Source of the DNA: an uncultured Clostridia bacterium
Lineage (GTDB): Bacteria; Bacillota; Clostridia; Christensenellales; Borkfalkiaceae
Assembly: GCA_944363645.1 (NCBI GenBank)
Contig: CALVUR010000003.1
Location: forward strand, 62,001-126,000
Direction: 5' to 3'
Length of the DNA: 64,000 bases
Below, piece by piece: positions 1 through 64,000 of this stretch. The notes beneath the pieces were generated by a model. It did not search any database. It saw only the letters and a program-made list of their open reading frames with translations, and was not told the origin of the DNA. Numbering within the stretch: position 1 is the stretch's first letter; each line of letters starts with the position of its first letter. A program made the translations under genes and the position numbers.

Positions 1-1777
1 CTTCAGAAGGTATTTCTACTGTGCCGAGTCTACGCATTTTCTTTTTACCTTCTTTCTGCTTTTCAAGTAATTTTTTCTTACGTGTGATATCACCGCCATA
101 GCATTTTGCCAAAACGTCTTTACGAAGCGCCTTAACCGTTTCACGTGCGATGATTTTGCCACCGATTGCCGCCTGAATAGGAATTTCAAACATTTGACGT
201 GGAATAACTTCTTTCAACCTTTCGGCAATCGCCCTACCCCTTGCGTAAGCCTTTTCACGATGGACAATGATTGCAAGGGCGTCGCAGATATCGCCGTTTA
301 GGTACATATCAAGTTTTACAAGGTCGCTTTTTTCGTAACCTTTAAGTTCGTAATCAAAGGAAGCATAGCCCCTTGTCCTTGACTTTAAGCCGTCAAAAAA
401 GTCGAAAATAACTTCGTTAAGCGGAAGTTTATATAAAAGCCTTACACGCTTGCTGTCGATGTAAGTCATATCCATAAACACACCACGTTTTTCCTGACAA
501 AGGTCCATAATAGGCCCAACATAGTCGGGTGGCGTGTAGATATTTGCTTCGATAATAGGCTCTTCCATATAGTCGATTTTGTCTATGTCTGGAAGTTTAG
601 AAGGGTTTTCAACAAGCACCATTGTGCCGTCCGTTTTATACACCCTATAAGATACGCTTGGTGCGGTGGTAATAATTTCAAGGTCAAATTCACGCTCTAT
701 CCTTTGCTGGACGATTTCCATGTGAAGTAGCCCCAAAAAGCCACACCTAAACCCAAAGCCGAGCGCCATTGAATTTTCCGCCTCAAAGGTAAGCGAAGCA
801 TCGTTTAACTTCAACTTTGCGATAGCATCTTTTAAGTCGTTGAATTTAGAGCCGTCAAGCGGATACACACCAGAAAACACCACAGGAAGGGCTTCTTTAT
901 AACCGGGAAGTGGCTCGCTTGTGGGGTTTGTCGCATCGGTAATTGTATCACCAACACGAGTATCTTGCACCGTCTTTATGCTTGCTGCAATGTAACCAAC
1001 TTCGCCAGCGCAAAGTTTTGTGCGTGGTGTAAGGTTTGGGCTGAATGTGCCAACTTCAGTTACTTCAAAAACCTTGTCCGACATAAAGGTCTTGATTTTT
1101 GAACCAACTTTAACAGTGCCGTCTTTTATCCTTACAAAACAAATTACGCCCTTAAAGTTGTCGTAATAAGAGTCAAATATAAGTGCTTTAAGGGGTGCAT
1201 CGTCATCGCCTTCCGGTGCTGGAAGGTCGGTAACGATTCTTTCCAAAACATCTTCAATATTGATACCGCTTTTTGCTGAAATTAGCGGGGCGTTTTGACA
1301 GTCTAAACCGATAGTTTCTTCAATCTCTTCTTTAGTGCCGTCAATATCTGCAGACGCAAGGTCGATTTTGTTGATTACCGGCATAATTTCAAGGTTGTTG
1401 TCAAGTGCCAAGTAAACGTTTGCAAGCGTTTGCGCCTGAACGCCTTGCGAAGCATCTACCACCAAAACTGCACCTTCGCACGCCGCAAGTGAACGTGAAA
1501 CTTCGTAAGAAAAGTCAACGTGTCCCGGTGTGTCTATTAAGTTGAAAATGTATTCTTCACCGTCTTTTGCAGTATAGTACATCCTTACCGGCGTAAGTTT
1601 TATGGTGATACCACGCTCTTTTTCCAAGTCCATTGAGTCCAAAAGTTGGTTTTCCATATCCCTTTCAGAAACTTGACCGGTCATTTCTAAAAGCCTGTCG
1701 GCTAAGGTGGACTTGCCGTGGTCTATGTGCGCAATGATACAAAAGTTGCGGATGTTTTTCTTTACGGTTTTTGACAT
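1..1777 (-). CDS. lepA: Translation elongation factor 4 (LepA), C-terminal end missing
   Basis: Ribosome-bound translational GTPase (EF4) that acts on stalled or mistranslocated ribosomes in the cytoplasm. The gene reads from an ATG at 1775-1777 to the window edge, giving about 592 codons; LepA is usually about 600 residues, so only the last few are outside. The N-terminus carries the G1 motif AHIDHGKST, then the RGITI switch, DTPGH and NKID motifs. The second half includes the LepA-specific stretch [16 protein letters not shown] and the C-terminal segment [20 protein letters not shown]. There is no frameshift in the part present. The gene is transcribed out of the window; its promoter should lie in the AT-rich region upstream of 1778. 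Confidence 0.97.
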
Positions 1778-2134
1778 ATTACCCCATTCTCGCTTTTTTA
1801 GTTAAACCCTTAACCAAAAAAACTTAACGTTGTTTTTTAATTTTCGCCTTTTTCTATTTTCGTAAAACGCTTTTAACAAAACGCTTTCGCAAAACGCTTT
1901 CGCAAAACATTTTTAATAAAACGCTTTAAAAAACCATTTTGAAAAAAGGCACGGGCGGAATAAAATAGTTATACGCCCCGATTTTACCATTTTAAATTTT
2001 GTGTAAAATAAGTATAATATATTTTTATAAGATTATCAACTTATTTTTTACTTCAATTTATGTTATAACTTATATTTTTTATCAAGTTAAATTAAGTAAA
2101 ATATGACTGATTGAAAAAATGGTGTGATTTTGTT
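1778..2134. other. Intergenic region between lepA and the GDPD side, with a short tandem repeat
   Basis: AT-rich divergent gap. It should hold the lepA promoter, which I could not place with confidence. At about 1858-1930 a 13-base unit (AAAACGCTTTCGC) is repeated in tandem, with two perfect units in the middle and degenerate ones on both sides. No coding signal was seen apart from the small open frame that starts at 2135. Confidence 0.6.
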
Positions 2135-2221
2135 ATGGAAATTTTAAGGGTAAATAAAAATTGTGTAAATTGCCCTGCACCGAGCAAAAAAACTTGCCTT
2201 AAAAAGGGCTTTTTATTATAA
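2135..2221 (+). CDS. Possible 28-residue cysteine-containing small protein (hypothetical)
   Basis: A short open frame from ATG 2135 to TAA 2221. The product would be 28 residues with three cysteines in the pattern NCVNC...TC and several lysines. No strong ribosome binding site precedes it (only weak purines), and its 3' end coincides with an AAAAAGGGCTTTTT snapback that could simply be a weak terminator. It may be non-coding leader sequence for the downstream phosphodiesterase gene. I do not recognise a family. Confidence 0.2.
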   Translation: MEILRVNKNCVNCPAPSKKTCLKKGFLL

Positions 2222-2270
2222 TTAAATTAGAAAAAACAAATATGATAAAAATTTTTTGGAAGGCGTAAAA

Positions 2271-2978
2271 ATGAAATCACGTTTAACAAAGGAAAGTTGG
2301 GTTTTAACCAAACCTATCACTCACCGTGGACTTTGGGAAGAAGGTATCCCTGAAAATTCTATGTCCGCATACGAAAATTCTATAAAGCATGGCTATCCCA
2401 TTGAAATGGATGTGCAGATGTCGGTTGACGGCGAACTTTTTTGCTTTCACGATGACAACCTTAAGCGCATGACGGGTGTGGATAAAGACATACGTACCCT
2501 TACGGCGGAAGAGATTAAGCAACTTAAAATTGGCGATGAACATATCCCCACCTTTAGACAATTTTTAGATTTTATAAACGGTCAAGTGCCAATTTTGGTT
2601 GAAATAAAACAACAAATAAATAAGGGTGTAGAGCAAAAAGTTGTTGACCACTTAAAAGATTATAAAGGCGAATTTGCCGTACAATCTTTTGACCCGTTTA
2701 TCATGATGAAGATTAAAAAACTTGCCCCACACTTTGTGCGTGGACAGTTGGGTGTAAACAGCGATAAAAAAGGACTTAAATGGCGTGTTGTAAGAAATTT
2801 ATACTTTAACTTTATTGTAAGACCTGACTTTGTGCATTACTGCGTAAACAACTTGCCCATAACAAAAAAAGTAACAAACGGTTTACCGCTTATGGTATGG
2901 ACGGTGGATAGTCAAGAAGATTTAAATATCGCAAAACAATACGCACAAAACTTTGTGTTTGAAAAAATAAGAGTTTAA
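2271..2978 (+). CDS. Glycerophosphodiester phosphodiesterase family protein
   Basis: Hydrolyses glycerophosphodiesters to glycerol-3-phosphate and an alcohol; a TIM-barrel enzyme of 235 residues with no signal peptide, so cytoplasmic. The GDPD signature is complete: HRG (18-20), PEN (27-29), the EMD pair (E45, D47) and the FHDD loop with H60, then VEIK in the middle. An open frame extends upstream to a TTG at 2256, but the GGAAGG at 2258-2263 sits at the right distance for the ATG at 2271, so that start is chosen. A strong terminator follows directly. Substrate is not visible from sequence. Confidence 0.93.
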   Translation: MKSRLTKESWVLTKPITHRGLWEEGIPENSMSAYENSIKHGYPIEMDVQMSVDGELFCFHDDNLKRMTGVDKDIRTLTAEEIKQLKIGDEHIPTFRQFLDFINGQVPILVEIKQQINKGVEQKVVDHLKDYKGEFAVQSFDPFIMMKIKKLAPHFVRGQLGVNSDKKGLKWRVVRNLYFNFIVRPDFVHYCVNNLPITKKVTNGLPLMVWTVDSQEDLNIAKQYAQNFVFEKIRV

Positions 2979-2985
2979 CTTAATA

Positions 2986-3027
2986 AAAAACCTACGCTTT
3001 TTATTGGCGTAGGTTTTCTTTTTTTGT
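2986..3027 (+). terminator. Rho-independent terminator after the GDPD gene
   Basis: Stem AAAACCTACGC / GCGTAGGTTTT with an 8-base loop followed by a T-rich run. It directly follows the GDPD stop codon. Confidence 0.85.
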
Positions 3028-3029
3028 CT

Positions 3030-3067
3030 AAAAAGCCTTGATAACGGGCTTATAGGCGGACTTTTTT
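3030..3067 (+). repeat. Dispersed 37-bp element, copy 1
   Basis: Left arm AAAAAGCCTT, core GATAACGGGCTTATAGG, right arm CGGACTTTTTT. It lies between convergent genes, and its terminal T-run reads into the TAA stop codon of the minus-strand GH2 gene (3066-3068). Confidence 0.9.
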
Positions 3068-4796
3068 AATTTTTACCTATCGTATCCAAAAAGGCTTGTT
3101 GCACTTTTTCATTGATATCTTTTATAAACTTAGGATCGACTTTTAACATTCTGTCATAAGTATATAAGCCGTTTATCTCGTCTTCAACATCGCTTACTTG
3201 AGTGTAACAAGTTGAGCCTAAGCCTTGCTTTTTAATCATGGGGATAACCTGATTTAAATATAAATCTTGCAAGGCTTGTTGGAATTTTTCCCTTGTTTTA
3301 CAAAACTTATAACCAAACTTTTTCTTTGAAGTGGTATGCCCTTTTACAAGGTAAGCATAACCGCCAAATTCTGTAAGACAAAGCACCCTTTTGCCGTCAT
3401 TTTTAAGTTTTAGCTTTCTAAAATAAATGTGCTTACTGTTTACGTCGCTTACGCCCATATCTTGCCAACCGCTTGCGTGGTCGAAAAGCCTTGTGCTGTC
3501 AAGTTTTAAAAGTTCGTTATAATTTTCAACCGCATCAAACTGCCCCCAAGCCTCGTTAAACGGCGTGTATAAAAAGAGCGAAGTAACGTTGAAAAGTTGG
3601 GCTATAAGCCGATTAGCCTCATATTTATATTGATTTCTCGACTGCAAATTCGCCCTGCCCATCGCCTTATAATTGTGGTCGTTTATCCTTAAATTAAAAA
3701 ATGGACAAAGCATTATCCTTAATGGGTTATACGGTGCGCCACCGTTTATCATATCCTGAAAAACAACCATACCTAAAACATCGCAATAATAGTACCAAAG
3801 CATGGGCTCGATTTTAATATGCTTTCTTAACATATTAAAGCCCATATTTTTTAAAGAAAGTATCTCTTTAAACATATCTTCGTTTGTTTTAGGGGTGTAA
3901 ATTCCGCCAAAGTAGTAGCCTTGATCCAAAAGTCCGTTTAAAAAAACAGGCTTGTTGTTGATTGCAAAGTACCACCTATCGCCCACCTTGATTTTGGAAA
4001 ATTTTCTTACACCAAAATAGCTTTTTACCCTATCTTTATCGTAATTAAACACTACGCCGTAAAGTTCTGGACTTTCTGGCGACCATGTTTTTAGCGTGGA
4101 TATATCCACTTCTATTTTGTCAAAACCGCTTGCCGAAATAACTTCATTTTGGTCGATAATCGACATATAGACGGGTTTTTGCGTGTTTGTGGTCGACAAT
4201 TTAACGGTTAAAATTTTGTTGTCAAAATCAATGTAATACTTAAAATCTTTAATGTAATCAACGGGCACACTTTCCAAAAAAACCGACTGCCAAATACCGC
4301 TTGTTGCCGTGTACCAAATACCGCCACGCTTATATTTTTGCTTGCCACGACCGTAAACATCGCTGTCAGCGTCGTCTTTTACAACCATGTATAAAACATT
4401 TTCGCCATCTAAAATGTTTGTAAGCTCAACCGAAAACGCCGTATAGCCATCAAAATTTTCGTGTAAAAGTTCGCCGTTTAGATACACCTTGCACGTTTGG
4501 TCGCACGCCCCAACATTTAAAATTACCCTACCTTGATTGAAACCTTTTGGCAGTGTAAATATCTTTTTAAGGTGCAAAAATTGGTTTTTGTCAAGTTGGC
4601 GTTTGACGGTGGAAAAATCACTTTCTGGCGAATATGGTACAACGATTGTGCCGTCAAAATTTTCACAAAATTGCTCGTCAAGTCTAAAAGCGTAAAGCCA
4701 CTCTCCGTTAAGATTTATATAACTTTCACGCTGTTTTTGTGGACGTGGGTATTCGCTTAAAACGCCCGTTTTATCAAATTGCGGTTTTATAATCAT
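3066..4796 (-). CDS. Glycoside hydrolase family 2 protein (beta-galactosidase / beta-glucuronidase type)
   Basis: Retaining beta-glycosidase of 576 residues without a signal peptide, so probably acting on imported oligosaccharides. Domain order is a jelly-roll sugar-binding domain (about 25-175, with RGGIWYTATSGIWQ), an Ig-like domain (about 180-270) and a TIM barrel. The acid/base glutamate is E415 in FNEAWGQ and the probable nucleophile is E476 in LTEFGGY. The DQGYYFGGIYT segment (291-301) is typical of a small GH2 branch whose substrate is not firmly known. Residues about 393-402 (EANRLIAQLF), just before the acid/base motif, are encoded by a copy of the dispersed element. A promoter is visible upstream (4826-4854). 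The gene shows no frame disruption. Confidence 0.93.
   Translation of the reverse strand: MIIKPQFDKTGVLSEYPRPQKQRESYINLNGEWLYAFRLDEQFCENFDGTIVVPYSPESDFSTVKRQLDKNQFLHLKKIFTLPKGFNQGRVILNVGACDQTCKVYLNGELLHENFDGYTAFSVELTNILDGENVLYMVVKDDADSDVYGRGKQKYKRGGIWYTATSGIWQSVFLESVPVDYIKDFKYYIDFDNKILTVKLSTTNTQKPVYMSIIDQNEVISASGFDKIEVDISTLKTWSPESPELYGVVFNYDKDRVKSYFGVRKFSKIKVGDRWYFAINNKPVFLNGLLDQGYYFGGIYTPKTNEDMFKEILSLKNMGFNMLRKHIKIEPMLWYYYCDVLGMVVFQDMINGGAPYNPLRIMLCPFFNLRINDHNYKAMGRANLQSRNQYKYEANRLIAQLFNVTSLFLYTPFNEAWGQFDAVENYNELLKLDSTRLFDHASGWQDMGVSDVNSKHIYFRKLKLKNDGKRVLCLTEFGGYAYLVKGHTTSKKKFGYKFCKTREKFQQALQDLYLNQVIPMIKKQGLGSTCYTQVSDVEDEINGLYTYDRMLKVDPKFIKDINEKVQQAFLDTIGKN
3592..3620 (-). repeat. Dispersed element inside the GH2 gene, copy 2
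   Basis: Reads AAAAGTTGGGCTATAAGCC then GATTAGCC on the plus strand. Twenty-four consecutive bases (3592-3615) are identical to the intergenic copy at 56137-56160. It is translated in frame as EANRLIAQLF. Confidence 0.9.
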
Positions 4797-4825
4797 GTTA
4801 CACCACTTAAAAACTTAATAAAATA

Positions 4826-4854
4826 ATTTTAACATTTTAAATAGATAAAATCAA
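4826..4854 (-). promoter_or_regulatory. Sigma-A type promoter of the GH2 gene
   Basis: On the minus strand: -35 TTGATT (4849-4854), 17-base spacer, -10 TAAAAT (4826-4831), about 30 bases before the GH2 start. Confidence 0.7.
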
Positions 4855-5259
4855 TACTTTTAAAAAATTGCCCAAAACATTTTAATTTGCCGTAATTTTT
4901 TCCGCCGTCCATAAAAATTAAAAAAACCTTCCCCCACAAAATCATATCCCTAAACCGAAAAGACAACCAAAAAGCCAACAAAAAACGGCAAAAAAGTCGC
5001 TTAAAAAATTACCAATATAAAGATAATATAACAACTTAAAAAAGCGTGCGTAATCAATATATAATTAAAAATTCAATCTTTAAAAACGCCCATATAATGT
5101 GGAAAAACGGAAAATATTTACACATTGTAAAAATTTGTAAAGATTTGTGCAAAATTGAAAAAAAACTTAAAAAAGTCCAAACGAAAGAGCGCAAAAAATT
5201 GTATATAGAGTAAAAGAAGCAAAACTGCTTAAAATTAAATAAATTGCGAGGTTAACAAT
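4855..5259. other. AT-rich divergent intergenic region
   Basis: Lies between the GH2 promoter and the RsgI-like lipoprotein gene. It contains a TATAAT at 5093-5098 that could serve the lipoprotein gene but lacks a clear -35, and a TTTTTTCCGCCGTCCA segment near 4906 that recurs near 23797. Otherwise I see nothing codable. Confidence 0.5.
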
Positions 5260-6423
5260 ATGAAAAAGATTATCACAATTATGCTTGCTTTAGTTATGAC
5301 ATTAGGTCTTGTACTTTCCGTTAGCGCATGTAGTCCAAGCGAAGAAGGCGTAAAAGTTATGACCGTTGAGCTTAACCCACAAGTGGAATTTATTTTAGAC
5401 AGTAACGACAAAGTTGTTTCAGTAAATGCGATTAACGACGAAGGCAACTATGTTATAGCAAAAGCACAATTTGTTGGAATGAGTGCTGACGAAGCATTAA
5501 ACGCATTTTTAAAAATTTCAGTTGAAGACGGATTTTTACTTGAAGGCGAAATAAATGCCGGCGAAAACAATGTTACGATAAGCATTACCGGCGAAGATGC
5601 ACAAAAAGTTTATGAAGAAGTTACCCAAAAGGCAAAAGAATTTATTGAAAGCCTTGATATGGTTGACGTAACTGTTGAATTTAACTTTGAACCAATCACC
5701 AAAGAAGACATTGAAGCCCTTGTTGCTGACTGTATGAGAGAGTTGAATGTTGAAGAGATTAAGGCAAAAACACAAGCAGAACTTATCAAACTTTTGGAAG
5801 CATCAAGAAAGCAAACTGAAGACTTATTAAGCCAAGAATTAAAAGATTATTATTACGCAGAACGTGCTTTACAAATTAGAAAGGCTAAACTTGATGCTTA
5901 CATTGAAGCAATTAAAGCACAAGATAACATCGGTATCGTATCAGCAACACTTACCGCCGCACAAGAACAACTTGACAATTTGGTAACCATGATATCTTCA
6001 TACAAAGAAGAATACAAACAAAAATTCCTTGACACAACAAGCGAATATTACCAAAAGATGCAAGAAGTTGTTTTGGCAAAAAAGGAACTTTTAAAAGCAA
6101 GGCTTGAAAACGCAACTACTGAAGTTATCACCGCTTTAGAAAGTGCTTACGAACTTGCTGTTGCAACAATCAACAGCGCAAAGGAATTTGCTAAAGCACA
6201 AGTCGAAGTTATTGATACCGCTATCAACGAAGCATATGCAAAAGTTACAGGCGCAATCGATACAATCATCGAAACATTAAATGTTGTTGTTGAAGATTTA
6301 GACAAAATTGTAAGCGAAGCAATCGCTCAAACCGAAGCCAACTTTGAAAGTGCTTTCGCAAAAGAAAACGGTGCTTACATTGAAAACAACTATTGGAATG
6401 AATTAGATCCTGAAAAGGCATAA
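5260..6423 (+). CDS. Lipoprotein with RsgI-like extracellular domain and long helical tail
   Basis: A 387-residue exported protein. Residues 1-24 form a lipoprotein signal with lipobox SVSAC (C24). Residues about 32-110 (VELNPQVEFILDSNDKVVSV and following INDEG) resemble the beta-rich middle domain of RsgI anti-sigma factors, known in family terms for the pattern NPxxE...N..G.V......N..G. From about 120 to the end it is highly charged, alanine-rich and almost certainly helical or coiled-coil (repeated EAI/AKA segments). Unlike RsgI, there is no cytoplasmic anti-sigma domain and no sigI-like gene next to it. It is a single gene with its own terminator. Role unknown; a cell-surface stalk or sensor is a guess. 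Confidence 0.7.
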   Translation: MKKIITIMLALVMTLGLVLSVSACSPSEEGVKVMTVELNPQVEFILDSNDKVVSVNAINDEGNYVIAKAQFVGMSADEALNAFLKISVEDGFLLEGEINAGENNVTISITGEDAQKVYEEVTQKAKEFIESLDMVDVTVEFNFEPITKEDIEALVADCMRELNVEEIKAKTQAELIKLLEASRKQTEDLLSQELKDYYYAERALQIRKAKLDAYIEAIKAQDNIGIVSATLTAAQEQLDNLVTMISSYKEEYKQKFLDTTSEYYQKMQEVVLAKKELLKARLENATTEVITALESAYELAVATINSAKEFAKAQVEVIDTAINEAYAKVTGAIDTIIETLNVVVEDLDKIVSEAIAQTEANFESAFAKENGAYIENNYWNELDPEKA

Positions 6424-6475
6424 TAAAAAAACTTCCATTATATTTTGATCACACGTGCTATGCCCACTATAAATT

Positions 6476-6510
6476 ACCTTGCTTTGCTTTTTGTAAAGCA
6501 AGGTTTTTTA
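6476..6510 (+). terminator. Rho-independent terminator of the RsgI-like lipoprotein gene
   Basis: Stem CCTTGCTTT / AAAGCAAGG with a T-tract after it. Confidence 0.85.
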
Positions 6511-6735
6511 TTTAACTTTCACCGTTTTTTGCCTTTTTTAAGCGACCATGTGTGAGTTTTGTGGGCTTTTTGCCCTTTTAAGTCGCACCAAAATCTATCC
6601 CCTTTTTCGCCCCTTTTTGCCCTTTTTTAAATTTAATTCCCATTAAAAACTAACACCCACCCATTTTACACACAAGTAAGGTACAAAAAAATACTTCCCA
6701 TATATAGTTATTTAAATAAATAAATTACCTTAAAA
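6511..6735. other. Intergenic region with a copy of a second dispersed motif
   Basis: At 6538-6560 the sequence TTTAAGCGACCATGTGTGAG then TTTT matches parts of 21186-21207 (reverse strand), 26764-26777 and 30129-30145. The rest is AT-rich with no coding signal. Confidence 0.5.
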
Positions 6736-6739
6736 GCGT

Positions 6740-6768
6740 TTGCAATAATGCAAAAAGTGTGCTATAAT
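6740..6768 (+). promoter_or_regulatory. Sigma-A promoter of the LRR lipoprotein gene
   Basis: -35 TTGCAA (6740-6745), 17-base spacer, -10 TATAAT (6763-6768), about 53 bases before the start codon. Confidence 0.8.
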
Positions 6769-6821
6769 TACAAACAAGTGTTTGTGATACAAAAATAATT
6801 TTAAAAAAGAAGACATAAAAA

Positions 6822-8681
6822 ATGAAACTTTCAAGAAAACTTTTTATTTTAACTTTAATAATGACGGCGTTGACCTGTTTGATTTTTGCATTTACGGGCT
6901 GTAAAACTGCGAGTTTGGCACGTAAACTTGACATGCCACAAAATGTTGAGGTTGAGATTTGGCATAGACCTGCCGGCACAACCTATATGGCAATTTGGGA
7001 CGGCGTTGAAGGTGCAACAGGTTATGAAGTTTCTGTTGAAGGCGACACTTTTGAAGTAAAAGATGCCAAAGCCGACATCACAGAATATGTAACCGCTGGC
7101 ATTTATTCTTATGTATACGTTACCGCACTTGGCGACGGCGTTAAGACGGCGGATTCAAATGTGAACAAAGCCATTTGCCGTATTGAAAACGTTTCAAACG
7201 TCCTTGTTTATAAGGAATCGGAAGATAAAACGCACTACTCGGTTGCAAGTTTCGCCCCTGAAAAGCAAATGCTTGCCGGAAGAATTGTTATCCCCGATTA
7301 TCACAACGGCTTGCCGGTAACCGCCATTGAAGAAAGCGCATTTTTTGACCAGACAGCAGGGAACCCTAACCCAGCAACGGGCGCAAACTGCAATAACGTT
7401 ACTTCAAGTTTTAGATTCCCTAAATATTTAGACACCATTGGTGCGTATGCCTTTGCTTACTGCACAATCGTAAAGGACTTTAAGCTTCCTGATACCGTTA
7501 CAACCATTGGCGAAGGTGCATTTTTCAACTGCATGCGTCTTACCACCGCTAACATTAAAAATGTTAATGTAATTGAAGCGGCTACATTTTATGAATGCAC
7601 TGCCCTTTCAACAATTACGCTTAGCGACAACATTGAAAAAATTGGCGTGGACGCATTTAAAAACACAGCCTTACTAAACCAAAGCGGTTCAAGCGATGTT
7701 GTTTTAAACGACACAATTTTGCTTGAAGTTACCGATAAGGAAATTACCGAATACACCGTTAGCGACAGCATTAAATACATTTCAAGTTCTGCCTTTGCTA
7801 ACTGCGCAAAACTTGTAAATGTTACCATCCCCGACACAGTTAAAATTGTTGGCGATTATACGTTTAGTGGTTGTGCAATGCTTGAAACAATTACCGTGCC
7901 AAGCGCAACAACCAAAATCCCAGCCTTTACTTTTGCTTCATGCGAAGCACTTAAAAATGTAACCTTGCCAAATGGCATCACATCAATCGGTCAGCAAGCA
8001 TTTTATAACTGCCCCATGCTTACCGAAATCACCTTGCCAGAAACACTTACTCAACTTGAATTAGGTGCTTTTGCGCAATCAGGTTTAATCAGTGTAAACA
8101 TCCCAGCAAGTGTTGAAGTTGTTGGTCAACAAGCATTTTTCGCTTGTCCTGAACTTACACAAGTAACTTTGAATAACGGCACGAAAGAAATCGCTTTGGG
8201 CGCATTTGCAAGATGTGCAAAACTTGAACAGATTGAGATACCGGGAAGCGTTGAAACGATCGGTCAAGAAGCCTTTTCTTCTTGCGGGGCATTACACACC
8301 GTAAAACTTAACGAAGGTTTAAAGACCATTGGTGTAATGGCTTTTGCGTACGCAACAAAACTTAATAACCTTGTCATCCCCGAAGGCGTTGAAACAATAG
8401 GTTATGGCGTTTTAGGTTTGGCTGAAAGCGTACAATATGTAATCATACCAAAATCTGTAAAGACAATCGATGCCGAAGCATTTATTTTAGTCGGTACAAC
8501 AAGTACTAAATTTTTGTATGCTGGCACATACGATGACCTTGCAAACGTTTCTTATGTAAACAGCGACGGCACGCCGGCAACCGCCATAAAAGATGTAACA
8601 TTTTATATTTACAGCGAAACAATGCCAACCGAATCTGGACTTTATTGGCACTTTGTTGATGGCGTACCAACAAGTTGGTAA
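6822..8681 (+). CDS. BspA-type leucine-rich-repeat surface lipoprotein
   Basis: A 619-residue exported protein. Lipobox AFTGC gives lipidation at C27. Residues about 38-105 look like a fibronectin/Ig-like domain (TYMAIWDGVEGATGYEVSVE). From about 150 to 590 it has roughly fifteen LRR_5 (BspA/Treponema type) repeats of about 23 residues with the pattern IGxxAFxxCxxLxxVxLPxxV. Such proteins are usually adhesins or host- or substrate-binding surface proteins in gut bacteria. It is a single gene with its own promoter and a strong terminator. The exact ligand cannot be told from sequence. Confidence 0.92.
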   Translation: MKLSRKLFILTLIMTALTCLIFAFTGCKTASLARKLDMPQNVEVEIWHRPAGTTYMAIWDGVEGATGYEVSVEGDTFEVKDAKADITEYVTAGIYSYVYVTALGDGVKTADSNVNKAICRIENVSNVLVYKESEDKTHYSVASFAPEKQMLAGRIVIPDYHNGLPVTAIEESAFFDQTAGNPNPATGANCNNVTSSFRFPKYLDTIGAYAFAYCTIVKDFKLPDTVTTIGEGAFFNCMRLTTANIKNVNVIEAATFYECTALSTITLSDNIEKIGVDAFKNTALLNQSGSSDVVLNDTILLEVTDKEITEYTVSDSIKYISSSAFANCAKLVNVTIPDTVKIVGDYTFSGCAMLETITVPSATTKIPAFTFASCEALKNVTLPNGITSIGQQAFYNCPMLTEITLPETLTQLELGAFAQSGLISVNIPASVEVVGQQAFFACPELTQVTLNNGTKEIALGAFARCAKLEQIEIPGSVETIGQEAFSSCGALHTVKLNEGLKTIGVMAFAYATKLNNLVIPEGVETIGYGVLGLAESVQYVIIPKSVKTIDAEAFILVGTTSTKFLYAGTYDDLANVSYVNSDGTPATAIKDVTFYIYSETMPTESGLYWHFVDGVPTSW

Positions 8682-8697
8682 TTAAATAACAAAAAAA

Positions 8698-8729
8698 ATT
8701 CCGTAAGCGATGTGCTTACGGATTTTTTT
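8698..8729 (+). terminator. Rho-independent terminator of the LRR lipoprotein gene
   Basis: Stem TCCGTAAGC / GCTTACGGA with a GATGT loop and a T-run; A-runs on the other side would also let it work on the minus strand. Confidence 0.88.
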
Positions 8730-8731
8730 AT

Positions 8732-8761
8732 GCGTTTTCGGGCTTATAGCCCCACTTTTAT
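8732..8761 (+). repeat. Dispersed element, copy 3 (left arm degenerate)
   Basis: Core CGGGCTTATAG plus right arm CCCCACTTTTA. The left arm and GATAA are lost. The right arm provides the TAA stop codon of the minus-strand gene ending at 8758. Confidence 0.8.
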
Positions 8762-9285
8762 TTATTTTTGCGTTTGTCTATGATGGTTTTATTGTTTGCA
8801 ATTAAACACCTTATTTTGTCCATATCTTGCTTTGATTGGTCAAATTTACTGACCAAAAAAACAAGTGCTCTTGTGGGATATAAAAGCAACAAATTATCCT
8901 TTTCAACAATCTTTGGGAATGTGTTATACTTGAAATTATATTCTTCAATATAAACATTGTAACTATAACCTTTTACGTTTACATGATCATCTTCAAAAGT
9001 GTATTCTACAGTGTAGGCTTTTTTGACGATCTTTTTTATTCTTACATTAAGTAAAATAACGCTTACAAAAAATATAAGCCCCACCGCACCCAAAAGTTTA
9101 GTTATGATATTTATTGTTTCATAAAGGGAACTATCTAAATTTAAAAAAGCCCCCATAACATCGGCAAAAAACACGCCCAAACAGATTGCTAATAAACACC
9201 CACCCAAAATGCCCAAAACCATTAAACTGGTTTTATAATGGGCACCCAAAGTTTTTTTATCATAATTAACCTTAATTCGAACCAT
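8758..9285 (-). CDS. YcxB-like membrane protein
   Basis: A 175-residue protein with two membrane segments near residues 20-45 and 65-85, followed by a beta-rich, PH-like cytoplasmic domain beginning at AYTVEYTFEDDHVNV. This arrangement matches the YcxB-like family, whose function is not known. The gene lies 3 bases after the related gene at 9289-9804 and is likely co-transcribed with it. The stop codon lies in a dispersed-element copy. Confidence 0.65.
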   Translation of the reverse strand: MVRIKVNYDKKTLGAHYKTSLMVLGILGGCLLAICLGVFFADVMGAFLNLDSSLYETINIITKLLGAVGLIFFVSVILLNVRIKKIVKKAYTVEYTFEDDHVNVKGYSYNVYIEEYNFKYNTFPKIVEKDNLLLLYPTRALVFLVSKFDQSKQDMDKIRCLIANNKTIIDKRKNK

Positions 9286-9288
9286 AAA

Positions 9289-9804
9289 TTAAACACATCC
9301 CCCAACGAGTTTAGTGCGCTTTGATAAAAGCGAAAGTAAATTTTTAATATCTTCAGGGTTGTTTTCGTCTTTTATTACCAAAAAATAATTTAATTTTTTC
9401 TTTAAATAAATTATTAAGGCTTTGTTTTTGTTTACCACTTTTTTAATCTGTAAGTAATATATTTTTTGCGAAAAAGTATTGCCGTTATGGAGAGTTACAT
9501 CCACTTGAAAATGGTAATCATAAAAGGTGTAAACAATATTTATTGGACCTTTAAAAGATTTTGCCCTTCTTACAATAGCAATGATGATAAGCATAATCAT
9601 AACTAAAACAAAAAGCGCCACTAAATAAATAATTGGAAAAAGTATTTCTTTTATATCAAAACCTGTCTCACTTAAACAAATGTTTAAAATTATACTAACA
9701 ACTAAAATTAAGTATAAGAAAATCGGCAAAAGTCTTAGTGCAAGGCTTTTATAATAGTAAGAATTTGTATTTTGTTTTGTTAGTGTAGTTTTTATTGTAA
9801 TCAT
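9289..9804 (-). CDS. YcxB-like membrane protein, paralogue of the next gene
   Basis: A 171-residue protein with two hydrophobic segments (about 25-47 and 55-80) and a C-terminal beta-rich domain with YTFYDYHFQVDV, aligned in layout with YTFEDDHVNV of the neighbouring protein. The two are probably an old tandem duplication. Function unknown. It has the same strand and spacing as its neighbour; the 89-base gap on the 5' side suggests a start of transcription there or read-through from 9894-10532. Confidence 0.6.
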   Translation of the reverse strand: MITIKTTLTKQNTNSYYYKSLALRLLPIFLYLILVVSIILNICLSETGFDIKEILFPIIYLVALFVLVMIMLIIIAIVRRAKSFKGPINIVYTFYDYHFQVDVTLHNGNTFSQKIYYLQIKKVVNKNKALIIYLKKKLNYFLVIKDENNPEDIKNLLSLLSKRTKLVGGCV

Positions 9805-9893
9805 ATTCCACCAAAAAAATCAAAATAATTAAAAGGGACTTTTATTGGTTTACCAAAAAAAGTCGCCGTTTTTAACACATGGTATGCATTAAA

Positions 9894-10532
9894 TTATAAA
9901 AGTTGATCCATCCTATCTCTTTCGCTTAATGCGTCATAATTGTTGTTGCCGGATGGTGCCAAGTTGATTTGATATGAAGCCAAACAACTTACACGTTTCA
10001 TTGAATAGATAATTCTGTATTGCTTTACACCTGCTTCAACTAAGGCTTCTAATGCGCCCAAGCAGTCTTCAACGTAGTTATATCTTGCGTCTTCTTTACC
10101 CTTTTTACCACGGAAAAAGATGTCGCATGTACCAAAAACAGGTTCGGTTGGCCGAATGGCTGCAACCTGCTTTAAATTTTTAAGCATTTCTACCTTTGAT
10201 TCGCCTTGCTTTGGAACTTCAATACTTATCGATACCTTTGTGATATCGCTTATCTTGATTTCGTCTTTTTGGTTTACAACGACCTTACCGCTGTCAATAG
10301 AGATAACAGGACCTGGTTTAACGGGGTTGCCGGTGATAACTGACGGAATTAAGATTGCGAAAATGAGCGCAAAAAAGATACAGAAAATGCCCATTGACGA
10401 CAATAATTGATTGCCCGATAAAAAGCAAGCAAGCGCACCGCCACCAGCGATAACAAGTAATAAACTGTAAAGAGTCATGTATTTGATTCTTTTTGATTTG
10501 TTAAATCTTATATTGGGGTAAAATTCTTTCAT
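9894..10532 (-). CDS. Conserved hypothetical membrane protein
   Basis: A 212-residue protein with two membrane segments (about 20-38 and 45-65) and a soluble C-terminal domain of about 140 residues beginning ISIDSGKVVVNQKDEIKISD, which looks like a bacterial PH-type fold. I do not recognise a family. It has a near-consensus promoter (10564-10592) and is the first gene of a likely three-gene run with the two YcxB-like proteins. Membrane-anchored PH-like domains next to each other suggest a shared envelope role, but this is inference. Confidence 0.55.
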   Translation of the reverse strand: MKEFYPNIRFNKSKRIKYMTLYSLLLVIAGGGALACFLSGNQLLSSMGIFCIFFALIFAILIPSVITGNPVKPGPVISIDSGKVVVNQKDEIKISDITKVSISIEVPKQGESKVEMLKNLKQVAAIRPTEPVFGTCDIFFRGKKGKEDARYNYVEDCLGALEALVEAGVKQYRIIYSMKRVSCLASYQINLAPSGNNNYDALSERDRMDQLL

Positions 10533-10563
10533 AACGTTTCCTTATTTATTTTTTATCCCCTAT

Positions 10564-10592
10564 ATTTTATTACAATTCATTTATTATGTCAA
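10564..10592 (-). promoter_or_regulatory. Sigma-A promoter of the 9894-10532 gene
   Basis: On the minus strand: -35 TTGACA (10587-10592), 17-base spacer, -10 TAAAAT (10564-10569), about 30 bases from the start codon. Confidence 0.82.
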
Positions 10593-10658
10593 CCCTTTTT
10601 ATAATAACTATACTTTTCGCATTAAACTATTGACTATTTTTCATTAAATTATCCTTTA

Positions 10659-11987
10659 TTAAATAAGGGGCGCAAAAAGATTAAACAAACTTTCAACCAC
10701 CCTACTTTCTTTAACCTTGTAATTTTGTATGGGTGCACATTGGCTTTTTATATGCTCAAAATCTTTCAAAAGTGGGGCTATAAGCCCGTTATCGGCGGAA
10801 AGTAACAAACTTTCAGTGGCGTATCTTCCGCTTCGCATATCAAAATTTGCCGAGCCAAAGATGGCAAAAACATCGTCTAAAATTAAAAATTTAGAATGCA
10901 AAAACTGTTTATCATAAAGAAAAACTTCCACGCCGTACCTATTTAATTTTTTACCAAAATGGCACGACAATTTGTCAAGTTTAGACTTATTTAACGCAGG
11001 AATTATAATGGTAACTTTTACCCCACGCAAAACGCACCTTTTAATTTCGGTAAAAAGATTTTGGCTTACCGACAAATAGGGCGTAACAATTTTTACACTT
11101 TTTTTGCTTTTATTGATAAAGTTTATAAAAATTTCTTCTACGTTTGCCTTATTAGGGGCTAAAAGGGGTAAATTTGTTAAACCATCTTTAACCGCCATTA
11201 AAGGTTTGTCCCACAAGGGATAAAAGGCGTTTAAATAATTTTGCCCAACAAGTTTTACCGCACAATTTTTATCTTCATACAAACTTTTATCATCGATATT
11301 TGCACTTGATAAATAGCAAATCTTTTTGTCCACAATAAAGACTTTAGCGTGCGTGCGCAAGTTGTCTTTTAAAAGTAAAAACGCAAAGGGCTTGTTTTTT
11401 ACAATTATATTTGCGCCCCTTTTTTTAAGTGCTAAAAAGCCTTCATCCTTTAAAATATCACCGCTACCGTAATAATCAACCGCAATATTCAATGACATAC
11501 CCCTGTCTATTAACTCAAAAAGTTTGCACATTAAAATTTGACTTGCTTTGCCGATTGAAATGATATAACTGAAGATATAAACGCTTTCTTTTGCGCAACT
11601 TATTTCCTTTATAAGATCATCAAAAAAGGATTTGCCATTATCAAAATAAAAAGTGCTTTCTTTTTGCAAAAAAGCCCGATAATCGACCCATAGGGGCACT
11701 TTTATGCTTGATTTACAATTTTTATTGTGCGATAAATACGCCCAGATTAAGATTGCAAAACCGCCAAAGGGTATCAAAAAAATTATAAGCGTCAAAAGTA
11801 GTTTTGACTGCATGGTGGTATTAGATATAAAGATAATAAAAAGCGAGATTAACAATAAAAACCCATAACACACCCCGCCCAACGCACGACAAAGAAGGTA
11901 AAGAAGAGCGCCAATTGAAAATATTAACAAAAGTGTGTTTATAGATATAAAAACCATTTTTAAATTGCGTGAATTTTTTAATGTCAT
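10659..11987 (-). CDS. Cardiolipin synthase-like phospholipase D family protein
   Basis: Membrane enzyme of 442 residues, expected to condense phosphatidylglycerol into cardiolipin. Three N-terminal hydrophobic segments lie at about 12-34, 38-55 and 62-86, followed by two PLD domains with HKD motifs: HAKVFIVDKK (H213) and HSKFLILDD (H364), each followed by SSAN or GSAN. Length is close to the usual 480-500 of bacterial Cls, slightly short at the N-terminus. The start codon overlaps the stop of the VanW-like gene by 4 bases (ATGA), so the two are translationally coupled. Residues 397-408 (SADNGLIAPLLK) are encoded by a dispersed-element copy. Confidence 0.88.
   Translation of the reverse strand: MTLKNSRNLKMVFISINTLLLIFSIGALLYLLCRALGGVCYGFLLLISLFIIFISNTTMQSKLLLTLIIFLIPFGGFAILIWAYLSHNKNCKSSIKVPLWVDYRAFLQKESTFYFDNGKSFFDDLIKEISCAKESVYIFSYIISIGKASQILMCKLFELIDRGMSLNIAVDYYGSGDILKDEGFLALKKRGANIIVKNKPFAFLLLKDNLRTHAKVFIVDKKICYLSSANIDDKSLYEDKNCAVKLVGQNYLNAFYPLWDKPLMAVKDGLTNLPLLAPNKANVEEIFINFINKSKKSVKIVTPYLSVSQNLFTEIKRCVLRGVKVTIIIPALNKSKLDKLSCHFGKKLNRYGVEVFLYDKQFLHSKFLILDDVFAIFGSANFDMRSGRYATESLLLSADNGLIAPLLKDFEHIKSQCAPIQNYKVKESRVVESLFNLFAPLI
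10768..10804 (-). repeat. Dispersed element inside the PLD gene, copy 4
   Basis: Near-complete copy: AAAAGTGGGGCTATAAGCCC then GTTATCGGCGGAAAGT on the plus strand. It is translated in frame as SADNGLIAPLLK. Confidence 0.9.
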
Positions 11988-13072
11988 TTACCTACCTCTA
12001 TAATTTGATTTACACTTTTATATTGGTCCTTGCGAAGAAAAACTTCACGCCTTACACCATTTTTTGTTATTACCAAATACCCTTCACTTTCAAAACCGTC
12101 TTTACCGACCTGTAAAATGTTATATTCCCCTAAACCTAAATGCTCATTAAAAACGGTTGTTGTTTCAAATGGTATTTGCTTTTTTATAACCGACTTACGA
12201 CTTATTTGATAGTCCATTTTTTGCCCATAAATTTGAAAGGTAATGCCGTTTGAAAAGACCTTTGAAACAATTAGTACAGGCGCATTTAAGGTGTTTTTAA
12301 AGACGAGATCGGCATAGCCAAAACTTACCATTGCATCAAAAGACTTTTCAACATAACTTACGCTTAAACTGTGCTGATTGTGGCAAATTGTAGTAAGCCC
12401 TGAAAGCAAAACAGCGTTATATAATGTGGTGGAAACTTGGCACACACCCCCGCCAAAGCCCAAATCGAACTTGCCGTCCACTATCACCTTTGACGGCATA
12501 TAACCCTTTTCTTCAGTGCGCTCACCCACCACGTTGTTAAAGGAAAACTCTTCATCAGGGTACAACGTTATGTTGTTTATCTTTGATGCCGAAAGGCAAA
12601 TATTATGAACTCTGTTTGTGTCGTCCATGTTAAAATAGGTTGTAAAACTTGCACGCAAGTTATCTAAGCCGACAAGGTCATTTTTTAAAACTTTTGGGTA
12701 AAGCGTTTGATATTTTGCCACGACAGAACCGCCACCGGCGGACAAACTTAACATAATGTCGTTGTACAAATCACGCTCACATAAAGAATACCCGTTGCTT
12801 TCTTCAATAATCTTCACCTTGTTTTGGTCGTAAAAAAGCCTTGCGTCTTGTGGCTTAAGATAGGTTTCATTTTTTACCATTTTTATAAAATTATCAATGC
12901 CGTAAAAGATACCTTCGCCGTACACAAAATCAAGTTGAGATTTATATATATAATAATTTTTTTGGCGTGCGTAAACGGTGATATAGGGCGCTTCAACCTT
13001 TTTAAATGCGCAAAGGTTTATAAGTAAGACCGCACCAGCCACCAAACACAAAAATTTTAAAAAACGCTTCAT
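11984..13072 (-). CDS. VanW-like exported protein
   Basis: A 362-residue protein with an N-terminal signal anchor (MKRFLKFLCLVAGAVLLINL) and a VanW domain in the second half, shown by FSFNNVVGERTEEKGYMPSK, GGGVCQVSTTLYNAVLLSGL and the HNQHSLSVSYV segment. VanW-domain proteins are common in Clostridia, sit at the envelope and have no settled biochemical function. The open frame extends to 13147, but that passes through a terminator hairpin, so the ATG at 13072 is chosen even though its ribosome binding site is weak. It is translationally coupled to the PLD gene. Confidence 0.85.
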   Translation of the reverse strand: MKRFLKFLCLVAGAVLLINLCAFKKVEAPYITVYARQKNYYIYKSQLDFVYGEGIFYGIDNFIKMVKNETYLKPQDARLFYDQNKVKIIEESNGYSLCERDLYNDIMLSLSAGGGSVVAKYQTLYPKVLKNDLVGLDNLRASFTTYFNMDDTNRVHNICLSASKINNITLYPDEEFSFNNVVGERTEEKGYMPSKVIVDGKFDLGFGGGVCQVSTTLYNAVLLSGLTTICHNQHSLSVSYVEKSFDAMVSFGYADLVFKNTLNAPVLIVSKVFSNGITFQIYGQKMDYQISRKSVIKKQIPFETTTVFNEHLGLGEYNILQVGKDGFESEGYLVITKNGVRREVFLRKDQYKSVNQIIEVGK

Positions 13073-13125
13073 TATACTTTTAGTTTGCTTTATATTTTTT
13101 GTTTTATGTAATTTTAAATATATAA

Positions 13126-13156
13126 AAAAGGCGTGCCCAAAAGGCACGCCTTTTAT
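13126..13156 (-). terminator. Bidirectional terminator hairpin between the sensor kinase and VanW genes
   Basis: Stem AAAAGGCGTGCC / GGCACGCCTTTT around a CAAA-type loop. It should end the regulator operon transcript. Confidence 0.85.
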
Positions 13157-13191
13157 TTTAAAATCATCTTATTTTTAACCAAGTTTTCGCT

Positions 13192-13228
13192 AAAAAGTGG
13201 AGATAACGGGCTTATAGGCGGACTTTTT
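13192..13228 (+). repeat. Dispersed element, copy 5
   Basis: AAAAAGTGGA, core GATAACGGGCTTATAGG, right arm CGGACTTTTT. Intergenic, downstream of the sensor kinase gene. Confidence 0.92.
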
Positions 13229-13329
13229 AAAATTTTGACAAATTTTTTAAGCCCTTTAAAATTAAATATTTTTACAAACTTTTACCCTTTTTAATTTAAA
13301 TTTTAACCCTTTTTAAAGCCAAAATTTAA

Positions 13330-14394
13330 TTAGTTTACAGGAAGTTTTACAACAAAGATTGTGCCACCGCCATCGTTATCTTGAACGCTTACACTGCCGT
13401 TATGGGCTTGTACAATACGCTTTACAAGTGTAAGACCTAAGCCGTTGCCTTCTTTACTATGCGAGTTGTCTTCCTGATAAAATTTATCGAAAATGTGAAA
13501 TTTAGCATCGTTAGAAATGCCAACGCCTTTATCGGCGATTGAAAAGACAATGCTGTCATCTTGCTTAACCAAATTGAGTGTAATAACTTGATTGTTGGGG
13601 CTAAATTTAATTGCGTTGTCGATAAGGTTCGCCCACACCCTAAACAATAAACTTTCATTACCGCAGTAGTAGATTTCGTCTAAATTAGCATCAAAGTCCA
13701 AGTTTTTGGCTTCCCACTTGGTTTCAAGTGCAACGACCGCTTGACGAATTTGCTCATCTAAACAATACCTTTCGTTTTTGGTGCTGATACTTTGGTTTTC
13801 GATTTTAGAAAGAAGTAAAATTTCGCCGATAAGCCGTGAAAGCCTTTTGGTGCTGAACAAAATTTTATCAATGTATTCACGTGTTTCTGCCGACTGGTTT
13901 TCCGCCTGCAAAAGTGTTGCGTAGCCTTCGATTGAAGAAATGGGCGTTTTAAACTCATGGGAAACGTTTGCGACAAAGTCCGATTGAAGTAGTTCTGTTG
14001 AGCGAAGTTCTTTAACCATGATGTTAAAAGCGTTATACGACTTTTTGATTTCGTCGATTTTGCTGTTTGTTGCAAGTTGAATTGCAAAGTCGCCTTTTGA
14101 AACTTCGGTCATCGCAGACTGCAGTTTGAGTAGTGGCGATACAACAAACCTGCGCATTATGTAGTAAGTAACAAAACTTGAAACGGCACTTATCAAAATT
14201 ATCCAAACAAGTTCCGGGACTTTAATTTCTTGTTCCCAAAACCAATTCATTACAACGTTTAGACCGCCAAGCGCAATGATTAGCGCAACCATTGACAAAA
14301 TACCGATAAGCAAAATTACCGTATGAAGTTTAATGGGCTTTTTGCCGACCATAACTATTTTGGCTTCCTTTTTAATTTTGTTTTCTTTCTTCAT
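13330..14394 (-). CDS. Sensor histidine kinase
   Basis: A 354-residue membrane kinase. Two membrane segments (about 23-44 and 61-80) flank a very short extracellular loop of about 15 residues, so it likely senses a membrane-level signal or a partner protein. A HAMP domain (about 82-135) is followed by the HisKA dimerisation domain with phospho-acceptor H146 in SHEFKTP and the HATPase domain (NLIDNAIKFSP, DKGVGI, GNGLGLTLVK). Its start lies 8 bases after the response regulator stop; the two form a classic pair in an operon that also contains the XRE regulator. Target unknown. Confidence 0.95.
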   Translation of the reverse strand: MKKENKIKKEAKIVMVGKKPIKLHTVILLIGILSMVALIIALGGLNVVMNWFWEQEIKVPELVWIILISAVSSFVTYYIMRRFVVSPLLKLQSAMTEVSKGDFAIQLATNSKIDEIKKSYNAFNIMVKELRSTELLQSDFVANVSHEFKTPISSIEGYATLLQAENQSAETREYIDKILFSTKRLSRLIGEILLLSKIENQSISTKNERYCLDEQIRQAVVALETKWEAKNLDFDANLDEIYYCGNESLLFRVWANLIDNAIKFSPNNQVITLNLVKQDDSIVFSIADKGVGISNDAKFHIFDKFYQEDNSHSKEGNGLGLTLVKRIVQAHNGSVSVQDNDGGGTIFVVKLPVN

Positions 14395-14402
14395 GTTTTC
14401 AC

Positions 14403-15083
14403 CTACTGATTTTTGCCCTTTACAAGTTTATAGCCTACGCCACGAATGGTAACTATTTCAAAATCTTTGCAATCACGAAAACGCTCACGCAGTCTGCCGA
14501 CATGGACTTCGACAGAGTGCGGATCGGTATCCGTTTCGTACCCCCAGACTTCATCCATAATTTGTTGCTTTGTAAAGATTTTGCCGGGGTATGAGGCAAG
14601 TTTATATAAAATTAAAAATTCCTTTTGCGGAAGGATAAATTCTTCATCGCCATCTTTGACGGTAAACGATTCAGCAAAAAGTTCAATTTTGCCAACCACT
14701 TGCTTTTTTTCGCTAATCATTTTTGCACGGCGAAGAAGTGCAGAAACCCTTAAAAGCATTTCGTTTACATCAACGGGCTTTTTAAGATAATCATCAGCAC
14801 CGACAACAAAGCCTTCACGCATGTCGGCAAAGGTGTCTTTTGCGGTAATTAAAATAACGGGCGTTTGATTATCTGCTTCACGCAAAAATTTAACAAATTC
14901 ATAGCCGTCCATAACGGGCATCATGATATCGCTAATTATTATATCAATGAATTGAGATTCTGTAATAAAAAGGGCTTCTTTGCCGTTGCAAGCGGTAAAG
15001 ACCATATACCCATTTTTTTCCAAAACCCTTTTAAATAAATTTCTTAATTCAACGTCGTCTTCGACAATTAAAACTTTAAACAT
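14403..15083 (-). CDS. OmpR/PhoB-family response regulator
   Basis: A 226-residue DNA-binding regulator. The receiver domain (1-120) has the acidic pair E8/D9-D10, phospho-acceptor D52 in ISDIMMP, and ITAKD. The C-terminal winged helix (about 130-223) has the PhoB-type signature FTKQQIMDEVWGYETDTDPH and VHVGRLRERF. It is directly upstream of its cognate sensor kinase and 16 bases downstream of the XRE-type regulator gene. Confidence 0.96.
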   Translation of the reverse strand: MFKVLIVEDDVELRNLFKRVLEKNGYMVFTACNGKEALFITESQFIDIIISDIMMPVMDGYEFVKFLREADNQTPVILITAKDTFADMREGFVVGADDYLKKPVDVNEMLLRVSALLRRAKMISEKKQVVGKIELFAESFTVKDGDEEFILPQKEFLILYKLASYPGKIFTKQQIMDEVWGYETDTDPHSVEVHVGRLRERFRDCKDFEIVTIRGVGYKLVKGKNQ

Positions 15084-15099
15084 AACTACCCCTTAAAAT

Positions 15100-15984
15100 T
15101 TATGGTGTAATAAAACTTGGAAGCGACAAAGTAAAGTCATAACCGAATAAATATGTCATCGAAAGCGCATTTTCGCCTTCTAAAACAACAAGTCTATTAA
15201 GTTTTTGATTTTTTACAAAAACTTGCAGTTTTGCATCTGTGGTAAAGCCAAAAAGTGGGGCTATAGGTAGATTATCGCCACTTTTTAACTTAAATTTAAG
15301 CGAGTTATCAACCCTTTTTACCGACCTTAAATCACTTTTATCTATATCAATTTTGATAAAGTTTGGAAAAACACTAAAAACATCTACTCTATCATTGTTT
15401 TCAGTAATTTCACCATTTATTACTGTATACAAAACATCTTTGTAAAAGTAGTTTTCGCTTTCAAAATCGGTGTAATAATATAAAAGTCTGCCGTCAAAAA
15501 AGTATTTGCGGATAAACACATAATTTTTGCCTTTATATTGTGCCGTAACCTTTATATTGCTTTCCTGATTGTAAATTTCAATAACGCTTTCAATTTGATT
15601 TTTTATCTTGTTTGCGTAATTTATCGGCATAACTATTGCCAAAATTATGGTAACAACTGACAAAATTACGCACATACCTATAAGCAAAAACTTGCGATTA
15701 ACGGGCTTATAGGCGGATTTTTGCACATTTTGGTCTTTTTCTTTTTCACCATCCACCTTAAAATTTTCACCGTCTGACAAATTAGTTTTCTCGTCAAATA
15801 ATTCCGCAACAGTGGTGTTTAAGGTTTTTGCGATAAGCGGAAAAAGTGAAACGTCCGGAAGCCCAACGCCACGTTCCCACTTAGAAACCGCTTGATAACT
15901 GACATGCAAAATATCGCCGAGTTGTTTTTGCGTTAACCCGGCTTGTATGCGAAGTTGTTTAATTTTTTCGCCTACACTTTTCAT
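15100..15984 (-). CDS. XRE-family membrane-anchored transcriptional regulator
   Basis: A 294-residue protein with an N-terminal helix-turn-helix (residues 1-65, GLTQKQLGDILHVSYQAVSK), a linker, one membrane segment (about 102-124, FLLIGMCVILSVVTIILAIV) and a C-terminal extracytoplasmic domain of about 165 residues. This layout suggests a regulator that couples an outside signal to DNA binding. The open frame reaches 16053, but the ATG at 15984 begins the conserved HTH and is chosen. Two dispersed-element copies are read in frame: SAYKPVNRK just before the membrane segment and SGDNLPIAPLFG near the C-terminus. It leads a likely operon with the two-component system. Confidence 0.85.
   Translation of the reverse strand: MKSVGEKIKQLRIQAGLTQKQLGDILHVSYQAVSKWERGVGLPDVSLFPLIAKTLNTTVAELFDEKTNLSDGENFKVDGEKEKDQNVQKSAYKPVNRKFLLIGMCVILSVVTIILAIVMPINYANKIKNQIESVIEIYNQESNIKVTAQYKGKNYVFIRKYFFDGRLLYYYTDFESENYFYKDVLYTVINGEITENNDRVDVFSVFPNFIKIDIDKSDLRSVKRVDNSLKFKLKSGDNLPIAPLFGFTTDAKLQVFVKNQKLNRLVVLEGENALSMTYLFGYDFTLSLPSFITP
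15250..15286 (-). repeat. Dispersed element inside the XRE gene, copy 6
   Basis: AAAAAGTGGGGCTATAGGTA then GATTATCGCCACTTTTT on the plus strand; both arms are intact and complementary. Translated as SGDNLPIAPLF. Confidence 0.92.
15686..15722 (+). repeat. Dispersed element inside the XRE gene, copy 7
   Basis: AAAAACTTGC, then GATTAACGGGCTTATAGG (one extra T in the core), then CGGATTTTT. It is in the opposite orientation to copy 6 in the same gene and is translated as SAYKPVNRK. Confidence 0.9.
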
Positions 15985-16152
15985 AGTTATATTGTAACAT
16001 ACAATTTGCAATACTTCCACACTTTTTATAAAAAAATAACACACATTAGACAACTAAACCAAAAGTTTAGTTTGTTTTTTAATAAATTACTTGAAATTAG
16101 CCGTTATTTATAATAAAATATCATTGTAACTAACTTTTTACGAGGCGATAAA

Positions 16153-16800
16153 ATGAAAAGATTTTTATCATTTTTAATAATTATAATGATATTTTTTACG
16201 GGGTGTAGCGCCGTCGGTAACGCAACAATGGATGATGCTGTCAAACCAAGCGGTGAGGCACATGCAAACGAAGTTGATGCAATCATAAAAAATATCAATT
16301 TTAACGACTTAAAGGGCTACAACTTAAATTTTATAGTTGGTGAAAACAAACAAGCGTTTGGTTTTAGCGCAACAATAAAATCTTCTAATATCGCAGTAAA
16401 CATCACTGATGGTGGTGAAAAACTTATCACGGGGGCGACCGTTGACGAGATAAACGCCCAATATTTAGACCTTGTAAATAGTGGTGAGTTTAGCGGTAAT
16501 TTAAGCGGAATTTTGCTTTCATCCCCCACCACGTTATTTGATTTTAGTCAAGAAAATTTGAGATCTTTTTATAAAAATCTTTCGCCAGAAGTTTATTATT
16601 TAGACATTTATGAAAATAGGGTAAAAGACGCCCTACCCATATTAAGCAATCAATTTTTAGTAATCGAAGATGTTTTAAATTTAAAAGTTACTCTTTTTAA
16701 TAACAGCAACGATATAAAAATTGAAATTGAAGTAAGCGTACAATTTAGTGATAGTGCCATCTCACAAAAAATAAACGTTGAAGTGGTTTTTGAATTTTAG
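16153..16800 (+). CDS. Small lipoprotein, function unknown
   Basis: A 215-residue exported protein with a lipobox FFTGC (C18). The mature part has no recognised domain; it alternates beta-like and helical segments (LNFIVGENKQAFGFSATIKS and ending IEIEVSVQFSDSAISQKINV). A CGAGGCG ribosome binding site precedes the ATG. It is the first gene of a tight operon (3-base gap, then a 4-base overlap) with an Lgt-like membrane protein and a beta-propeller lipoprotein, which suggests a shared envelope role. Confidence 0.75.
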   Translation: MKRFLSFLIIIMIFFTGCSAVGNATMDDAVKPSGEAHANEVDAIIKNINFNDLKGYNLNFIVGENKQAFGFSATIKSSNIAVNITDGGEKLITGATVDEINAQYLDLVNSGEFSGNLSGILLSSPTTLFDFSQENLRSFYKNLSPEVYYLDIYENRVKDALPILSNQFLVIEDVLNLKVTLFNNSNDIKIEIEVSVQFSDSAISQKINVEVVFEF

Positions 16801-16803
16801 GTT

Positions 16804-17448
16804 ATGATGGTTGTTGAACAAATTCAAAACGCCCCTATTTATTCGGCGATAATATTATTATCGTTTATTGTTGGGACGATATATTATTTTTATTTAGAAA
16901 GAAAAAATGATCCTTATTTAAAGTGTATTGTGTTTGTTATCGCCGGCACTTTTTCTGTGATAGCGTCAACGCTTTTATGCGCCTTATTTTCGCTTGTGTT
17001 TAACGACAAAATGTCGGGCTATAGGTCGATTTTCAGCATATTTTACACTTTATTTACCTTCCCTGTTTTTGGCTTTTTACTGCAAAAAATATTTAAACTT
17101 AAGGTAGATTTTGATTCCTATTTAAAGCCGATAATTGTTACGATTTTTATTGCACGCATCGCCTGTTTATATCAAGGTTGCTGTAATAAATATGGCTTAG
17201 TTTACATAGAAATGGCGATACTTTTGACCGTTTATATACTTACACTTGTGATAAAAAAATCAAACTTTTTTGGCTTTTTGCTTACCTATTCTATCTTTAG
17301 ATTTATCGCAGACTTTTTTAAAGAAACATTTTATTATGAACAAATAGGTGTACTTTCCATGATGCAATATATGGGCTTTATTTTGATATGTGTTTGCATT
17401 GTGGTGATTGTTACCAGCAAAAAAAAACCTAACGAGGAAAAATTATGA
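16804..17448 (+). CDS. Lgt-like (prolipoprotein diacylglyceryl transferase family) membrane protein
   Basis: A 214-residue polytopic protein of about seven membrane segments. It shows Lgt-like marks: ARIACLYQGCCNK, corresponding to the GRxGNFxxGxxxG-type central region of Lgt relatives that carry a GCC, and YSIFRFIADFFKE, corresponding to the conserved YgxxRFxxEfxR near the C-terminus. It is shorter than Lgt (about 270) and is probably a paralogue rather than the housekeeping enzyme. It sits between two lipoprotein genes, so a dedicated modifying role for its neighbours is possible. Residues MSGYRSIFS are encoded by a dispersed-element copy. The start could be either of the tandem ATGs at 16804 and 16807. 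Confidence 0.65.
   Translation: MMVVEQIQNAPIYSAIILLSFIVGTIYYFYLERKNDPYLKCIVFVIAGTFSVIASTLLCALFSLVFNDKMSGYRSIFSIFYTLFTFPVFGFLLQKIFKLKVDFDSYLKPIIVTIFIARIACLYQGCCNKYGLVYIEMAILLTVYILTLVIKKSNFFGFLLTYSIFRFIADFFKETFYYEQIGVLSMMQYMGFILICVCIVVIVTSKKKPNEEKL
17008..17035 (-). repeat. Dispersed element inside the Lgt-like gene, copy 8
   Basis: AAAATGTCGGGCTATAGGTC then GATTTTC on the plus strand; partial. Translated as MSGYRSIF. Confidence 0.75.
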
Positions 17449-19247
17449 AAAGAAGATTTTTAGCCGTAGTTTTAACGCTTATCCTATGTTTATTGTTAAC
17501 TTCTTGCAGTACAGTCCCCCTTCCTGACACCGGAAACACGGGCGGAACGCTTACGCAAGAAGCATCCGTTGACGAGGGCGATATAATAAAAACTTACGGC
17601 GACATTTTATATAAATTCCAAACGGACGGCTTGTTTATTTATAGGCTTGAAAAAGGCGTGCCGAAAAAGATTGCATTTTACAATTTTAATGTAAAAGTTT
17701 TACCTCAAGCACTATATGTAACCGACAGTAAGATTATTATTTTATATGAAAAGTGCGCATTTAGCAGTATTTATTATCGCATAATAAGTAAATATTTGAC
17801 CGATGACAGAGGTGGTTTACAAACTGAAAACCACATTGAAATTATTGATAAGCCTGTTTTTGATGGGGAAACCCCTGTTGATTTATCGAGTTACGCAAAT
17901 TACAAATTTGAAACAAGTTGCGAGTTTATTGATTCAAGGTTTACCACAGCAAACAACACCATTTATTATCTATTTAAATTTGAGTACGACATTTTTGATA
18001 CAGAGATAGAAAGTCAACCCGTTTTTATTTACGAAGAAAATGATGTAAAAATGACCTTTGAAGAATTTAAAAACCCTCGTGCTGTTAGAGATAAGGACGA
18101 AGGCACTAACGAATTAAACACCGCAAGTGTGATTGTAAGTTTTGATTTGTCTACCCAAACAACTTCCCCACAAATTTTGGGCTTAAAGGGTGTGGACTTT
18201 AAAGACTTTTACATGACAGACAAAAGTTGCTATGTAATTGCCAATTTTTATAGTTGGATAAGCACCGGCTGTTATTCAAGACCTTATTATTCGAGTTGCA
18301 TTTCTCAAATCGACCTTAGCACGTTTACCATAAAAAACAATGTTACCCTTTTTGAGTATATAATTTACGATAGGCGTGCGATAAAGGAATTTGACGACGC
18401 AGTTTTTGTAACCGCCACAAAGCACACCGATAAACAGCATTACACCACAGTGATATCTTTTGACAAAAACACTATGGAAGTAATTTCACAACTAACTGCT
18501 CTTGGCGAAGGTGAAGATGTAAAATCTGTCGCTTACGAAGAAAAGGACGGAAAACGTTATTGTTATATCACGACCTTTAAAGATATTGACCCCTTGTTTT
18601 TGGTAGATATCACCGACCCACAAAGCATGCAAACATTAGGTTATGTTGAGATGCCGGGCTATTCTGCATTTATGTTGCCCGTTGGTGATTATATGATTTC
18701 GCTTGGCTATGACGGTTCAGGACTTATAAAAGTTGACCTTTATAAAACGCAAGACGAAGTAATTAAACTTATCGACCAAAAAATTTACACTGCCCTTTTT
18801 AGTAACGCAATAAAAGATCCAAATACCATTATGATAAGCGACAACATGTTTGCCTTTTGCATAACAGATGGCGATGTAAATGTAGAGTATTGCAGACAAG
18901 AATTAAAACTTATGCAGATTGTAGACGAAAAACTTGTTGAATTAGGCACGATTATCAATATCGACGATGGCGAAACAGAATTATTTAAAAATTACCCAAA
19001 TTATAAACCTAACGGCGAAGCGCAAACGGAAAGACTAACATTAACAGACCTTGGGCTTTGTTCCTTAATAATTGAAGGTAGCAGAATTTTTGATAACTTC
19101 CTTTATGTAATAAGCGACGGTCTAATCTGCAGTTATCAGTTAACACAAAATGATACTTCGCTATATTTAGATACAAACCCATATCATATTGAGTTTACAC
19201 ATCAAACTGCTGACCAAGATTATTATGTGAATAACAGCATAAATTGA
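17445..19247 (+). CDS. Lipoprotein with C-terminal beta-propeller (PF09826 type)
   Basis: A 600-residue exported protein. Lipobox LLTSC gives C21. The EASVDEGDIIKTYGDILYKF segment near 38-57 is the hallmark opening of the secreted beta-propeller family distantly related to WD-40 proteins, and repeated beta blades follow to about 530. The ATG overlaps the Lgt-like gene by 4 bases, so it is translationally coupled. Members of this family are common in Clostridia and archaea and are thought to act as surface scaffolds. The specific role here is unknown. Confidence 0.85.
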   Translation: MKRRFLAVVLTLILCLLLTSCSTVPLPDTGNTGGTLTQEASVDEGDIIKTYGDILYKFQTDGLFIYRLEKGVPKKIAFYNFNVKVLPQALYVTDSKIIILYEKCAFSSIYYRIISKYLTDDRGGLQTENHIEIIDKPVFDGETPVDLSSYANYKFETSCEFIDSRFTTANNTIYYLFKFEYDIFDTEIESQPVFIYEENDVKMTFEEFKNPRAVRDKDEGTNELNTASVIVSFDLSTQTTSPQILGLKGVDFKDFYMTDKSCYVIANFYSWISTGCYSRPYYSSCISQIDLSTFTIKNNVTLFEYIIYDRRAIKEFDDAVFVTATKHTDKQHYTTVISFDKNTMEVISQLTALGEGEDVKSVAYEEKDGKRYCYITTFKDIDPLFLVDITDPQSMQTLGYVEMPGYSAFMLPVGDYMISLGYDGSGLIKVDLYKTQDEVIKLIDQKIYTALFSNAIKDPNTIMISDNMFAFCITDGDVNVEYCRQELKLMQIVDEKLVELGTIINIDDGETELFKNYPNYKPNGEAQTERLTLTDLGLCSLIIEGSRIFDNFLYVISDGLICSYQLTQNDTSLYLDTNPYHIEFTHQTADQDYYVNNSIN

Positions 19248-19250
19248 CAA

Positions 19251-19287
19251 AAAAGTGGCGATAATCGGCTTATAGCCCCACTTTTTA
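19251..19287 (+). repeat. Dispersed element, copy 9
   Basis: AAAAAGTGGC GATAATCGGC TTATAGCC CCACTTTTT; complementary arms. It starts three bases after the beta-propeller stop codon and may serve as its terminator. Confidence 0.93.
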
Positions 19288-19359
19288 AAAAAATATAAAA
19301 AATATTGTTATTTTGATACATTAAATTTATCAAAAATTATGACAATATGAGGGAATATT

Positions 19360-19803
19360 ATGGGCGATTTTGATTTTATCCAAATTAAAAAGGAAAAACT
19401 TCAAAAGCAAAGCAAAACATTAACTATCGTTGGTGGCGTATTTACAGCAATTACATTAGTGCTTGAAATTATCTTTTTATTAAGTTATTTAAAATTTGCT
19501 ACAAGTACAGCCGATGGTAATGATCAATTAGAAGGTGGCTTAAGTTTAGTTCTTTTAGCGTTTACTTTTTTTTACTGCGTAGTACCAAGTTTTGTCACGG
19601 GCGTTGTAAGTTTAATTGTAAATCTTGTTGCAATTAAAAAAAGTAAAAAGTATTTAATTTTAAATATTGTATTTGCAGTACTTACATTTTTGGCGATCGC
19701 AATTTTCATTGCTTGTTTTGTTCACAGCCAAATTAACCAACAAACGCCAGCTGAAACTACACAAATTTTTAACGCAATAAAAGCATTAAACCTAATCGGC
19801 TAA
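19360..19803 (+). CDS. Small membrane protein, function unknown
   Basis: A 147-residue protein with three to four membrane segments (about 22-47, 62-82, 85-95 and 100-123) and a charged, lysine-rich N-terminus. The pattern resembles the DUF4190-like small membrane proteins of Firmicutes, but I cannot assign it. GAGGG precedes the ATG. It is flanked on both sides by dispersed-element copies and appears monocistronic. Confidence 0.6.
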   Translation: MGDFDFIQIKKEKLQKQSKTLTIVGGVFTAITLVLEIIFLLSYLKFATSTADGNDQLEGGLSLVLLAFTFFYCVVPSFVTGVVSLIVNLVAIKKSKKYLILNIVFAVLTFLAIAIFIACFVHSQINQQTPAETTQIFNAIKALNLIG

Positions 19804-19807
19804 ATTA

Positions 19808-19844
19808 AAAAAGTGGCAATAATCGGCTTATAGCCCCACTTTTT
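19808..19844 (+). repeat. Dispersed element, copy 10
   Basis: AAAAAGTGGC AATAATCGGC TTATAGCC CCACTTTTT. Only one base differs from copy 9, about 560 bases away. It lies immediately after a stop codon and between convergent genes. Confidence 0.93.
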
Positions 19845-19936
19845 AAAAATTTAACATTAAAATAAGCGGGCCTAAATTTAGGCTCGCTTTTATTTTTTAT
19901 GGTTTTAAGATTTAACTTTTTTAACTAAACTTTTTA

Positions 19937-20638
19937 TCAAACGAACATTACGGAAAGTGCGATAAGAAGTTGGGCTGGATAGTATAGATAATGTAATAAA
20001 ATCATAAGTTTAAAATCTTTATATTCGCTGAAATTGTAAACACATATGGCGGTGTCGCTTGCGACAAAGGACAAACTGCCGATTGCAAACATTAAACTGC
20101 CTATACTGAAAGTGTTGATTGCTGTTGAGATTGCAGTTGCGCTCATCAAACAAACGATTGCGATATATAGATAAATGCCAATTTGTAGTCTACCGCCCTT
20201 TACCTTCCAGCGTGCAAGCACAAAAGTTGAAGTTGCAAAACTTATGATAAACGCAAGCGTTGTAATTGGCACGATGTCAGGATTTACATAGACAAAGTAA
20301 AGTATGAACAAAATATGTTCTAATGTAAAGGAAACGGCACCGATTGCAAAATAAAGTTCATAAAACTTTTTGCTAAAATGCCTAAACGCCAAAAGGATAT
20401 CGCCCACCATACCAAAAAACAAACCGAGCGTTATGATAAGCCAAAATTCGCTGTATCCAACGTTTAGCGTGAAGATGGATATTAGCGGTATGAACATAAA
20501 GCAAAGGGACGCAAACAGTTTGTAAATAAGTGCCTTTTTATGGTCAGCCTTTTGCGATGCTTCTAAAAACGGTCTATTAAAAACAAGGCTTGCGCAAGAT
20601 AGTGCCAAGCACAAAATAAGTGATAAATTAAGCGACAT
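19937..20638 (-). CDS. YhhN / TMEM86 family membrane protein
   Basis: A 233-residue protein with about eight membrane segments. The FFGMVGDILLAFR (about 78-90), AVSFTLEHILFILYF and SLSFVASDTAICVYNF segments match the conserved aspartate- and histidine-bearing motifs of the YhhN family. The animal homologue TMEM86 is a lysoplasmalogenase; bacterial members are mostly uncharacterised and may act on ether or lyso-lipids. It is a single gene. A hairpin at about 19865-19892 (GCGGGCCTAAATTTAGGCTC then GC) lies downstream and could terminate it. Confidence 0.8.
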   Translation of the reverse strand: MSLNLSLILCLALSCASLVFNRPFLEASQKADHKKALIYKLFASLCFMFIPLISIFTLNVGYSEFWLIITLGLFFGMVGDILLAFRHFSKKFYELYFAIGAVSFTLEHILFILYFVYVNPDIVPITTLAFIISFATSTFVLARWKVKGGRLQIGIYLYIAIVCLMSATAISTAINTFSIGSLMFAIGSLSFVASDTAICVYNFSEYKDFKLMILLHYLYYPAQLLIALSVMFV

Positions 20639-20765
20639 ATGCCCACCTTAAGAAAAATTTTATCTAAAAGTTATATATTTTTTCAAGTTGATTTTGTAAA
20701 ATTTTTAAAAACCTTAGTAAAAATAGAAAAATAAAAAAGGGCATTTATTCGTCCCTTTTTGATTA

Positions 20766-21023
20766 TTAGCCGTCTAAACCAAAACTTTGTCTTACCATGT
20801 CTTCAATAACGATATCGTAAATTTCACCGATTGAAGCGCAATACTTTAATACGTCCCATGGTTCGTTGGTGTGGTAATGAATTTTGATTAAATCGCTGTC
20901 GCCAACAACAAGCAAGCAGTCGCCTTTAAAATTCTTTTCAAAGTATTCCCTAATCTTATTTTCGTCTAAGTCATTACCTTCAATTAAAAGTTGGGTGTCA
21001 TACCTAAATTCAGTTTCTTCCAT
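20766..21023 (-). CDS. Stand-alone FakA/YloV middle-domain-like protein
   Basis: An 85-residue protein resembling the segment of FakA (YloV, fatty-acid kinase catalytic subunit) that follows the DAK2 domain: YDTQLLIEG, DENKIREYFEK, GDCLLVVGDSDLIKIHYHTN and IYDIVIEDMVRQ. In FakA this region has the pattern GDSLVVVGDD...KVHIHTN. Here it exists alone, with no DAK2 ATP-binding domain in the window. The ATG at 21023 is chosen because GGAGGT lies 5 bases upstream, rather than the upstream ATG at 21071. A textbook promoter precedes it. It could be a regulatory or lipid-binding partner; that is inference. Confidence 0.72.
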   Translation of the reverse strand: MEETEFRYDTQLLIEGNDLDENKIREYFEKNFKGDCLLVVGDSDLIKIHYHTNEPWDVLKYCASIGEIYDIVIEDMVRQSFGLDG

Positions 21024-21094
21024 AATTACCTCCGAATTAAAACGCATAATTTTTGCGTTAATAAAAAACAAAGTTTATTCTTTGCTTAACTGAT

Positions 21095-21123
21095 ATTATA
21101 AAATATTTTTCACCTTTTGTCAA
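21095..21123 (-). promoter_or_regulatory. Consensus sigma-A promoter of the FakA-like gene
   Basis: On the minus strand: -35 TTGACA (21118-21123), 17-base spacer, -10 TATAAT (21095-21100). Perfect consensus hexamers, with a leader of about 65 bases. Confidence 0.88.
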
Positions 21124-21284
21124 TACCTAAACCTTTTTATTGGTGTTTATATTAACTTTAACCGCAAAAATTTGTAAAAATATAGCGTGTTTTGCACACA
21201 TGGTCGCTTAAAACGCCATTTTCAGCACTTAAAATTTTTTTGCTTTTTTTGTAATTTTTTTATCAATTTACCACAAATTTCGAG
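21124..21284. other. Divergent intergenic region with a second-family motif
   Basis: At 21192-21207 the minus strand reads AAGCGACCATGTGTG, identical over 15 bases to 6540-6554. No coding signal was seen. Confidence 0.5.
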
Positions 21285-21313
21285 TTGAATTATTTTAAAA
21301 AAACTTTTATATA
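21285..21313 (+). promoter_or_regulatory. Probable promoter of the GH3 gene
   Basis: -35 TTGAAT (21285-21290), 17-base spacer, -10 TATATA (21308-21313). Confidence 0.6.
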
Positions 21314-21367
21314 ATGCCTTGCTTATATAATTATCTTATGTTAAAATAATTAAATAGAAGGTGTATA

Positions 21368-23722
21368 ATGGATATTTTAGAAACTTTGTCAAAGATGACA
21401 AACGAAGAAAAAGTTAATATATTAAACGGCAAAGATTTTTGGCACACACAAGACTTTGAAAACCTTGGCATAAAAAGTGTAAAATTTGCCGATGGTCCGT
21501 GCGGACTGCGTGTGGAAAAGCCCACAAAGAAAAAGGGTTTAAACGAAACTTATCCTTCCACACTTTACCCCACCCCGAGTGCCGTTGCAACCACGTGGAA
21601 TGTTGATTTTGCAAAGGAACTTGGCGAACTTATGGGTGAAGAAGCCGCTTTAAACAAGGTAAACGTAGTGCTTACGCCCGGCATAAACATAAAGCGCAAC
21701 CCACTTTGCGGACGCAACTTTGAGTATTTTAGCGAAGACCCTTACCTTGCGGGCAAACTTTCGGCAAGCGTTATTAAAGGCATACAAGCAAACGGCACGG
21801 GCGCATGCGTAAAGCATTTTGCGGCAAACAACCAAGAAACAAGGCGCATGACGAGCAATTCAGTTGTTGATGAGCGTGCCTTGCGTGAACTTTATCTTAC
21901 CGCTTTTGAGATTGCCGTAAAGGAAGCTAACCCAAAAGCCTTGATGACTTCTTACAACAAAATCAATGGCGAATACGCTCACGAAAACAAGCACCTTTTG
22001 AGCATTTTGCGTGATGAATGGGGATATGACGGCGTTGTAATATCCGACTGGGGCGGCTGCAACAACCCCATTACTGCACTTAAAAACGGCGCAGATCTAT
22101 CAATGCCTTACAGCCCCTATTTAAGGGAAAAACTGCTTGACGGCGTAAATGGCGGCGAAATAACAAGCGATGAATTAGATGTATCGGCGCAAAGAATCTT
22201 AAAACTCTACGCTTCTACATCAAAACCGGGCAAGTCTGGCGAGCATGGTGTTGAGTTTGATTATAGTTCACAATTTGCCTTGCGCTGTGCGGAAGAGTCC
22301 ATTGTTTTGCTTAAAAACGATAACGTACTGCCACTAAACCACTTTTCGCCCACCGTTTTTACGGGCGACATCATGTTTGAAACAACCCTTCAGGGTGCTG
22401 GCTCTTCACATGTAAACCCAATAAAAAGCGAAAACATTTGCGACGTAATAAATAATTACGACCTTAATGTTTACGGCGTTGAAAGGACAAACTTTATCCC
22501 AACAAAGAAGAAAAAAGAAACAAAGTATGACGCCAAAAACCCCGATTTAGAGATTGCCGTAGTATTTTTTGGCTATAAAGATAACTACGAAGCGGAAGGC
22601 AAAGACAGAACCACTTTAAGCCTGCCGAAAGAGCAAATATCCGCCTATAGGTCGGTTAGAGAACGTTTTTCTAAAGTTGTAAGCGTTGTAATTAGTGGCG
22701 GAATTGTTGACTTTACGCCCATTTTAGACAGCGATGCCATTTTATACTGCCCACTTGGCGGACATAAAATGCCGACAGCAATTTTAAATGTTTTAACGGG
22801 CAAAGTAAACCCATCTGGCAAACTTACGGAAAGCATACCTTATAGTTATGACGACGTGCCGACCAAAAACTTTGCGTGTGATTTTGATACGCAGTACCGT
22901 GAAAGCATTTTTGTGGGATATAGGTATTATGACACGGCAAGGGTGCCCGTTTTATACCCCTTTGGACACGGACTTTCTTACACCAAATTTGAATACTTTA
23001 ATGCGGTAACCGACAAACACGGCATTAAGTTTACCGTAAAAAATGTTGGCGATACAGAAGGTGCGGAAGTTTGCCAAGTTTATGTATCAAAACAAGAAAG
23101 TAAAATTTTTAGACCTAACAAGGAATTAAAGGGCTTTACCAAGGTTTATTTGCGCCCCGGCGAGCAAAAAACCATATACGTCCCCTTTGATGACATGACT
23201 TTCCGCTATTTTAACACAACCACAATGCACTTTGAAAAGGAAGCAGGAAGTTATAAAATTTATGTTGCTTCATCTTTAAAAGACATAAGATTGTGCGTTC
23301 CACTTTTGATAAGCGGAACGGCAAAATTGAGCGAAAGGCGTGATTTAGCAAGTTATTATGTGGCAAGGGTTAAGAACGTTGAGCAAGATGAGTTTGAACG
23401 ACTTTTGGGGCATGAGATTGTTAGTAGCCAATACAATTTTTACAAGAAAAATCGTATTGTTGTTGACGAAAACACCCCTATTTGCGACCTAAAATATGCC
23501 AAAGGCTTTGTTGCAAGGTGCCTTGGTAAAAAGATTAGCCGTAAACTTAAAAAAGTTGATAAACTTGCTTACGAAAAAGCCTATATGTTTTGCACTGTTG
23601 CCTATACGCCATTAAGAACGATAACATATTTTACCGGCGGTAACACCAACAAACTTAAAGGACTTTTAGAACTGTCTAACCACGGTGTTTTTAAAGGTTT
23701 AAAGTACCTTTTGAAAAAGTAA
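21368..23722 (+). CDS. Glycoside hydrolase family 3 beta-glucosidase-type enzyme
   Basis: A 784-residue cytoplasmic enzyme (no signal peptide) that should release non-reducing sugars from beta-glycosides. Domain order: GH3 TIM barrel (1-280) with KHFAANN (149-155) and the nucleophile D227 in VISDWGG; GH3 C-terminal alpha/beta sandwich (about 300-530) with FFGYKDNYEAEGKDRT; fibronectin-like domain (about 560-640); then an unusual extra tail of about 140 residues (about 645-784) that is lysine-rich and ends with a helical region. Residues about 423-431 (ISAYRSVRE) come from a dispersed-element copy. GAAGGTG precedes the ATG. Whether the natural substrate is a glucoside, xyloside or other sugar is not visible. 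Confidence 0.93.
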   Translation: MDILETLSKMTNEEKVNILNGKDFWHTQDFENLGIKSVKFADGPCGLRVEKPTKKKGLNETYPSTLYPTPSAVATTWNVDFAKELGELMGEEAALNKVNVVLTPGINIKRNPLCGRNFEYFSEDPYLAGKLSASVIKGIQANGTGACVKHFAANNQETRRMTSNSVVDERALRELYLTAFEIAVKEANPKALMTSYNKINGEYAHENKHLLSILRDEWGYDGVVISDWGGCNNPITALKNGADLSMPYSPYLREKLLDGVNGGEITSDELDVSAQRILKLYASTSKPGKSGEHGVEFDYSSQFALRCAEESIVLLKNDNVLPLNHFSPTVFTGDIMFETTLQGAGSSHVNPIKSENICDVINNYDLNVYGVERTNFIPTKKKKETKYDAKNPDLEIAVVFFGYKDNYEAEGKDRTTLSLPKEQISAYRSVRERFSKVVSVVISGGIVDFTPILDSDAILYCPLGGHKMPTAILNVLTGKVNPSGKLTESIPYSYDDVPTKNFACDFDTQYRESIFVGYRYYDTARVPVLYPFGHGLSYTKFEYFNAVTDKHGIKFTVKNVGDTEGAEVCQVYVSKQESKIFRPNKELKGFTKVYLRPGEQKTIYVPFDDMTFRYFNTTTMHFEKEAGSYKIYVASSLKDIRLCVPLLISGTAKLSERRDLASYYVARVKNVEQDEFERLLGHEIVSSQYNFYKKNRIVVDENTPICDLKYAKGFVARCLGKKISRKLKKVDKLAYEKAYMFCTVAYTPLRTITYFTGGNTNKLKGLLELSNHGVFKGLKYLLKK
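22636..22660 (-). repeat. Dispersed element inside the GH3 gene, copy 11
   Basis: AAATATCCGCCTATAGGTC then GGTTAG on the plus strand; partial copy. Translated as ISAYRSVR. Confidence 0.72.
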
Positions 23723-23729
23723 AATAAAT

Positions 23730-23778
23730 AAAAAAGCCTTGATAATCGACCTATACGCCGACTTTTAAGGCTTTTTTT
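23730..23778 (+). terminator. Terminator of the GH3 gene with the element core as its loop
   Basis: Stem AAAAAAGCCTT / AAGGCTTTTTT; the loop is the core of dispersed-element copy 12. Confidence 0.85.
23731..23766 (+). repeat. Dispersed element, copy 12
   Basis: AAAAAGCCTT GATAATCGAC CTATACGCC GACTTTT. The left arm is shared with copy 1, and the CTATACGCC core variant is shared with the RseP in-gene copy. Confidence 0.88.
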
Positions 23779-23897
23779 GTTTTTTCGCCCTACTTTTTCC
23801 GCCGTCCAAAAAAACAAAAAACTTACTAAAAAACCACCCAAAAACAAGCCGACGAAAACAAGAAAACCGCCCAAAAACCAACAAAAACCAAAAAGAA

Positions 23898-23928
23898 AAA
23901 GCCAACCAAACGGTTGGCTTTTTTTGTT
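23898..23928 (-). terminator. Terminator of the pullulanase gene
   Basis: Stem AAAGCCAACC / GGTTGGCTTT with an AAAC loop; the A-run on the plus strand gives the U-tract for minus-strand transcription. It is 8 bases beyond the pullulanase stop codon. Confidence 0.88.
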
Positions 23929-23936
23929 AAAAACCA

Positions 23937-26558
23937 TCAAACGGTTTTATACATAATGATTGTTTGATATGGTTGTAATTGAATTTTAGAACCATCGAAA
24001 GCGGTTGCTTGTGGGTTTAATGTATCGAGGTATAAAGTCATACCTTCGGTAGCGATTTCAACGCCAGCAACTGTGCCGTTTGCGTGGTAGATTTCGTAAG
24101 CCTTGCCTTCAGAAGTAAACTTAATAGCGATAACTGAACCACCAGCTTGGCTTGTTACGTCGTAATTTGCCATATCAGCCTCTTCTAAGTGCATTGAAGC
24201 GGTAGATTTCTTTAACGCAATCAATTTTTGGTAAGCAACGAAGATGTCGTTATTTTTAATCTTTAATGCGTAATCGAGTTCGTTTACCTTATAACTTTCG
24301 TTGTAAGAGTTGTGGCTGCCGCCCTTTGTCCTTAAGAATTCTTCGCCGGCGAGCATGAATGTTGTGCCTTGAGAAGTCAAAACAACGGAGTTAGCAAGTA
24401 AAGCCATCTTTCTTACAGTTTCTTCGTTGGTAATACCAGCAGCATTGATTCTGTCGTACAATGTGTAGTTGTCGTGGCAAGTAACGTAGTTTACGGTCTT
24501 GTTTGGATCGTTAATGTTTAAAGTACCAGCGGTAACGCCTTGGATACCTTTAACGATCTTGGAAACGTCAAGGTTGCTGATTTTAACGCTGTTTGTAACC
24601 CAACCTAATTCTTCAACACCGCTCATACCGCCTTTGATTAAGGCATCACGCATTTGGTCGTTGAATTGACCAAAGCCATCGAAGTTGTTTGCGTTTACTT
24701 GAACTGCTTGTTGAGAACTTGGAAGTGTTGATGTACCACTCATCCAAGGTTCGCCATAAACAACGATGTTTGGATTTACTTCTTTAAGTTTTTCTGTAAG
24801 TAAATTCATTGTTTCGATATCGTGTAAGCCCATAAGGTCGAATCTGAAGCCACCGAGTTTGTATTCTTTAGCCCAGAAAGTAACGGAATCGATCATGAAT
24901 TTTCTGTACATTAAGTTTTCACTTGCGGTTTCGTTACCACAGCCAGAGCCGTTTGAAGCCTTGCCTTCGCTTGTGTAACGGAAGTAGTAATTTGGCATTA
25001 AAACGTCAAAGTTACTGCCTTCTAAACCGTTTACGTGGTTGTATACAACGTCCATAATGATGTTGATGCCTGCTTCGTTATAAGCCTTAACGAGTTGTTT
25101 GAATTCGTTGATTCTTACATAGCCGTCAGTAGGATCTGTTGCGTAAGCGCCTTCTAAAACGTTGTAGTTTACAGGGTTGTAACCCCAGTTAAATTCAGTA
25201 TTAACTTCGTCGTTTGCTTGGTCGAAAATAGGAATAATTTGAACAGCGTTTACGCCGAGTTCTTTGATGTGGTCAAAGCCTGTTTTAACGGTTACACCAT
25301 TTTGGGTGTAAGTTGTACCACTTTCAGCCATACCCAAGAATTTTTTGCGGTATGCTTCAGTACCTGTCCATGTTGCGGAACTTGTAACGTCAGCAACGTG
25401 AGTTTCCCATACAACCAATTCTTTTCTGTCGTAAGGTTTAGCAGAAACTTGGTCCCAACCTTTTGGATTGGTTTGAGAAAAGTCAACAATTTGCCCCCTT
25501 ACACCGTTAACGCCAGCACTTTTTGCGTATGGGTCAACGATTTCTTTGCCGTCTGGGTATTTGTTGTTTACAACGGTGTATGTGTAATATTTACCTGCTA
25601 AATCGCCACTAACGGTTACTTCATAAACGCCCTTGTCGCCCTTTGTCATTTTTTGGGTAGCGGGTGTTTCGCCAGCGGTCTTTGCACCTTTTTCATAAAT
25701 GTTTAAGGTAATCTGTGTTGAGAATGGTGACCAAACACGGAAAGTTGTGCTTTCTTTAGTGTAAATTGCACCGAGTTCGCCATCATAATAATATAAATCG
25801 TTAAATGTGTCGCTTGAGTATAAGCCACTCATGCTAACTTCGCTTGTGTCCGTTGTACCTTGATCGCTATAGGTAACTTCTACGGTGTAAACTGCTGTAA
25901 AGTCTGGTGTGAAGTCGCTTGCGAGTGTGATTCTGCCAGATTTTACATTTGCGAGTTTTTGTTCTGCAATAAGTATGCCGTTTTCATAAATTTTAGCATT
26001 GTTAATTTTAACTGAAGCGGTAACAACGATTGCCTTTTCAGTTGCAAATACAGCATTTTTAATCTTTGGTGTAACAATAAGTTCATCAGTCATATAAAGT
26101 TCCTTATCCCCTTGGGTAATATATACGTGATAGAAATTATTTTCATCCATTTCAAATTGAGATAAATCCCATTCCCTATCTTCATCGACGTCCTTAACCC
26201 AATCGGTTAATAAACGTGGAATCATACCGATTTTTTCAGTGCCGGTAAAGTTATCGAAAAGCACGGACATTGGATAAACAGCAACGCCACCAAAATCATC
26301 TTGGTAATTCATTGTGTAAAGTTTGCCTTCTTTACCTTCTGACCAAAGCCAAAAGCCCCATTTTAAATAGTCATTTTGATTGTTTCTTTTGTAGTGGATT
26401 TGCATGGTGGGCTCAGTTGCGGCAGGAATATCTGTTGGTAAAACAGTTTCTGGCTGTCCGCCGCCGGTAGAGTCTGTTCCTGGCTGATCTGGTTTACATG
26501 CGGAAAAGGCAAAAACCATCACCACCAATAATAACGCCAATAAACGTTTAATCTTCAT
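23937..26558 (-). CDS. pulA: Type I pullulanase lipoprotein (GH13)
   Basis: Debranching enzyme of 873 residues that cuts alpha-1,6 links in pullulan or branched starch at the cell surface. Lipobox FSAC gives C21. N-terminal starch-binding or Ig-like domains (about 40-260) are followed by a CBM48 domain (STTFRVWSPFSTQITLNIYE) and the GH13 barrel. NWGYNPVNY (near 456) is the type I pullulanase signature, followed by VVYNHV, GFRFDLMG (nucleophile D near 573), VYGEPW (acid near 601) and VTCHDN (near 696). The ATG at 26558 with AGGAGGG upstream is preferred over an upstream ATG at 26603. The promoter and an operator-like inverted repeat lie just upstream. Confidence 0.95.
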   Translation of the reverse strand: MKIKRLLALLLVVMVFAFSACKPDQPGTDSTGGGQPETVLPTDIPAATEPTMQIHYKRNNQNDYLKWGFWLWSEGKEGKLYTMNYQDDFGGVAVYPMSVLFDNFTGTEKIGMIPRLLTDWVKDVDEDREWDLSQFEMDENNFYHVYITQGDKELYMTDELIVTPKIKNAVFATEKAIVVTASVKINNAKIYENGILIAEQKLANVKSGRITLASDFTPDFTAVYTVEVTYSDQGTTDTSEVSMSGLYSSDTFNDLYYYDGELGAIYTKESTTFRVWSPFSTQITLNIYEKGAKTAGETPATQKMTKGDKGVYEVTVSGDLAGKYYTYTVVNNKYPDGKEIVDPYAKSAGVNGVRGQIVDFSQTNPKGWDQVSAKPYDRKELVVWETHVADVTSSATWTGTEAYRKKFLGMAESGTTYTQNGVTVKTGFDHIKELGVNAVQIIPIFDQANDEVNTEFNWGYNPVNYNVLEGAYATDPTDGYVRINEFKQLVKAYNEAGINIIMDVVYNHVNGLEGSNFDVLMPNYYFRYTSEGKASNGSGCGNETASENLMYRKFMIDSVTFWAKEYKLGGFRFDLMGLHDIETMNLLTEKLKEVNPNIVVYGEPWMSGTSTLPSSQQAVQVNANNFDGFGQFNDQMRDALIKGGMSGVEELGWVTNSVKISNLDVSKIVKGIQGVTAGTLNINDPNKTVNYVTCHDNYTLYDRINAAGITNEETVRKMALLANSVVLTSQGTTFMLAGEEFLRTKGGSHNSYNESYKVNELDYALKIKNNDIFVAYQKLIALKKSTASMHLEEADMANYDVTSQAGGSVIAIKFTSEGKAYEIYHANGTVAGVEIATEGMTLYLDTLNPQATAFDGSKIQLQPYQTIIMYKTV

Positions 26559-26587
26559 AGATTCCCTCCTATAATAGATTTTTTTAT

Positions 26588-26603
26588 TTGGCAAGTCTGC
26601 CAA
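26588..26603 (-). promoter_or_regulatory. Candidate operator in the pullulanase leader
   Basis: Inverted repeat TTGGCA-AGTC-TGCCAA, located about 12-27 bases after the expected transcription start. The position and symmetry suit a repressor of LacI/MalR type; no such regulator is in the window. Confidence 0.5.
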
Positions 26604-26621
26604 CTATGAAGTTATAAAATT

Positions 26622-26650
26622 ATTTTAACATTTAAATATATCTATGTCAA
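26622..26650 (-). promoter_or_regulatory. Sigma-A promoter of the pullulanase gene
   Basis: On the minus strand: -35 TTGACA (26645-26650), 17-base spacer, -10 TAAAAT (26622-26627). Confidence 0.85.
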
Positions 26651-26958
26651 TAGCGACCGTAAAAATTTATATCGATTTTCGCATTATTTTGCACCACAAA
26701 CTTTTGACATTTTTTTCGAAAATTTTGGGGCTTATTTAACAAATTTTGGCGTTTTTATTTAGGCATGTGTGAGTTTTGACTAATTTAAGTAAAATTTTTA
26801 AGAATTAAACCTTTCAAAATTTCACCTTTTAGAAAAAACAAAAAAGCGTCGCTTTTAGCAACGCCTTTTATAGTTTAAATTTATATCTTGATTTTAAAAT
26901 TACAACGCTTATAACCGTGTAAAAAATTTAATTTTTTCGTTTTTTATATTACCGCAAA
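26651..26958. other. Intergenic region between the pullulanase promoter and rseP
   Basis: Contains a second-family motif copy (CATGTGTGAGTTTT, 26764-26777) and the terminator of the rpsB-rseP gene string. No coding signal otherwise. Confidence 0.6.
26841..26870 (-). terminator. Terminator after rseP
   Basis: On the minus strand, AAAAGGCGTTGC / GCGACGCTTTTTT with a TAAAA loop and one wobble pair, followed by a U-rich run. It ends the housekeeping gene string. Confidence 0.78.
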
Positions 26959-28518
26959 TTAGAACAACTTGATTACGTCTACGGCGATAGCGAAAATGAG
27001 TAAAGCAACCAAACCAACGGCGTGAATCACGGCTTCTACATTGCGGTTGATTGGTTTTTTCCTGATCCATTCGATAAGGACGAACACTGCCCTTGCGCCG
27101 TCAAGTGCGGGGATTGGTAACAAGTTAAAGATTGCAACGGACAAACCGATTAAGGAAGCAATGTTTAAAATGTACTTAAAGCCCATTGAAACGTATTGGG
27201 TGGTAATGGTGATTGTGCCGATTGGACCTGAAACAACGTCAAGTGATAAATTGCCCGTCAAAAGTTGACCGAAGGTTTGCAAGGTTACGCCAACGGTTTT
27301 AAAGGAATAAACAAAGCCCCTGCCGATGCCTTCAAAAAAGCCCAAACGAACAGTTTCGCTTGACACCTGATATGAAAGTGTTTGAGTATTTTTAATGCCG
27401 AAAGCACCCAAAACAGCATCCATACTTGATTTATCTACGCTGTCGAAAGTGAGTGGTGCGGTTAAAGTTACTATATCATTTTTATCGTCAGCATCGCTAC
27501 CGTCCGGTACGATAAGTTGCAAAGATTCGCCTGCGTTTAATTTAGATAAACCGGCGTATAGGTCGGTTAACGTGTAAATTCTTGTGCAAAGGGTGTTGTC
27601 TTCGTTATCCTTAAAGCGATAAACATAAGGGTATCCTGAAAGCACACTTTCTTCTTCAGTTTGAATGTGCAAAACGGTTGCCATGCCCAAAGCATCAAGT
27701 GCAGGATAGATATCTGCCATGTTGTCAATTACAACGTCAGCACGCAAACAAACGGTAATTTCTTCACGAGTGCCGTCCTTGTGCTGAACGGCAACTGTAA
27801 CAAGGTCGCCCTTTTTCTTGCCGTTTAAAGCCTTTGCTAAATCGGTGGTAAAGTACATAAACTTGCCGTTTACTTCCATCAAGATATCGCCTTGTGATAA
27901 CGACATTTCTTCTTCTTGCGGGGTGGACGGCGTTTTTAGTTCGTAAGCCATAAACCCAAAGTGGCCGTAAGCCGTAAAGGAAATGCAAACGATTATGATG
28001 CCGACAATAAAGTTAAAGGTTGCCCCGGCAAGCAAGACAAGTATCCTTTGCCACGGCTTTTTGTTGTTGAAAGCATCTTTGGAAAGTTCGTACTTTTTAG
28101 GCTCTTTGTCGGTAGACGTAGTGTCTTTTGCAACATTTTCGCCTTCTGCATTTTCATTTGTGGTATCAGCCGTTACGCCATTTTCTTCGTACTCACTGAA
28201 AGCGTTAATATCTTCTTTTTCAGCAAGTTTTTTATTTTTCTTTGCGACAGTTTCTTCGTCTTCATCTTCACCTTCAAAGGCGCAAAAACCACCGAGTGGG
28301 AAAATTCTTATTGAAAAGATTTCGCCATCTTTTTTGGTCTTTTTGTAAATTGCGGGACCCATGCCGATTGCGAATTCTTTAATTTTAAACTTTAACAGTT
28401 TGCCGACAATGTAATGACCGAATTCGTGTATGGTGATTGTTGCAAGCAAAATTAAAATTGCAACGATTACCGACAAAATGGTTTTTAAAACTGCCGGCGC
28501 TAAAAGCATATTTAACAT
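26959..28518 (-). CDS. rseP: RseP / RasP-type site-2 zinc metalloprotease with acidic insertion
   Basis: Intramembrane protease (M50B) that cleaves membrane-embedded anti-sigma factors and signal peptides. At 519 residues it is longer than the usual 350-450. Zinc motif HEFGH lies at 31-35; the partner motif NLLPIPALDGAR is near the C-terminus, with several membrane segments. Between GGFCAFEGED and the second membrane segment there is an acidic, low-complexity insertion (about 85-147, rich in E, D, T and N). The PDZ region (about 200-350) is also extended. TDLYAGLSK within the PDZ part is encoded by a weak dispersed-element copy. It is the last gene of the rpsB-to-rseP string; the dxr-rseP order is typical of Firmicutes. 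Confidence 0.95.
   Translation of the reverse strand: MLNMLLAPAVLKTILSVIVAILILLATITIHEFGHYIVGKLLKFKIKEFAIGMGPAIYKKTKKDGEIFSIRIFPLGGFCAFEGEDEDEETVAKKNKKLAEKEDINAFSEYEENGVTADTTNENAEGENVAKDTTSTDKEPKKYELSKDAFNNKKPWQRILVLLAGATFNFIVGIIIVCISFTAYGHFGFMAYELKTPSTPQEEEMSLSQGDILMEVNGKFMYFTTDLAKALNGKKKGDLVTVAVQHKDGTREEITVCLRADVVIDNMADIYPALDALGMATVLHIQTEEESVLSGYPYVYRFKDNEDNTLCTRIYTLTDLYAGLSKLNAGESLQLIVPDGSDADDKNDIVTLTAPLTFDSVDKSSMDAVLGAFGIKNTQTLSYQVSSETVRLGFFEGIGRGFVYSFKTVGVTLQTFGQLLTGNLSLDVVSGPIGTITITTQYVSMGFKYILNIASLIGLSVAIFNLLPIPALDGARAVFVLIEWIRKKPINRNVEAVIHAVGLVALLIFAIAVDVIKLF
27550..27571 (-). repeat. Dispersed element inside rseP, copy 13 (weak)
   Basis: ACCGGCGTATAGGTCGGTTA on the plus strand, matching the CTATACGCC core variant of copy 12. 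Only the core remains, so this is the least certain copy. Confidence 0.5.
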
Positions 28519-28745
28519 AGTGTATCCTTATTATCTAATCAATGTAATTTAAAAAATCAATCGTTATATCTATTTAAAGACTTGTTTGTTTGAATTTTAG
28601 CCTATTTTCACTTAAATTTCAAACTTTGAACTTTTTTTTGCTAAAATTGGTTTTTACCTTGTATGTTTTGCCTTTTTTCTATCGTAAAAAGGGCTGTTTT
28701 TAACCACGTATTGGGGGTAAACTGATTTTTGCCACCTTTTAAAAA

Positions 28746-29882
28746 TTATTTAGCAAACTTTTCAAGTGTGATTTTACGTGCCAAATTATCGCTGTAAACC
28801 AAACTTTCAAGCGATACATCTTGACAAGTTACATTTTGCAAAGCATTATCAATCATGTCGTAAATCTGCGTATATTTTATTTTGCCTTGCAAGAAAAGTT
28901 TAACGGCTTCTTCATTAGCACCCGATGCAACGCACGGCAGATTTTTACCCTTTTTAATGGCATCCACAACAAGTTTAAATGCTGGATAGCGGTTTAAATC
29001 TGGTTTAGAAAAAGTGAGCGTTAAGTTTGTAAAATCTATTTTTGGAACGCTTACATCCATCCTTTCGGGATAGCAAAGTGAAAGTGCAATGGGAATTTTC
29101 ATATCGGGCATTGCCATTTGCGCAATAACAGAGCCATCTAAAAACTGCACCATTGAATGAATTATACTTTCACGGTGGATAACCACATCGATGTTATCAA
29201 GTGGTGCATTAAAAAGCCATTTTGCTTCAGCGACTTCAAAGGCTTTATTCACCATAGTTGCGCAGTCAATGGTGATTTTTGCGCCCATATTCCAGTTGGG
29301 GTGCAAAAGCGCACTTTTTGGGGTAACATCTTTTAACTTATCTATATCCACATCACGAAGTGCCCCGCCTGACGCCGTCAAAATTAGCCTATCAAACTTT
29401 TTATTTAAATCAAAATCGAGTGCTTGCCAAATTGCAGAATGTTCGCTGTCGATAGGCACTAAGTCTATACCATTATCTTTGATAAGTGGCATAATAAGTT
29501 CGCCACCGGCAACCAAAGTTTCTTTATTGGCAAGGGCAATTTGTTTTTTAGCCTTAATTGAAGCCAAAACTGCTTTAAGCCCGGCAAAGCCAACGCTTGC
29601 AACAACAACGATATCGCAATCGCAATTTATCGCATGATAAAGTGAGTTTTCACCGTAATAAAAAGTGGTTTCATTTGGTATTTCGGTAACCTTTTGTGCA
29701 CTTTCTGCATCACATAAACCGGCGATAACGGGCTTATAGGCAGACATTTGCGCTTGTAACAGCGAATAATTTGTGTTTGCTAAAAGCGAAACAATTTTAA
29801 ATTTTTCTGGGTGCAAGGAAACAACTTGTAAAACTTGTTTACCGATTGAACCCGTGCTACCGATAAGCGCAATGCGTTTCAT
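28746..29882 (-). CDS. dxr: 1-deoxy-D-xylulose 5-phosphate reductoisomerase
   Basis: Second step of the MEP isoprenoid pathway, converting DXP to MEP with NADPH and a divalent metal. At 378 residues it is full length. The NADPH-binding GSTGSIGKQ loop is at 8-16, LANKE at 117-121, metal ligands D145 and E147 lie in PIDSEHSAIWQ, the flexible loop is near LHPNWNMG, and NKAFEVAEA contains a further ligand. Residues 47-54 (SAYKPVIA) are encoded by a dispersed-element copy; they align with the surface segment that normally reads like FKPxxV, so no residues seem to be added. It lies between cdsA and rseP, as in other Firmicutes. Confidence 0.97.
   Translation of the reverse strand: MKRIALIGSTGSIGKQVLQVVSLHPEKFKIVSLLANTNYSLLQAQMSAYKPVIAGLCDAESAQKVTEIPNETTFYYGENSLYHAINCDCDIVVVASVGFAGLKAVLASIKAKKQIALANKETLVAGGELIMPLIKDNGIDLVPIDSEHSAIWQALDFDLNKKFDRLILTASGGALRDVDIDKLKDVTPKSALLHPNWNMGAKITIDCATMVNKAFEVAEAKWLFNAPLDNIDVVIHRESIIHSMVQFLDGSVIAQMAMPDMKIPIALSLCYPERMDVSVPKIDFTNLTLTFSKPDLNRYPAFKLVVDAIKKGKNLPCVASGANEEAVKLFLQGKIKYTQIYDMIDNALQNVTCQDVSLESLVYSDNLARKITLEKFAK
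29719..29750 (+). repeat. Dispersed element inside dxr, copy 14
   Basis: ACCGGC GATAACGGGC TTATAGG CAGACATTTG. The core is perfect and the arms are eroded. Translated on the minus strand as MSAYKPVIAG. Confidence 0.88.
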
Positions 29883-29956
29883 TTTTCACCAATACCTTAT
29901 ATTTTATTAAAGAAAACTTAAGTTTATGTACTTTTATTATAGTATTTTTAAGTTAA

Positions 29957-30001
29957 AAAAATGGTAGTTTTACAAATTTTAACAACTAAAACTACCATTA
30001 A
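29957..30001 (-). terminator. Terminator-like hairpin between cdsA and dxr
   Basis: Twelve-base stem AATGGTAGTTTT / AAAACTACCATT with a run of seven T on the minus strand. It should reduce or stop read-through from cdsA into dxr, implying that dxr has its own promoter. Confidence 0.78.
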
Positions 30002-30160
30002 ATAGATTAAGTTTTACTGTTAGTGGCACTTTAATTTACACCATTTAAAAAGGTGAATTTTTGTAATGACTACCCTTTTTAATTAAGTAAAAATGTAATT
30101 AAAAGTTTTTTACACACATTTTTTAATAGACCATGTGTGAGTTTTAGCCCATTTTCACCT

Positions 30161-30988
30161 TTAGCCGATAAACATAAACACGCCGTAAACAAACACTGCG
30201 CAAATCATGTTGCCATCGATTCTGTCTAAAACACCGCCATGACCGGGTAAAAGTTTACCCATATCTTTAATGGCAAGTTTGCGTTTGATTGTGCCTTCAA
30301 TTAAATCGCCAAGTTCGGTAAAGAGTGAGCCTAAAACGCCGATAACAATAAACAAAATAAATTCTGCCGTTTGGTTAGATAAAACCATACCTTTAGCGTA
30401 AACAAGCCAGAATATAACCGATGCAAGTGTACCACCGATAAGTCCGCCTATAGCACCGCTAATGGTCTTTTTTGGGCTAACCTTTTCGCAAAGTTTAGGA
30501 CCTTTTATAAGCGAGCCGATTATGTAAGCAGCCCCGTCAGTAACGGGCGCAATAACGAAAATTAAGATAAGTGCGATAAGCGCATTTGAGATTTCGTTTG
30601 TTAAAACCATGGGGATAAGCAACAAGTTTGGGTAAACAAGTGCCAAAAATGCGCAACCGGTTTTTTCCAAAGTGGTATTTTCAAAGTCGAATACCATTGA
30701 GATTAAGATAACAACGCCAGCGGTAATTGCCAAAATTGCCATTGCGTTTGCGCCCAAAAACACATAAAGCGGAATGAGCGTGAGTGAAACAGCGACAATC
30801 ACGTACTTATTAAAAGTGGTCATTTTATCGCCAAGCGCACGTACCATTTCAAGCGAGCCACCTACCGCAAACAGGTAAAACAAGATGTGCATAAGTCTTG
30901 TATCAACAAGTTGTCTTAACAAAAATGCGCCAACCACCACAGCAATAATAAACACGCTTGTGATAGCCCTAATAATAAAATTCTTCAT
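30161..30988 (-). CDS. cdsA: Phosphatidate cytidylyltransferase
   Basis: Makes CDP-diacylglycerol from phosphatidate and CTP in the membrane. At 275 residues with about eight membrane segments it is full length. The C-terminal signature is present: VSPKKTISGAIGGLIGG, then LGSLFTELGDLIEGTIKRKL and DMGKLLPGHGGVLDRIDGN, which includes the metal-binding aspartates. It follows uppS by 12 bases in the housekeeping string. Confidence 0.97.
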   Translation of the reverse strand: MKNFIIRAITSVFIIAVVVGAFLLRQLVDTRLMHILFYLFAVGGSLEMVRALGDKMTTFNKYVIVAVSLTLIPLYVFLGANAMAILAITAGVVILISMVFDFENTTLEKTGCAFLALVYPNLLLIPMVLTNEISNALIALILIFVIAPVTDGAAYIIGSLIKGPKLCEKVSPKKTISGAIGGLIGGTLASVIFWLVYAKGMVLSNQTAEFILFIVIGVLGSLFTELGDLIEGTIKRKLAIKDMGKLLPGHGGVLDRIDGNMICAVFVYGVFMFIG

Positions 30989-31000
30989 AAAACACCTAAA

Positions 31001-31687
31001 TTATTTGGGATTAGTAATTGCACCGAAACGGCGATTTCTACCGTAAAATTCTTCTAACGCCTTGTCGTAATCTTCTTTCCCAAAATCTGGCCAATAGGTT
31101 TTGGTAAAGTATAATTCAGCATAGGCGCACTGCCACAGCATAAAATTACTTAAACGCATTTCACCACTGGTGCGAATAAGTAGGTCAACGGGTGGAAGAT
31201 TATTGTATAGATAATTTTCAAAATCGGCTTCCGTTGGGCGTTTTATCCCGCTATCTATAAGACCATGAACGGCGTGCATAATGTCGCTTTTTCCGCCGTA
31301 ATTAAACAAGATGTTTACGGTCTTTTTGTAGTCTTTTGTTGCATTGATTGCGTTTAAAACCTTTTCACGCCTAACCTTTGACAGACAGGACAAATCACCT
31401 GTTACTAATAATCTAATTTGATTTTCGTGTAAGTATGACAGGTTTTTATCAAGAAGCCAAAATAAAAGTTTGATAATACCGTTTACTTCGTCTTTTGGTC
31501 TTGACCAATTTTCTGTGGAAAAAGCATAAAAGGACAGAACGGTTGCACCCTTAGTAAAAGCGTAAGGAACAATCTGTTCCATTGCCCTTGCGCCAGCCTT
31601 ATGCCCGTTTATGCGAGGCATACCTTTGGCTTTCGCCCAGCGACCGTTTCCGTCCATTATAAACGCAACGTGATTTAAGCCGTCCAT
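31001..31687 (-). CDS. uppS: Isoprenyl transferase (undecaprenyl diphosphate synthase)
   Basis: Extends farnesyl diphosphate with isopentenyl diphosphate to the lipid carrier for cell-wall synthesis. At 228 residues it is normal length. Catalytic D12 is in FIMDGNGRWAKAKG, followed by HKAGARAM, FSTENWSRP, the NILFNYGGKSDI segment and LIRTSGEMRLSNFMLWQ. The start ATG overlaps the frr stop codon by one base (TAATG), so translation is coupled. Confidence 0.97.
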   Translation of the reverse strand: MDGLNHVAFIMDGNGRWAKAKGMPRINGHKAGARAMEQIVPYAFTKGATVLSFYAFSTENWSRPKDEVNGIIKLLFWLLDKNLSYLHENQIRLLVTGDLSCLSKVRREKVLNAINATKDYKKTVNILFNYGGKSDIMHAVHGLIDSGIKRPTEADFENYLYNNLPPVDLLIRTSGEMRLSNFMLWQCAYAELYFTKTYWPDFGKEDYDKALEEFYGRNRRFGAITNPK

Positions 31688-32262
31688 TAAACGGTCATTA
31701 CGTCCTTTTCTTTTTCTGTTTGTAATTTTTCAACAGTTTCGATAGCGGTGTTGATTGAATCGTTTACTTCCTTTTCAAAAGAAGTGTATTCATCTTCGCT
31801 AACTTCTTTGTTGGTTTTCATCTTCTTTAAAGTATCAAGTACATCACGACGAATGTTTCTTACAGCGACCTTTGCGTCTTCACCCATCTTTCTTACTTGC
31901 TTGCTGATTTCCCTACGTCTTTCTTCTGTTAAGTCGGGGAAAACAAGCCTTATAACACTGCCATCGTTTGTTGGGGTAATGCCAACATTTGATGCCAAAA
32001 TAGCCTTTTCAACATTTTTAAGCATGCTTTTATCCCATGGTGCGATAACCAAACATTTACCTTCTTGAACGGAAATGTTGCTCATTTGCGCAATGGGTGT
32101 TGGTTGTCCGTAAAAATCAACCATAACCTTATCTAAAACGTGGGGATTAGCCCTGCCTAACCTAATTTGAATGTATGCTTCTTTAAGTACGCTAATGGTT
32201 TTACTTGTTCTGTCTTCCATTTCAAGTAAAATCATCTCGATTTTTTCCATATCAGCTGCCAT
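31687..32262 (-). CDS. frr: Ribosome recycling factor
   Basis: Splits post-termination ribosomes together with EF-G. 191 residues, near the usual 185. The family core is present: LGRANPHVLDKVMVDFYGQ, PTPIAQMSNISVQEGKCLVI and LTEERRREISKQVRKMGEDA. AGAGAGGAAA precedes the ATG at 32262; a second in-frame ATG (32250) is possible. It lies in the pyrH-frr-uppS order typical of Firmicutes. Confidence 0.97.
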   Translation of the reverse strand: MAADMEKIEMILLEMEDRTSKTISVLKEAYIQIRLGRANPHVLDKVMVDFYGQPTPIAQMSNISVQEGKCLVIAPWDKSMLKNVEKAILASNVGITPTNDGSVIRLVFPDLTEERRREISKQVRKMGEDAKVAVRNIRRDVLDTLKKMKTNKEVSEDEYTSFEKEVNDSINTAIETVEKLQTEKEKDVMTV

Positions 32263-32419
32263 AATATATTTCCTCTCTTCTCATAATTTTTAACAATTTA
32301 TAAACATTTTAACCCATTTTTAAAGGTTAATCGTGCGCTTTTTGTGATAAATTTAAAAGAAAATGCCTTTCTTTTTCAATTTTTCTGTTTTGTAACCTGT
32401 TTTAAAGCCTTTAATCAAA

Positions 32420-33121
32420 TTATTTGGTGATTAAAGTGCCCATCTTTTCGCCACAAACGGCACGCACGATTGAGGTTTCGTCAAGTAAAAAGCAAAGCAC
32501 GGGGATGTTATTTTCCATGCACATGGTAACTGCTGTTGTGTCCATTGCTTTTAAGCCTTTTTGGATAAATTCCATATAGGAAATTTTGTCGTATTTTTTG
32601 GCATTTTTGTCAAGTTTTGGATCGCTTGTATAAATGCCATCAACATTTTTTGCAAGTAAAATAAGGTCTGCACCAATCTCTGCCGCCCGTAAAGATGCAG
32701 CAGTATCGGTTGAGAAAAATGGGCTACCTGTACCGCCGGCAAAAATGACGATATAGCCTTCATCAAGATATTTTTCCGCTTTTGATTTGGTAAAGAATTC
32801 ACAAACCTTGTTTACTTCGATTGAAGAAAACGTAACGGCTTTTGCACCAAGTTTTGTGATTGTATCTTGCAGGCAAAGTGCGTTCATAATGGTTGCAAGC
32901 ATGCCCATTTGGTCGGCGATTGTGCGATCCATTTTGCCACCAGATTTGCCACGCCAAAAGTTGCCGCCGCCCACAACAAGTGAAACCTTTTTGCCCATTT
33001 TTTGGGCTTCAATAAGTTGCTTGCAAACGGTGTTTACAAAGTCATAGTCATAGCCAAAACCCTTACCTTTAGATAAAGCCTCGCCACTTACTTTAATTAA
33101 AATTTTGTTGTACTTATCCAT
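32420..33121 (-). CDS. pyrH: UMP kinase
   Basis: Phosphorylates UMP to UDP; a hexameric amino-acid-kinase-fold enzyme of 233 residues. The N-terminal ILIKVSGEALSKGKGFGYDY contains the phosphate-binding lysine and glycine loop, and VVGGGNFWRG, MDRTIADQMGMLATIMNALC and the DLILLAKNVDGIYTSDPK segment complete the signature. The open frame begins upstream at a TTG, but the ATG at 33121 is the conventional start. It is separated from tsf by a terminator-like hairpin and a dispersed-element copy. Confidence 0.97.
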   Translation of the reverse strand: MDKYNKILIKVSGEALSKGKGFGYDYDFVNTVCKQLIEAQKMGKKVSLVVGGGNFWRGKSGGKMDRTIADQMGMLATIMNALCLQDTITKLGAKAVTFSSIEVNKVCEFFTKSKAEKYLDEGYIVIFAGGTGSPFFSTDTAASLRAAEIGADLILLAKNVDGIYTSDPKLDKNAKKYDKISYMEFIQKGLKAMDTTAVTMCMENNIPVLCFLLDETSIVRAVCGEKMGTLITK

Positions 33122-33195
33122 AACCAACCTGAATTTTTTTGTTTAAAAAGCGTTTTTTGCCATTTTTTTAGCCAATTTTGAGTGCAAAATTTTGC

Positions 33196-33234
33196 AAAAA
33201 TACCTTGATAACGGGCTTATAGCCCCACTTTTTT
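33196..33234 (+). repeat. Dispersed element, copy 15
   Basis: AAAAATACCTT GATAACGGGC TTATAGCC CCACTTTTTT, in the 157-base gap between tsf and pyrH. Confidence 0.92.
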
Positions 33235-33240
33235 AAAAAA

Positions 33241-33270
33241 GAGGAAACAAGCCATATGTTTCCCCTTTTT
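33241..33270 (-). terminator. Terminator-like hairpin after tsf
   Basis: On the minus strand, GGGGAAACA / TGTTTCCTC followed by TTTTTT. It probably makes rpsB-tsf the main transcript, with partial read-through to pyrH. Confidence 0.75.
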
Positions 33271-33278
33271 AAAAGAAA

Positions 33279-33938
33279 TTATTTTTTCATTGCTTCAACT
33301 TGTGCAGCAACTTCGTCAGCTAAATTCTCGCTCTTTTTCTGTAAGCCTTCGCCCATTTCGTAACGAACGAATCTTCTAATTGCGATCTTTTCACCGATAG
33401 TAGCGGTTGCTTCGATAACAAGTTGTTCGATTGTTTTTGATGGATCTTTAACGAATTTTTGATTTAATAAGCAGTTATCGTCATAGAAAGATTTAATTCT
33501 GCCTTCAACCATTTTTTCAACGATATTTAAAGGCTTACCTTCTTCTAATGCTTGAGCCTTTAAAACTGCTTTTTCTCTTTCTAAAACGTCAGCAGGAACT
33601 TCTTCTTTTGTTAAGTATAAAGGATTTGCAGCAGCGATGTGTAAGCAGATGTCGTGTGCTAAGTTTTTGAATTGGTCGCCACGTGCAACGAAGTCTGTTT
33701 CGCAGTTGATTTCGAGTAAAACGCCGATTTTACCACCCATGTGGATGTAACTATCAACGATACCTTCAGCAGCAATACGGCCAGCCTTTTTAGCAGCTTT
33801 AGCCATACCTTTTTCTCTTAAATAGTCGATTGCTTTTTCCATATCGCCATTGGTTTCGGTAAGGGCCTTTTTGCAGTCCATCATACCAGAACCGGTTCTT
33901 TCTCTTAACGCTTTAACGTCTTGTGCTGTAAAACTCAT
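33279..33938 (-). CDS. tsf: Elongation factor Ts
   Basis: Nucleotide exchange factor for EF-Tu. 219 residues, the shorter form seen in many Firmicutes-like lineages. The N-terminal UBA-like domain has [19 protein letters not shown] and [20 protein letters not shown]; the core includes [27 protein letters not shown]-type purines precede the ATG. It is co-transcribed with rpsB 55 bases upstream. Confidence 0.97.
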
Positions 33939-33993
33939 AATAATCTCCTTTTAATTTTTAGGTATATACGATTATCGGTAATAATTTTTTAAA

Positions 33994-34767
33994 TTATTCT
34001 TGAACTTCAACTTGTTCAGTTGCTTCTTCTTTAACTTCTTGGTGTTGTTTTTGAGCTTGTTCTCTGTAAGCGATAACAGCGTCTTCACCTTGCTTACCTT
34101 CGATAACAGCGTCAGCGATGATAGAAGTGATTAACTTAACAGCCTTAATAGCGTCATCGTTTGCTGAAATTACGTAGTCGATAAGGTCTGGGTCGCAGTT
34201 TGTATCGGTGATAGCAACAACAGGAATACCAAGTTTGTTTGCTTCTTTAACAGCGATGTCTTCGCATGATGGGTCAACAACGAACATGATGTCAGGGAGT
34301 TGTTTCATTTCCCTAATACCGCCAAGGTTTTGGCTAAGTTTTTCACGTTCTTGTTTTAAAGCGAGAACTTCTTTCTTTGGCAATAAATCAAATTCGCCCA
34401 TCTTTTCCATTTGGTCAAGTTTGTTTAATCTTTCGATTCTTGAACGAATGGTCTTGAAGTTTGTAAGTGTACCACCAAGCCAACGGTAATTTACATAGTA
34501 CATACCGCAACGTTCTGCTTCTTGTTGGATAGCTTCTTGTGCTTGACGTTTTGTACCTACGAATAAAACGGTCTTGTTTTCTTTAACGTTATCAGCAACA
34601 AATCTGTAAGCGTCTTCAATAAGTTTTAAAGTGATTTGTAAGTCGATAATGTGAATACCGTTTCTGCTGCCATAGATGTACTTTTTCATCTTTGGGTTCC
34701 ATCTTCTTGTTTGGTGACCAAAGTGAACACCTGCTTCAAGAAGTTGTTTCATTGTTGTAACTTCCAT
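33994..34767 (-). CDS. rpsB: Ribosomal protein S2
   Basis: Small-subunit ribosomal protein of 257 residues. [20 protein letters not shown], then [29 protein letters not shown] and [15 protein letters not shown]-like motifs are clear. The open frame runs upstream to 34863, but the ATG at 34767, with GGAGGT 5 bases before it, begins the canonical [13 protein letters not shown] and is chosen. The upstream extension is the untranslated leader, which looks structured. A consensus promoter lies at 34890-34918. Confidence 0.97.
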
Positions 34768-34883
34768 AAATAATACCTCCGTTAATCCTCCCCGATGCCG
34801 ATAATAGGCAGATGCGCTTTCCTTACCGTAATTTTTTTTGAAAGCCACGGCGTGCCCTAACAAACGGGTGTGAATTTTTTAGC
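34768..34883 (-). ncRNA. Candidate structured rpsB mRNA leader
   Basis: A leader of about 116 bases between the rpsB promoter and start codon. On the minus strand it holds GGGCACGCCGTGGCTTTC, a T/A-rich linker and GCCTATTATCGGCATCGGGG, which can form small GC hairpins before two purine-rich GGAGG-type sites. The length and position are those of an autoregulatory ribosomal-protein leader (S2-binding), but I cannot match it to a described class by eye. Confidence 0.5.
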
Positions 34884-34889
34884 GTTGCT

Positions 34890-34918
34890 ATTATAACACA
34901 ATTTTTTTAGTATAGCAA
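34890..34918 (-). promoter_or_regulatory. Sigma-A promoter of the rpsB-tsf operon
   Basis: On the minus strand: -35 TTGCTA (34913-34918), 17-base spacer, -10 TATAAT (34890-34895). Confidence 0.85.
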
Positions 34919-34992
34919 TCTTTTTAACGCCCTTTTTGAATATTTGTATAAGACTTTATTTAATTATATATAATAAAGTTGATTTTTTTGCG

Positions 34993-35021
34993 TAAAAAAA
35001 GGGGGAATTACCCCCCCTTTA
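34993..35021 (-). terminator. Terminator of the polysaccharide deacetylase gene
   Basis: On the minus strand, a GGGGG / CCCCC stem with a TAATT loop followed by seven T. It lies about 185 bases beyond the deacetylase stop, after a dispersed-element copy. Confidence 0.8.
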
Positions 35022-35203
35022 ACGATTAAATTTTAACTGATTTTTAAGTTTTAACAATTATCGCCGACTAAAACCACTGTTATCAATTTTCATTTAAGTT
35101 ATAAATTCACCATAAATTTAGCCAAAAAAGTGGCGATAACGGGCTTATAGGCGCACTTTTTGCACTTTTTACAAACTTAAAAAAGCGTAAAATTTAGCAA
35201 AAA
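35022..35203. other. 3' region of the deacetylase gene
   Basis: Non-coding, AT-rich. It holds dispersed-element copy 16 at 35125-35161; nothing else was seen. Confidence 0.5.
35125..35161 (+). repeat. Dispersed element, copy 16
   Basis: AAAAAGTGGC GATAACGGGC TTATAGGC GCACTTTTT; complementary arms. Confidence 0.93.
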
Positions 35204-36037
35204 TTAGTCGCAATGAACGGTTTTACCTGCGGGTGCAAGATAGATTTTGCCTTCTTTTTCAAACCAAACATCAATACCGCTGGGGTTGTAAACTTTTGTA
35301 ACATCAACGGAAAATTGTAAAGATTTAAAGGCTTGTGTGTACCAATAAATTTCGCCGTTTGTTGCGTACCAGACTTCTTTACTACCGCTGACCTTTTTAA
35401 CAAATTCTTCGATAAGTTCCCAATTATTGTTTTCATCGAATTCGTAACTATGTCCCCAAACGTAGAATAAATAAGGTTCTCTTTCCTTGATAAAATCGTG
35501 TGGGTAAGTTGTCATAAACCTGTCGGCGAGTTCAAACAAATCGCTGTCGGTGTGGTGGCAAGTGGGGTTTAATTGTAAAAAGTCTTCTGGAATTTGAAAG
35601 TTGTGTGTAGAGATTGTTGTCCTTGCGTACTTGATGTTCATAAGCGACAAATAATTTTTAATGTCGTCATTAAAAGCCCCGTAAGGATAAGCAAAGCCCG
35701 TGATAACAGTATCAAACAAACTTTCAAGTTCACGCTTGTCCCTTATGACTTCGTCAATGCCACGCATGGTGTCAACTTTAGTCAAAAATAAGTGCTTTGC
35801 CCCGTGTGAAGCGATTTCGTGATTGCAACCTTTAAAGAGTTTTAAAGTGTCTTCTTTATTCATTCTGCCGTGAGCGTTGTTACCAAAAACACCCGTGTTT
35901 AAGTTGAAGGTGCAACGCAAATTGTTATCGTCAAAAAGTTTCATTAAGCGGATATCTGCCTTTACGCCGTCGTCGTAACTAAAAGTAAGTGCCTTTTCTA
36001 AACCGCCTTTAAAACGCATAAAAACTTCATTTTCCAT
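35204..36037 (-). CDS. Polysaccharide deacetylase family protein (CE4-like)
   Basis: A 277-residue metal-dependent deacetylase-fold enzyme with no signal peptide. It has the NodB-type motif 1 TFSYDDG (D22, D23), motif 2 SHGAKH (H78, H82) as zinc ligands, and motif 3 GFAYPYG (about 113-119). The C-terminal part (from about 200) contains aromatic repeats typical of the branch acting on plant-type acetylated sugars or unknown substrates. GCGAGGTT precedes the ATG and a clear promoter lies at 36120-36148. The gene is divergent from the AraC regulator at 36308, which may control it. A role in removing acetyl groups from pectin fragments is inferred from context only. Confidence 0.85.
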   Translation of the reverse strand: MENEVFMRFKGGLEKALTFSYDDGVKADIRLMKLFDDNNLRCTFNLNTGVFGNNAHGRMNKEDTLKLFKGCNHEIASHGAKHLFLTKVDTMRGIDEVIRDKRELESLFDTVITGFAYPYGAFNDDIKNYLSLMNIKYARTTISTHNFQIPEDFLQLNPTCHHTDSDLFELADRFMTTYPHDFIKEREPYLFYVWGHSYEFDENNNWELIEEFVKKVSGSKEVWYATNGEIYWYTQAFKSLQFSVDVTKVYNPSGIDVWFEKEGKIYLAPAGKTVHCD

Positions 36038-36119
36038 AAAAAATAACCTCGCAAAACTGGTTTTTGGTGTAACTTTTATTTAAAAACAAAAAATGATTGT
36101 TTAATAAAACTACATAAAA

Positions 36120-36148
36120 ATTATATTACTTAACGACTTTTTTGTAAA
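36120..36148 (-). promoter_or_regulatory. Sigma-A promoter of the deacetylase gene
   Basis: On the minus strand: -35 TTTACA (36143-36148), 17-base spacer, -10 TATAAT (36120-36125). Confidence 0.8.
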
Positions 36149-36262
36149 GTAAACGAGCCTTTAAAAGGACAAAATGGCATTTTTGTTTTAAAATTAAAAA
36201 AAGTTTTAATTGGCTAAAAAAACTGACAGTGTAAAAATTTAAAACCATTTTTATGCACCTTA

Positions 36263-36291
36263 TTGACATAATTATTTTTGTATGTTATTAT
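36263..36291 (+). promoter_or_regulatory. Sigma-A promoter of the AraC regulator gene, with very short leader
   Basis: -35 TTGACA (36263-36268), 17-base spacer, -10 TATTAT (36286-36291). The AAGGAGG ribosome binding site (36296-36302) falls at the expected transcription start, so the leader is only about ten bases. Confidence 0.82.
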
Positions 36292-36307
36292 TTTTAAGGA
36301 GGCGTTT

Positions 36308-37060
36308 ATGAACGATATCACATTTGTTGGCAAACTTTTAAGCACCTATAATGTATCAAAACACACACACGATACGTGGGAACTTGTTTACTGCACGGGC
36401 GGTAACGGAAAATTTGCCTTTGAAAACGGTAGCGTAGTTGAATATAAAAAGGGTGATATTGTTTTATTGCCACCGCTTATTGTGCATGAAAATATAAGTT
36501 CGATAGGCTTTACGAACATACACATGAACATTGCAAACGCTACTTTTCCGTTTAATGTACCAACGGTAATACAGGACGACAGCGAAGGTCATATTTTGTC
36601 CACTTTTAAGGATGTGTTTTACTTTTTCCACTGCAATGTGGCAAAAAAGCAACTTGTAATTTCGGCACTTGGCAACCTTATTGCAAATTATGTAATCGCT
36701 TTTAGGTCGACAAAACCACTTTCTAAACTTGTTGAAGAGATTAAGGCGGACATTGTAAAAAACTTCCCTGACCCAGATTATAGTTTAGAAGAGTTTATGC
36801 ACACATTCCCCTTTAGTTACGATTATTTGCGTAAACTTTTTAAAAGTGAGATTGGCACAACACCGCACGGATATTTGGTGGAAATGCGCATGCAAGCCGC
36901 ACAAAAACTTTTGGCAGACATGAAGCACAACGAATATAACATAAGTATGATTGCCCAGATGTGCGGATATGAAGAACCACTTTATTTTTCACGTGTGTTT
37001 AAAAAACATTTTGGCTCTTCCCCGAGCGATTATTTAAACAAGAAAAAAGAAGAAAACTAA
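36308..37060 (+). CDS. AraC-family transcriptional regulator with cupin domain
   Basis: A 250-residue sugar-responsive activator type. The N-terminal cupin (about 10-130) has the sequence HTHDTWELVYCTGGNGKFAF with metal- or ligand-binding histidines, and KKGDIVLLPPLIVHE. The C-terminal double helix-turn-helix (about 150-247) shows YLRKLFKSEIGTTPHGYLVE and MCGYEEPLYFSRVFKKHFG. The ATG at 36308 follows AAGGAGG and is preferred over the upstream ATG at 36278. It is divergently arranged with the deacetylase and next to the pectate lyase genes, so it probably regulates one or both. Confidence 0.93.
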   Translation: MNDITFVGKLLSTYNVSKHTHDTWELVYCTGGNGKFAFENGSVVEYKKGDIVLLPPLIVHENISSIGFTNIHMNIANATFPFNVPTVIQDDSEGHILSTFKDVFYFFHCNVAKKQLVISALGNLIANYVIAFRSTKPLSKLVEEIKADIVKNFPDPDYSLEEFMHTFPFSYDYLRKLFKSEIGTTPHGYLVEMRMQAAQKLLADMKHNEYNISMIAQMCGYEEPLYFSRVFKKHFGSSPSDYLNKKKEEN

Positions 37061-37074
37061 ATTTATCTATAATC

Positions 37075-37105
37075 AAAGCCGACCACACGGTCGGCTTTAT
37101 TTTTT
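37075..37105 (+). terminator. Terminator of the AraC gene
   Basis: Stem AAAGCCGACC / GGTCGGCTTT with an ACAC loop and a T-run. Confidence 0.88.
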
Positions 37106-37335
37106 TCCTTTTAATTATCCCCCCTTTTAAATAATTTAAAAACCGCATACATACCCCGACATAAAAGCGATTTAAAATTACCCTTTATTTTACCGTTTTT
37201 TAGCCAAAAAATATAAAAAAGTCCGCCTATAAGCCGATTATCGCCACTTTTTATCACTCTTACCCTTTTAACCACACACCACAAAACGCCAAAAAACCGC
37301 ACACATACCCTTACCAATAAAAAAGTATAACCAAC
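37106..37335. other. Convergent intergenic region
   Basis: AT-rich and non-coding; it contains dispersed-element copy 17. The open frame on the minus strand across it is low-complexity and passes through terminators, so it is not a gene. Confidence 0.6.
37216..37252 (-). repeat. Dispersed element, copy 17
   Basis: AAAAAAGTCCGCCTATAAGCC then GATTATCGCCACTTTTT on the plus strand, between convergent AraC and PL9 genes. Confidence 0.92.
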
Positions 37336-37373
37336 AAAAAAAATGCCGTAAGCAAAATGCTTACGACATTTAT
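37336..37373 (-). terminator. Terminator of the PL9 gene
   Basis: On the minus strand, GTCGTAAGC / GCTTACGGC with an ATTTT loop, then eight T. It is about 33 bases after the stop codon. Confidence 0.85.
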
Positions 37374-37405
37374 ATGTGTTAGGCATTAAAGCCTAAGATT
37401 TGATG

Positions 37406-40400
37406 TTAACAAGCGCAATCAGCGTTGTTTAATGCAATGTAAGGAGCAGTAAGGTTGCCTTCAGCATCAGCAAGAAGTGTCCAAACTTCGGTATCAAAGC
37501 CGAGAGTGTCAACTAAGATAGACTTACCAAATCTGCCTTGGAACATGCTTTCTGAGTAAGCAGTTACACCAAAGTCAGTGTTGTATTCTTCCATGATAGT
37601 AGCACATCTTGTGATTGTTGCGCCACGTGAAGCGAAGTTACCCATGATGCCGGAAATGTTCTTTTGTGCTACTTCAACCTTTAAGTTTGCGTAGTACATT
37701 GTGCTTCTTGAGAAGCAACCGGCAACCCTGAGTGTACCGCCACCCTTGTGGTAACCAACCATACCACCGATTCTTGAACTACCGCCGGTACCTACTAATA
37801 CAGAAGTTGTATAGCAGTTTTCGATATCTAACAAGAACTTAGTTGGTGTGTTTGCGCCCTTAGAGTCGTCGTATTCAGCAACGATACCACCGATACTGTA
37901 ACTTGTAGCGAGTGTATATGTGCTTGTGAAGCAATCTTTTACATAAACGTAAACGTCGTCAGTTGGGTTAGAAGATGGTTGAATGAAACCGATTAAACTA
38001 CTTGCCCTTGTGCCGTTTGCTTTAACGTAGTAAGCAGTTGGTTCTTCTTCAGCAACGATTTGACCTTTTTCGTTTAAGGTTGGGATTGGGTTAACAACGC
38101 TTACACGGCTAACGGTTGTTGCAACAGGTGCTTCGAAGATTTGACCGATGAATGCGCCCGTACGTTGAGAACCGATTACACGAACGTTAGTGATAGCGAT
38201 GTTGTCGAATGAACCGCCGTAAACGGTTGCGATGATACCATTTTTCTGTGCAGAGCCAGCTTCGATAACGATGTTATCAAAGTTAAGATCTCTAATTGTA
38301 CCACCTTCAACTTTGTTGAATAAGCCGCTGCCGTTAACTGTTACGTTAGCGATTGTGTGGCCGTTACCGTCTAAGTAACCGCTGAATTCATTTGAACTCT
38401 TTGCCCAAGTAACGTTTGTGAAGTCAAGGCATCTTGATACGCTGTAGATTGTCTTTGAAACCTTTTCGCCACCGATTGAGTTACCGCCGGCAACCTTCAT
38501 GAATGCTTCTGGGGTATCAACTTCAACCATACCGATTTCGTCGGTGTAAATCTCTGAAGTGATTTGGTCACGCATGTTAGCGAGAGCGTAGTATACATAG
38601 TAACTACCTTCGTTTGCGTTAGCGAATTGGCAACTGATTGTATCGCTTGTGAATGCGTATCTTTCAACGCCTTCCATAGTCTTAATGTTTTCAGGTGTAA
38701 CTTCTAATTCGGTTGAAGAAGAAAGCGCATACAAGTAACCTGTAACGTTTGACAAGTTACCGCTGATTAAGTAACCATCAAGGTTAACAGCGATTTGAGC
38801 GGAAGAAGTAAAGTCTACATTAGCCGCTGTACTTGCAACGTAAATTGTGTAAGAGTATTGAGCCTTTTCACCGCTTGATTTTAAAGTTACGGTATGAGTG
38901 ATGTTCCAAACACCGTCGTTGCTTGGTGTGAATTCCTTAACTTCGATAAAGTTAGCAAGTTTAGAAGGTGCATACATGTAAGTTACTTCGCTGGTGAATT
39001 GTTCGCCTAAAACGAATTGGTTACCGCTGTAGTTTGCACCGTTGATAACCTTAATTTGAGGTTCGGATGCGATTGAGAAGTGGTTTACAATGTAACTATC
39101 GCCGTTGTAAACTTTTTCTCCGTTGGGGTTTGTAACATAGATGTCGCCGATACGTGGTTCGTCCATTTTAACGGTGATAACGAAATCTCTTGTCTTTGTT
39201 TGACCTTGAGCGGTAACATTAGCAGTTAATGTAACTTGCTTGTCTTCGTAAATATCACGATGGATTGTTACGTATTGGAATGTTGTCCTTGAAGGACTTG
39301 CGATTTCTTTATTTTTGTCAGTAACTGTTGCAACTGTTTCGTCGCTTGATGTCCAAGTAAGGGTTACATTTTTCATGTTTGATGGTACCCAGAAGTCTTG
39401 GTAAACTGCTGCTGGGTTGCAAGCAAGTGAAAGTGAATCAACAGCGGCTTCTAAAATAGCATCAACTTCAGAAGTTGCTTCTTGATAGTTGTTGTCTAAA
39501 TCAAAGTGGTCATATTCAGCATATGTTGATAAACTGAAGTTTGCACCGATTTGTTTGCCAGCAAGTGGCTGACTAACAACCTTAAACAAATCGCCAAGAT
39601 TGATAGAGCCGTCAGCGTTACGATATTTAATGTGAACACGGTCAGCCTTAGCAGTATCGTTTAAACCTGTCAATGTGTAGGTTGATGTAGCATAATTGAT
39701 AGGAATCAATGCGAAAACTGATTCGTTTAATGCTGTGCCTTTTTTACCATTGATACCAACTTTTGTATCAGCGTCGAGTGTGCCGTCTACAATGTAAGCG
39801 TCGCTACCATTTCTTAAAACGCTGTCTTGAACGGAAGCACGGTAAGCATCGTTGCCTAAGCCTGTAATTGCGGTTGACTTAACAGATAAAACATTTTTCA
39901 TGTTGTTGTAACTGTAAGTTTGACGAGCAACGTCGATGTTTGCGCCTTCTGTTGAAGAGTTGTCTTTTAAGATGTTACCGGTTGCGTCAACCTTTCTGTT
40001 GTTGTCGTAAGCGGTTACGTTTGTTAATGAAATAACGCCTGGGTTAGAGTTATCTGTAACACCGTGTGCTTTATTGTGGAATGCTAAACAGTTGTGTAAA
40101 ACAACGTCGCCTTCCATAACAGAACCACCAAGTTTGAAGCCGTTGCCGTCGCCGTCACGTGTGTCATAACTTGCAGTGTTAGATTCGTCATAAGCATGAT
40201 CGTATGTTGGGAATTTTGCGTTGCAGTCTGCTTGAGTATTTTCAAGGTAACCGTTTTCAAAAGCGATACAGTTATACATAATAACGCTACCGATGTTACC
40301 GCTGTCTACTTTAGCATATAAGTCCCAGCCGTCGTCAGAGTTACGATAAGCGATACAACTGTCGAATACGTTGCCGTAACCTACTGTAAGTTTAGCGGCA

Positions 40401-41056
40401 AAGCCGTCTGCGTTTTCGCCGTATGTTTGGTTATCGTAGTTGTTGTGTGAAGTACAATTTTTGATTAAGTTGTAACTTGGCCATTGGTCGATGAAGTTTA
40501 AGTCGCCACTTGATCTACCAAGTTGTAATCCAGAGTCACGGTTGTCATAAAATTCGCAATCTTCGATGATGTTGTAACTACCACCGATGTATAAACCGTT
40601 GTCGCCTGCACCGCAAACGTCAATGTCTTTCCAGTGAATGTAATCTGCTTCAATAGAAACACCACGGTTTACTGAATTGAAATCTTGTGCGTAAAATTTA
40701 AATGTTGCTTGTTCTGTATCACTTGCGTTTTCGATAGTGATGTACTTATTGTAAGTACCACTTCTTCTAATAATGATACGTTGACCGATATTATAATCGC
40801 CTGGCAAAACTTTAACTGTATCACCCGGTTGAAGGATGTTTGAGTTAAGTAATGTGTTGACGTTATATGGTCTTTCTTGATTGCCTGCTTCACCTTCTGT
40901 GCCGTAAGTAGCCTCAGGTGAAACATAATAAACTTTTGCTTCTTCAGCGCTTACGTTTATTGTGTTTTTGATTGCCATAACGCCAAATACTGACGTAACA
41001 GCAAGTGCAATCACTACAAATAAGGTTATAATTTTATTTCTTAAACTAATACTCAT
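37406..41056 (-). CDS. Secreted family 9 pectate lyase with Ig-like and GLUG-like modules
   Basis: Extracellular polygalacturonate lyase of 1216 residues. Residues 8-37 form a signal peptide, likely cut after VSA. A right-handed beta-helix (about 40-480) has PL9 calcium ligands D217, D241, D242 and D245 (ENADGF, NSDDGWDLY), whose spacing of 24, 25 and 28 equals that known for Pel9A, and the probable catalytic base K308 in GNGFKLGG. A bacterial Ig-like domain follows (about 550-640, LTWTSSDETVATVTD), further beta domains to about 880, then GLUG-like repeats (YLDGNGHTIANVTVNGSGLF and on). There is no cell-wall anchor motif. AGGGGGT precedes the ATG. It follows the duplicated-module lipoprotein gene by 14 bases and should be co-transcribed with it. 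Confidence 0.93.
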   Translation of the reverse strand: MSISLRNKIITLFVVIALAVTSVFGVMAIKNTINVSAEEAKVYYVSPEATYGTEGEAGNQERPYNVNTLLNSNILQPGDTVKVLPGDYNIGQRIIIRRSGTYNKYITIENASDTEQATFKFYAQDFNSVNRGVSIEADYIHWKDIDVCGAGDNGLYIGGSYNIIEDCEFYDNRDSGLQLGRSSGDLNFIDQWPSYNLIKNCTSHNNYDNQTYGENADGFAAKLTVGYGNVFDSCIAYRNSDDGWDLYAKVDSGNIGSVIMYNCIAFENGYLENTQADCNAKFPTYDHAYDESNTASYDTRDGDGNGFKLGGSVMEGDVVLHNCLAFHNKAHGVTDNSNPGVISLTNVTAYDNNRKVDATGNILKDNSSTEGANIDVARQTYSYNNMKNVLSVKSTAITGLGNDAYRASVQDSVLRNGSDAYIVDGTLDADTKVGINGKKGTALNESVFALIPINYATSTYTLTGLNDTAKADRVHIKYRNADGSINLGDLFKVVSQPLAGKQIGANFSLSTYAEYDHFDLDNNYQEATSEVDAILEAAVDSLSLACNPAAVYQDFWVPSNMKNVTLTWTSSDETVATVTDKNKEIASPSRTTFQYVTIHRDIYEDKQVTLTANVTAQGQTKTRDFVITVKMDEPRIGDIYVTNPNGEKVYNGDSYIVNHFSIASEPQIKVINGANYSGNQFVLGEQFTSEVTYMYAPSKLANFIEVKEFTPSNDGVWNITHTVTLKSSGEKAQYSYTIYVASTAANVDFTSSAQIAVNLDGYLISGNLSNVTGYLYALSSSTELEVTPENIKTMEGVERYAFTSDTISCQFANANEGSYYVYYALANMRDQITSEIYTDEIGMVEVDTPEAFMKVAGGNSIGGEKVSKTIYSVSRCLDFTNVTWAKSSNEFSGYLDGNGHTIANVTVNGSGLFNKVEGGTIRDLNFDNIVIEAGSAQKNGIIATVYGGSFDNIAITNVRVIGSQRTGAFIGQIFEAPVATTVSRVSVVNPIPTLNEKGQIVAEEEPTAYYVKANGTRASSLIGFIQPSSNPTDDVYVYVKDCFTSTYTLATSYSIGGIVAEYDDSKGANTPTKFLLDIENCYTTSVLVGTGGSSRIGGMVGYHKGGGTLRVAGCFSRSTMYYANLKVEVAQKNISGIMGNFASRGATITRCATIMEEYNTDFGVTAYSESMFQGRFGKSILVDTLGFDTEVWTLLADAEGNLTAPYIALNNADCAC

Positions 41057-41070
41057 TTTTTTACCCCCTA

Positions 41071-43440
41071 TTAGTGATTATCTACCATACCGATTGTTTG
41101 GAAACGTGTACCACGTGTAACGGTTGCGTCTTGGAAAGAACAAATTGTGTATGTGCCCGGTTGTGTAATTTCGTAAGACAATGTTACAAATTCAGTACCT
41201 GTTACTGAGTAAACATTTACAAATCCGTCTGCAGTAAGTGCTGTAGCACCTGCGCCTACTGTTGTTGGGGCAATAATTTCAGTGCCAAACTTAACGCCAG
41301 CGTAAGATACATTTGAACCACCTGTTGATGCGAAAGAAATTGTTAATGTACCTGTGCCTTGGAATGTAACTGACAATGTGCCTTTTTTAAGTTCGAAACA
41401 ACCACTACTGCTTGTTCTGTATTGATCACTTGAACCTAAAGAACCACCTAATGTTAAGAAAGCATTGTTGCCTGTGAAGTATTCTGCTTTAAGTGCTGTC
41501 TTATCAGCAGCGGTTGCTACGCCTGTTTGTGTAGCAATTTCAGCAGCGAGTTCAGTAATGCTGAAGTTGAATGTATCTGTAACGGCTTCAGATGCGCCGC
41601 CGCCAACGGTAGTTGTCATTGATACATAGTACATATTGATTGAAGCGTTTGGTACTAAGTAATATGTGCCAGCGACATCAAATGTAAATTCGTATTTTGT
41701 TACTGCATTAGGAATACCTTCTGTTGTTGCAAGAACATTACCAGCAGCATCTGTGAATGAAGCGGTTCTTGTTAAATCGCTTGCAGAGCCAGTGATTAAG
41801 TATACAACAACTTTACCAGGACCTTCTGCAACGAATTGAATTACTCTACCTTCGCTTATACTACCTTTACCACCGAATTTGAGACGTTGTGTAAATGTTA
41901 AGCCGTCTGCTGACTTGCTGTTAGCGTCGATAGTAATCTTTTTGCTTGAAGTTGCTATAGCAGTAATGCCTTCAGCAAGTTCAAAGTTTTCTTCATAGGT
42001 TGCTGCTGCAACATCGCTGATGTTTGCTGTTGCAACTTTTTCTACTACAGGAATTGAGTATGTCATTGATACATAGTACATATTGATTGAAGCGTTTGGT
42101 ACTAAGTAATATGTGCCGGCGGCATCAAATGTAAATTCGTATTTTGTTACTGCATTAGGAATACCTTCTGTTGTTGCAAGAACATTACCAGCAGCATCTG
42201 TGAATGAAGCGGTTCTTGTTAAATCGCTTGCAGAGCCAGTGATTAAGTATACAACAACTTTACCAGGACCTTCTGCAACGAATTGAATTACTCTACCTTC
42301 GCTTATACTACCTTTACCACCGAATTTGAGACGTTGTGTAAATGTTAAGCCGTCTGCTGACTTGCTGTTAGCGTCGATAGTAATCTTTTTGCTTGAAGTT
42401 GCTATAGCAGTAATGCCTTCAGCAAGTTCAAAGTTTTCTTCATAGGTTGCTGCTGCAATATCGCTGATGTTTGCAGAAACTGAAACTTCTGAACCGGTAA
42501 CAGGTTTAGCGGTTACGGTGTAGGTTACTGTAGCAGGTTCGGTTGTTTGAACTTCGCCTTTTGCGTTTGCCTTTTCGTAAACTGCGGTTACAGTGAATTC
42601 ACCAGCGTTGCTTGTATCAACTTCTGTTTGGAATTCTACTTCTTCGCTTGAAACGATTTGAGTTTTACCGCTTGCATAAGTTACTTGGAACTGCCATGTT
42701 TCACTGATTGTGTCTTTGCCTTCTTCCTGAGTTGTCAAAGTACCTTCAGCGTCTTGTAACCAAGTAAGAGCAACAACGTTATCGATAACGTAAATTGTTG
42801 TGAATGCTTTTACGGTGAAACCTTCAACATATTGTGATGGTTTTTCAACCCAAATTTGATATGCGCCTTCCTTTGTTAAGGTAGCAACGCCGTTTGTTAA
42901 GGGGATTTCTTCCTTACCTAAGTAAAGACTTGTTGTGTAGCCGTCTAAGACTTCTTGTGTTAAGTTACCTTCAACATCGGTTACCTTAACATCAATTTGT
43001 GTGCAGTCCAAAGTAACTGGTTCAGCCAATGAATAGGTATCTTGAACGCCTTCTTTAAGTGCCACACCAATACCATCGAATTCAATAACGATTACGTCAT
43101 ATGATGCTTCAAGAACGCTTTCATTATATTCGTATGAAATAACGATTGTATATACACCGGCTTTTTCGCTGTTAAATGCTGAAGCGTCAAGCGTATATTC
43201 TGAAGCAGTCAACTCTATAGTAGCTGGAGCGGGTCTATTAAGCCTTTTAATTGAAGCCTTTACAACAAGACCTTCTGATGTGAAGTCTTCACCGACGAAA
43301 TATTCGACTTTAACATTTGTTGTGTCGATTTCGAGCGATTGCAACTTTTCAACATTGGTTTTCACATTACATGCGCTAAAAGACATGGCTAATATTGCAA
43401 GTAATGCCAAAACCGCTGTTAGTACTGTCTTCTTTCTCAT
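41071..43440 (-). CDS. Surface lipoprotein with Ig-like modules and a recent internal tandem duplication
   Basis: A 789-residue exported protein with lipobox SFSAC (C24). The N-terminal region has two or three bacterial Ig-like modules (about 30-310, for example VEYFVGEDFTSEGLVVKASI). Two nearly identical modules of about 138 residues follow (323-460 and 472-609, each with FELAEGITAIATSSKKITID and YYLVPNASINMYYVSM), then a related third domain (about 620-789). The twin modules resemble the beta-sandwich found beside pectate lyases, with a TFTQRLKFGG...G..I.F...G.G.V.VY pattern. It is 14 bases upstream of the PL9 lyase in the same transcript, so a substrate-binding role on the cell surface is likely, though unproven. 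Confidence 0.8.
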   Translation of the reverse strand: MRKKTVLTAVLALLAILAMSFSACNVKTNVEKLQSLEIDTTNVKVEYFVGEDFTSEGLVVKASIKRLNRPAPATIELTASEYTLDASAFNSEKAGVYTIVISYEYNESVLEASYDVIVIEFDGIGVALKEGVQDTYSLAEPVTLDCTQIDVKVTDVEGNLTQEVLDGYTTSLYLGKEEIPLTNGVATLTKEGAYQIWVEKPSQYVEGFTVKAFTTIYVIDNVVALTWLQDAEGTLTTQEEGKDTISETWQFQVTYASGKTQIVSSEEVEFQTEVDTSNAGEFTVTAVYEKANAKGEVQTTEPATVTYTVTAKPVTGSEVSVSANISDIAAATYEENFELAEGITAIATSSKKITIDANSKSADGLTFTQRLKFGGKGSISEGRVIQFVAEGPGKVVVYLITGSASDLTRTASFTDAAGNVLATTEGIPNAVTKYEFTFDAAGTYYLVPNASINMYYVSMTYSIPVVEKVATANISDVAAATYEENFELAEGITAIATSSKKITIDANSKSADGLTFTQRLKFGGKGSISEGRVIQFVAEGPGKVVVYLITGSASDLTRTASFTDAAGNVLATTEGIPNAVTKYEFTFDVAGTYYLVPNASINMYYVSMTTTVGGGASEAVTDTFNFSITELAAEIATQTGVATAADKTALKAEYFTGNNAFLTLGGSLGSSDQYRTSSSGCFELKKGTLSVTFQGTGTLTISFASTGGSNVSYAGVKFGTEIIAPTTVGAGATALTADGFVNVYSVTGTEFVTLSYEITQPGTYTICSFQDATVTRGTRFQTIGMVDNH
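41614..42027 (-). repeat. Tandem duplication, copy A (414 bp)
   Basis: In-frame direct repeat with period 447 bp (149 codons). By eye it differs from copy B at three positions only: CAGCGAC versus CGGCGGC, and ACATCG versus ATATCG. Confidence 0.95.
42061..42474 (-). repeat. Tandem duplication, copy B (414 bp)
   Basis: Partner of the copy at 41614-42027. The linker of about 33 bases between the copies encodes a valine-rich spacer (YSIPVVEKVA). Confidence 0.95.
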
Positions 43441-43553
43441 TTTCTTCTCCTTTATATTTTATTATGTTCACGCGCGCATAAGCGCACTATAATACCTAAA
43501 ATAAATTTAATGTTTAGTAACTTTTTTAGTGTTTATCTTGCCAAAATTTTTTA

Positions 43554-43589
43554 AAAAAGTGGCGATAACGGGCTTATAGGCTGACTTTT
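43554..43589 (+). repeat. Dispersed element, copy 18
   Basis: AAAAAAGTGGC GATAACGGGC TTATAGGC TGACTTTTA. The right arm supplies the TAA stop codon of the minus-strand oadG gene. Confidence 0.92.
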
Positions 43590-43785
43590 ACTCTGTTTTG
43601 TCTTCGTTTGCTTTCGCCTTTTTACTTGTTTTTGTAAAGATTTTGTTTATTGCCATTGTAAGCAAAACAATTAAGCCGATTACGATAAAAATAACAAGTA
43701 AGCCTTGTCCCATGTATTTTAAAGATTCGACAAATTTAATGGGCTCAAATTTAAGATTTGATGCTAATAAAGAAATTAAATTCAT
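43588..43785 (-). CDS. Small gamma-type subunit of a sodium-pumping decarboxylase
   Basis: A 65-residue protein with one membrane segment (about 28-52, LLVIFIVIGLIVLLTMAI) and a charged, lysine-rich C-terminal tail, fitting the OadG/MmdD-type subunit that assembles the decarboxylase complex. The gene starts 3 bases after the beta subunit stop codon. Its own stop codon lies within a dispersed-element copy. The identity rests on context as much as on sequence. Confidence 0.75.
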   Translation of the reverse strand: MNLISLLASNLKFEPIKFVESLKYMGQGLLVIFIVIGLIVLLTMAINKIFTKTSKKAKANEDKTE

Positions 43786-43788
43786 AAA

Positions 43789-44895
43789 TTACGCCCCCAT
43801 AAATAAACTTAAAATGATACCGCCAGCAACAACCGAAGCGATTTGACCTGAAACGTTTACGCCGATTGAATGCATAAGCAAGAAGTTTTGATTGTCTTCT
43901 TTAAGCGCCATTTTATGTACTACCCTACCCGACATTGGGAATGCTGAAATACCAGCCGCACCAATCATAGGGTTAATCTTATTTTTAGTAAATAGGTTGA
44001 TAAATTTAGCAAGCAATACACCGCCGGCTGTATCGAAAATAAATGCGATTAAGCCAAGACCTAAAATTAAAAGTGTATCGGGTGTTAAAAATTTATCTGC
44101 AACCATGTTAAAGGATACAGACAAGCCTAAAACGATTGTAATAAGGTTTGCAAGCACCTTTTGTGCTGTTTCGGATAAAGAGTCTAACACGCCACATTCC
44201 CTTATTAAGTTACCGAACATTAAAAAGCCGATAAGTGAAGTTGCTTGAGGAATGATTGCTGAAACGACTGCTGTAATAATGATCGGGAAAGCGATTCTTG
44301 TTGCCTTTGAAACAGATTTTTGTTCGTAAGGCATCCTGATAAGTCTTTCCTTTTTTGTTGTCAAAAGTTTGATAATTGGTGGTTGAATTAGCGGTACTAA
44401 CGCCATGTATGAGTAGGCTGCGACCGTAATTGCGCCAACATATTTTGAGCCTAATTTGATTGCGGCAGCGATTGAAGTTGGACCATCTGCTGCGCCGATA
44501 ATTGCGATTGCAGCGGCATCTTTTGGGTCGAAAAACATTGAAGCCATACAAAGTGTGAAAAAGATACCAAATTGTGCGGCTGCGCCAAACAACATAAGTT
44601 TGGGGTTTGTCAAAAGCGGACCGAAGTCAATCATTGCGCCGATACCGATAAAAAGTAGTAATGGAAAAAGTTCGTTTGCGATACCGGCGTTATAAAGCGT
44701 TTCGATTGGACCGACCAGCGCATCTGAGCCGGGAATGTTTACTAATATTGCGCCAAAGCCCATAGGAAGTAAAAGTGTGGGCTCCATCTCTTTTTTAATG
44801 GCGAGAAATATTAGTATCAAACCGATTAAAATCATTACGCCTTGTTGCCAACTAAAGTTTAGAAGATTCTCGTAAAGAATTTTAAAAAAGTCCAT
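43789..44895 (-). CDS. oadB: Sodium-pumping decarboxylase beta subunit (OadB/MmdB/GcdB family)
   Basis: A 368-residue polytopic membrane subunit that couples decarboxylation of carboxybiotin to sodium export. Conserved family segments are present: LLLFIGIGAMIDFGPLL, IIGAADGPTSI (sodium/proton site aspartate), PPIIKLLTTKKER and NPMIGAAGISAFPMSGRVVH. It is in the usual 360-430 range. The carboxyltransferase and biotin-carrier subunits are not in this window, so the decarboxylated substrate (oxaloacetate, methylmalonyl-CoA or glutaconyl-CoA) cannot be named. AGAGGAT precedes the ATG. Confidence 0.93.
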   Translation of the reverse strand: MDFFKILYENLLNFSWQQGVMILIGLILIFLAIKKEMEPTLLLPMGFGAILVNIPGSDALVGPIETLYNAGIANELFPLLLFIGIGAMIDFGPLLTNPKLMLFGAAAQFGIFFTLCMASMFFDPKDAAAIAIIGAADGPTSIAAAIKLGSKYVGAITVAAYSYMALVPLIQPPIIKLLTTKKERLIRMPYEQKSVSKATRIAFPIIITAVVSAIIPQATSLIGFLMFGNLIRECGVLDSLSETAQKVLANLITIVLGLSVSFNMVADKFLTPDTLLILGLGLIAFIFDTAGGVLLAKFINLFTKNKINPMIGAAGISAFPMSGRVVHKMALKEDNQNFLLMHSIGVNVSGQIASVVAGGIILSLFMGA

Positions 44896-44927
44896 ATATA
44901 TCCTCTATCAATTTAATCTTTTGGTGT

Positions 44928-44963
44928 AAAAATGTGCGATAACGGGCTTATAGCCCCACTTTT
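44928..44963 (+). repeat. Dispersed element, copy 19
   Basis: AAAAATGTGC GATAACGGGC TTATAGCC CCACTTTTA, between the oadB start and the GH105 stop. It is the last copy before an 11-kb stretch with none. Confidence 0.92.
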
Positions 44964-45025
44964 ATTTACAAAACCTGTTAAAATTATTTTGTATTTATAA
45001 AGCTATTTTGCCGTAACCGATAAAA

Positions 45026-46150
45026 TTATTTTTGCCAATTTTTAATTTCGGCATAGCACATAACAAGTGGTGCAACGCCTTTTGCATCGTTTTCAACAAC
45101 CGGTTCTGAGATGTAATACTCATAAGTACCATCACGCCTTTTGTTGTCTTCTGGACCTAAACCAGCGACCAAACAAATACCGCCAAGTTTAATTTGACCG
45201 TCGTCATAAACCTTTAAGTATTTTGAAACGACGCCTTCAAAAATCTTTTTACCCATTTCGTGGTATTTTACATCAAGTACGCCCAGCCTTGAGCCCTTCA
45301 TCATTGCGTAAGATACCATCAAACTACCGCTTGTTTCGGGGTAATTGCCAGCCATTTTGGGCTTGTCCACTACCTGATAAAGCATATTTGTTTTGTGGTC
45401 AATATATGGTACGATACCAGCGATTGCTTCCCTAAAAATTTTGGCAAGTTTAGTAACGACTTCTTTACTATGGCAATATTCCATAAGGTCAGCAAGCGCA
45501 ACCAAATACCAACCGATTGAGCGAAGCCAAAAACTTTTTGAAAGACCTTTTTCGTCCGCCCAAAACGCCTTTTTAGAGCAGTCAATGCCGTGGTAATATA
45601 ACTTTTTCTTTTTGTCGTACATTAAAGAATGTACATTTTCAATCTGCTTTAACATGTCTGAATAATCACAGCCACCAAACGCAGTTTTGTACCTACAATA
45701 AAATGGTTGAGCCATATAAATGCCGTCAAGCCAAATTTGGTTGGGGTAAATTTTCTTGTGCCAGAAGTTGCCCGTGTGGGTACGTGGTTGATTTGCGAGT
45801 TGGTCGTAAATGTTAAAGATTGCTTTTTTATACTTTTCTTCACCCGTTGCGCCGTATAAATCGAATAGCACCCTGCCTTCGTTTACGTCGTCAAGGTTGA
45901 ATTTTTCCTTATTGTAAGTCCTAATTGTGCCGTTTTGTTCTACATAATAATCAATGTAGTTTTTAACAAAGTTGAAGTAGCGTTTTTCACCCGTGATTAT
46001 ATATAACTGGTAAAGTGCTGACATCATACAGCCGTCAATATAGTTCCAAACGGGGCTTTTACCCACCCTTATCGACTCGATATTCCAAAGCGGACAAGAT
46101 GGCGTGGATTCATCTAACAATTTATCAATGTAAGGTTGAATTCCGTACAT
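45026..46150 (-). CDS. GH105 unsaturated galacturonyl / rhamnogalacturonyl hydrolase
   Basis: Removes the unsaturated uronic acid left at the non-reducing end by pectate or rhamnogalacturonan lyases. A 374-residue alpha/alpha-barrel without signal peptide, so it works in the cytoplasm on imported oligomers. WNYIDGCMM (about 35-43) and WLDGIYMAQPFY (140-151) are family hallmarks; D142 matches the catalytic aspartate of YteR. SGSLMVSYAM and the YEYYISEPVVENDAKGVAPL segment complete it. AGGGGGT precedes the ATG, 2 bases after the GH28 stop. It is the last gene of the pectin-uptake operon. Confidence 0.95.
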   Translation of the reverse strand: MYGIQPYIDKLLDESTPSCPLWNIESIRVGKSPVWNYIDGCMMSALYQLYIITGEKRYFNFVKNYIDYYVEQNGTIRTYNKEKFNLDDVNEGRVLFDLYGATGEEKYKKAIFNIYDQLANQPRTHTGNFWHKKIYPNQIWLDGIYMAQPFYCRYKTAFGGCDYSDMLKQIENVHSLMYDKKKKLYYHGIDCSKKAFWADEKGLSKSFWLRSIGWYLVALADLMEYCHSKEVVTKLAKIFREAIAGIVPYIDHKTNMLYQVVDKPKMAGNYPETSGSLMVSYAMMKGSRLGVLDVKYHEMGKKIFEGVVSKYLKVYDDGQIKLGGICLVAGLGPEDNKRRDGTYEYYISEPVVENDAKGVAPLVMCYAEIKNWQK

Positions 46151-46152
46151 AA

Positions 46153-47697
46153 TTACCCCCTATTGATTGTGCCGATATTTTCAGCAACAATTTGTTCACC
46201 AACGACGCCCTTAAAAGAGACGTTTTTGATGTTTAAAGTTTCTACGTTGTTAAAGTAAAGCCCTGCGCAAGAACATTTTTTAACGGCAGTTGCCATAGAC
46301 GGAACACCGCTTTGTGCATCCTTTGCAAAGGTGAACTTAACATTTTCAACAGTGATTTCTTGGATAGGTCTTTCGGGAAGTCCGTCGCAGTAAGATGCGG
46401 CAACATGGCAGTTTTCGCAAACCATGTTTCTAAAAGCGAACTTGCCTAAGTATGGTGTGCCGTCGTCAACGGGGAGTTTTTCCCTTGACCAAACGTATTC
46501 GCTGTACCTATCAGGGTCGCAACAGTAATAAAACATATTGATTACAATGGGCGTTAAAACGTTGTTCATTGTAATATTTTCAAACAAAACGCCGTCAATA
46601 ACCGCATACTTACCCCTACCACGGCGAGTTTTTATCCTTAACCCCCTGTCGGTAGAAGAGAATAAGCATTTATTAACTGTAAGGTTTGTAACGCCAGCGG
46701 ACATTTCACTACCCAGAGTGATTGCGCCGTGTCCGTTTTCCATATAGCAGTTGCGGATGACGTGTAAATTTGCAGGTTTTTTATATTTTTTAGCGATGTA
46801 ACTTTTGCCCGATTTGATTGCGATGCAGTCATCACCAACGCTGAAATGACATCCGATAATGTTGACTTTGTTGCATGACTCAGGATCTAACCCGTCGGTG
46901 TTGGGGCTAACCTTTGGTGCGTTTACAGAGATGTTGTAAAAGTTTACGTCTTCGCTAAAATATGGGTGGAACTGCCACGAAGCAGCGTTTTGACCGGTTA
47001 CGCCGTGGAAAGTTACGTTTTTGCAGTTGTTTAAAAAGCAAAGACGAGGTCTGCCGGTTTCTCTTGCGAGAACGTTTTGCCACCATGTTGCGTTTTGAGC
47101 GTTGCCATCGATTGTGCCTTCGCCAACGATAGTAACATTTTTAATGTAAGCACCAAAAATAAGTGCTTGGTGCATTTTTTTAGGAACGCCTTCCCATGAA
47201 CCGCATTGAAGATATCTTTTTGAATATTGATCTGGGATTTCGCCCGGGATTGTTGGGTAACGGCTTTCGTCGGTAGTACCCAAAATAACGCTGTCCTTAG
47301 TGAGTTCTAAGGTCATATCACTTTTAAGTGTGAGTGGGGCGGTTAAATAAACGCCCTTTTCAAGCCTTAACCTACCGCCGGCGGGCATGCAGTTGATTGC
47401 CGTTTGAAGAGCGATAGTGTCATCGGTTTTGCCATCACCTTTTGCGCCAAAGTCGGAAGCCAAAACGCAAACGGTTTCTTTTTTGGTTTTAAATTTTAAG
47501 GTGAAGTTTGTGCCTAATATGCCTAATACGTATTGGGTGTCTGGCGTTAAGTCAAACAAGGAAAATACGTTTGTATTCTTTTCAAATTGAACTTCGCCGT
47601 TTAATGTAACGGTGTAAGTTTTATCACAGTAATAACTTAAATTGTTTTCCCACTCAAAACAAGCGGAACAACTTGAAACATAAAGTAAATTAATCAT
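46153..47697 (-). CDS. GH28 polygalacturonase-family hydrolase, cytoplasmic
   Basis: Hydrolyses alpha-1,4-galacturonosyl (or rhamnogalacturonan) links. 514 residues with no signal peptide: an N-terminal fibronectin-type domain (about 1-72, ending LTPDTQYVLGI) and a GH28 beta-helix. Catalytic aspartates D268 (NTDGLDPES), D289 and D290 (SVGDDC), H323 (GHGAITLGS) and the RIKT motif (near 356) are all present. The intracellular location suggests that it trims imported oligogalacturonides, probably as an exo-enzyme. It sits between a membrane protein gene and the GH105 gene, with 15- and 2-base gaps. Confidence 0.95.
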   Translation of the reverse strand: MINLLYVSSCSACFEWENNLSYYCDKTYTVTLNGEVQFEKNTNVFSLFDLTPDTQYVLGILGTNFTLKFKTKKETVCVLASDFGAKGDGKTDDTIALQTAINCMPAGGRLRLEKGVYLTAPLTLKSDMTLELTKDSVILGTTDESRYPTIPGEIPDQYSKRYLQCGSWEGVPKKMHQALIFGAYIKNVTIVGEGTIDGNAQNATWWQNVLARETGRPRLCFLNNCKNVTFHGVTGQNAASWQFHPYFSEDVNFYNISVNAPKVSPNTDGLDPESCNKVNIIGCHFSVGDDCIAIKSGKSYIAKKYKKPANLHVIRNCYMENGHGAITLGSEMSAGVTNLTVNKCLFSSTDRGLRIKTRRGRGKYAVIDGVLFENITMNNVLTPIVINMFYYCCDPDRYSEYVWSREKLPVDDGTPYLGKFAFRNMVCENCHVAASYCDGLPERPIQEITVENVKFTFAKDAQSGVPSMATAVKKCSCAGLYFNNVETLNIKNVSFKGVVGEQIVAENIGTINRG

Positions 47698-47713
47698 TTT
47701 AAAGTACCCTTTT

Positions 47714-48343
47714 TTAATATTTTACCTTTTTATGTTTAACAAGGTATACAATTAAATCTTTAATACCGATAAAAATCATATCGTAAGCCAAGCAAACAAG
47801 CCCGAACAAGAAAGGTTCAACGCCGATAACAACGGAGTTGACGGGCAATTTTTGCGCTTTGATTATCCACAAGTTTACTTGGTTATAGGTCATAACCACC
47901 AACGCAACAATGAATAGGTAAAAAAGAACATTTAAAAAAATTGTCCAAAACTTGTTCATTGGCAGTAACATAAAGTTGTTGTACTCGCCTTCATAATTTG
48001 CAATAAAACGAAGAATTTTGTTGCAGATTAAATCGATTAAAACGCCGATTGCGAAGCCTAAAACAATGATTAAAACGATGTTATCTTGAACAAAAACGCC
48101 AAGCCCCCAATAAAAGAAAAAGCAGGCTGCACCAAAGATCCAATATTTAAGGAATAGTGCCTTAACCGGTGCAGGAATTTTAGAGAAAAACCCACTTTTT
48201 GTTAAATGTTCTTCTTCCGCAGGGATTTCGGGGACGGCATCTTTTTCTGCATTGACAAGCCGATCAACGGCGTCGGTATTTAGTTGGTAATAATTTGTAA
48301 TTTCTTCTACTTCACGTTCGTGCCGATCTTTTTTTCTTGCCAT
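47714..48343 (-). CDS. Membrane protein of the pectin-uptake operon (unknown, type 1)
   Basis: A 209-residue protein with a charged N-terminal tail (1-62) and four membrane segments (about 66-84, 87-107, 130-150 and 170-195). I do not recognise a family. It lies in the same operon as the ABC importer, 15 bases before GH28. It may be an accessory membrane component or just a linked gene. The gap to the previous gene (162 bases) is one of the larger gaps in this operon. Confidence 0.65.
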   Translation of the reverse strand: MARKKDRHEREVEEITNYYQLNTDAVDRLVNAEKDAVPEIPAEEEHLTKSGFFSKIPAPVKALFLKYWIFGAACFFFYWGLGVFVQDNIVLIIVLGFAIGVLIDLICNKILRFIANYEGEYNNFMLLPMNKFWTIFLNVLFYLFIVALVVMTYNQVNLWIIKAQKLPVNSVVIGVEPFLFGLVCLAYDMIFIGIKDLIVYLVKHKKVKY

Positions 48344-48505
48344 ACAAATACCAAAAAATAGAAAAATTAGTTTAAATAAAAACTACACGGCTTTTAGCAA
48401 AAAACTGAAAAAGTAATTTACTAAAAACCGAAAATATCAGTTTTTATTGCTTAATTGCATAGAAAGACTGTAACGCAAAAATTTAATGCGTTACAGCCTT
48501 TGATA

Positions 48506-49195
48506 TTAGTCGTCTTCTCTTTCAATTTCAGCCATTTGAGTTGTGTACTCAACGTTAACTGAAGTATTGATGAGTTTTAATAATTTACCAATGAGTGGTG
48601 CAGCAACGAATAATACGATTGATAAGCCAAGTACGATAAGGTGTGCTGTTGTCATACCGTTTACATCATACAAATAGGAATATTTGGTCATGAATTCGTT
48701 AATTTTTTTAGCGTCGCCAGCGCAATCTGCAATGTGCCTATCGATACCGGCACTTAACTTAACCTTATAAACGATTTCAAAAACGAAAATGATAGCCATC
48801 ATTACAACGAAAAGTGCGATCATGACATATTTTGGTTTTTGGCGTTTAGGATAAGAACCAATCATTGCAACAAAGCCCAAAATAGAGAAAAGCATAATTG
48901 TAAATTGTGCAAGGCCCATTGGGTTTGTGTTGATATATAATGTTGATTGAGCAACTTTTTTCAAATTAAATGAGAATAAAACCAAAGCAATTAGATAAAC
49001 AAATATTGCAATGTTTTGTGGACGGCGTTTTAAGCCAACCAAGAATTTACGGAAAAATTCTTTTACCCTTGCGAAAAATGACAATTTTTGTTCGATGTCG
49101 GGCGTAACGCTTTCGTTTTCACAGTTAACTGTTGCGTTTTCAACTACCTTTTCTTCCGTAGTCATTTCTACGGTGTTATTTACAGTTTCGTTCAC
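48506..49195 (-). CDS. Membrane protein of the pectin-uptake operon (unknown, type 2)
   Basis: A 229-residue protein with an acidic threonine-rich N-terminus, a basic stretch (RVKEFFRKFLVGLKRRPQ) and four membrane segments (about 58-78, 88-110, 122-145 and 190-212). The start is a GTG at 49195, preceded by AAGGAGGC at a good distance. It follows the ATPase gene by 11 bases. No family recognised. Its size and layout resemble the other small membrane proteins in this operon, which could form one complex. Confidence 0.65.
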   Translation of the reverse strand: MNETVNNTVEMTTEEKVVENATVNCENESVTPDIEQKLSFFARVKEFFRKFLVGLKRRPQNIAIFVYLIALVLFSFNLKKVAQSTLYINTNPMGLAQFTIMLFSILGFVAMIGSYPKRQKPKYVMIALFVVMMAIIFVFEIVYKVKLSAGIDRHIADCAGDAKKINEFMTKYSYLYDVNGMTTAHLIVLGLSIVLFVAAPLIGKLLKLINTSVNVEYTTQMAEIEREDD

Positions 49196-49206
49196 GTTAT
49201 GCCTCC

Positions 49207-50265
49207 TTATCTAATAGCGTTTGTTGTTTCTTTATCAAAGAAATGTACACGGTCAAAGCCAATATTGATTTGATCGCCAAATTTATATGTAGCCCAATAA
49301 TGAAGTTTTGCAACGACCTTCTTTTTGCCGATATGACCATGAACCAAAGTGTTTTGACCTAAGTTTTCGTTGTTGGTAATGTTAAATTGAATTGTACCAT
49401 TTTCAACAACGTTTTCAGGACGAACGCCCAAAACGATTTCTTTGCCGTCATAATCAGCCAAAAGTGCATGTTGTTCACCCGTTAATTGATATGTAAAATC
49501 TTCACATACGAGTTTGTCGCCGTCAACTGTTACATCAAATAAGTTCATTGGTGGTAAACCGATGAAACTTGCAACGAAAAGGTTTGCCGGGGTGTCGTAA
49601 AGTTCAAGCGGTGTACCGATTTGTTGTACGTGCCCCATGGACATACAAACGATTCTGTCAGCAAGCGTTAATGCTTCGGTTTGGTCGTGTGTAACGTAAA
49701 TGATTGTGGCTTTTAATCTTTTGTGAAGTAGCAAAATTTCACGGCGCATTGCACCACGAAGTTTAGCGTCAAGGTTTGATAAAGGTTCGTCAAACAAGAA
49801 AACTTTTGGGTTACGAACGATTGCACGACCCATTGCAACACGTTGACGTTGACCACCAGAAAGTTGTTTTGGCTTTTTGTTGAGTTGAGAAGTCAAACCC
49901 AAAATTTCAGCAGCAGCCATAACCTTTTGGTGAATAATGTTTTTATCAACCTTTCTTAGCATTAGTGAAAATGCCATGTTTTCGTAAACAGTCATATGAC
50001 CGTAAAGCGCATAGTTTTGGAATACCATTGCCTCGTCCCTATCTTTTGGGGGCATTCTGGTAACGTCTTTACCATCGATAATCAAACGGCCAGATGTAAT
50101 ATCTTCTAAACCGGCAACCATACGCAAAGTGGTAGATTTACCGCAACCAGATGGACCAACCAAAACGATAAATTCGCCGTCTTTGATATCGATGTTAAAG
50201 TCATGAACGGCTTTTACCTTATTATCATATACTTTTTCTAAATGTTGTAATTTAAGTTCTGCCAT
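49207..50265 (-). CDS. MsmX/UgpC-type sugar ABC transporter ATPase
   Basis: Energises import by the LplB/LplC-type permeases in the same operon. 352 residues, full length. Walker A GPSGCGKST (37-45), signature LSGGQRQR (135-142), Walker B VFLFDEP (155-161), the H-loop THDQTEA and a C-terminal OB-type regulatory domain (about 240-350) are present. One oddity is QNYALYGHMTV, where relatives usually have a proline in place of the glycine. It lies between two pairs of unknown membrane-protein genes, rather than being remote from the permeases as is common for MsmX. Confidence 0.96.
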   Translation of the reverse strand: MAELKLQHLEKVYDNKVKAVHDFNIDIKDGEFIVLVGPSGCGKSTTLRMVAGLEDITSGRLIIDGKDVTRMPPKDRDEAMVFQNYALYGHMTVYENMAFSLMLRKVDKNIIHQKVMAAAEILGLTSQLNKKPKQLSGGQRQRVAMGRAIVRNPKVFLFDEPLSNLDAKLRGAMRREILLLHKRLKATIIYVTHDQTEALTLADRIVCMSMGHVQQIGTPLELYDTPANLFVASFIGLPPMNLFDVTVDGDKLVCEDFTYQLTGEQHALLADYDGKEIVLGVRPENVVENGTIQFNITNNENLGQNTLVHGHIGKKKVVAKLHYWATYKFGDQINIGFDRVHFFDKETTNAIR

Positions 50266-50277
50266 AATCCACCCTTA

Positions 50278-50802
50278 TTAACTTGGTTTTTCTTCGCCGA
50301 TTTCTTTGCGATATTTTTCAAGTGAAACACTTTTGATATAACCGATAACGCCAGCAACAATCAAAAGCGCGCCAGAACCGATTAAATAAATAAGTGTACG
50401 AATAAATTGACCTACTTCCATAACCTTTGCAGTTGAAACTTCAGAAACCGGTGTGGTTATGCCCTTAAGCGGGAAGTAAACGATCCTTAAAAGTTGTAAC
50501 AAACCGATTACAATAAGTACAATACCGTACGTCTTTTTGTAGTTTTTAATGCCTTCTGCACTTAAGAATGAGAAAAGCATGAACATAAGGTTATAAAGGA
50601 CTGAAATACCGATTGCAGGTTTATAGTATTGTTGTAAGTTTGTTTTATATATACTGACGAAGTAGAAAACGTTAACCAAAATAGCAAGAAGCGTTAAAGA
50701 TGAAGGTATTTTGTTTTTACTAAACCTTAATCTGTCTTTTTTTATCGCTTTGACTTCTTCCTGTGATAAAACAATGCCTTCATAAGATGTATTCTTTTTC
50801 AT
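50278..50802 (-). CDS. Membrane protein of the pectin-uptake operon (unknown, type 3)
   Basis: A 174-residue protein with a basic cytoplasmic N-terminus (1-33), four membrane segments (about 34-52, 65-83, 90-110 and 135-158) and a charged tail. Its ribosome binding site AGGAGG is inside the end of the preceding gene (2-base gap), so it is tightly coupled to the type 4 protein. No family recognised. It may interact with the ATPase that follows by 12 bases. Confidence 0.65.
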   Translation of the reverse strand: MKKNTSYEGIVLSQEEVKAIKKDRLRFSKNKIPSSLTLLAILVNVFYFVSIYKTNLQQYYKPAIGISVLYNLMFMLFSFLSAEGIKNYKKTYGIVLIVIGLLQLLRIVYFPLKGITTPVSEVSTAKVMEVGQFIRTLIYLIGSGALLIVAGVIGYIKSVSLEKYRKEIGEEKPS

Positions 50803-50804
50803 AA

Positions 50805-51407
50805 CTAATTAATACCTCCTACGCCAGTTAAAAGTTGGTTTTCTTTCTTCATCAAACGTGTTTTCCAAATTGCGTTAAAAATAACCAATGCTGCCGTAGC
50901 AACAAGTAAAATACAAACAACAAAACCAATATCAAACCAGAATGTAGAAACTGAATATGGTAAGCCTTTTGGTTCGTTGTACGCTTTTAATGCTTCAAAA
51001 TCCACCTGTAAGTACAAAGCACGATATTTAACTATTCCAATAATAGAATAAACTGCTATGCCTATATCGGTAGCCGCTATTAAGCCGGCTGAAACATAAT
51101 TGCCTACGTAATATTTTCTACGAGCGTTACTTGCGGTTAAGAAATATGTAACAGCAACAACAATCATAACGATTGCACAAGCAACAAGTGCTTGGTTGAA
51201 TGGTTGCATATCGTAAAATAGTTTTGCACCCTTAACATGCTCGCCACTAAGTCCTAATTCAGGAAGTTCAAGATCTGGGTCGTAAGCAAAGTATAAGGTT
51301 CTGTATACATGCGTCATAATGCTTAACGAATATATAAAAAATAATGCAAATACCCCAAGTAAAACATAGGATAATATTTTTTGAAACTTAAGTTGTGCCT
51401 TGAACAT
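50805..51407 (-). CDS. Membrane protein of the pectin-uptake operon (unknown, type 4)
   Basis: A 200-residue protein with four membrane segments (about 10-30, 72-92, 104-126 and 155-178) and an extracellular loop of about 40 residues after the first, rich in aspartate and glutamate (YDPDLELPELGLSGEHVKGA). AAAGGAG precedes the ATG. It is the first gene after the substrate-binding protein and its strong downstream hairpin. No family recognised. Confidence 0.65.
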   Translation of the reverse strand: MFKAQLKFQKILSYVLLGVFALFFIYSLSIMTHVYRTLYFAYDPDLELPELGLSGEHVKGAKLFYDMQPFNQALVACAIVMIVVAVTYFLTASNARRKYYVGNYVSAGLIAATDIGIAVYSIIGIVKYRALYLQVDFEALKAYNEPKGLPYSVSTFWFDIGFVVCILLVATAALVIFNAIWKTRLMKKENQLLTGVGGIN

Positions 51408-51479
51408 AGGTTCTCCTTTAATTTCGCAGATAGATTAAAAGGAATTTGTCCCCTTTCGTATATTTTATCGCTTAATTTT

Positions 51480-51590
51480 TATTTTTGCCCTTTTGGGCTT
51501 GATTTTCCCTTGCGGGCAAAATGTAATTTTTTTTTGAAAATTTTCTGTTGGGCAGGGGGCACGCCCCCTGCCAACCGAAAAAAGTTACTT
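51480..51590 (-). promoter_or_regulatory. Intercistronic GC-rich hairpin after the binding-protein gene
   Basis: A perfect 10-base stem GGCAGGGGGC / GCCCCCTGCC with a two-base core (51551-51572) in otherwise AT-rich sequence, with a smaller GCCC/GGGC hairpin near 51487-51498. No long U-run follows the large hairpin directly. The position between a solute-binding protein gene and the rest of its operon is where mRNA-stabilising or attenuating hairpins are known in sugar ABC operons. Confidence 0.7.
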
Positions 51591-51607
51591 TGCTAAAACA
51601 AAGTTAA

Positions 51608-53731
51608 TTATTTGTTGATGCTTTTGTAGTAAGCTTGTAATCTTACCCAAGCGCCGTCCTTGATTTCAAGGTAACGTTTAGCGTTCCATGTATTTACAAC
51701 AGTGTTGATAGCTGTATCTCTGCTTGTAAATTGTGGAGTTTCTGTGCATGCATAACCGTTTTCGATCATGTCAAGAAGAACGTTGTATTGGCCCTTTGAT
51801 TGACTGAATTTACCACTTGATAAAAGTTCGGTCATACCGTTAACTTCGGTGTTTTCAACTGCAGTTGTTGGTAATACTGTAGGAACAGATGTGTACCATG
51901 GGTTTGAAGCAAGTGCTAATTCTGGGTGCTTAATTGTGCCTAAGCCGATAGCAGCAGAAATCTTAGCAGCGCCTTCTTTACCAACTTCGTGTGTGCATTG
52001 ATATTCGAATGCTTGTGACTTAACGAAGCTTAATGTTGAACCGAGGTAGTAACGAGCATAGTTGGTGTAGTTACCACTTGCTTTTGCCCAAAGTTCTTCA
52101 TAAGTTGCGTCAGCGATAACAGGCATTTGTTTACCGTTGAAGTTGAATGTTTCATATGAACCGTCAGCTTTTGTCTTGATGAATTCATCTGGACCGTAAG
52201 ACATAAGGATTTGACCTGCTTCACTGTAAGCGTAGTCGATAAGTGCTAATGCAGCGTGTAATTTATCTGTGTTACCTTCAACGCCTGCTTTTGAAATAGC
52301 CCAACCATCAGTCTTAACTGAACGCCAAGATTCGGTGAATCTCATGTATTTTTCAGTACCATCATTCCATTTTGCAACAGGAACCATGATAGCCATGTAT
52401 TTTTCGCCTTCTTGAAGTTTAGTAGCGTTCATAACGGTTTGTGTTTGGTTGTAGTCATATGACATGAAACCAGCATCTTTTTCAAGATATGTGTCTGATT
52501 TACCTGAACCGGTCATAATGATAAGACCTTCTTGATATAAAGCGTTCATTTTTTCGATTGCTTCATATGTTGCTACTTCTTGACGAGCGTCGTGAAGGCT
52601 ACCATCTGTACCTACGTAGAGATAATCTTGTCTTGATTCAAGACCACGAACACCAAATAATGTACCAGCGAAACGGAATAAGTCAACTTGACGTTGGTTG
52701 TTTGCTGTTTCACGTGAGTATAAACCAGAAATTGGGTCGCCATCAACGTTGTTCTTAACTGCTACTACGCAACGAAGAAGTGCAACTAATTCGTCAACGT
52801 CCCAGCAAGCATCATAACCTGCGAAGAGGTTAGAACGTGTTGTGCCATAGTAACCATTGTATGTTGCGTCGATGTAGTCACGTAACATGTTAACAGCTTG
52901 AACACCAGTAACTGTACCAGCTTTTAAAGCTTCGTTCATTTTAGCAACGATATTGCCATATTCTGAATAATCTTTAGTAAGAGGTTGAGTTGCTGTACCG
53001 TCAGCATTTAAAGATTCAACTGCTACTGTGCCTTCTGTTGGCATGTATGGTGTGTAAACAGCAGCTTGTAAGTTTCTGTTAACATCACTTGTGTATTCGC
53101 CTTCACCGTCTAAAAGTTCTTGAAGGATGTCAACGCGCATAAGTGGCATACGTTCAATATCGTTTACACCGTCGAAGTATGGTGAGAAGTAAATAGCGCC
53201 GTTTTGGATGTTACCAGTAACTGATAAACGAACGATTGGGTTTTCTTCAAGATATTTTCTGAAGTTTGGCATGTGGTCAAGATATGCGCCGATGTTAACA
53301 ACTTTATTTTGTTGACCAGCTTCGTTTAAAGCAGAAGCGGTACCACTAACCATATCTACTTCTTCAAGTCGATTTTCCCAAGCAGCCCATTCTTTAGAAG
53401 CGTTATTGCCTTGGTATTTATCTTCGAAGTTAACCTTTAAAAGGCCTTCTAATGTTTCCCAAGTTGGCTTTAAGTCGCCTGTGTGATAAGTTTTACCATT
53501 AGCTAATGTGATGCCTTCACCAGCAGTATCAGCGTCGAATGCGATACCTGTTTTAGCACTGTTGTAACCAGTAGCCATACGTAAAGTTGTGCCTTCTGCA
53601 TACACTAAGTCAAATTCTTCGTTGCCCGTTGAAGAAGAACCTGTATCTACAGGTGTCTTTGGATCACAAGCAACCAAAGAGAAAGCAACAACCAAAGCAA
53701 GCAACAAGGCTAAGAGTTTTGATGTTTTCAT
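51608..53731 (-). CDS. Oversized LipO-type extracellular solute-binding lipoprotein
   Basis: Substrate receptor of the oligosaccharide ABC importer. Lipobox SLVAC gives C22. At 707 residues it is much longer than usual LplA/LipO receptors (about 500-550); extra sequence appears near 190-300 and at the C-terminus. Sequence features of family 1 extracellular binding proteins are present: GWAISKAGVEG, ALALIDYAYSEAGQILMSYG. It is third in the operon after the two permeases, with GGAGGT before the ATG. An oligogalacturonide substrate is inferred from its GH28/GH105 neighbours. Confidence 0.92.
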   Translation of the reverse strand: MKTSKLLALLLALVVAFSLVACDPKTPVDTGSSSTGNEEFDLVYAEGTTLRMATGYNSAKTGIAFDADTAGEGITLANGKTYHTGDLKPTWETLEGLLKVNFEDKYQGNNASKEWAAWENRLEEVDMVSGTASALNEAGQQNKVVNIGAYLDHMPNFRKYLEENPIVRLSVTGNIQNGAIYFSPYFDGVNDIERMPLMRVDILQELLDGEGEYTSDVNRNLQAAVYTPYMPTEGTVAVESLNADGTATQPLTKDYSEYGNIVAKMNEALKAGTVTGVQAVNMLRDYIDATYNGYYGTTRSNLFAGYDACWDVDELVALLRCVVAVKNNVDGDPISGLYSRETANNQRQVDLFRFAGTLFGVRGLESRQDYLYVGTDGSLHDARQEVATYEAIEKMNALYQEGLIIMTGSGKSDTYLEKDAGFMSYDYNQTQTVMNATKLQEGEKYMAIMVPVAKWNDGTEKYMRFTESWRSVKTDGWAISKAGVEGNTDKLHAALALIDYAYSEAGQILMSYGPDEFIKTKADGSYETFNFNGKQMPVIADATYEELWAKASGNYTNYARYYLGSTLSFVKSQAFEYQCTHEVGKEGAAKISAAIGLGTIKHPELALASNPWYTSVPTVLPTTAVENTEVNGMTELLSSGKFSQSKGQYNVLLDMIENGYACTETPQFTSRDTAINTVVNTWNAKRYLEIKDGAWVRLQAYYKSINK

Positions 53732-53877
53732 TTTTTACCTCCATAAAATTGCTATAACTTTTCCGCTTTTGCGGTTTTAGCCATAAATTATTTTAACGCC
53801 CATATTAAAACTTTGGGCAAATTGAACAACTTTTGAATTAGTTGAATCTAATGAGTGAAATTTTTGCTTTTGTGAAA

Positions 53878-54768
53878 TTATTCCTTTACGCCACCAACGT
53901 TTACACCCTTTGCAAAGTATTTTTGGATGAATGGGTAAATGATTAAGATAGGAATAACTGAACAAACAATCAACGCATAAATTGCCGAGTTTGCAGCGTA
54001 GTTTTCATTCCAAGTTGCCAAGTTTTCAGAGTTTGTTAATTCTTCTAACTTTCTACGGATGAATACTTGCAAAGGTCTTTCTGCGTCGGTTGAAACCATT
54101 AGGTTTGCCCAGTAGTAACCATTCCAACGTGAAATAGCAAAGAATAATGTAACTGTAGCAATGGTTGATTTACACATTGGTATGTAAACTTTGAATAGTA
54201 CCTGCATTTCTGTTGCGCCGTCTACCCTTGCGGCTTCTTCAATTTCAGAAGGAACGCCTTCAAAAGCGTTACGCAACAAAATAATGTTCATCGCAGCCAT
54301 ACCCATGGCGATAACGATAAGCCATTTATCGTCTGTAATGCCAACGCCGTGGAAAATATCCCTTGTTGCGAGATAGTTTAAATATTGTGGTACTAAACCA
54401 GCGGAAAACCACATTGTGAATACCAAGAAGAAGTTGAAACCTTTCCTGAATAACAATCTCTTTTTAGAGAGTGCGTAACCACCCAAAATTGCAACACCCA
54501 AAGCCCAAATTGTACCATAAAGCGTTAAGAACAAGGTGTTTGTATATGAAGACCAGAAAACGTTGTTGTTAAACATGCTCTGGAATGCTTCAAACTGGAG
54601 ATCTTTGGGGAATAAAATAATTTCGTTGTATTCAACTGCGTGTCTGCCGGAAATTGATGCTGATAATGCGTATACAAATGGATACAAACAGCAAATTGAG
54701 AAAATGGTCAAAAATATGTAACTTATTACCTTGAAGATAAGTTCAGATACTTCTAATTTTCTTTTCAT
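53878..54768 (-). CDS. LplC/YtcP-type ABC transporter permease
   Basis: Inner subunit of the oligosaccharide importer. 296 residues with six membrane segments and the permease EAA loop EEAARVDGATEMQVLFKVYIP (about 180-200). The N-terminal PFVYALSASISG and C-terminal QKYFAKGVNVGGVKE endings are characteristic of the LplC group. AAGGAGGTAA precedes the ATG, directly after the partner permease stop codon. Confidence 0.95.
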   Translation of the reverse strand: MKRKLEVSELIFKVISYIFLTIFSICCLYPFVYALSASISGRHAVEYNEIILFPKDLQFEAFQSMFNNNVFWSSYTNTLFLTLYGTIWALGVAILGGYALSKKRLLFRKGFNFFLVFTMWFSAGLVPQYLNYLATRDIFHGVGITDDKWLIVIAMGMAAMNIILLRNAFEGVPSEIEEAARVDGATEMQVLFKVYIPMCKSTIATVTLFFAISRWNGYYWANLMVSTDAERPLQVFIRRKLEELTNSENLATWNENYAANSAIYALIVCSVIPILIIYPFIQKYFAKGVNVGGVKE

Positions 54769-54782
54769 CTTTTATTACCTCC

Positions 54783-55838
54783 TTAGTAAAGTGATACGTC
54801 TGATGCTTTTCTTGCGATTGTGTTTGCGCCAATAACCAATACCATACCAACAACGTTGTTGAGCATTTCTGCTGCAGATGCAACGCCTTGCATTGAGCCT
54901 TCAATACCGTACCTTGCGGCAAAGGTTGATACTACGTCTGCAGTTTCGTATGTTTCAACATCGTATAAAAGAATAACCTTTTCATAGCCGATGCTTAACA
55001 AGTGACCGATACGTGTAATAAGCATGATTACGATTGTTGATAAAATGCTTGGTAATACTACGTAACGCATTTGTGCCATCTTGCCTGCGCCGTCTATTTG
55101 TGCGGCTTCGTAACTTGTTGGACTTACTGCGATAATTGCGGCAAAGAATACGATGCTATCATAACCTGCTGTTTCCCAAATACCACTGATTTGGTAAATT
55201 GCCCTGAAGTATTTTGGATCGTTTAATAAGCCTGCTTCTGCGGCTTCTTTTGGTATTATGCCGATCCAAGATAAAAATCTTGATAAAATACCCATGCTGG
55301 AAACGATATCGTCTTCTTTAACAAGCATGATTACGAGGGTCGTCATGATAACCGTTGACATAAACTTTGGTAAGTATGTCATAACTTGATAGATACTACG
55401 CATTAAGTTGGACTTGATTTCGTTAAAGAATAGTGCCAAAATAATGGGCATCGGGAAACCAAAACATAACCCATAAAAGCTTAGTAAGAATGTGTTCCTG
55501 AATGCACGCCAAAATTCTAATGATAAGGTTGCGTTACCAAACATAAGTTGATAGAAGTTTGCCAAACCAATATAATGTTGGTCAGCAACGTCAACACCAA
55601 CTTCGGTCAACTTAAAGCAACCTAATAATTCGTACATCGGGAAATAACGCCAAAATAGGAAAACGAGAATCATTGGGATAAGCATTAAGTAAAGACGCCA
55701 ATCTTTTAAGATTGTCTTTAACATGTGCATCACACGATGTTTTTCAACGTCATCACGAACTGCTTGCTCACGATCCATTTCATAAGTTTGCGTTTCTTCG
55801 TTGTAAATAATGTAGTTGTCTAGTGCTTTTGCCTTCAT
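54783..55838 (-). CDS. LplB-type ABC transporter permease
   Basis: First gene of the pectin-uptake operon, with a 351-residue product and six membrane segments starting near residue 45 after an unusually long charged N-terminal tail. The EAA loop is YEAAQIDGAGKMAQMRYVVL (about 235-254), and the FWRYFPMYELLGCFK opening is typical of LplB. The ATG at 55838 is chosen, with GGAGG just upstream, over the ATG at 55853. The leader upstream contains overlapping inverted repeats. Confidence 0.95.
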   Translation of the reverse strand: MKAKALDNYIIYNEETQTYEMDREQAVRDDVEKHRVMHMLKTILKDWRLYLMLIPMILVFLFWRYFPMYELLGCFKLTEVGVDVADQHYIGLANFYQLMFGNATLSLEFWRAFRNTFLLSFYGLCFGFPMPIILALFFNEIKSNLMRSIYQVMTYLPKFMSTVIMTTLVIMLVKEDDIVSSMGILSRFLSWIGIIPKEAAEAGLLNDPKYFRAIYQISGIWETAGYDSIVFFAAIIAVSPTSYEAAQIDGAGKMAQMRYVVLPSILSTIVIMLITRIGHLLSIGYEKVILLYDVETYETADVVSTFAARYGIEGSMQGVASAAEMLNNVVGMVLVIGANTIARKASDVSLY

Positions 55839-55882
55839 CAGATTCCTCCGCAACTAAAAGTCGCAATTTTGTCTTTTTATAA

Positions 55883-55910
55883 TAAAGTCCGCCTATAAGC
55901 CCAAAAACGC
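55883..55910 (-). repeat. Dispersed element, copy 20 (degenerate)
   Basis: AAAGTCCGCCTATAAGCCC on the plus strand; the GTTATC part and outer arm are lost. Confidence 0.75.
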
Positions 55911-56135
55911 AACATTTTTTTAATTTAACATTACCCTTTAAAGCGTTTTGGCGAATATTTATTTTAAGTTTAAGCCACTTTGTAAGTTTTTTAAAGTAAC
56001 TTTTGTGGTAAGTTACTTCCCAGCAACTTACAATTTAAGATATACTATATATTGATTAAGCATCCGCCCAAAATATATAATGTTTATCCACACAGTTTTT
56101 ATTAAATAAGTTTGAAAAAACTGATTTTTTTAGAT

Positions 56136-56172
56136 AAAAAGTTGGGCTATAAGCCGATTATCGCCATTTTTT
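56136..56172 (-). repeat. Dispersed element, copy 21
   Basis: AAAAAGTTGGGCTATAAGCC then GATTATCGCCATTTTTT on the plus strand. It shares 24 bases with the copy inside the GH2 gene, and its downstream flank (TTGGCTTTCGGC, then a T-run, to about 56197) matches the flank of copy 23 at 58 kb. Confidence 0.93.
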
Positions 56173-56212
56173 GGCTTTCGGCTTTTTTTATTTTTACTTT
56201 CACCGCTTTTTT

Positions 56213-56248
56213 AAAAAACTGGGCTATAAGCCTATTTTCGCCCTTTTT
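56213..56248 (-). repeat. Dispersed element, copy 22
   Basis: AAAAAACTGGGCTATAAGCC then TATTTTCGCCCTTTTT on the plus strand, 40 bases from copy 21 and just beyond the stop of the 56260 gene. Confidence 0.85.
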
Positions 56249-56259
56249 ATCCTAAAAAA

Positions 56260-56859
56260 CTATTCTTCGTAATTTGTGTTTTGTAACTGTTTTCTTCTTT
56301 CTTCTTCGGTACGCAAAAGATAATCTTTTTGGTCTTCAAAAAGTCCGTCTTGTTTGCGACAGATAAATATTATAACAAAGCCAATAACCAAACTGAAAGC
56401 GTCAGTTGTGATTGCAGTGATCAAAATTTCAAAAAATGACACTTGTTTTAATATGGATAAAAGTGTTGCACGGCCCAAGCATGTTGCCAGATAAATTATG
56501 ATTAGATAAAGCATGGAAAGTAAAAAACTGTCTTTAATTTTTTCCTTACCGACCAACTTTGTAAAGATAAGTACGAGCATTGATGCCGTGTTGCCAACGG
56601 CGAAGGCTATCATTTGAAGATAGTCGCCTTGCGAGGCAATTACGAAAACTATTCCGCCGATTATCGCATGGAATACCCCACACCACCCCCAACGCATTAC
56701 GACAAGCGCAATGATTACATAAAAGAGTGAAACGCAGTATCCGTTTATGAATTTATTTGCTAACGACGTTAAAGCGGCTTCGATTATCGCAAATATCAGT
56801 GCAAAGATGAATAAGTCCATTGCACGATATTGTTTGAATGAAAATACTTTTTGTGCCAT
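56260..56859 (-). CDS. Probable ECF-type transporter substrate-binding (S) membrane protein
   Basis: A 199-residue protein with five to six membrane segments (about 14-32, 42-60, 62-80, 85-102, 115-135 and 142-165) and a charged C-terminal tail. Size, segment number and the A/G-rich segments (FHAIIGGIVFVIASQGDYLQ) resemble ECF S-components, which capture vitamins or other small molecules for a shared ECF module, though no ECF genes are nearby. It is monocistronic with a weak ribosome binding site. Assignment is tentative; it may be just an unknown membrane protein. Confidence 0.5.
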   Translation of the reverse strand: MAQKVFSFKQYRAMDLFIFALIFAIIEAALTSLANKFINGYCVSLFYVIIALVVMRWGWCGVFHAIIGGIVFVIASQGDYLQMIAFAVGNTASMLVLIFTKLVGKEKIKDSFLLSMLYLIIIYLATCLGRATLLSILKQVSFFEILITAITTDAFSLVIGFVIIFICRKQDGLFEDQKDYLLRTEEERRKQLQNTNYEE

Positions 56860-57002
56860 AATGTTTTTTTTGCGATTTGCTCTACCCTAATTAAGGAATT
56901 TTGTTATAGCATTTTTGAAGGTTGATTTTAAGCCAAGTTTGATACTCAAACCAAAATTTTTAAGCCTTACCGCCATATTTAAAAAATCTTGTTTTTAAAT
57001 TG

Positions 57003-57031
57003 TTGTAAAACGCTTTTTTGTGTGTTATACT
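57003..57031 (+). promoter_or_regulatory. Sigma-A promoter of the pectinesterase gene
   Basis: -35 TTGTAA (57003-57008), 17-base spacer, -10 TATACT (57026-57031), 31 bases before the ATG. Confidence 0.8.
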
Positions 57032-57062
57032 TTTTCATAAATCAACACCTTGTGAGGCATGT

Positions 57063-57974
57063 ATGAACAAAGTTTATTTAACACCTAAAGATAATTTGAA
57101 CGAGGCTTTTAAAAATTTGTCGGAAAACACCACCGTTTACCTTGAAAAAGGCACTTATTACGGTAAGGTCAATTTGTTTACTTCAAATGTAAAGATTATT
57201 GGCAGTGGTGCTGATACCGTAATTTCACATAATGATTACGCACGTATGGTAAACAGCGACGGTGTGGAGATTGGAACTTTTCAAACTTACACCCTACTTA
57301 TTACCGGCGACAATGTAACCTTAGAGAATTTAACGGTTGAAAACACTGCCGGCAGTCCTGCTACGCTCGGTCAAGAAGTTGCACTTTCTTGCTACGGCAA
57401 TAATTTCACCGCAAAAAACTGCCACTTTAAATCTACACAAGATACCTTGTTTTTAGGACCGCTTCCTGATGACCTTGTTGTAAGATACGATGGATTTTTA
57501 CCCGATTATTTGAGATACTATCAAGGTAAGACCTATCAAAAATTTATCGACTGCATTATTTTTGGTACTGTAGATTTTATTTTTGGTAGTGCCAACGCTT
57601 TGTTTGATAATTGCAAGATCGTTTCTTTAAACGACAACCGTGATGTTGGCTATGTTGCCGCACCATCACACTCGCTTGCAAACGAGATTGGTTTTGTATT
57701 TTTGAACTGTGATTTGATTTCTAATAACGCACCTAATGTTTACCTTGCAAGGCCGTGGCGTGATTTTGGTAAAACCACTTTTATCGACTGTAACTATCAA
57801 GACCACATAAATCCCATCGGGTTTATAAATTGGCAAGATACCTATCGTGAAAAGACCGCAAGGTTTTTAGAGTATAACCAAAAAGATTATACCCGCCCAA
57901 CTTGGACGAAAAAATTAAGTCGTAACGAAAAAGATGAATTTTTAGCCCACGCATTAAAGTTTTTTACATTTTAG
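57063..57974 (+). CDS. Pectinesterase (CE8), cytoplasmic
   Basis: Removes methyl esters from galacturonate residues of pectin. 303 residues, beta-helix, no signal peptide. The active site is complete: Q104 (GQEVAL), Q126 and D127 in STQDTLFLG, D171 in GTVDFIFGSA, R230 and W232 in YLARPWRDFG. The open frame begins at a GTG at 57018, but GTGAGG followed by ATG at 57063, plus the promoter position, support the later start. Lack of export suggests that it acts on imported, still methylated oligomers. It is the only plus-strand gene in the pectin region and has its own promoter and terminator. Confidence 0.95.
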   Translation: MNKVYLTPKDNLNEAFKNLSENTTVYLEKGTYYGKVNLFTSNVKIIGSGADTVISHNDYARMVNSDGVEIGTFQTYTLLITGDNVTLENLTVENTAGSPATLGQEVALSCYGNNFTAKNCHFKSTQDTLFLGPLPDDLVVRYDGFLPDYLRYYQGKTYQKFIDCIIFGTVDFIFGSANALFDNCKIVSLNDNRDVGYVAAPSHSLANEIGFVFLNCDLISNNAPNVYLARPWRDFGKTTFIDCNYQDHINPIGFINWQDTYREKTARFLEYNQKDYTRPTWTKKLSRNEKDEFLAHALKFFTF

Positions 57975-57981
57975 TTTTATT

Positions 57982-58010
57982 AGCGAAGCGATTAAAGATT
58001 GCTTCGCTTT
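57982..58010 (+). terminator. Terminator of the pectinesterase gene
   Basis: Stem AGCGAAGC / GCTTCGCT with an 11-base loop and a T-run. Confidence 0.88.
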
Positions 58011-58016
58011 TTTTAT

Positions 58017-58053
58017 AAAAAAGTGGGGCTATAAGCCGATTATCGCCATTTTT
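58017..58053 (-). repeat. Dispersed element, copy 23
   Basis: AAAAAGTGGGGCTATAAGCC then GATTATCGCCATTTTTT on the plus strand. Followed by TTGGCTTTCGAC and a T-rich run as in copy 21, so about 58 bases are nearly the same in both places. Confidence 0.93.
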
Positions 58054-58145
58054 TTGGCTTTCGACTTTTTTATTTTTGCCCTTTTTCCACCCTTTAAAAT
58101 TAACAAAAATTCATATTTTTTTGTTTTTAGTGGAAGCAAGGTTTT

Positions 58146-59540
58146 TTATTTTGTAAAGTATTTATCAGCGTTATTATAACAAACGTCTTCAACGATTTTA
58201 CCAACGAATTCAACATTGTTTGGATATTCGCCGTTTTCAATCAACGTGCCGAGTTTGTTGCACAAAATTCTTCTAAAATATTCGTGCCTTGTGTATGATA
58301 AGAAACTTCTGCTATCTGTCAACATACCAACAAACTTGCTGATTAAGCCAACCTGCATAAGTGCTTCCATTTGACGATTCATACCATCTTTTTGGTCATT
58401 GAACCACCAAGCAGAACCAAATTGAATTTTACCAACGATACCGCCTTGTTGGAAACAGTTCATCATTGTTGCCAAAACTTCGTTATCACGTGGGTTTAAG
58501 CAATACAAAATGGTTTTAGGAAGTTGATCGTTTATGTCTAAATTATCTAAAATTCTGCCAAGTTTTTTAGCAAATGGTTGGTCTTCGATAGAGTCAAAAC
58601 CACAGTCAGGACCTAAAGTCTTCATGTAACGTGTGGAATTGTTTCTTAACGCACCGATGTGGTATTGTTGTACCCATTTGTGTGCGTGATATTGTTTACC
58701 AAGGAAGATAATTATATAACCTTTATATTTTTCAACTTCTTCCCTTGTGAGTGTTTCGCCGTTTAATGCTTTTTTCAAAACAGCGTCAACTTCTTCTTTA
58801 GTTGCTGGTTCGTACATAACAACGTCCAAAGCGTGGTCAGAACATACACAGCCTACGCTGTCAAAGTAATCGATCCTTTGTGCCAAAGCCTTTTCTAACC
58901 CTTCAATGCCGTCGATTGTTACGTTAGCAACTTCGCCAAGTTGTTTGATATAATCGGTAAAACCGTTAAGTTCGATGTTGATAGCCTTATCAGGTCTAAA
59001 CGCTGTCATAACAACGGTTTTGAATGATTTGTCTTCTTTTAAAAGTTTGTGCCACTTTAAGTCGTCAAGTGGATCTTCTGTTGTAAAGATTTTCTTTACA
59101 TTGCTCATCTCGATAAGTTTACGAGCGGTTAAAGTTTTTAACTTTTCGTTTGCTTCGTCGTAAATTTTATCGGCTGTTTCTGGTGATAAAATGTCGTAAA
59201 TACCGAAAAATCTTCTTAACTCTAAATGAGTCCAGTGGTAAATTGGGTTACCGATGGTGTAAGGAATAACTTCGGCATATTTTTGGAATTTTTCACGGTC
59301 GCTTTTATCGCCTGTAATATAGCTTTCGTCAACGCCTAATTCCCTCATTAAACGCCACTTATAGTGGTCGCCACCAAGCCAAACTTCGGTGATTGAGCGG
59401 AATTTTTTATCTTCGTAAATTTCACGGCAACTTAAGTGGCAGTGAAAGTCGAAGATTGGCATCTTTTCAGCATAGTTATGGTAAAGTGTCTTTGCCGTTT
59501 CGTTATCAAGAATAAAATCTTTATCTAAAAATTCTTTCAT
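58146..59540 (-). CDS. uxaC: Glucuronate / galacturonate isomerase
   Basis: Interconverts D-galacturonate and D-tagaturonate (or D-glucuronate and D-fructuronate), the first step of the uronate isomerase pathway. 464 residues, full length. The metal-binding DFHCHLS (H33, H35) near the N-terminus, the GDHYKWRLMR segment, and FVGMLTDSRSFLSYTRHEYF near the C-terminus are family hallmarks. AGAAGGA precedes the ATG, 10 bases after the uxaA stop. It is the last gene of a uronate operon (kduI, ATPase, uxaB, uxaA, uxaC). Confidence 0.97.
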   Translation of the reverse strand: MKEFLDKDFILDNETAKTLYHNYAEKMPIFDFHCHLSCREIYEDKKFRSITEVWLGGDHYKWRLMRELGVDESYITGDKSDREKFQKYAEVIPYTIGNPIYHWTHLELRRFFGIYDILSPETADKIYDEANEKLKTLTARKLIEMSNVKKIFTTEDPLDDLKWHKLLKEDKSFKTVVMTAFRPDKAINIELNGFTDYIKQLGEVANVTIDGIEGLEKALAQRIDYFDSVGCVCSDHALDVVMYEPATKEEVDAVLKKALNGETLTREEVEKYKGYIIIFLGKQYHAHKWVQQYHIGALRNNSTRYMKTLGPDCGFDSIEDQPFAKKLGRILDNLDINDQLPKTILYCLNPRDNEVLATMMNCFQQGGIVGKIQFGSAWWFNDQKDGMNRQMEALMQVGLISKFVGMLTDSRSFLSYTRHEYFRRILCNKLGTLIENGEYPNNVEFVGKIVEDVCYNNADKYFTK

Positions 59541-59550
59541 AGTTCCTTCT

Positions 59551-61029
59551 TTACAAGGTTACGCCCGTCTTAAATAATGCGATTTCCCTTGTGTTGTTAA
59601 TTTCATTTTTAGTTTTTTCACCGCTTGCAACACGGCAAACGTAATCGATCAATTGTTGTAATTTTTCTTCGAAACTTGCGCCTTCAACAATGTCGCCAGC
59701 GTTAAAGTCTATCCAATTTTTCTTATGCTGAGAAAGTGCAGTGTTTGTGGATACTTTAACCGTTGGTACAAAGCCACCAAAAGGCGTACCTCTACCCGTT
59801 GTAAACAGCACCATATGACAGCCTGCGCATGCTAAATTGGTTACCGCAACCATGTCGTTGCCCGGCCCGTTTAACAAGTTTAAGCCCGTGCTATTTAACT
59901 GACCGCCGTCGAAAACTACCCCGCAAACGGTACTATTGCCCGACTTTTGGGTACAACCGAGTGATTTGTCTTCGAGAGTGGATATACCGCCAGCCTTGTT
60001 GCCCGGGGACGGGTTTTCATAACAAGGTTGACCATTTTTTTCGTAGTAATATTTAAAGTCGTTTATGAGTTTTACGATTTCGTCAAAGATTTGTTGGTCT
60101 TTTGCCCTTGCCATTAAAAGGGTTTCAGCACCGAACATTTCGGGGACTTCGGTAAGCACCGTTGTGCCGTTTATTGATGCCATATAATCGCTAAACCTAC
60201 CTAAAAGTGGGTTTGCAGTAATACCAGATAAGCCGTCAGAGCCACCACATTTTAAGCCCACTTTGATTTGGCTTAATAAAACGTCTTCACGCTTATCGGT
60301 CTTACATGCTTCGTAAAGTTTTTCCAAGCGATTTACGCCTTCAACGATTTCGTCTTCTACGTCTTGAGCAATTAAAAATTCAACACGTTCCGCATCGTAA
60401 TCCCCTAAAGTTTCCTTAAAAACGTCCATACGGTTGTTTTCACAGCCAAGACCTAACACCAAAAGGCCACCAGCGTTGGGGTGCTTCACCATTTGTTGAA
60501 GCAATTTTTTTGTCCTTTCATGGTCTTCGCCCACTTGAGAACAACCATAAGGGTGTGTAAAGGTGTAAACACCTTCAACATACTCTAAATTAGGATGTTT
60601 TTGGTTGAAACGATTAACGATTTCCTTTGCCTGTGCGTTTACGCAACCAACTGTTGGAATTACCCAAAGTTCGTTTCTTATACCAACAAGCCCGTTTTTA
60701 CGCTTATACGCTTTTACGGTTGGTACTTTATCAGTTTTTAAATTTGGTGTTTCAACAGGGTTATAAGTGTATTCAAGTTCACCACTTAAATCTGTTTTTA
60801 AGTTTTGAAGGTGAACGTGCTCGCCAACGGCGATATCACGTGTTGCGCTACCGATAACTTGACCATATTTAATAACCTTTTCGCCAGCCTTGATGGGCTT
60901 TATGCAAAACTTATGGCCACGTGTGATGTCTTCTAACAAAGTAACGCCGTCAATAACCTCACCTTTTACTAAACCTGTAAGTGCAACTGAAACGTTATCG
61001 TTTGGGGAAATGATAATAGATTTTTTCAT
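59551..61029 (-). CDS. uxaA: Altronate dehydratase
   Basis: Dehydrates D-altronate to 2-keto-3-deoxygluconate. 492 residues. An N-terminal SAF domain (1-95, NDNVSVALTGLVKGEVIDGV) is followed by the GD/altronate dehydratase domain with GYKRKNGLVGIRNELWVIPT-type opening, GLKCGGSDGLSG (iron-binding cysteine), TTGRGTPFGG and VSTNTALSQHKKNWIDFNAG. Full length. The ribosome binding site is weak, 12 bases after the uxaB stop, suggesting coupled translation. Confidence 0.97.
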   Translation of the reverse strand: MKKSIIISPNDNVSVALTGLVKGEVIDGVTLLEDITRGHKFCIKPIKAGEKVIKYGQVIGSATRDIAVGEHVHLQNLKTDLSGELEYTYNPVETPNLKTDKVPTVKAYKRKNGLVGIRNELWVIPTVGCVNAQAKEIVNRFNQKHPNLEYVEGVYTFTHPYGCSQVGEDHERTKKLLQQMVKHPNAGGLLVLGLGCENNRMDVFKETLGDYDAERVEFLIAQDVEDEIVEGVNRLEKLYEACKTDKREDVLLSQIKVGLKCGGSDGLSGITANPLLGRFSDYMASINGTTVLTEVPEMFGAETLLMARAKDQQIFDEIVKLINDFKYYYEKNGQPCYENPSPGNKAGGISTLEDKSLGCTQKSGNSTVCGVVFDGGQLNSTGLNLLNGPGNDMVAVTNLACAGCHMVLFTTGRGTPFGGFVPTVKVSTNTALSQHKKNWIDFNAGDIVEGASFEEKLQQLIDYVCRVASGEKTKNEINNTREIALFKTGVTL

Positions 61030-61041
61030 TTTAACTATAAA

Positions 61042-62481
61042 TTATCTGTTTGCTAAATAGTTTTGTAAAGCCTTTCTCATACCGAGTTCACACATTTCTT
61101 TAATTGCGTTTGCAACGAAAGCAACGTTTTCTTCGGTGGCAAGTTTTTCTTGCCAAATGTCTTCACGAGAAAGTGCAGATTTTGCGACTTGTGTATAGTC
61201 GCCATTTTTCCAAACTTCCTGCCAGAATTCCAAAAATTCCGGGTTATCGCTTAACTTGATTTCTTCTTCACCACGTTTGCCTTTATAAAAGACTGTCATT
61301 GCGGCAAACGAGAATAAAATATCGGTTGGAACTTTGCCAAATTTATTGACGTAGTCGGCATATGTACCTAATAAACGTGTTCTAAACTTGGTTGTAGAGT
61401 TGAGTGCGATAGACATAAGTTCGTGCCTGATGTATGGGTTTTCAAACCTTTCTAAAACGCTGTCAGCAAACTTTTTGCATTCTTCTGCGGAAAGTTTAAC
61501 CGTTGGTGAGATTGTTTCATACATAAGGTTTTGAACGAATTTTCTTACGTCAACATCGGTAACGCTTTCCCTTACTGTGTCAATACCGCACATGTAAGCG
61601 ATAGGAACCATACCGGTGTGCGCACCGTTTAAAAGTTTAACCTTTCTTTCTTTATAAGGTTTGATATCTGGAACGAATAAAACATTTAAGCCTGTCTTGT
61701 CGGCAGGAAGTAATTTGTGTACAACTTCTTCTTCCTTTAAAACCCAAAGGTGGAAGGCTTCTGCCTTTACAACGTTGTTGTCGGTAAAGCCTGTTTCTTC
61801 ATAAATTTCTTGAACGGTATCCCTTGGGAAGCCAGGAACGATCCTATCAACCAAAGTATCGGTATAATGGTTTGCATTTTCAACCCATGCGGTAAACTTT
61901 TCGTCGTTATAGCACAAGTTTGCAAGTTTGATAAGAATCTTTTTGAGTTCTGTACCGTTGTTATCGATAAGTTCGCAAGGAACGATTGCAAGACCTTTGT
62001 CCATTGCACCGTTAAAGTGAACATATCTTCTGTGTAAAAGTGCGAGTAATTTGCCAGGGAAACTTTTTGGACAAACTGAATGGTCAGTGTCGGTTTCGTC
62101 AAAAGCGATACCTGCTTCGGTGGTGTTAGAAATAATTACTTGTAAATCTTCGCTTTCACCGTATTTTAAAAACTCTTCATATTGGGTAAAAGGATTGATA
62201 AAGTCGCCCAATACGTCGATTATCTGCCTTGTTTTAACTTTTTGACCATCGATAAGACCTTCTAAACAAACGGTGTATAAACCATCTTGTTTTCTCAATT
62301 CATCTAATCTGCCAAAGGGCATTGGTTGAACAACAACTACGTTAGAATTTATTGCGCCCTTGTCGTTTAAGTCTTGTAAAATCCATTCAACGAAAGCCCT
62401 TAAAAAGTTGCCTTCGCCAAATTGCATAATTTTGATTGGTCTTTTAACAGTTTTATAATTTTGTCCGTTAAGTTGTAACAT
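61042..62481 (-). CDS. uxaB: Tagaturonate reductase
   Basis: NADH-dependent reduction of D-tagaturonate to D-altronate. 479 residues, a long-chain mannitol-dehydrogenase-type fold. The NAD-binding opening is IMQFGEGNFLRAFVEWIL (about 18-35); EAFHLWVLKEE and the catalytic KLLNGAHTGMVPIAYMCG segment (about 278-296) are present. With uxaC and uxaA it completes the path from galacturonate to 2-keto-3-deoxygluconate; the fructuronate branch (uxuA/uxuB) is not in the window. Confidence 0.97.
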   Translation of the reverse strand: MLQLNGQNYKTVKRPIKIMQFGEGNFLRAFVEWILQDLNDKGAINSNVVVVQPMPFGRLDELRKQDGLYTVCLEGLIDGQKVKTRQIIDVLGDFINPFTQYEEFLKYGESEDLQVIISNTTEAGIAFDETDTDHSVCPKSFPGKLLALLHRRYVHFNGAMDKGLAIVPCELIDNNGTELKKILIKLANLCYNDEKFTAWVENANHYTDTLVDRIVPGFPRDTVQEIYEETGFTDNNVVKAEAFHLWVLKEEEVVHKLLPADKTGLNVLFVPDIKPYKERKVKLLNGAHTGMVPIAYMCGIDTVRESVTDVDVRKFVQNLMYETISPTVKLSAEECKKFADSVLERFENPYIRHELMSIALNSTTKFRTRLLGTYADYVNKFGKVPTDILFSFAAMTVFYKGKRGEEEIKLSDNPEFLEFWQEVWKNGDYTQVAKSALSREDIWQEKLATEENVAFVANAIKEMCELGMRKALQNYLANR

Positions 62482-62501
62482 AATTACTCCCTTTCAAAAA
62501 A

Positions 62502-63602
62502 TTATTTTTTTGTTTTTATAACTTCTTCGGTTTCCTTATCGAAAAGGTAAACACTTGAATAAGGAATAGCAAAAGTGAAATTTGTATCGATTTCTGGTGT
62601 AAAGTGTGGGTCGATTTTTAAAATGGTCTTAATGCCGTCAATGTCGGCGTAAACGTTTGTGTTGTCGCCTAAAAGTTCGGTGAGTTCTACCATAGAATCG
62701 ATAACGTAAGAATTTTCAACGTTGTCGATGTTAGGAAGTTTAATTGCTTCTGGTCTAAAACCAAATACGACTTCTTTGCCTTCGTATTTTTGAAGTTCTT
62801 CATCGCCCAAAACGTGCGCAATATCAATTACTGTTTCGCCAAAGATAAATTTAGCATCTTGGATAACGCCAGAAATGAAGTTCATAGGTGGTTCACCGAT
62901 AAATCCTGCAACGAACATATTTACAGGTTCAAAATAAAGTTCATATGGTGTACCAACTTGTTGAATGTAACCTTCTTTCATAACTACGATTCTGTCAGCC
63001 ATGGTCATGGCTTCTGTTTGGTCGTGTGTTACGTAGATGGTTGTTGCGCCCGTTTCACGGTGAATTTGTGTGATTTCAGAACGCATGGTAACACGTTGTT
63101 TTGCGTCGAGGTTTGATAATGGTTCGTCCATTAAGAAAACGCCTACTTTACGAATAATTGCACGACCAACCGCAACACGTTGACGTTGACCGCCAGAAAG
63201 TTGACGAGGTTTTCTGTCTAAATATTCGGTTAAACCCAAAATCTTTGCAGTTGCGTAAACCCTTTCTTCGATAACGTCTTCGTCAACACCTTGAAGTGTA
63301 AGACTGAATGCAAGATTTTCATAAACGGACATATGTGGATAAAGTGCATAACTTTGGAAAACCATTGCTATTTTTCTTTCTCTTGGGCCTTTATCGTTAC
63401 ATAATACGCCGTCAATATAGAATTCGCCCTTTGAAATATCTTCTAAACCGGCAATCATACGTAAAGTTGTTGACTTACCGCAACCAGAAGGGCCAACGAA
63501 AACAATAAACTCACCTTTTTCAATTTCAAGGTTAAAGTTATGTACGGCGTGGAAACCGTTTGGGTAGATTTTGTTGATGTCTTTCAAAACAAGGTATGAC
63601 AT
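62502..63602 (-). CDS. Second MsmX/UgpC-type sugar ABC transporter ATPase
   Basis: A 366-residue ATPase with Walker A GPSGCGKST (37-45), signature LSGGQRQRVAVG, Walker B VFLMDEP, H-loop THDQTEA and a C-terminal OB-type domain. QSYALYPHMSV keeps the usual proline, unlike the paralogue at 49207. No permease or binding protein accompanies it here, so it may energise several importers from within the uronate operon. It is placed 20 bases before uxaB. Confidence 0.96.
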   Translation of the reverse strand: MSYLVLKDINKIYPNGFHAVHNFNLEIEKGEFIVFVGPSGCGKSTTLRMIAGLEDISKGEFYIDGVLCNDKGPRERKIAMVFQSYALYPHMSVYENLAFSLTLQGVDEDVIEERVYATAKILGLTEYLDRKPRQLSGGQRQRVAVGRAIIRKVGVFLMDEPLSNLDAKQRVTMRSEITQIHRETGATTIYVTHDQTEAMTMADRIVVMKEGYIQQVGTPYELYFEPVNMFVAGFIGEPPMNFISGVIQDAKFIFGETVIDIAHVLGDEELQKYEGKEVVFGFRPEAIKLPNIDNVENSYVIDSMVELTELLGDNTNVYADIDGIKTILKIDPHFTPEIDTNFTFAIPYSSVYLFDKETEEVIKTKK

Positions 63603-63734
63603 ATTTTCTCTCTCGCTATATTTTATTATATTGATTTAGTCTTTCGACTTTAAAAGTATTTGCCTAAGGCTTTTTAGGTTACCGCCCAAAAAAGGACAAT
63701 GACCAAATAAAATTAAATAAAACTTACTGAAAAA

Positions 63735-64000
63735 TTATTTGAGTTCGGAATTTTTAATACCGTCCATATCGGTAAATGTTTGGTTTTCACCGCACATACC
63801 CCAAATGAAGGTGTAGCCACGAGTACCAACACCGCTGTGGATGGACCAACTTGGTGAGATAACTGCTTGTTCGTTGTGCATAAAGATATGACGTGTTTCG
63901 TCCTTTGTGCCCATAAGGTGTACAACGAAGTCTTCTGGACCTAAGTTAAAGTAAAGGTAAACTTCCATACGTCTTTCATGTGTATGACATGGCATAGTGT
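63735..64000 (-). CDS. kduI: 5-dehydro-4-deoxy-D-glucuronate isomerase, C-terminal part
   Basis: Isomerises the unsaturated uronate released from pectin lyase products. Only the last 88 or so codons are in the window; the gene continues past 64000. The cupin metal ligands [16 protein letters not shown] (two histidines and the glutamate) and [20 protein letters not shown] are the KduI signature. The ATG at 63993-63995 is internal (part of the MPCHTH motif), not the start. It is the upstream gene of the uronate operon. Confidence 0.95.

What the first reader, a model, noticed from the sequence alone, without database searches (positions are those of the whole stretch)
41614..42474. Very recent in-frame tandem duplication in a surface lipoprotein
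Two 414-bp segments with period 447 bp differ at only three bases, so a whole module of 138 residues was doubled recently or is kept the same by recombination. The lipoprotein is co-transcribed with the PL9 pectate lyase, so module number may tune substrate binding, and it can vary by slippage or recombination.
Basis: seen in the sequence. Interest (0 to 1): 0.65.

Follow-up and report, generated by a model that had tools for sequence, protein, structure and literature searches.

The report
Doubled sugar-binding module beside pectate lyase
A gut bacterium carries, just ahead of its pectate lyase gene, a surface lipoprotein whose predicted carbohydrate-binding domain is present twice almost letter for letter, and the same kind of doubling arose separately in at least seven relatives, which points to a pectin-gripping protein whose binding units are repeatedly doubled and kept alike.

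Summary
Copies at 42061-42474 and 41614-42027 (minus strand) differ at 3 of 414 bases, are in frame (period 447), and are separated by a 33-nt linker that matches neither flank. The gene (41071-43440) encodes a lipobox protein with Ig-like (Big_3) domains, two A modules and a diverged B module. The predicted A module (pLDDT 97) matches solved 'carbohydrate binding domain of a putative pectate lyase' structures (8wc1, 8x8h; Z about 23), and B matches the same entries (Z 14). In the same family A modules are fused to PL9, PL1, PL10 and CE8 pectinases. The lipoprotein sits directly upstream of PL9 across many related genomes (an ORF abuts PL9 in 73 of 80 named PL9 loci), and none of 116 PL9 ORFs carries such a module. 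Eight of 82 distinct lipoproteins carry long near-identical module repeats, against 0 of about 362 other ORFs. Copies are lineage-specific, linkers unlike. Differences are clustered in two cases, pointing to recombinational homogenisation rather than slippage. Best reading: a pectin-binding surface receptor working in trans with PL9, with a recurrently doubled and homogenised module. Binding and copy-number variation in populations remain untested. New variant of a known kind.

The parts
41071..43440 (-). Lipoprotein gene, 789 aa: lipobox (FSAC), Big_3 / Ig-like scaffold, modules A1, A2, B
   Evidence: ORF; PF07523 Big_3 8.6e-11; scaffold HMM conserved in 79 of 82 distinct relatives
42481..43440 (-). 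N-terminal scaffold (signal peptide, lipobox, Big_3 domains), residues 1-320
   Evidence: 50% identical to same-genus orthologue; found in 78 of 301 family genomes at E<=1e-3
42061..42474 (-). Module A copy 1 (138 aa), CBM-like beta sandwich
   Evidence: AlphaFold2 pLDDT 96.8; 8wc1 Z 23.2, 8x8h Z 22.7
42028..42060 (-). 33-nt inter-module linker (YSIPVVEKVAT), unlike both flanks
41614..42027 (-). Module A copy 2 (138 aa), 411/414 identical to copy 1
41074..41583 (-). Module B (170 aa), diverged CBM-like module; triplicated in the same-genus orthologue
   Evidence: 48-57% aa to the three G006 copies; model pLDDT 91; 8x8h Z 14.0
37406..41056 (-). PL9-type pectate lyase gene, 14 nt downstream of the lipoprotein stop
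   Evidence: 1ru4 pectate lyase 5.6e-24 with NADGF/SDDGWDL/GNGFKLGG motifs kept; PelX 2.9e-30; pair conserved
45026..46150 (-). GH105/GH88-type unsaturated glucuronyl hydrolase, same pectin locus
   Evidence: PF07470 9.8e-82; syntenic in G006 and two others
46153..47697 (-). GH28 polygalacturonase, same pectin locus
   Evidence: PF00295 2.6e-42; syntenic

Best explanation
The gene encodes a membrane-anchored surface receptor. Ig-like domains hold carbohydrate-binding modules off the cell and grip pectin (homogalacturonan-type chains) for the module-less PL9 lyase made from the next gene: a CBM acting in trans. The A module was doubled in this lineage, and the two copies are kept nearly identical by recombination (gene conversion) confined to the homologous module, while the non-homologous linkers drift. 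The same process doubled other CBM-like modules independently in relatives. Shown: repeat, linker mismatch, fold match, gene pairing, recurrence. Inferred: pectin binding, trans action, gene conversion as the agent in this particular gene, avidity as the advantage.
For: Fold: 8wc1/8x8h Z 23.2/22.7, rmsd 1.5/1.3, far above the next row at 12.1; sequence 6.5e-22 and 3e-20. B to the same entries, Z 14.0/13.6. Cis fusion of A-type modules to PL9, PL1, PL10 and CE8 enzymes in the same family. Basic residues R50, R63, R89 conserved in 10-14 of 15 modules, fitting an acidic ligand. An ORF directly upstream of PL9 in 73 of 80 named PL9 loci, most with the scaffold; five of the seven exceptions have PL9 at a contig edge. 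No A/B module in 116 PL9 ORFs. Recurrence: 8/82 lipoproteins against 0/362 other ORFs, Fisher 1e-6; copies >=94% identical within a gene, <=67% to any other gene. Unlike linkers in all eight. Clustered differences: L159 356-nt clean run p=0.0014; G115 copies 1/3 320-nt run p=0.0018. Best module pairs are >=92% identical or mostly <=35%, little between. Pooled dN/dS about 0.19.
Against: No binding data; the ligand of 8wc1/8x8h could not be read (no paper held). In this gene only three differences exist, so conversion cannot be tested directly. Conversion between strongly diverged modules is inefficient (own knowledge), so the origin of the linker is unexplained. The clustering tests are two of several and uncorrected. 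The background ORFs mostly lack paired homologous domains, so the comparison favours the lipoprotein.
Confidence: 0.6

Rival explanations
1. A single recent duplication event of the A module, with the 33-nt linker inserted at the junction, and no homogenisation since.
For: Only three differences, about 1 synonymous change per 97 sites; no third copy elsewhere in the genome; no orthologue with A modules in the one same-genus genome that has the gene.
Against: A plain duplication gives unit length equal to period; here and in seven relatives it is shorter and the linker matches neither flank. Eight separate insertion-coupled events would be needed. Two relatives show mosaic differences.
Confidence: 0.3
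2. The repeated modules are a length-variable stalk (Periscope-type) that projects something else, rather than ligand-binding units.
For: High DNA identity between tandem surface domains and variable number is the hallmark of that class (PMC9704523).
Against: The modules match carbohydrate-binding domains and relatives are fused to pectinases; they lie at the membrane-distal C-terminal end, in several relatives as the last thing in the protein, so there they have nothing to project.
Confidence: 0.12
3. Assembly artefact: one module counted twice.
For: Draft genome in 13 contigs; short reads resolve such repeats poorly (PMC9704523).
Against: The unlike linker flanked by module on both sides requires two copies; three differences; the same pattern in seven other assemblies.
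Confidence: 0.03

Closest known systems
'Carbohydrate binding domain of a putative pectate lyase' (PDB 8wc1 from a PL9, 8x8h from a pectate disaccharide-lyase)
   Same: Same fold over the whole module (Z about 23) and clear sequence homology
   Different: There part of the enzyme itself; here on a separate lipoprotein and doubled
CBM77 pectin-binding module (5fu5, R. flavefaciens cellulosome; family name from own knowledge)
   Same: Related beta-sandwich fold, Z 11.4 to A and 9.5 to B; pectinase context
   Different: No sequence match found; enzyme- or cellulosome-borne; single
Periscope Proteins (PMC8201768, PMC9704523)
   Same: Surface-attached; tandem domains of >50 residues with very high DNA identity; recombination proposed
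   Different: There repeats form the stalk, usually wall-anchored by a C-terminal motif, with population length variation shown; here repeats are putative ligand-binding tips on a lipid anchor, only two or three copies, unlike linkers, variation not shown
Surface glycan-binding lipoproteins of Bacteroidetes Sus-type systems (own knowledge)
   Same: Non-catalytic lipoprotein with Ig-like N-terminus and C-terminal glycan-binding domains encoded next to the enzymes
   Different: Bacillota host, no SusC/D-type genes noted near it, unrelated modules

Membership tests
Carbohydrate-binding module of the 8wc1/8x8h kind (module A) | Sequence homology over the whole domain | tested here: met
   Profile E 6.5e-22 and 3e-20 over positions 3-140 of 141
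Carbohydrate-binding module of the 8wc1/8x8h kind (module A) | Same fold | tested here: met
   Z 23.2/22.7, rmsd 1.5/1.3 A over 139/136 residues
Carbohydrate-binding module of the 8wc1/8x8h kind (module A) | Binds a carbohydrate | not testable with these tools
   Needs a binding assay
Carbohydrate-binding module of the 8wc1/8x8h kind (module B) | Same fold | tested here: met
   Z 14.0, rmsd 2.5 over 128 residues, top hit; sequence match only E 0.074
CBM77 | Sequence homology to CBM77 | tested here: inconclusive
   Fold similarity Z 11.4, no sequence match
Polysaccharide lyase family 9 (downstream gene) | Homology to Pel9A with the Ca-site and Lys motifs kept | tested here: met
   1ru4 E 5.6e-24; ADGF, SDDGxDL and GNGFKLGG aligned; role of these motifs from own knowledge
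Bacterial lipoprotein | Signal peptide with lipobox cysteine | tested here: met
   MRKKTVLTAVLALLAILAMSFSAC; lipobox by strict pattern in 67 of 82 relatives, most of the rest have a signal peptide ending in xAC or are cut by contig ends
Periscope Proteins | Near-identical tandem domains of >50 residues in a surface protein | tested here: met
   138 aa, 99.3% DNA identity
Periscope Proteins | Repeat number varies within a population | not testable with these tools
   One genome per species held
Periscope Proteins | Repeats form a stalk presenting a separate functional domain | tested here: inconclusive
   The repeated domain is itself CBM-like and distal, but module B follows it in this gene

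The most novel reading that the evidence does not exclude
In a whole group of gut Bacillota a dedicated lipoprotein-PL9 pair uses recombination between near-identical CBM modules to raise or lower the number of pectin-binding sites on the cell surface within populations: an avidity dial set by module count.
Probability: 0.22. Interest if true: 0.7.

Novelty: new variant of a known kind. Interest (0 to 1): 0.47.

Why it matters
It turns a one-off repeat into a pattern: a conserved surface receptor-lyase gene pair in uncultured gut Clostridia and Bacilli, with binding modules on a separate lipoprotein, that repeatedly acquires near-identical doubled modules. That gives a natural series (0 to about 5 modules, several module types) for testing whether CBM number sets pectin avidity, and suggests that near-identical surface repeats, known mainly as stalks of pathogen adhesins, also occur in ligand-binding domains of commensals.

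Tried and rejected
Slippage or plain head-to-tail duplication: rejected because repeats are shorter than the period and linkers match neither flank. Assembly breaks at the repeat as hidden evidence of more copies: contig ends within 2 kb of PL9 are not more common on the lipoprotein side (about 13) than on the other (about 23), counted by hand, so dropped. A third copy or donor elsewhere in the genome: none found. Linker from a neighbour: no significant match for the window linker. Single-module genome-contig scan: nothing; the PL9 alignment worked. Pfam and NCBIfam gave no model for module A. Papers describing 8wc1/8x8h or the CBM77 entry were not held. Self-BLAST for module identity failed through hit culling and was redone with local alignment. 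An iterated profile merges A and B; because of possible drift it is not used as proof of homology, the fold match is.

Full report
OBSERVATION. The repeat is real. In the minus-strand gene 41071-43440 (789 aa) two 414-nt stretches, 42061-42474 and 41614-42027, differ at three bases, all transitions, two of them changing an amino acid. The offset is 447 nt (149 codons), but only 414 of them repeat: a 33-nt linker between the copies matches neither the sequence before copy 1 nor that after copy 2, with or without gaps. The linker, bounded by module on both sides, needs two real copies, so an assembly duplicate is unlikely.

THE PROTEIN. It begins with a signal peptide and lipobox (FSAC), then Ig-like Big_3 domains, modules A1 and A2, and a C-terminal module B of 170 aa. 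Pfam and NCBIfam gave no model for A. By sequence A matches two solved domains, 8wc1 (pectate lyase family 9) and 8x8h (pectate disaccharide-lyase). An AlphaFold2 model of A (15 sequences, pLDDT 96.8) superposes on them at Z 23.2 and 22.7, rmsd 1.5 and 1.3; both entries are titled 'A carbohydrate binding domain of a putative pectate lyase', and the next row is at Z 12.1. Module B (pLDDT 91) has the same two entries on top at Z 14.0 and 13.6. Three arginines of A are conserved in 10 to 14 of 15 relatives, as would suit an acidic polymer; that is inference.

SURROUNDINGS. Fourteen nt downstream lies a PL9-type lyase, matched to the solved pectate lyase 1ru4 with its acidic and lysine motifs kept. 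GH105 and GH28 genes lie upstream. In the one same-genus genome with the orthologue (G006) the order deacetylase, AraC, PL9, lipoprotein, GH105, GH28 is kept; its scaffold is 50% identical, but the tail is three diverged B modules (57% to each other) and no A.

THE PAIR IS GENERAL. The scaffold region matched 78 of 301 genomes of the family at E<=1e-3, mostly from one other genus; many of the weak matches are probably only Ig-like domains. Among 80 PL9 loci from named MAGs (uncultured Clostridia including Candidatus Coproplasma, and Anaeroplasmataceae, Acholeplasmatales and other Bacilli), 73 have an ORF directly abutting PL9 upstream, nearly all matching the scaffold profile, mostly with gaps of 0-30 nt; five of the seven exceptions have PL9 at a contig edge. 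PL9 similarity, not repeats, selected these loci. None of 116 PL9 ORFs carries an A or B module (some of the 116 are the same gene from two collections), whereas in the same family A-type modules are fused to PL9, PL1 (Pectate_lyase_4), PL10 (Pec_lyase) and CE8 (Pectinesterase) enzymes. Hence the reading: a pectin-binding module supplied in trans on the cell surface.

RECURRENT DOUBLING. Tails hold from none to about five modules. Eight of 82 distinct lipoproteins carry long near-identical repeats: this one (99.3%), G258 (99.1), G203 (99.0), G115 (three copies, 98.3 for the outer two), L113 (99.6), L116 (99.0), L159 (98.5), G082 (91.9); about 362 other ORFs of 300 aa or more in the same loci have none once an antisense shadow is removed (Fisher 1e-6). 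Most of those other ORFs have no paired domains to homogenise, some are themselves shadow frames, and some loci are related, so the p value is only a guide. The copies in a gene are at least 94% identical in protein but at most 67% to any module in another gene, so these are eight separate events on different module subfamilies. Within multi-module tails the best pair is either >=92% or mostly <=35% identical, with few between.

MECHANISM OF SAMENESS. In all eight the repeat stops short of the period by 5-43 nt and the linker is unlike the flanks (one weak resemblance in G203, p 0.013, and linkers of 5 and 10 nt in G258 and L113 say little). A plain recent tandem duplication would make linker and flank as similar as the modules. 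In L159 and in copies 1 and 3 of G115 the differences are clustered, leaving clean runs of 356 and 320 nt (p 0.0014 and 0.0018 under random placement), and pooled differences are mostly synonymous (dN/dS about 0.19). This suits gene conversion confined to the homologous module. In the window gene itself there are too few differences to test, so a single duplication with an inserted linker stays a serious rival.

COMPARISON. Near-identical surface repeats are known as Periscope Proteins (PMC8201768, PMC9704523), where the repeats are mainly stalks and population length variation is shown; the review names homologous recombination as the likely cause. Here the repeated unit is a putative ligand-binding domain at the far end of a lipid-anchored protein, and population variation is not shown. 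I therefore rate it a new variant of a known kind.

Noticed in passing
window 43789-44895 (-): A Na+-transporting decarboxylase beta subunit (PF03977, 3e-150) sits between the lipoprotein and the GH105 gene here but is absent from that place in the same-genus genome G006.
   Followed up: partly
L061, L063, L068 (G103, G228, G223): Short scaffold-only versions (218-239 aa) of the lipoprotein, without any tail module, still lie directly upstream of PL9.
   Followed up: partly
L065, L070, L072, L078: Several relatives carry extra repeats that look like the Flg_new (List_Bact_rpt) type in front of the Ig-like scaffold.
   Followed up: no
G168:C14:25103-25423: An open frame of 6393 aa with one A-type module.
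   Followed up: no
L138, L139, L142, L146-L148, L150, L151, L163: PL9 loci of Acholeplasmatales, Anaeroplasma and other Bacilli have a scaffold-like lipoprotein upstream whose tail does not match the A or B profiles; other tail types probably exist.
   Followed up: no
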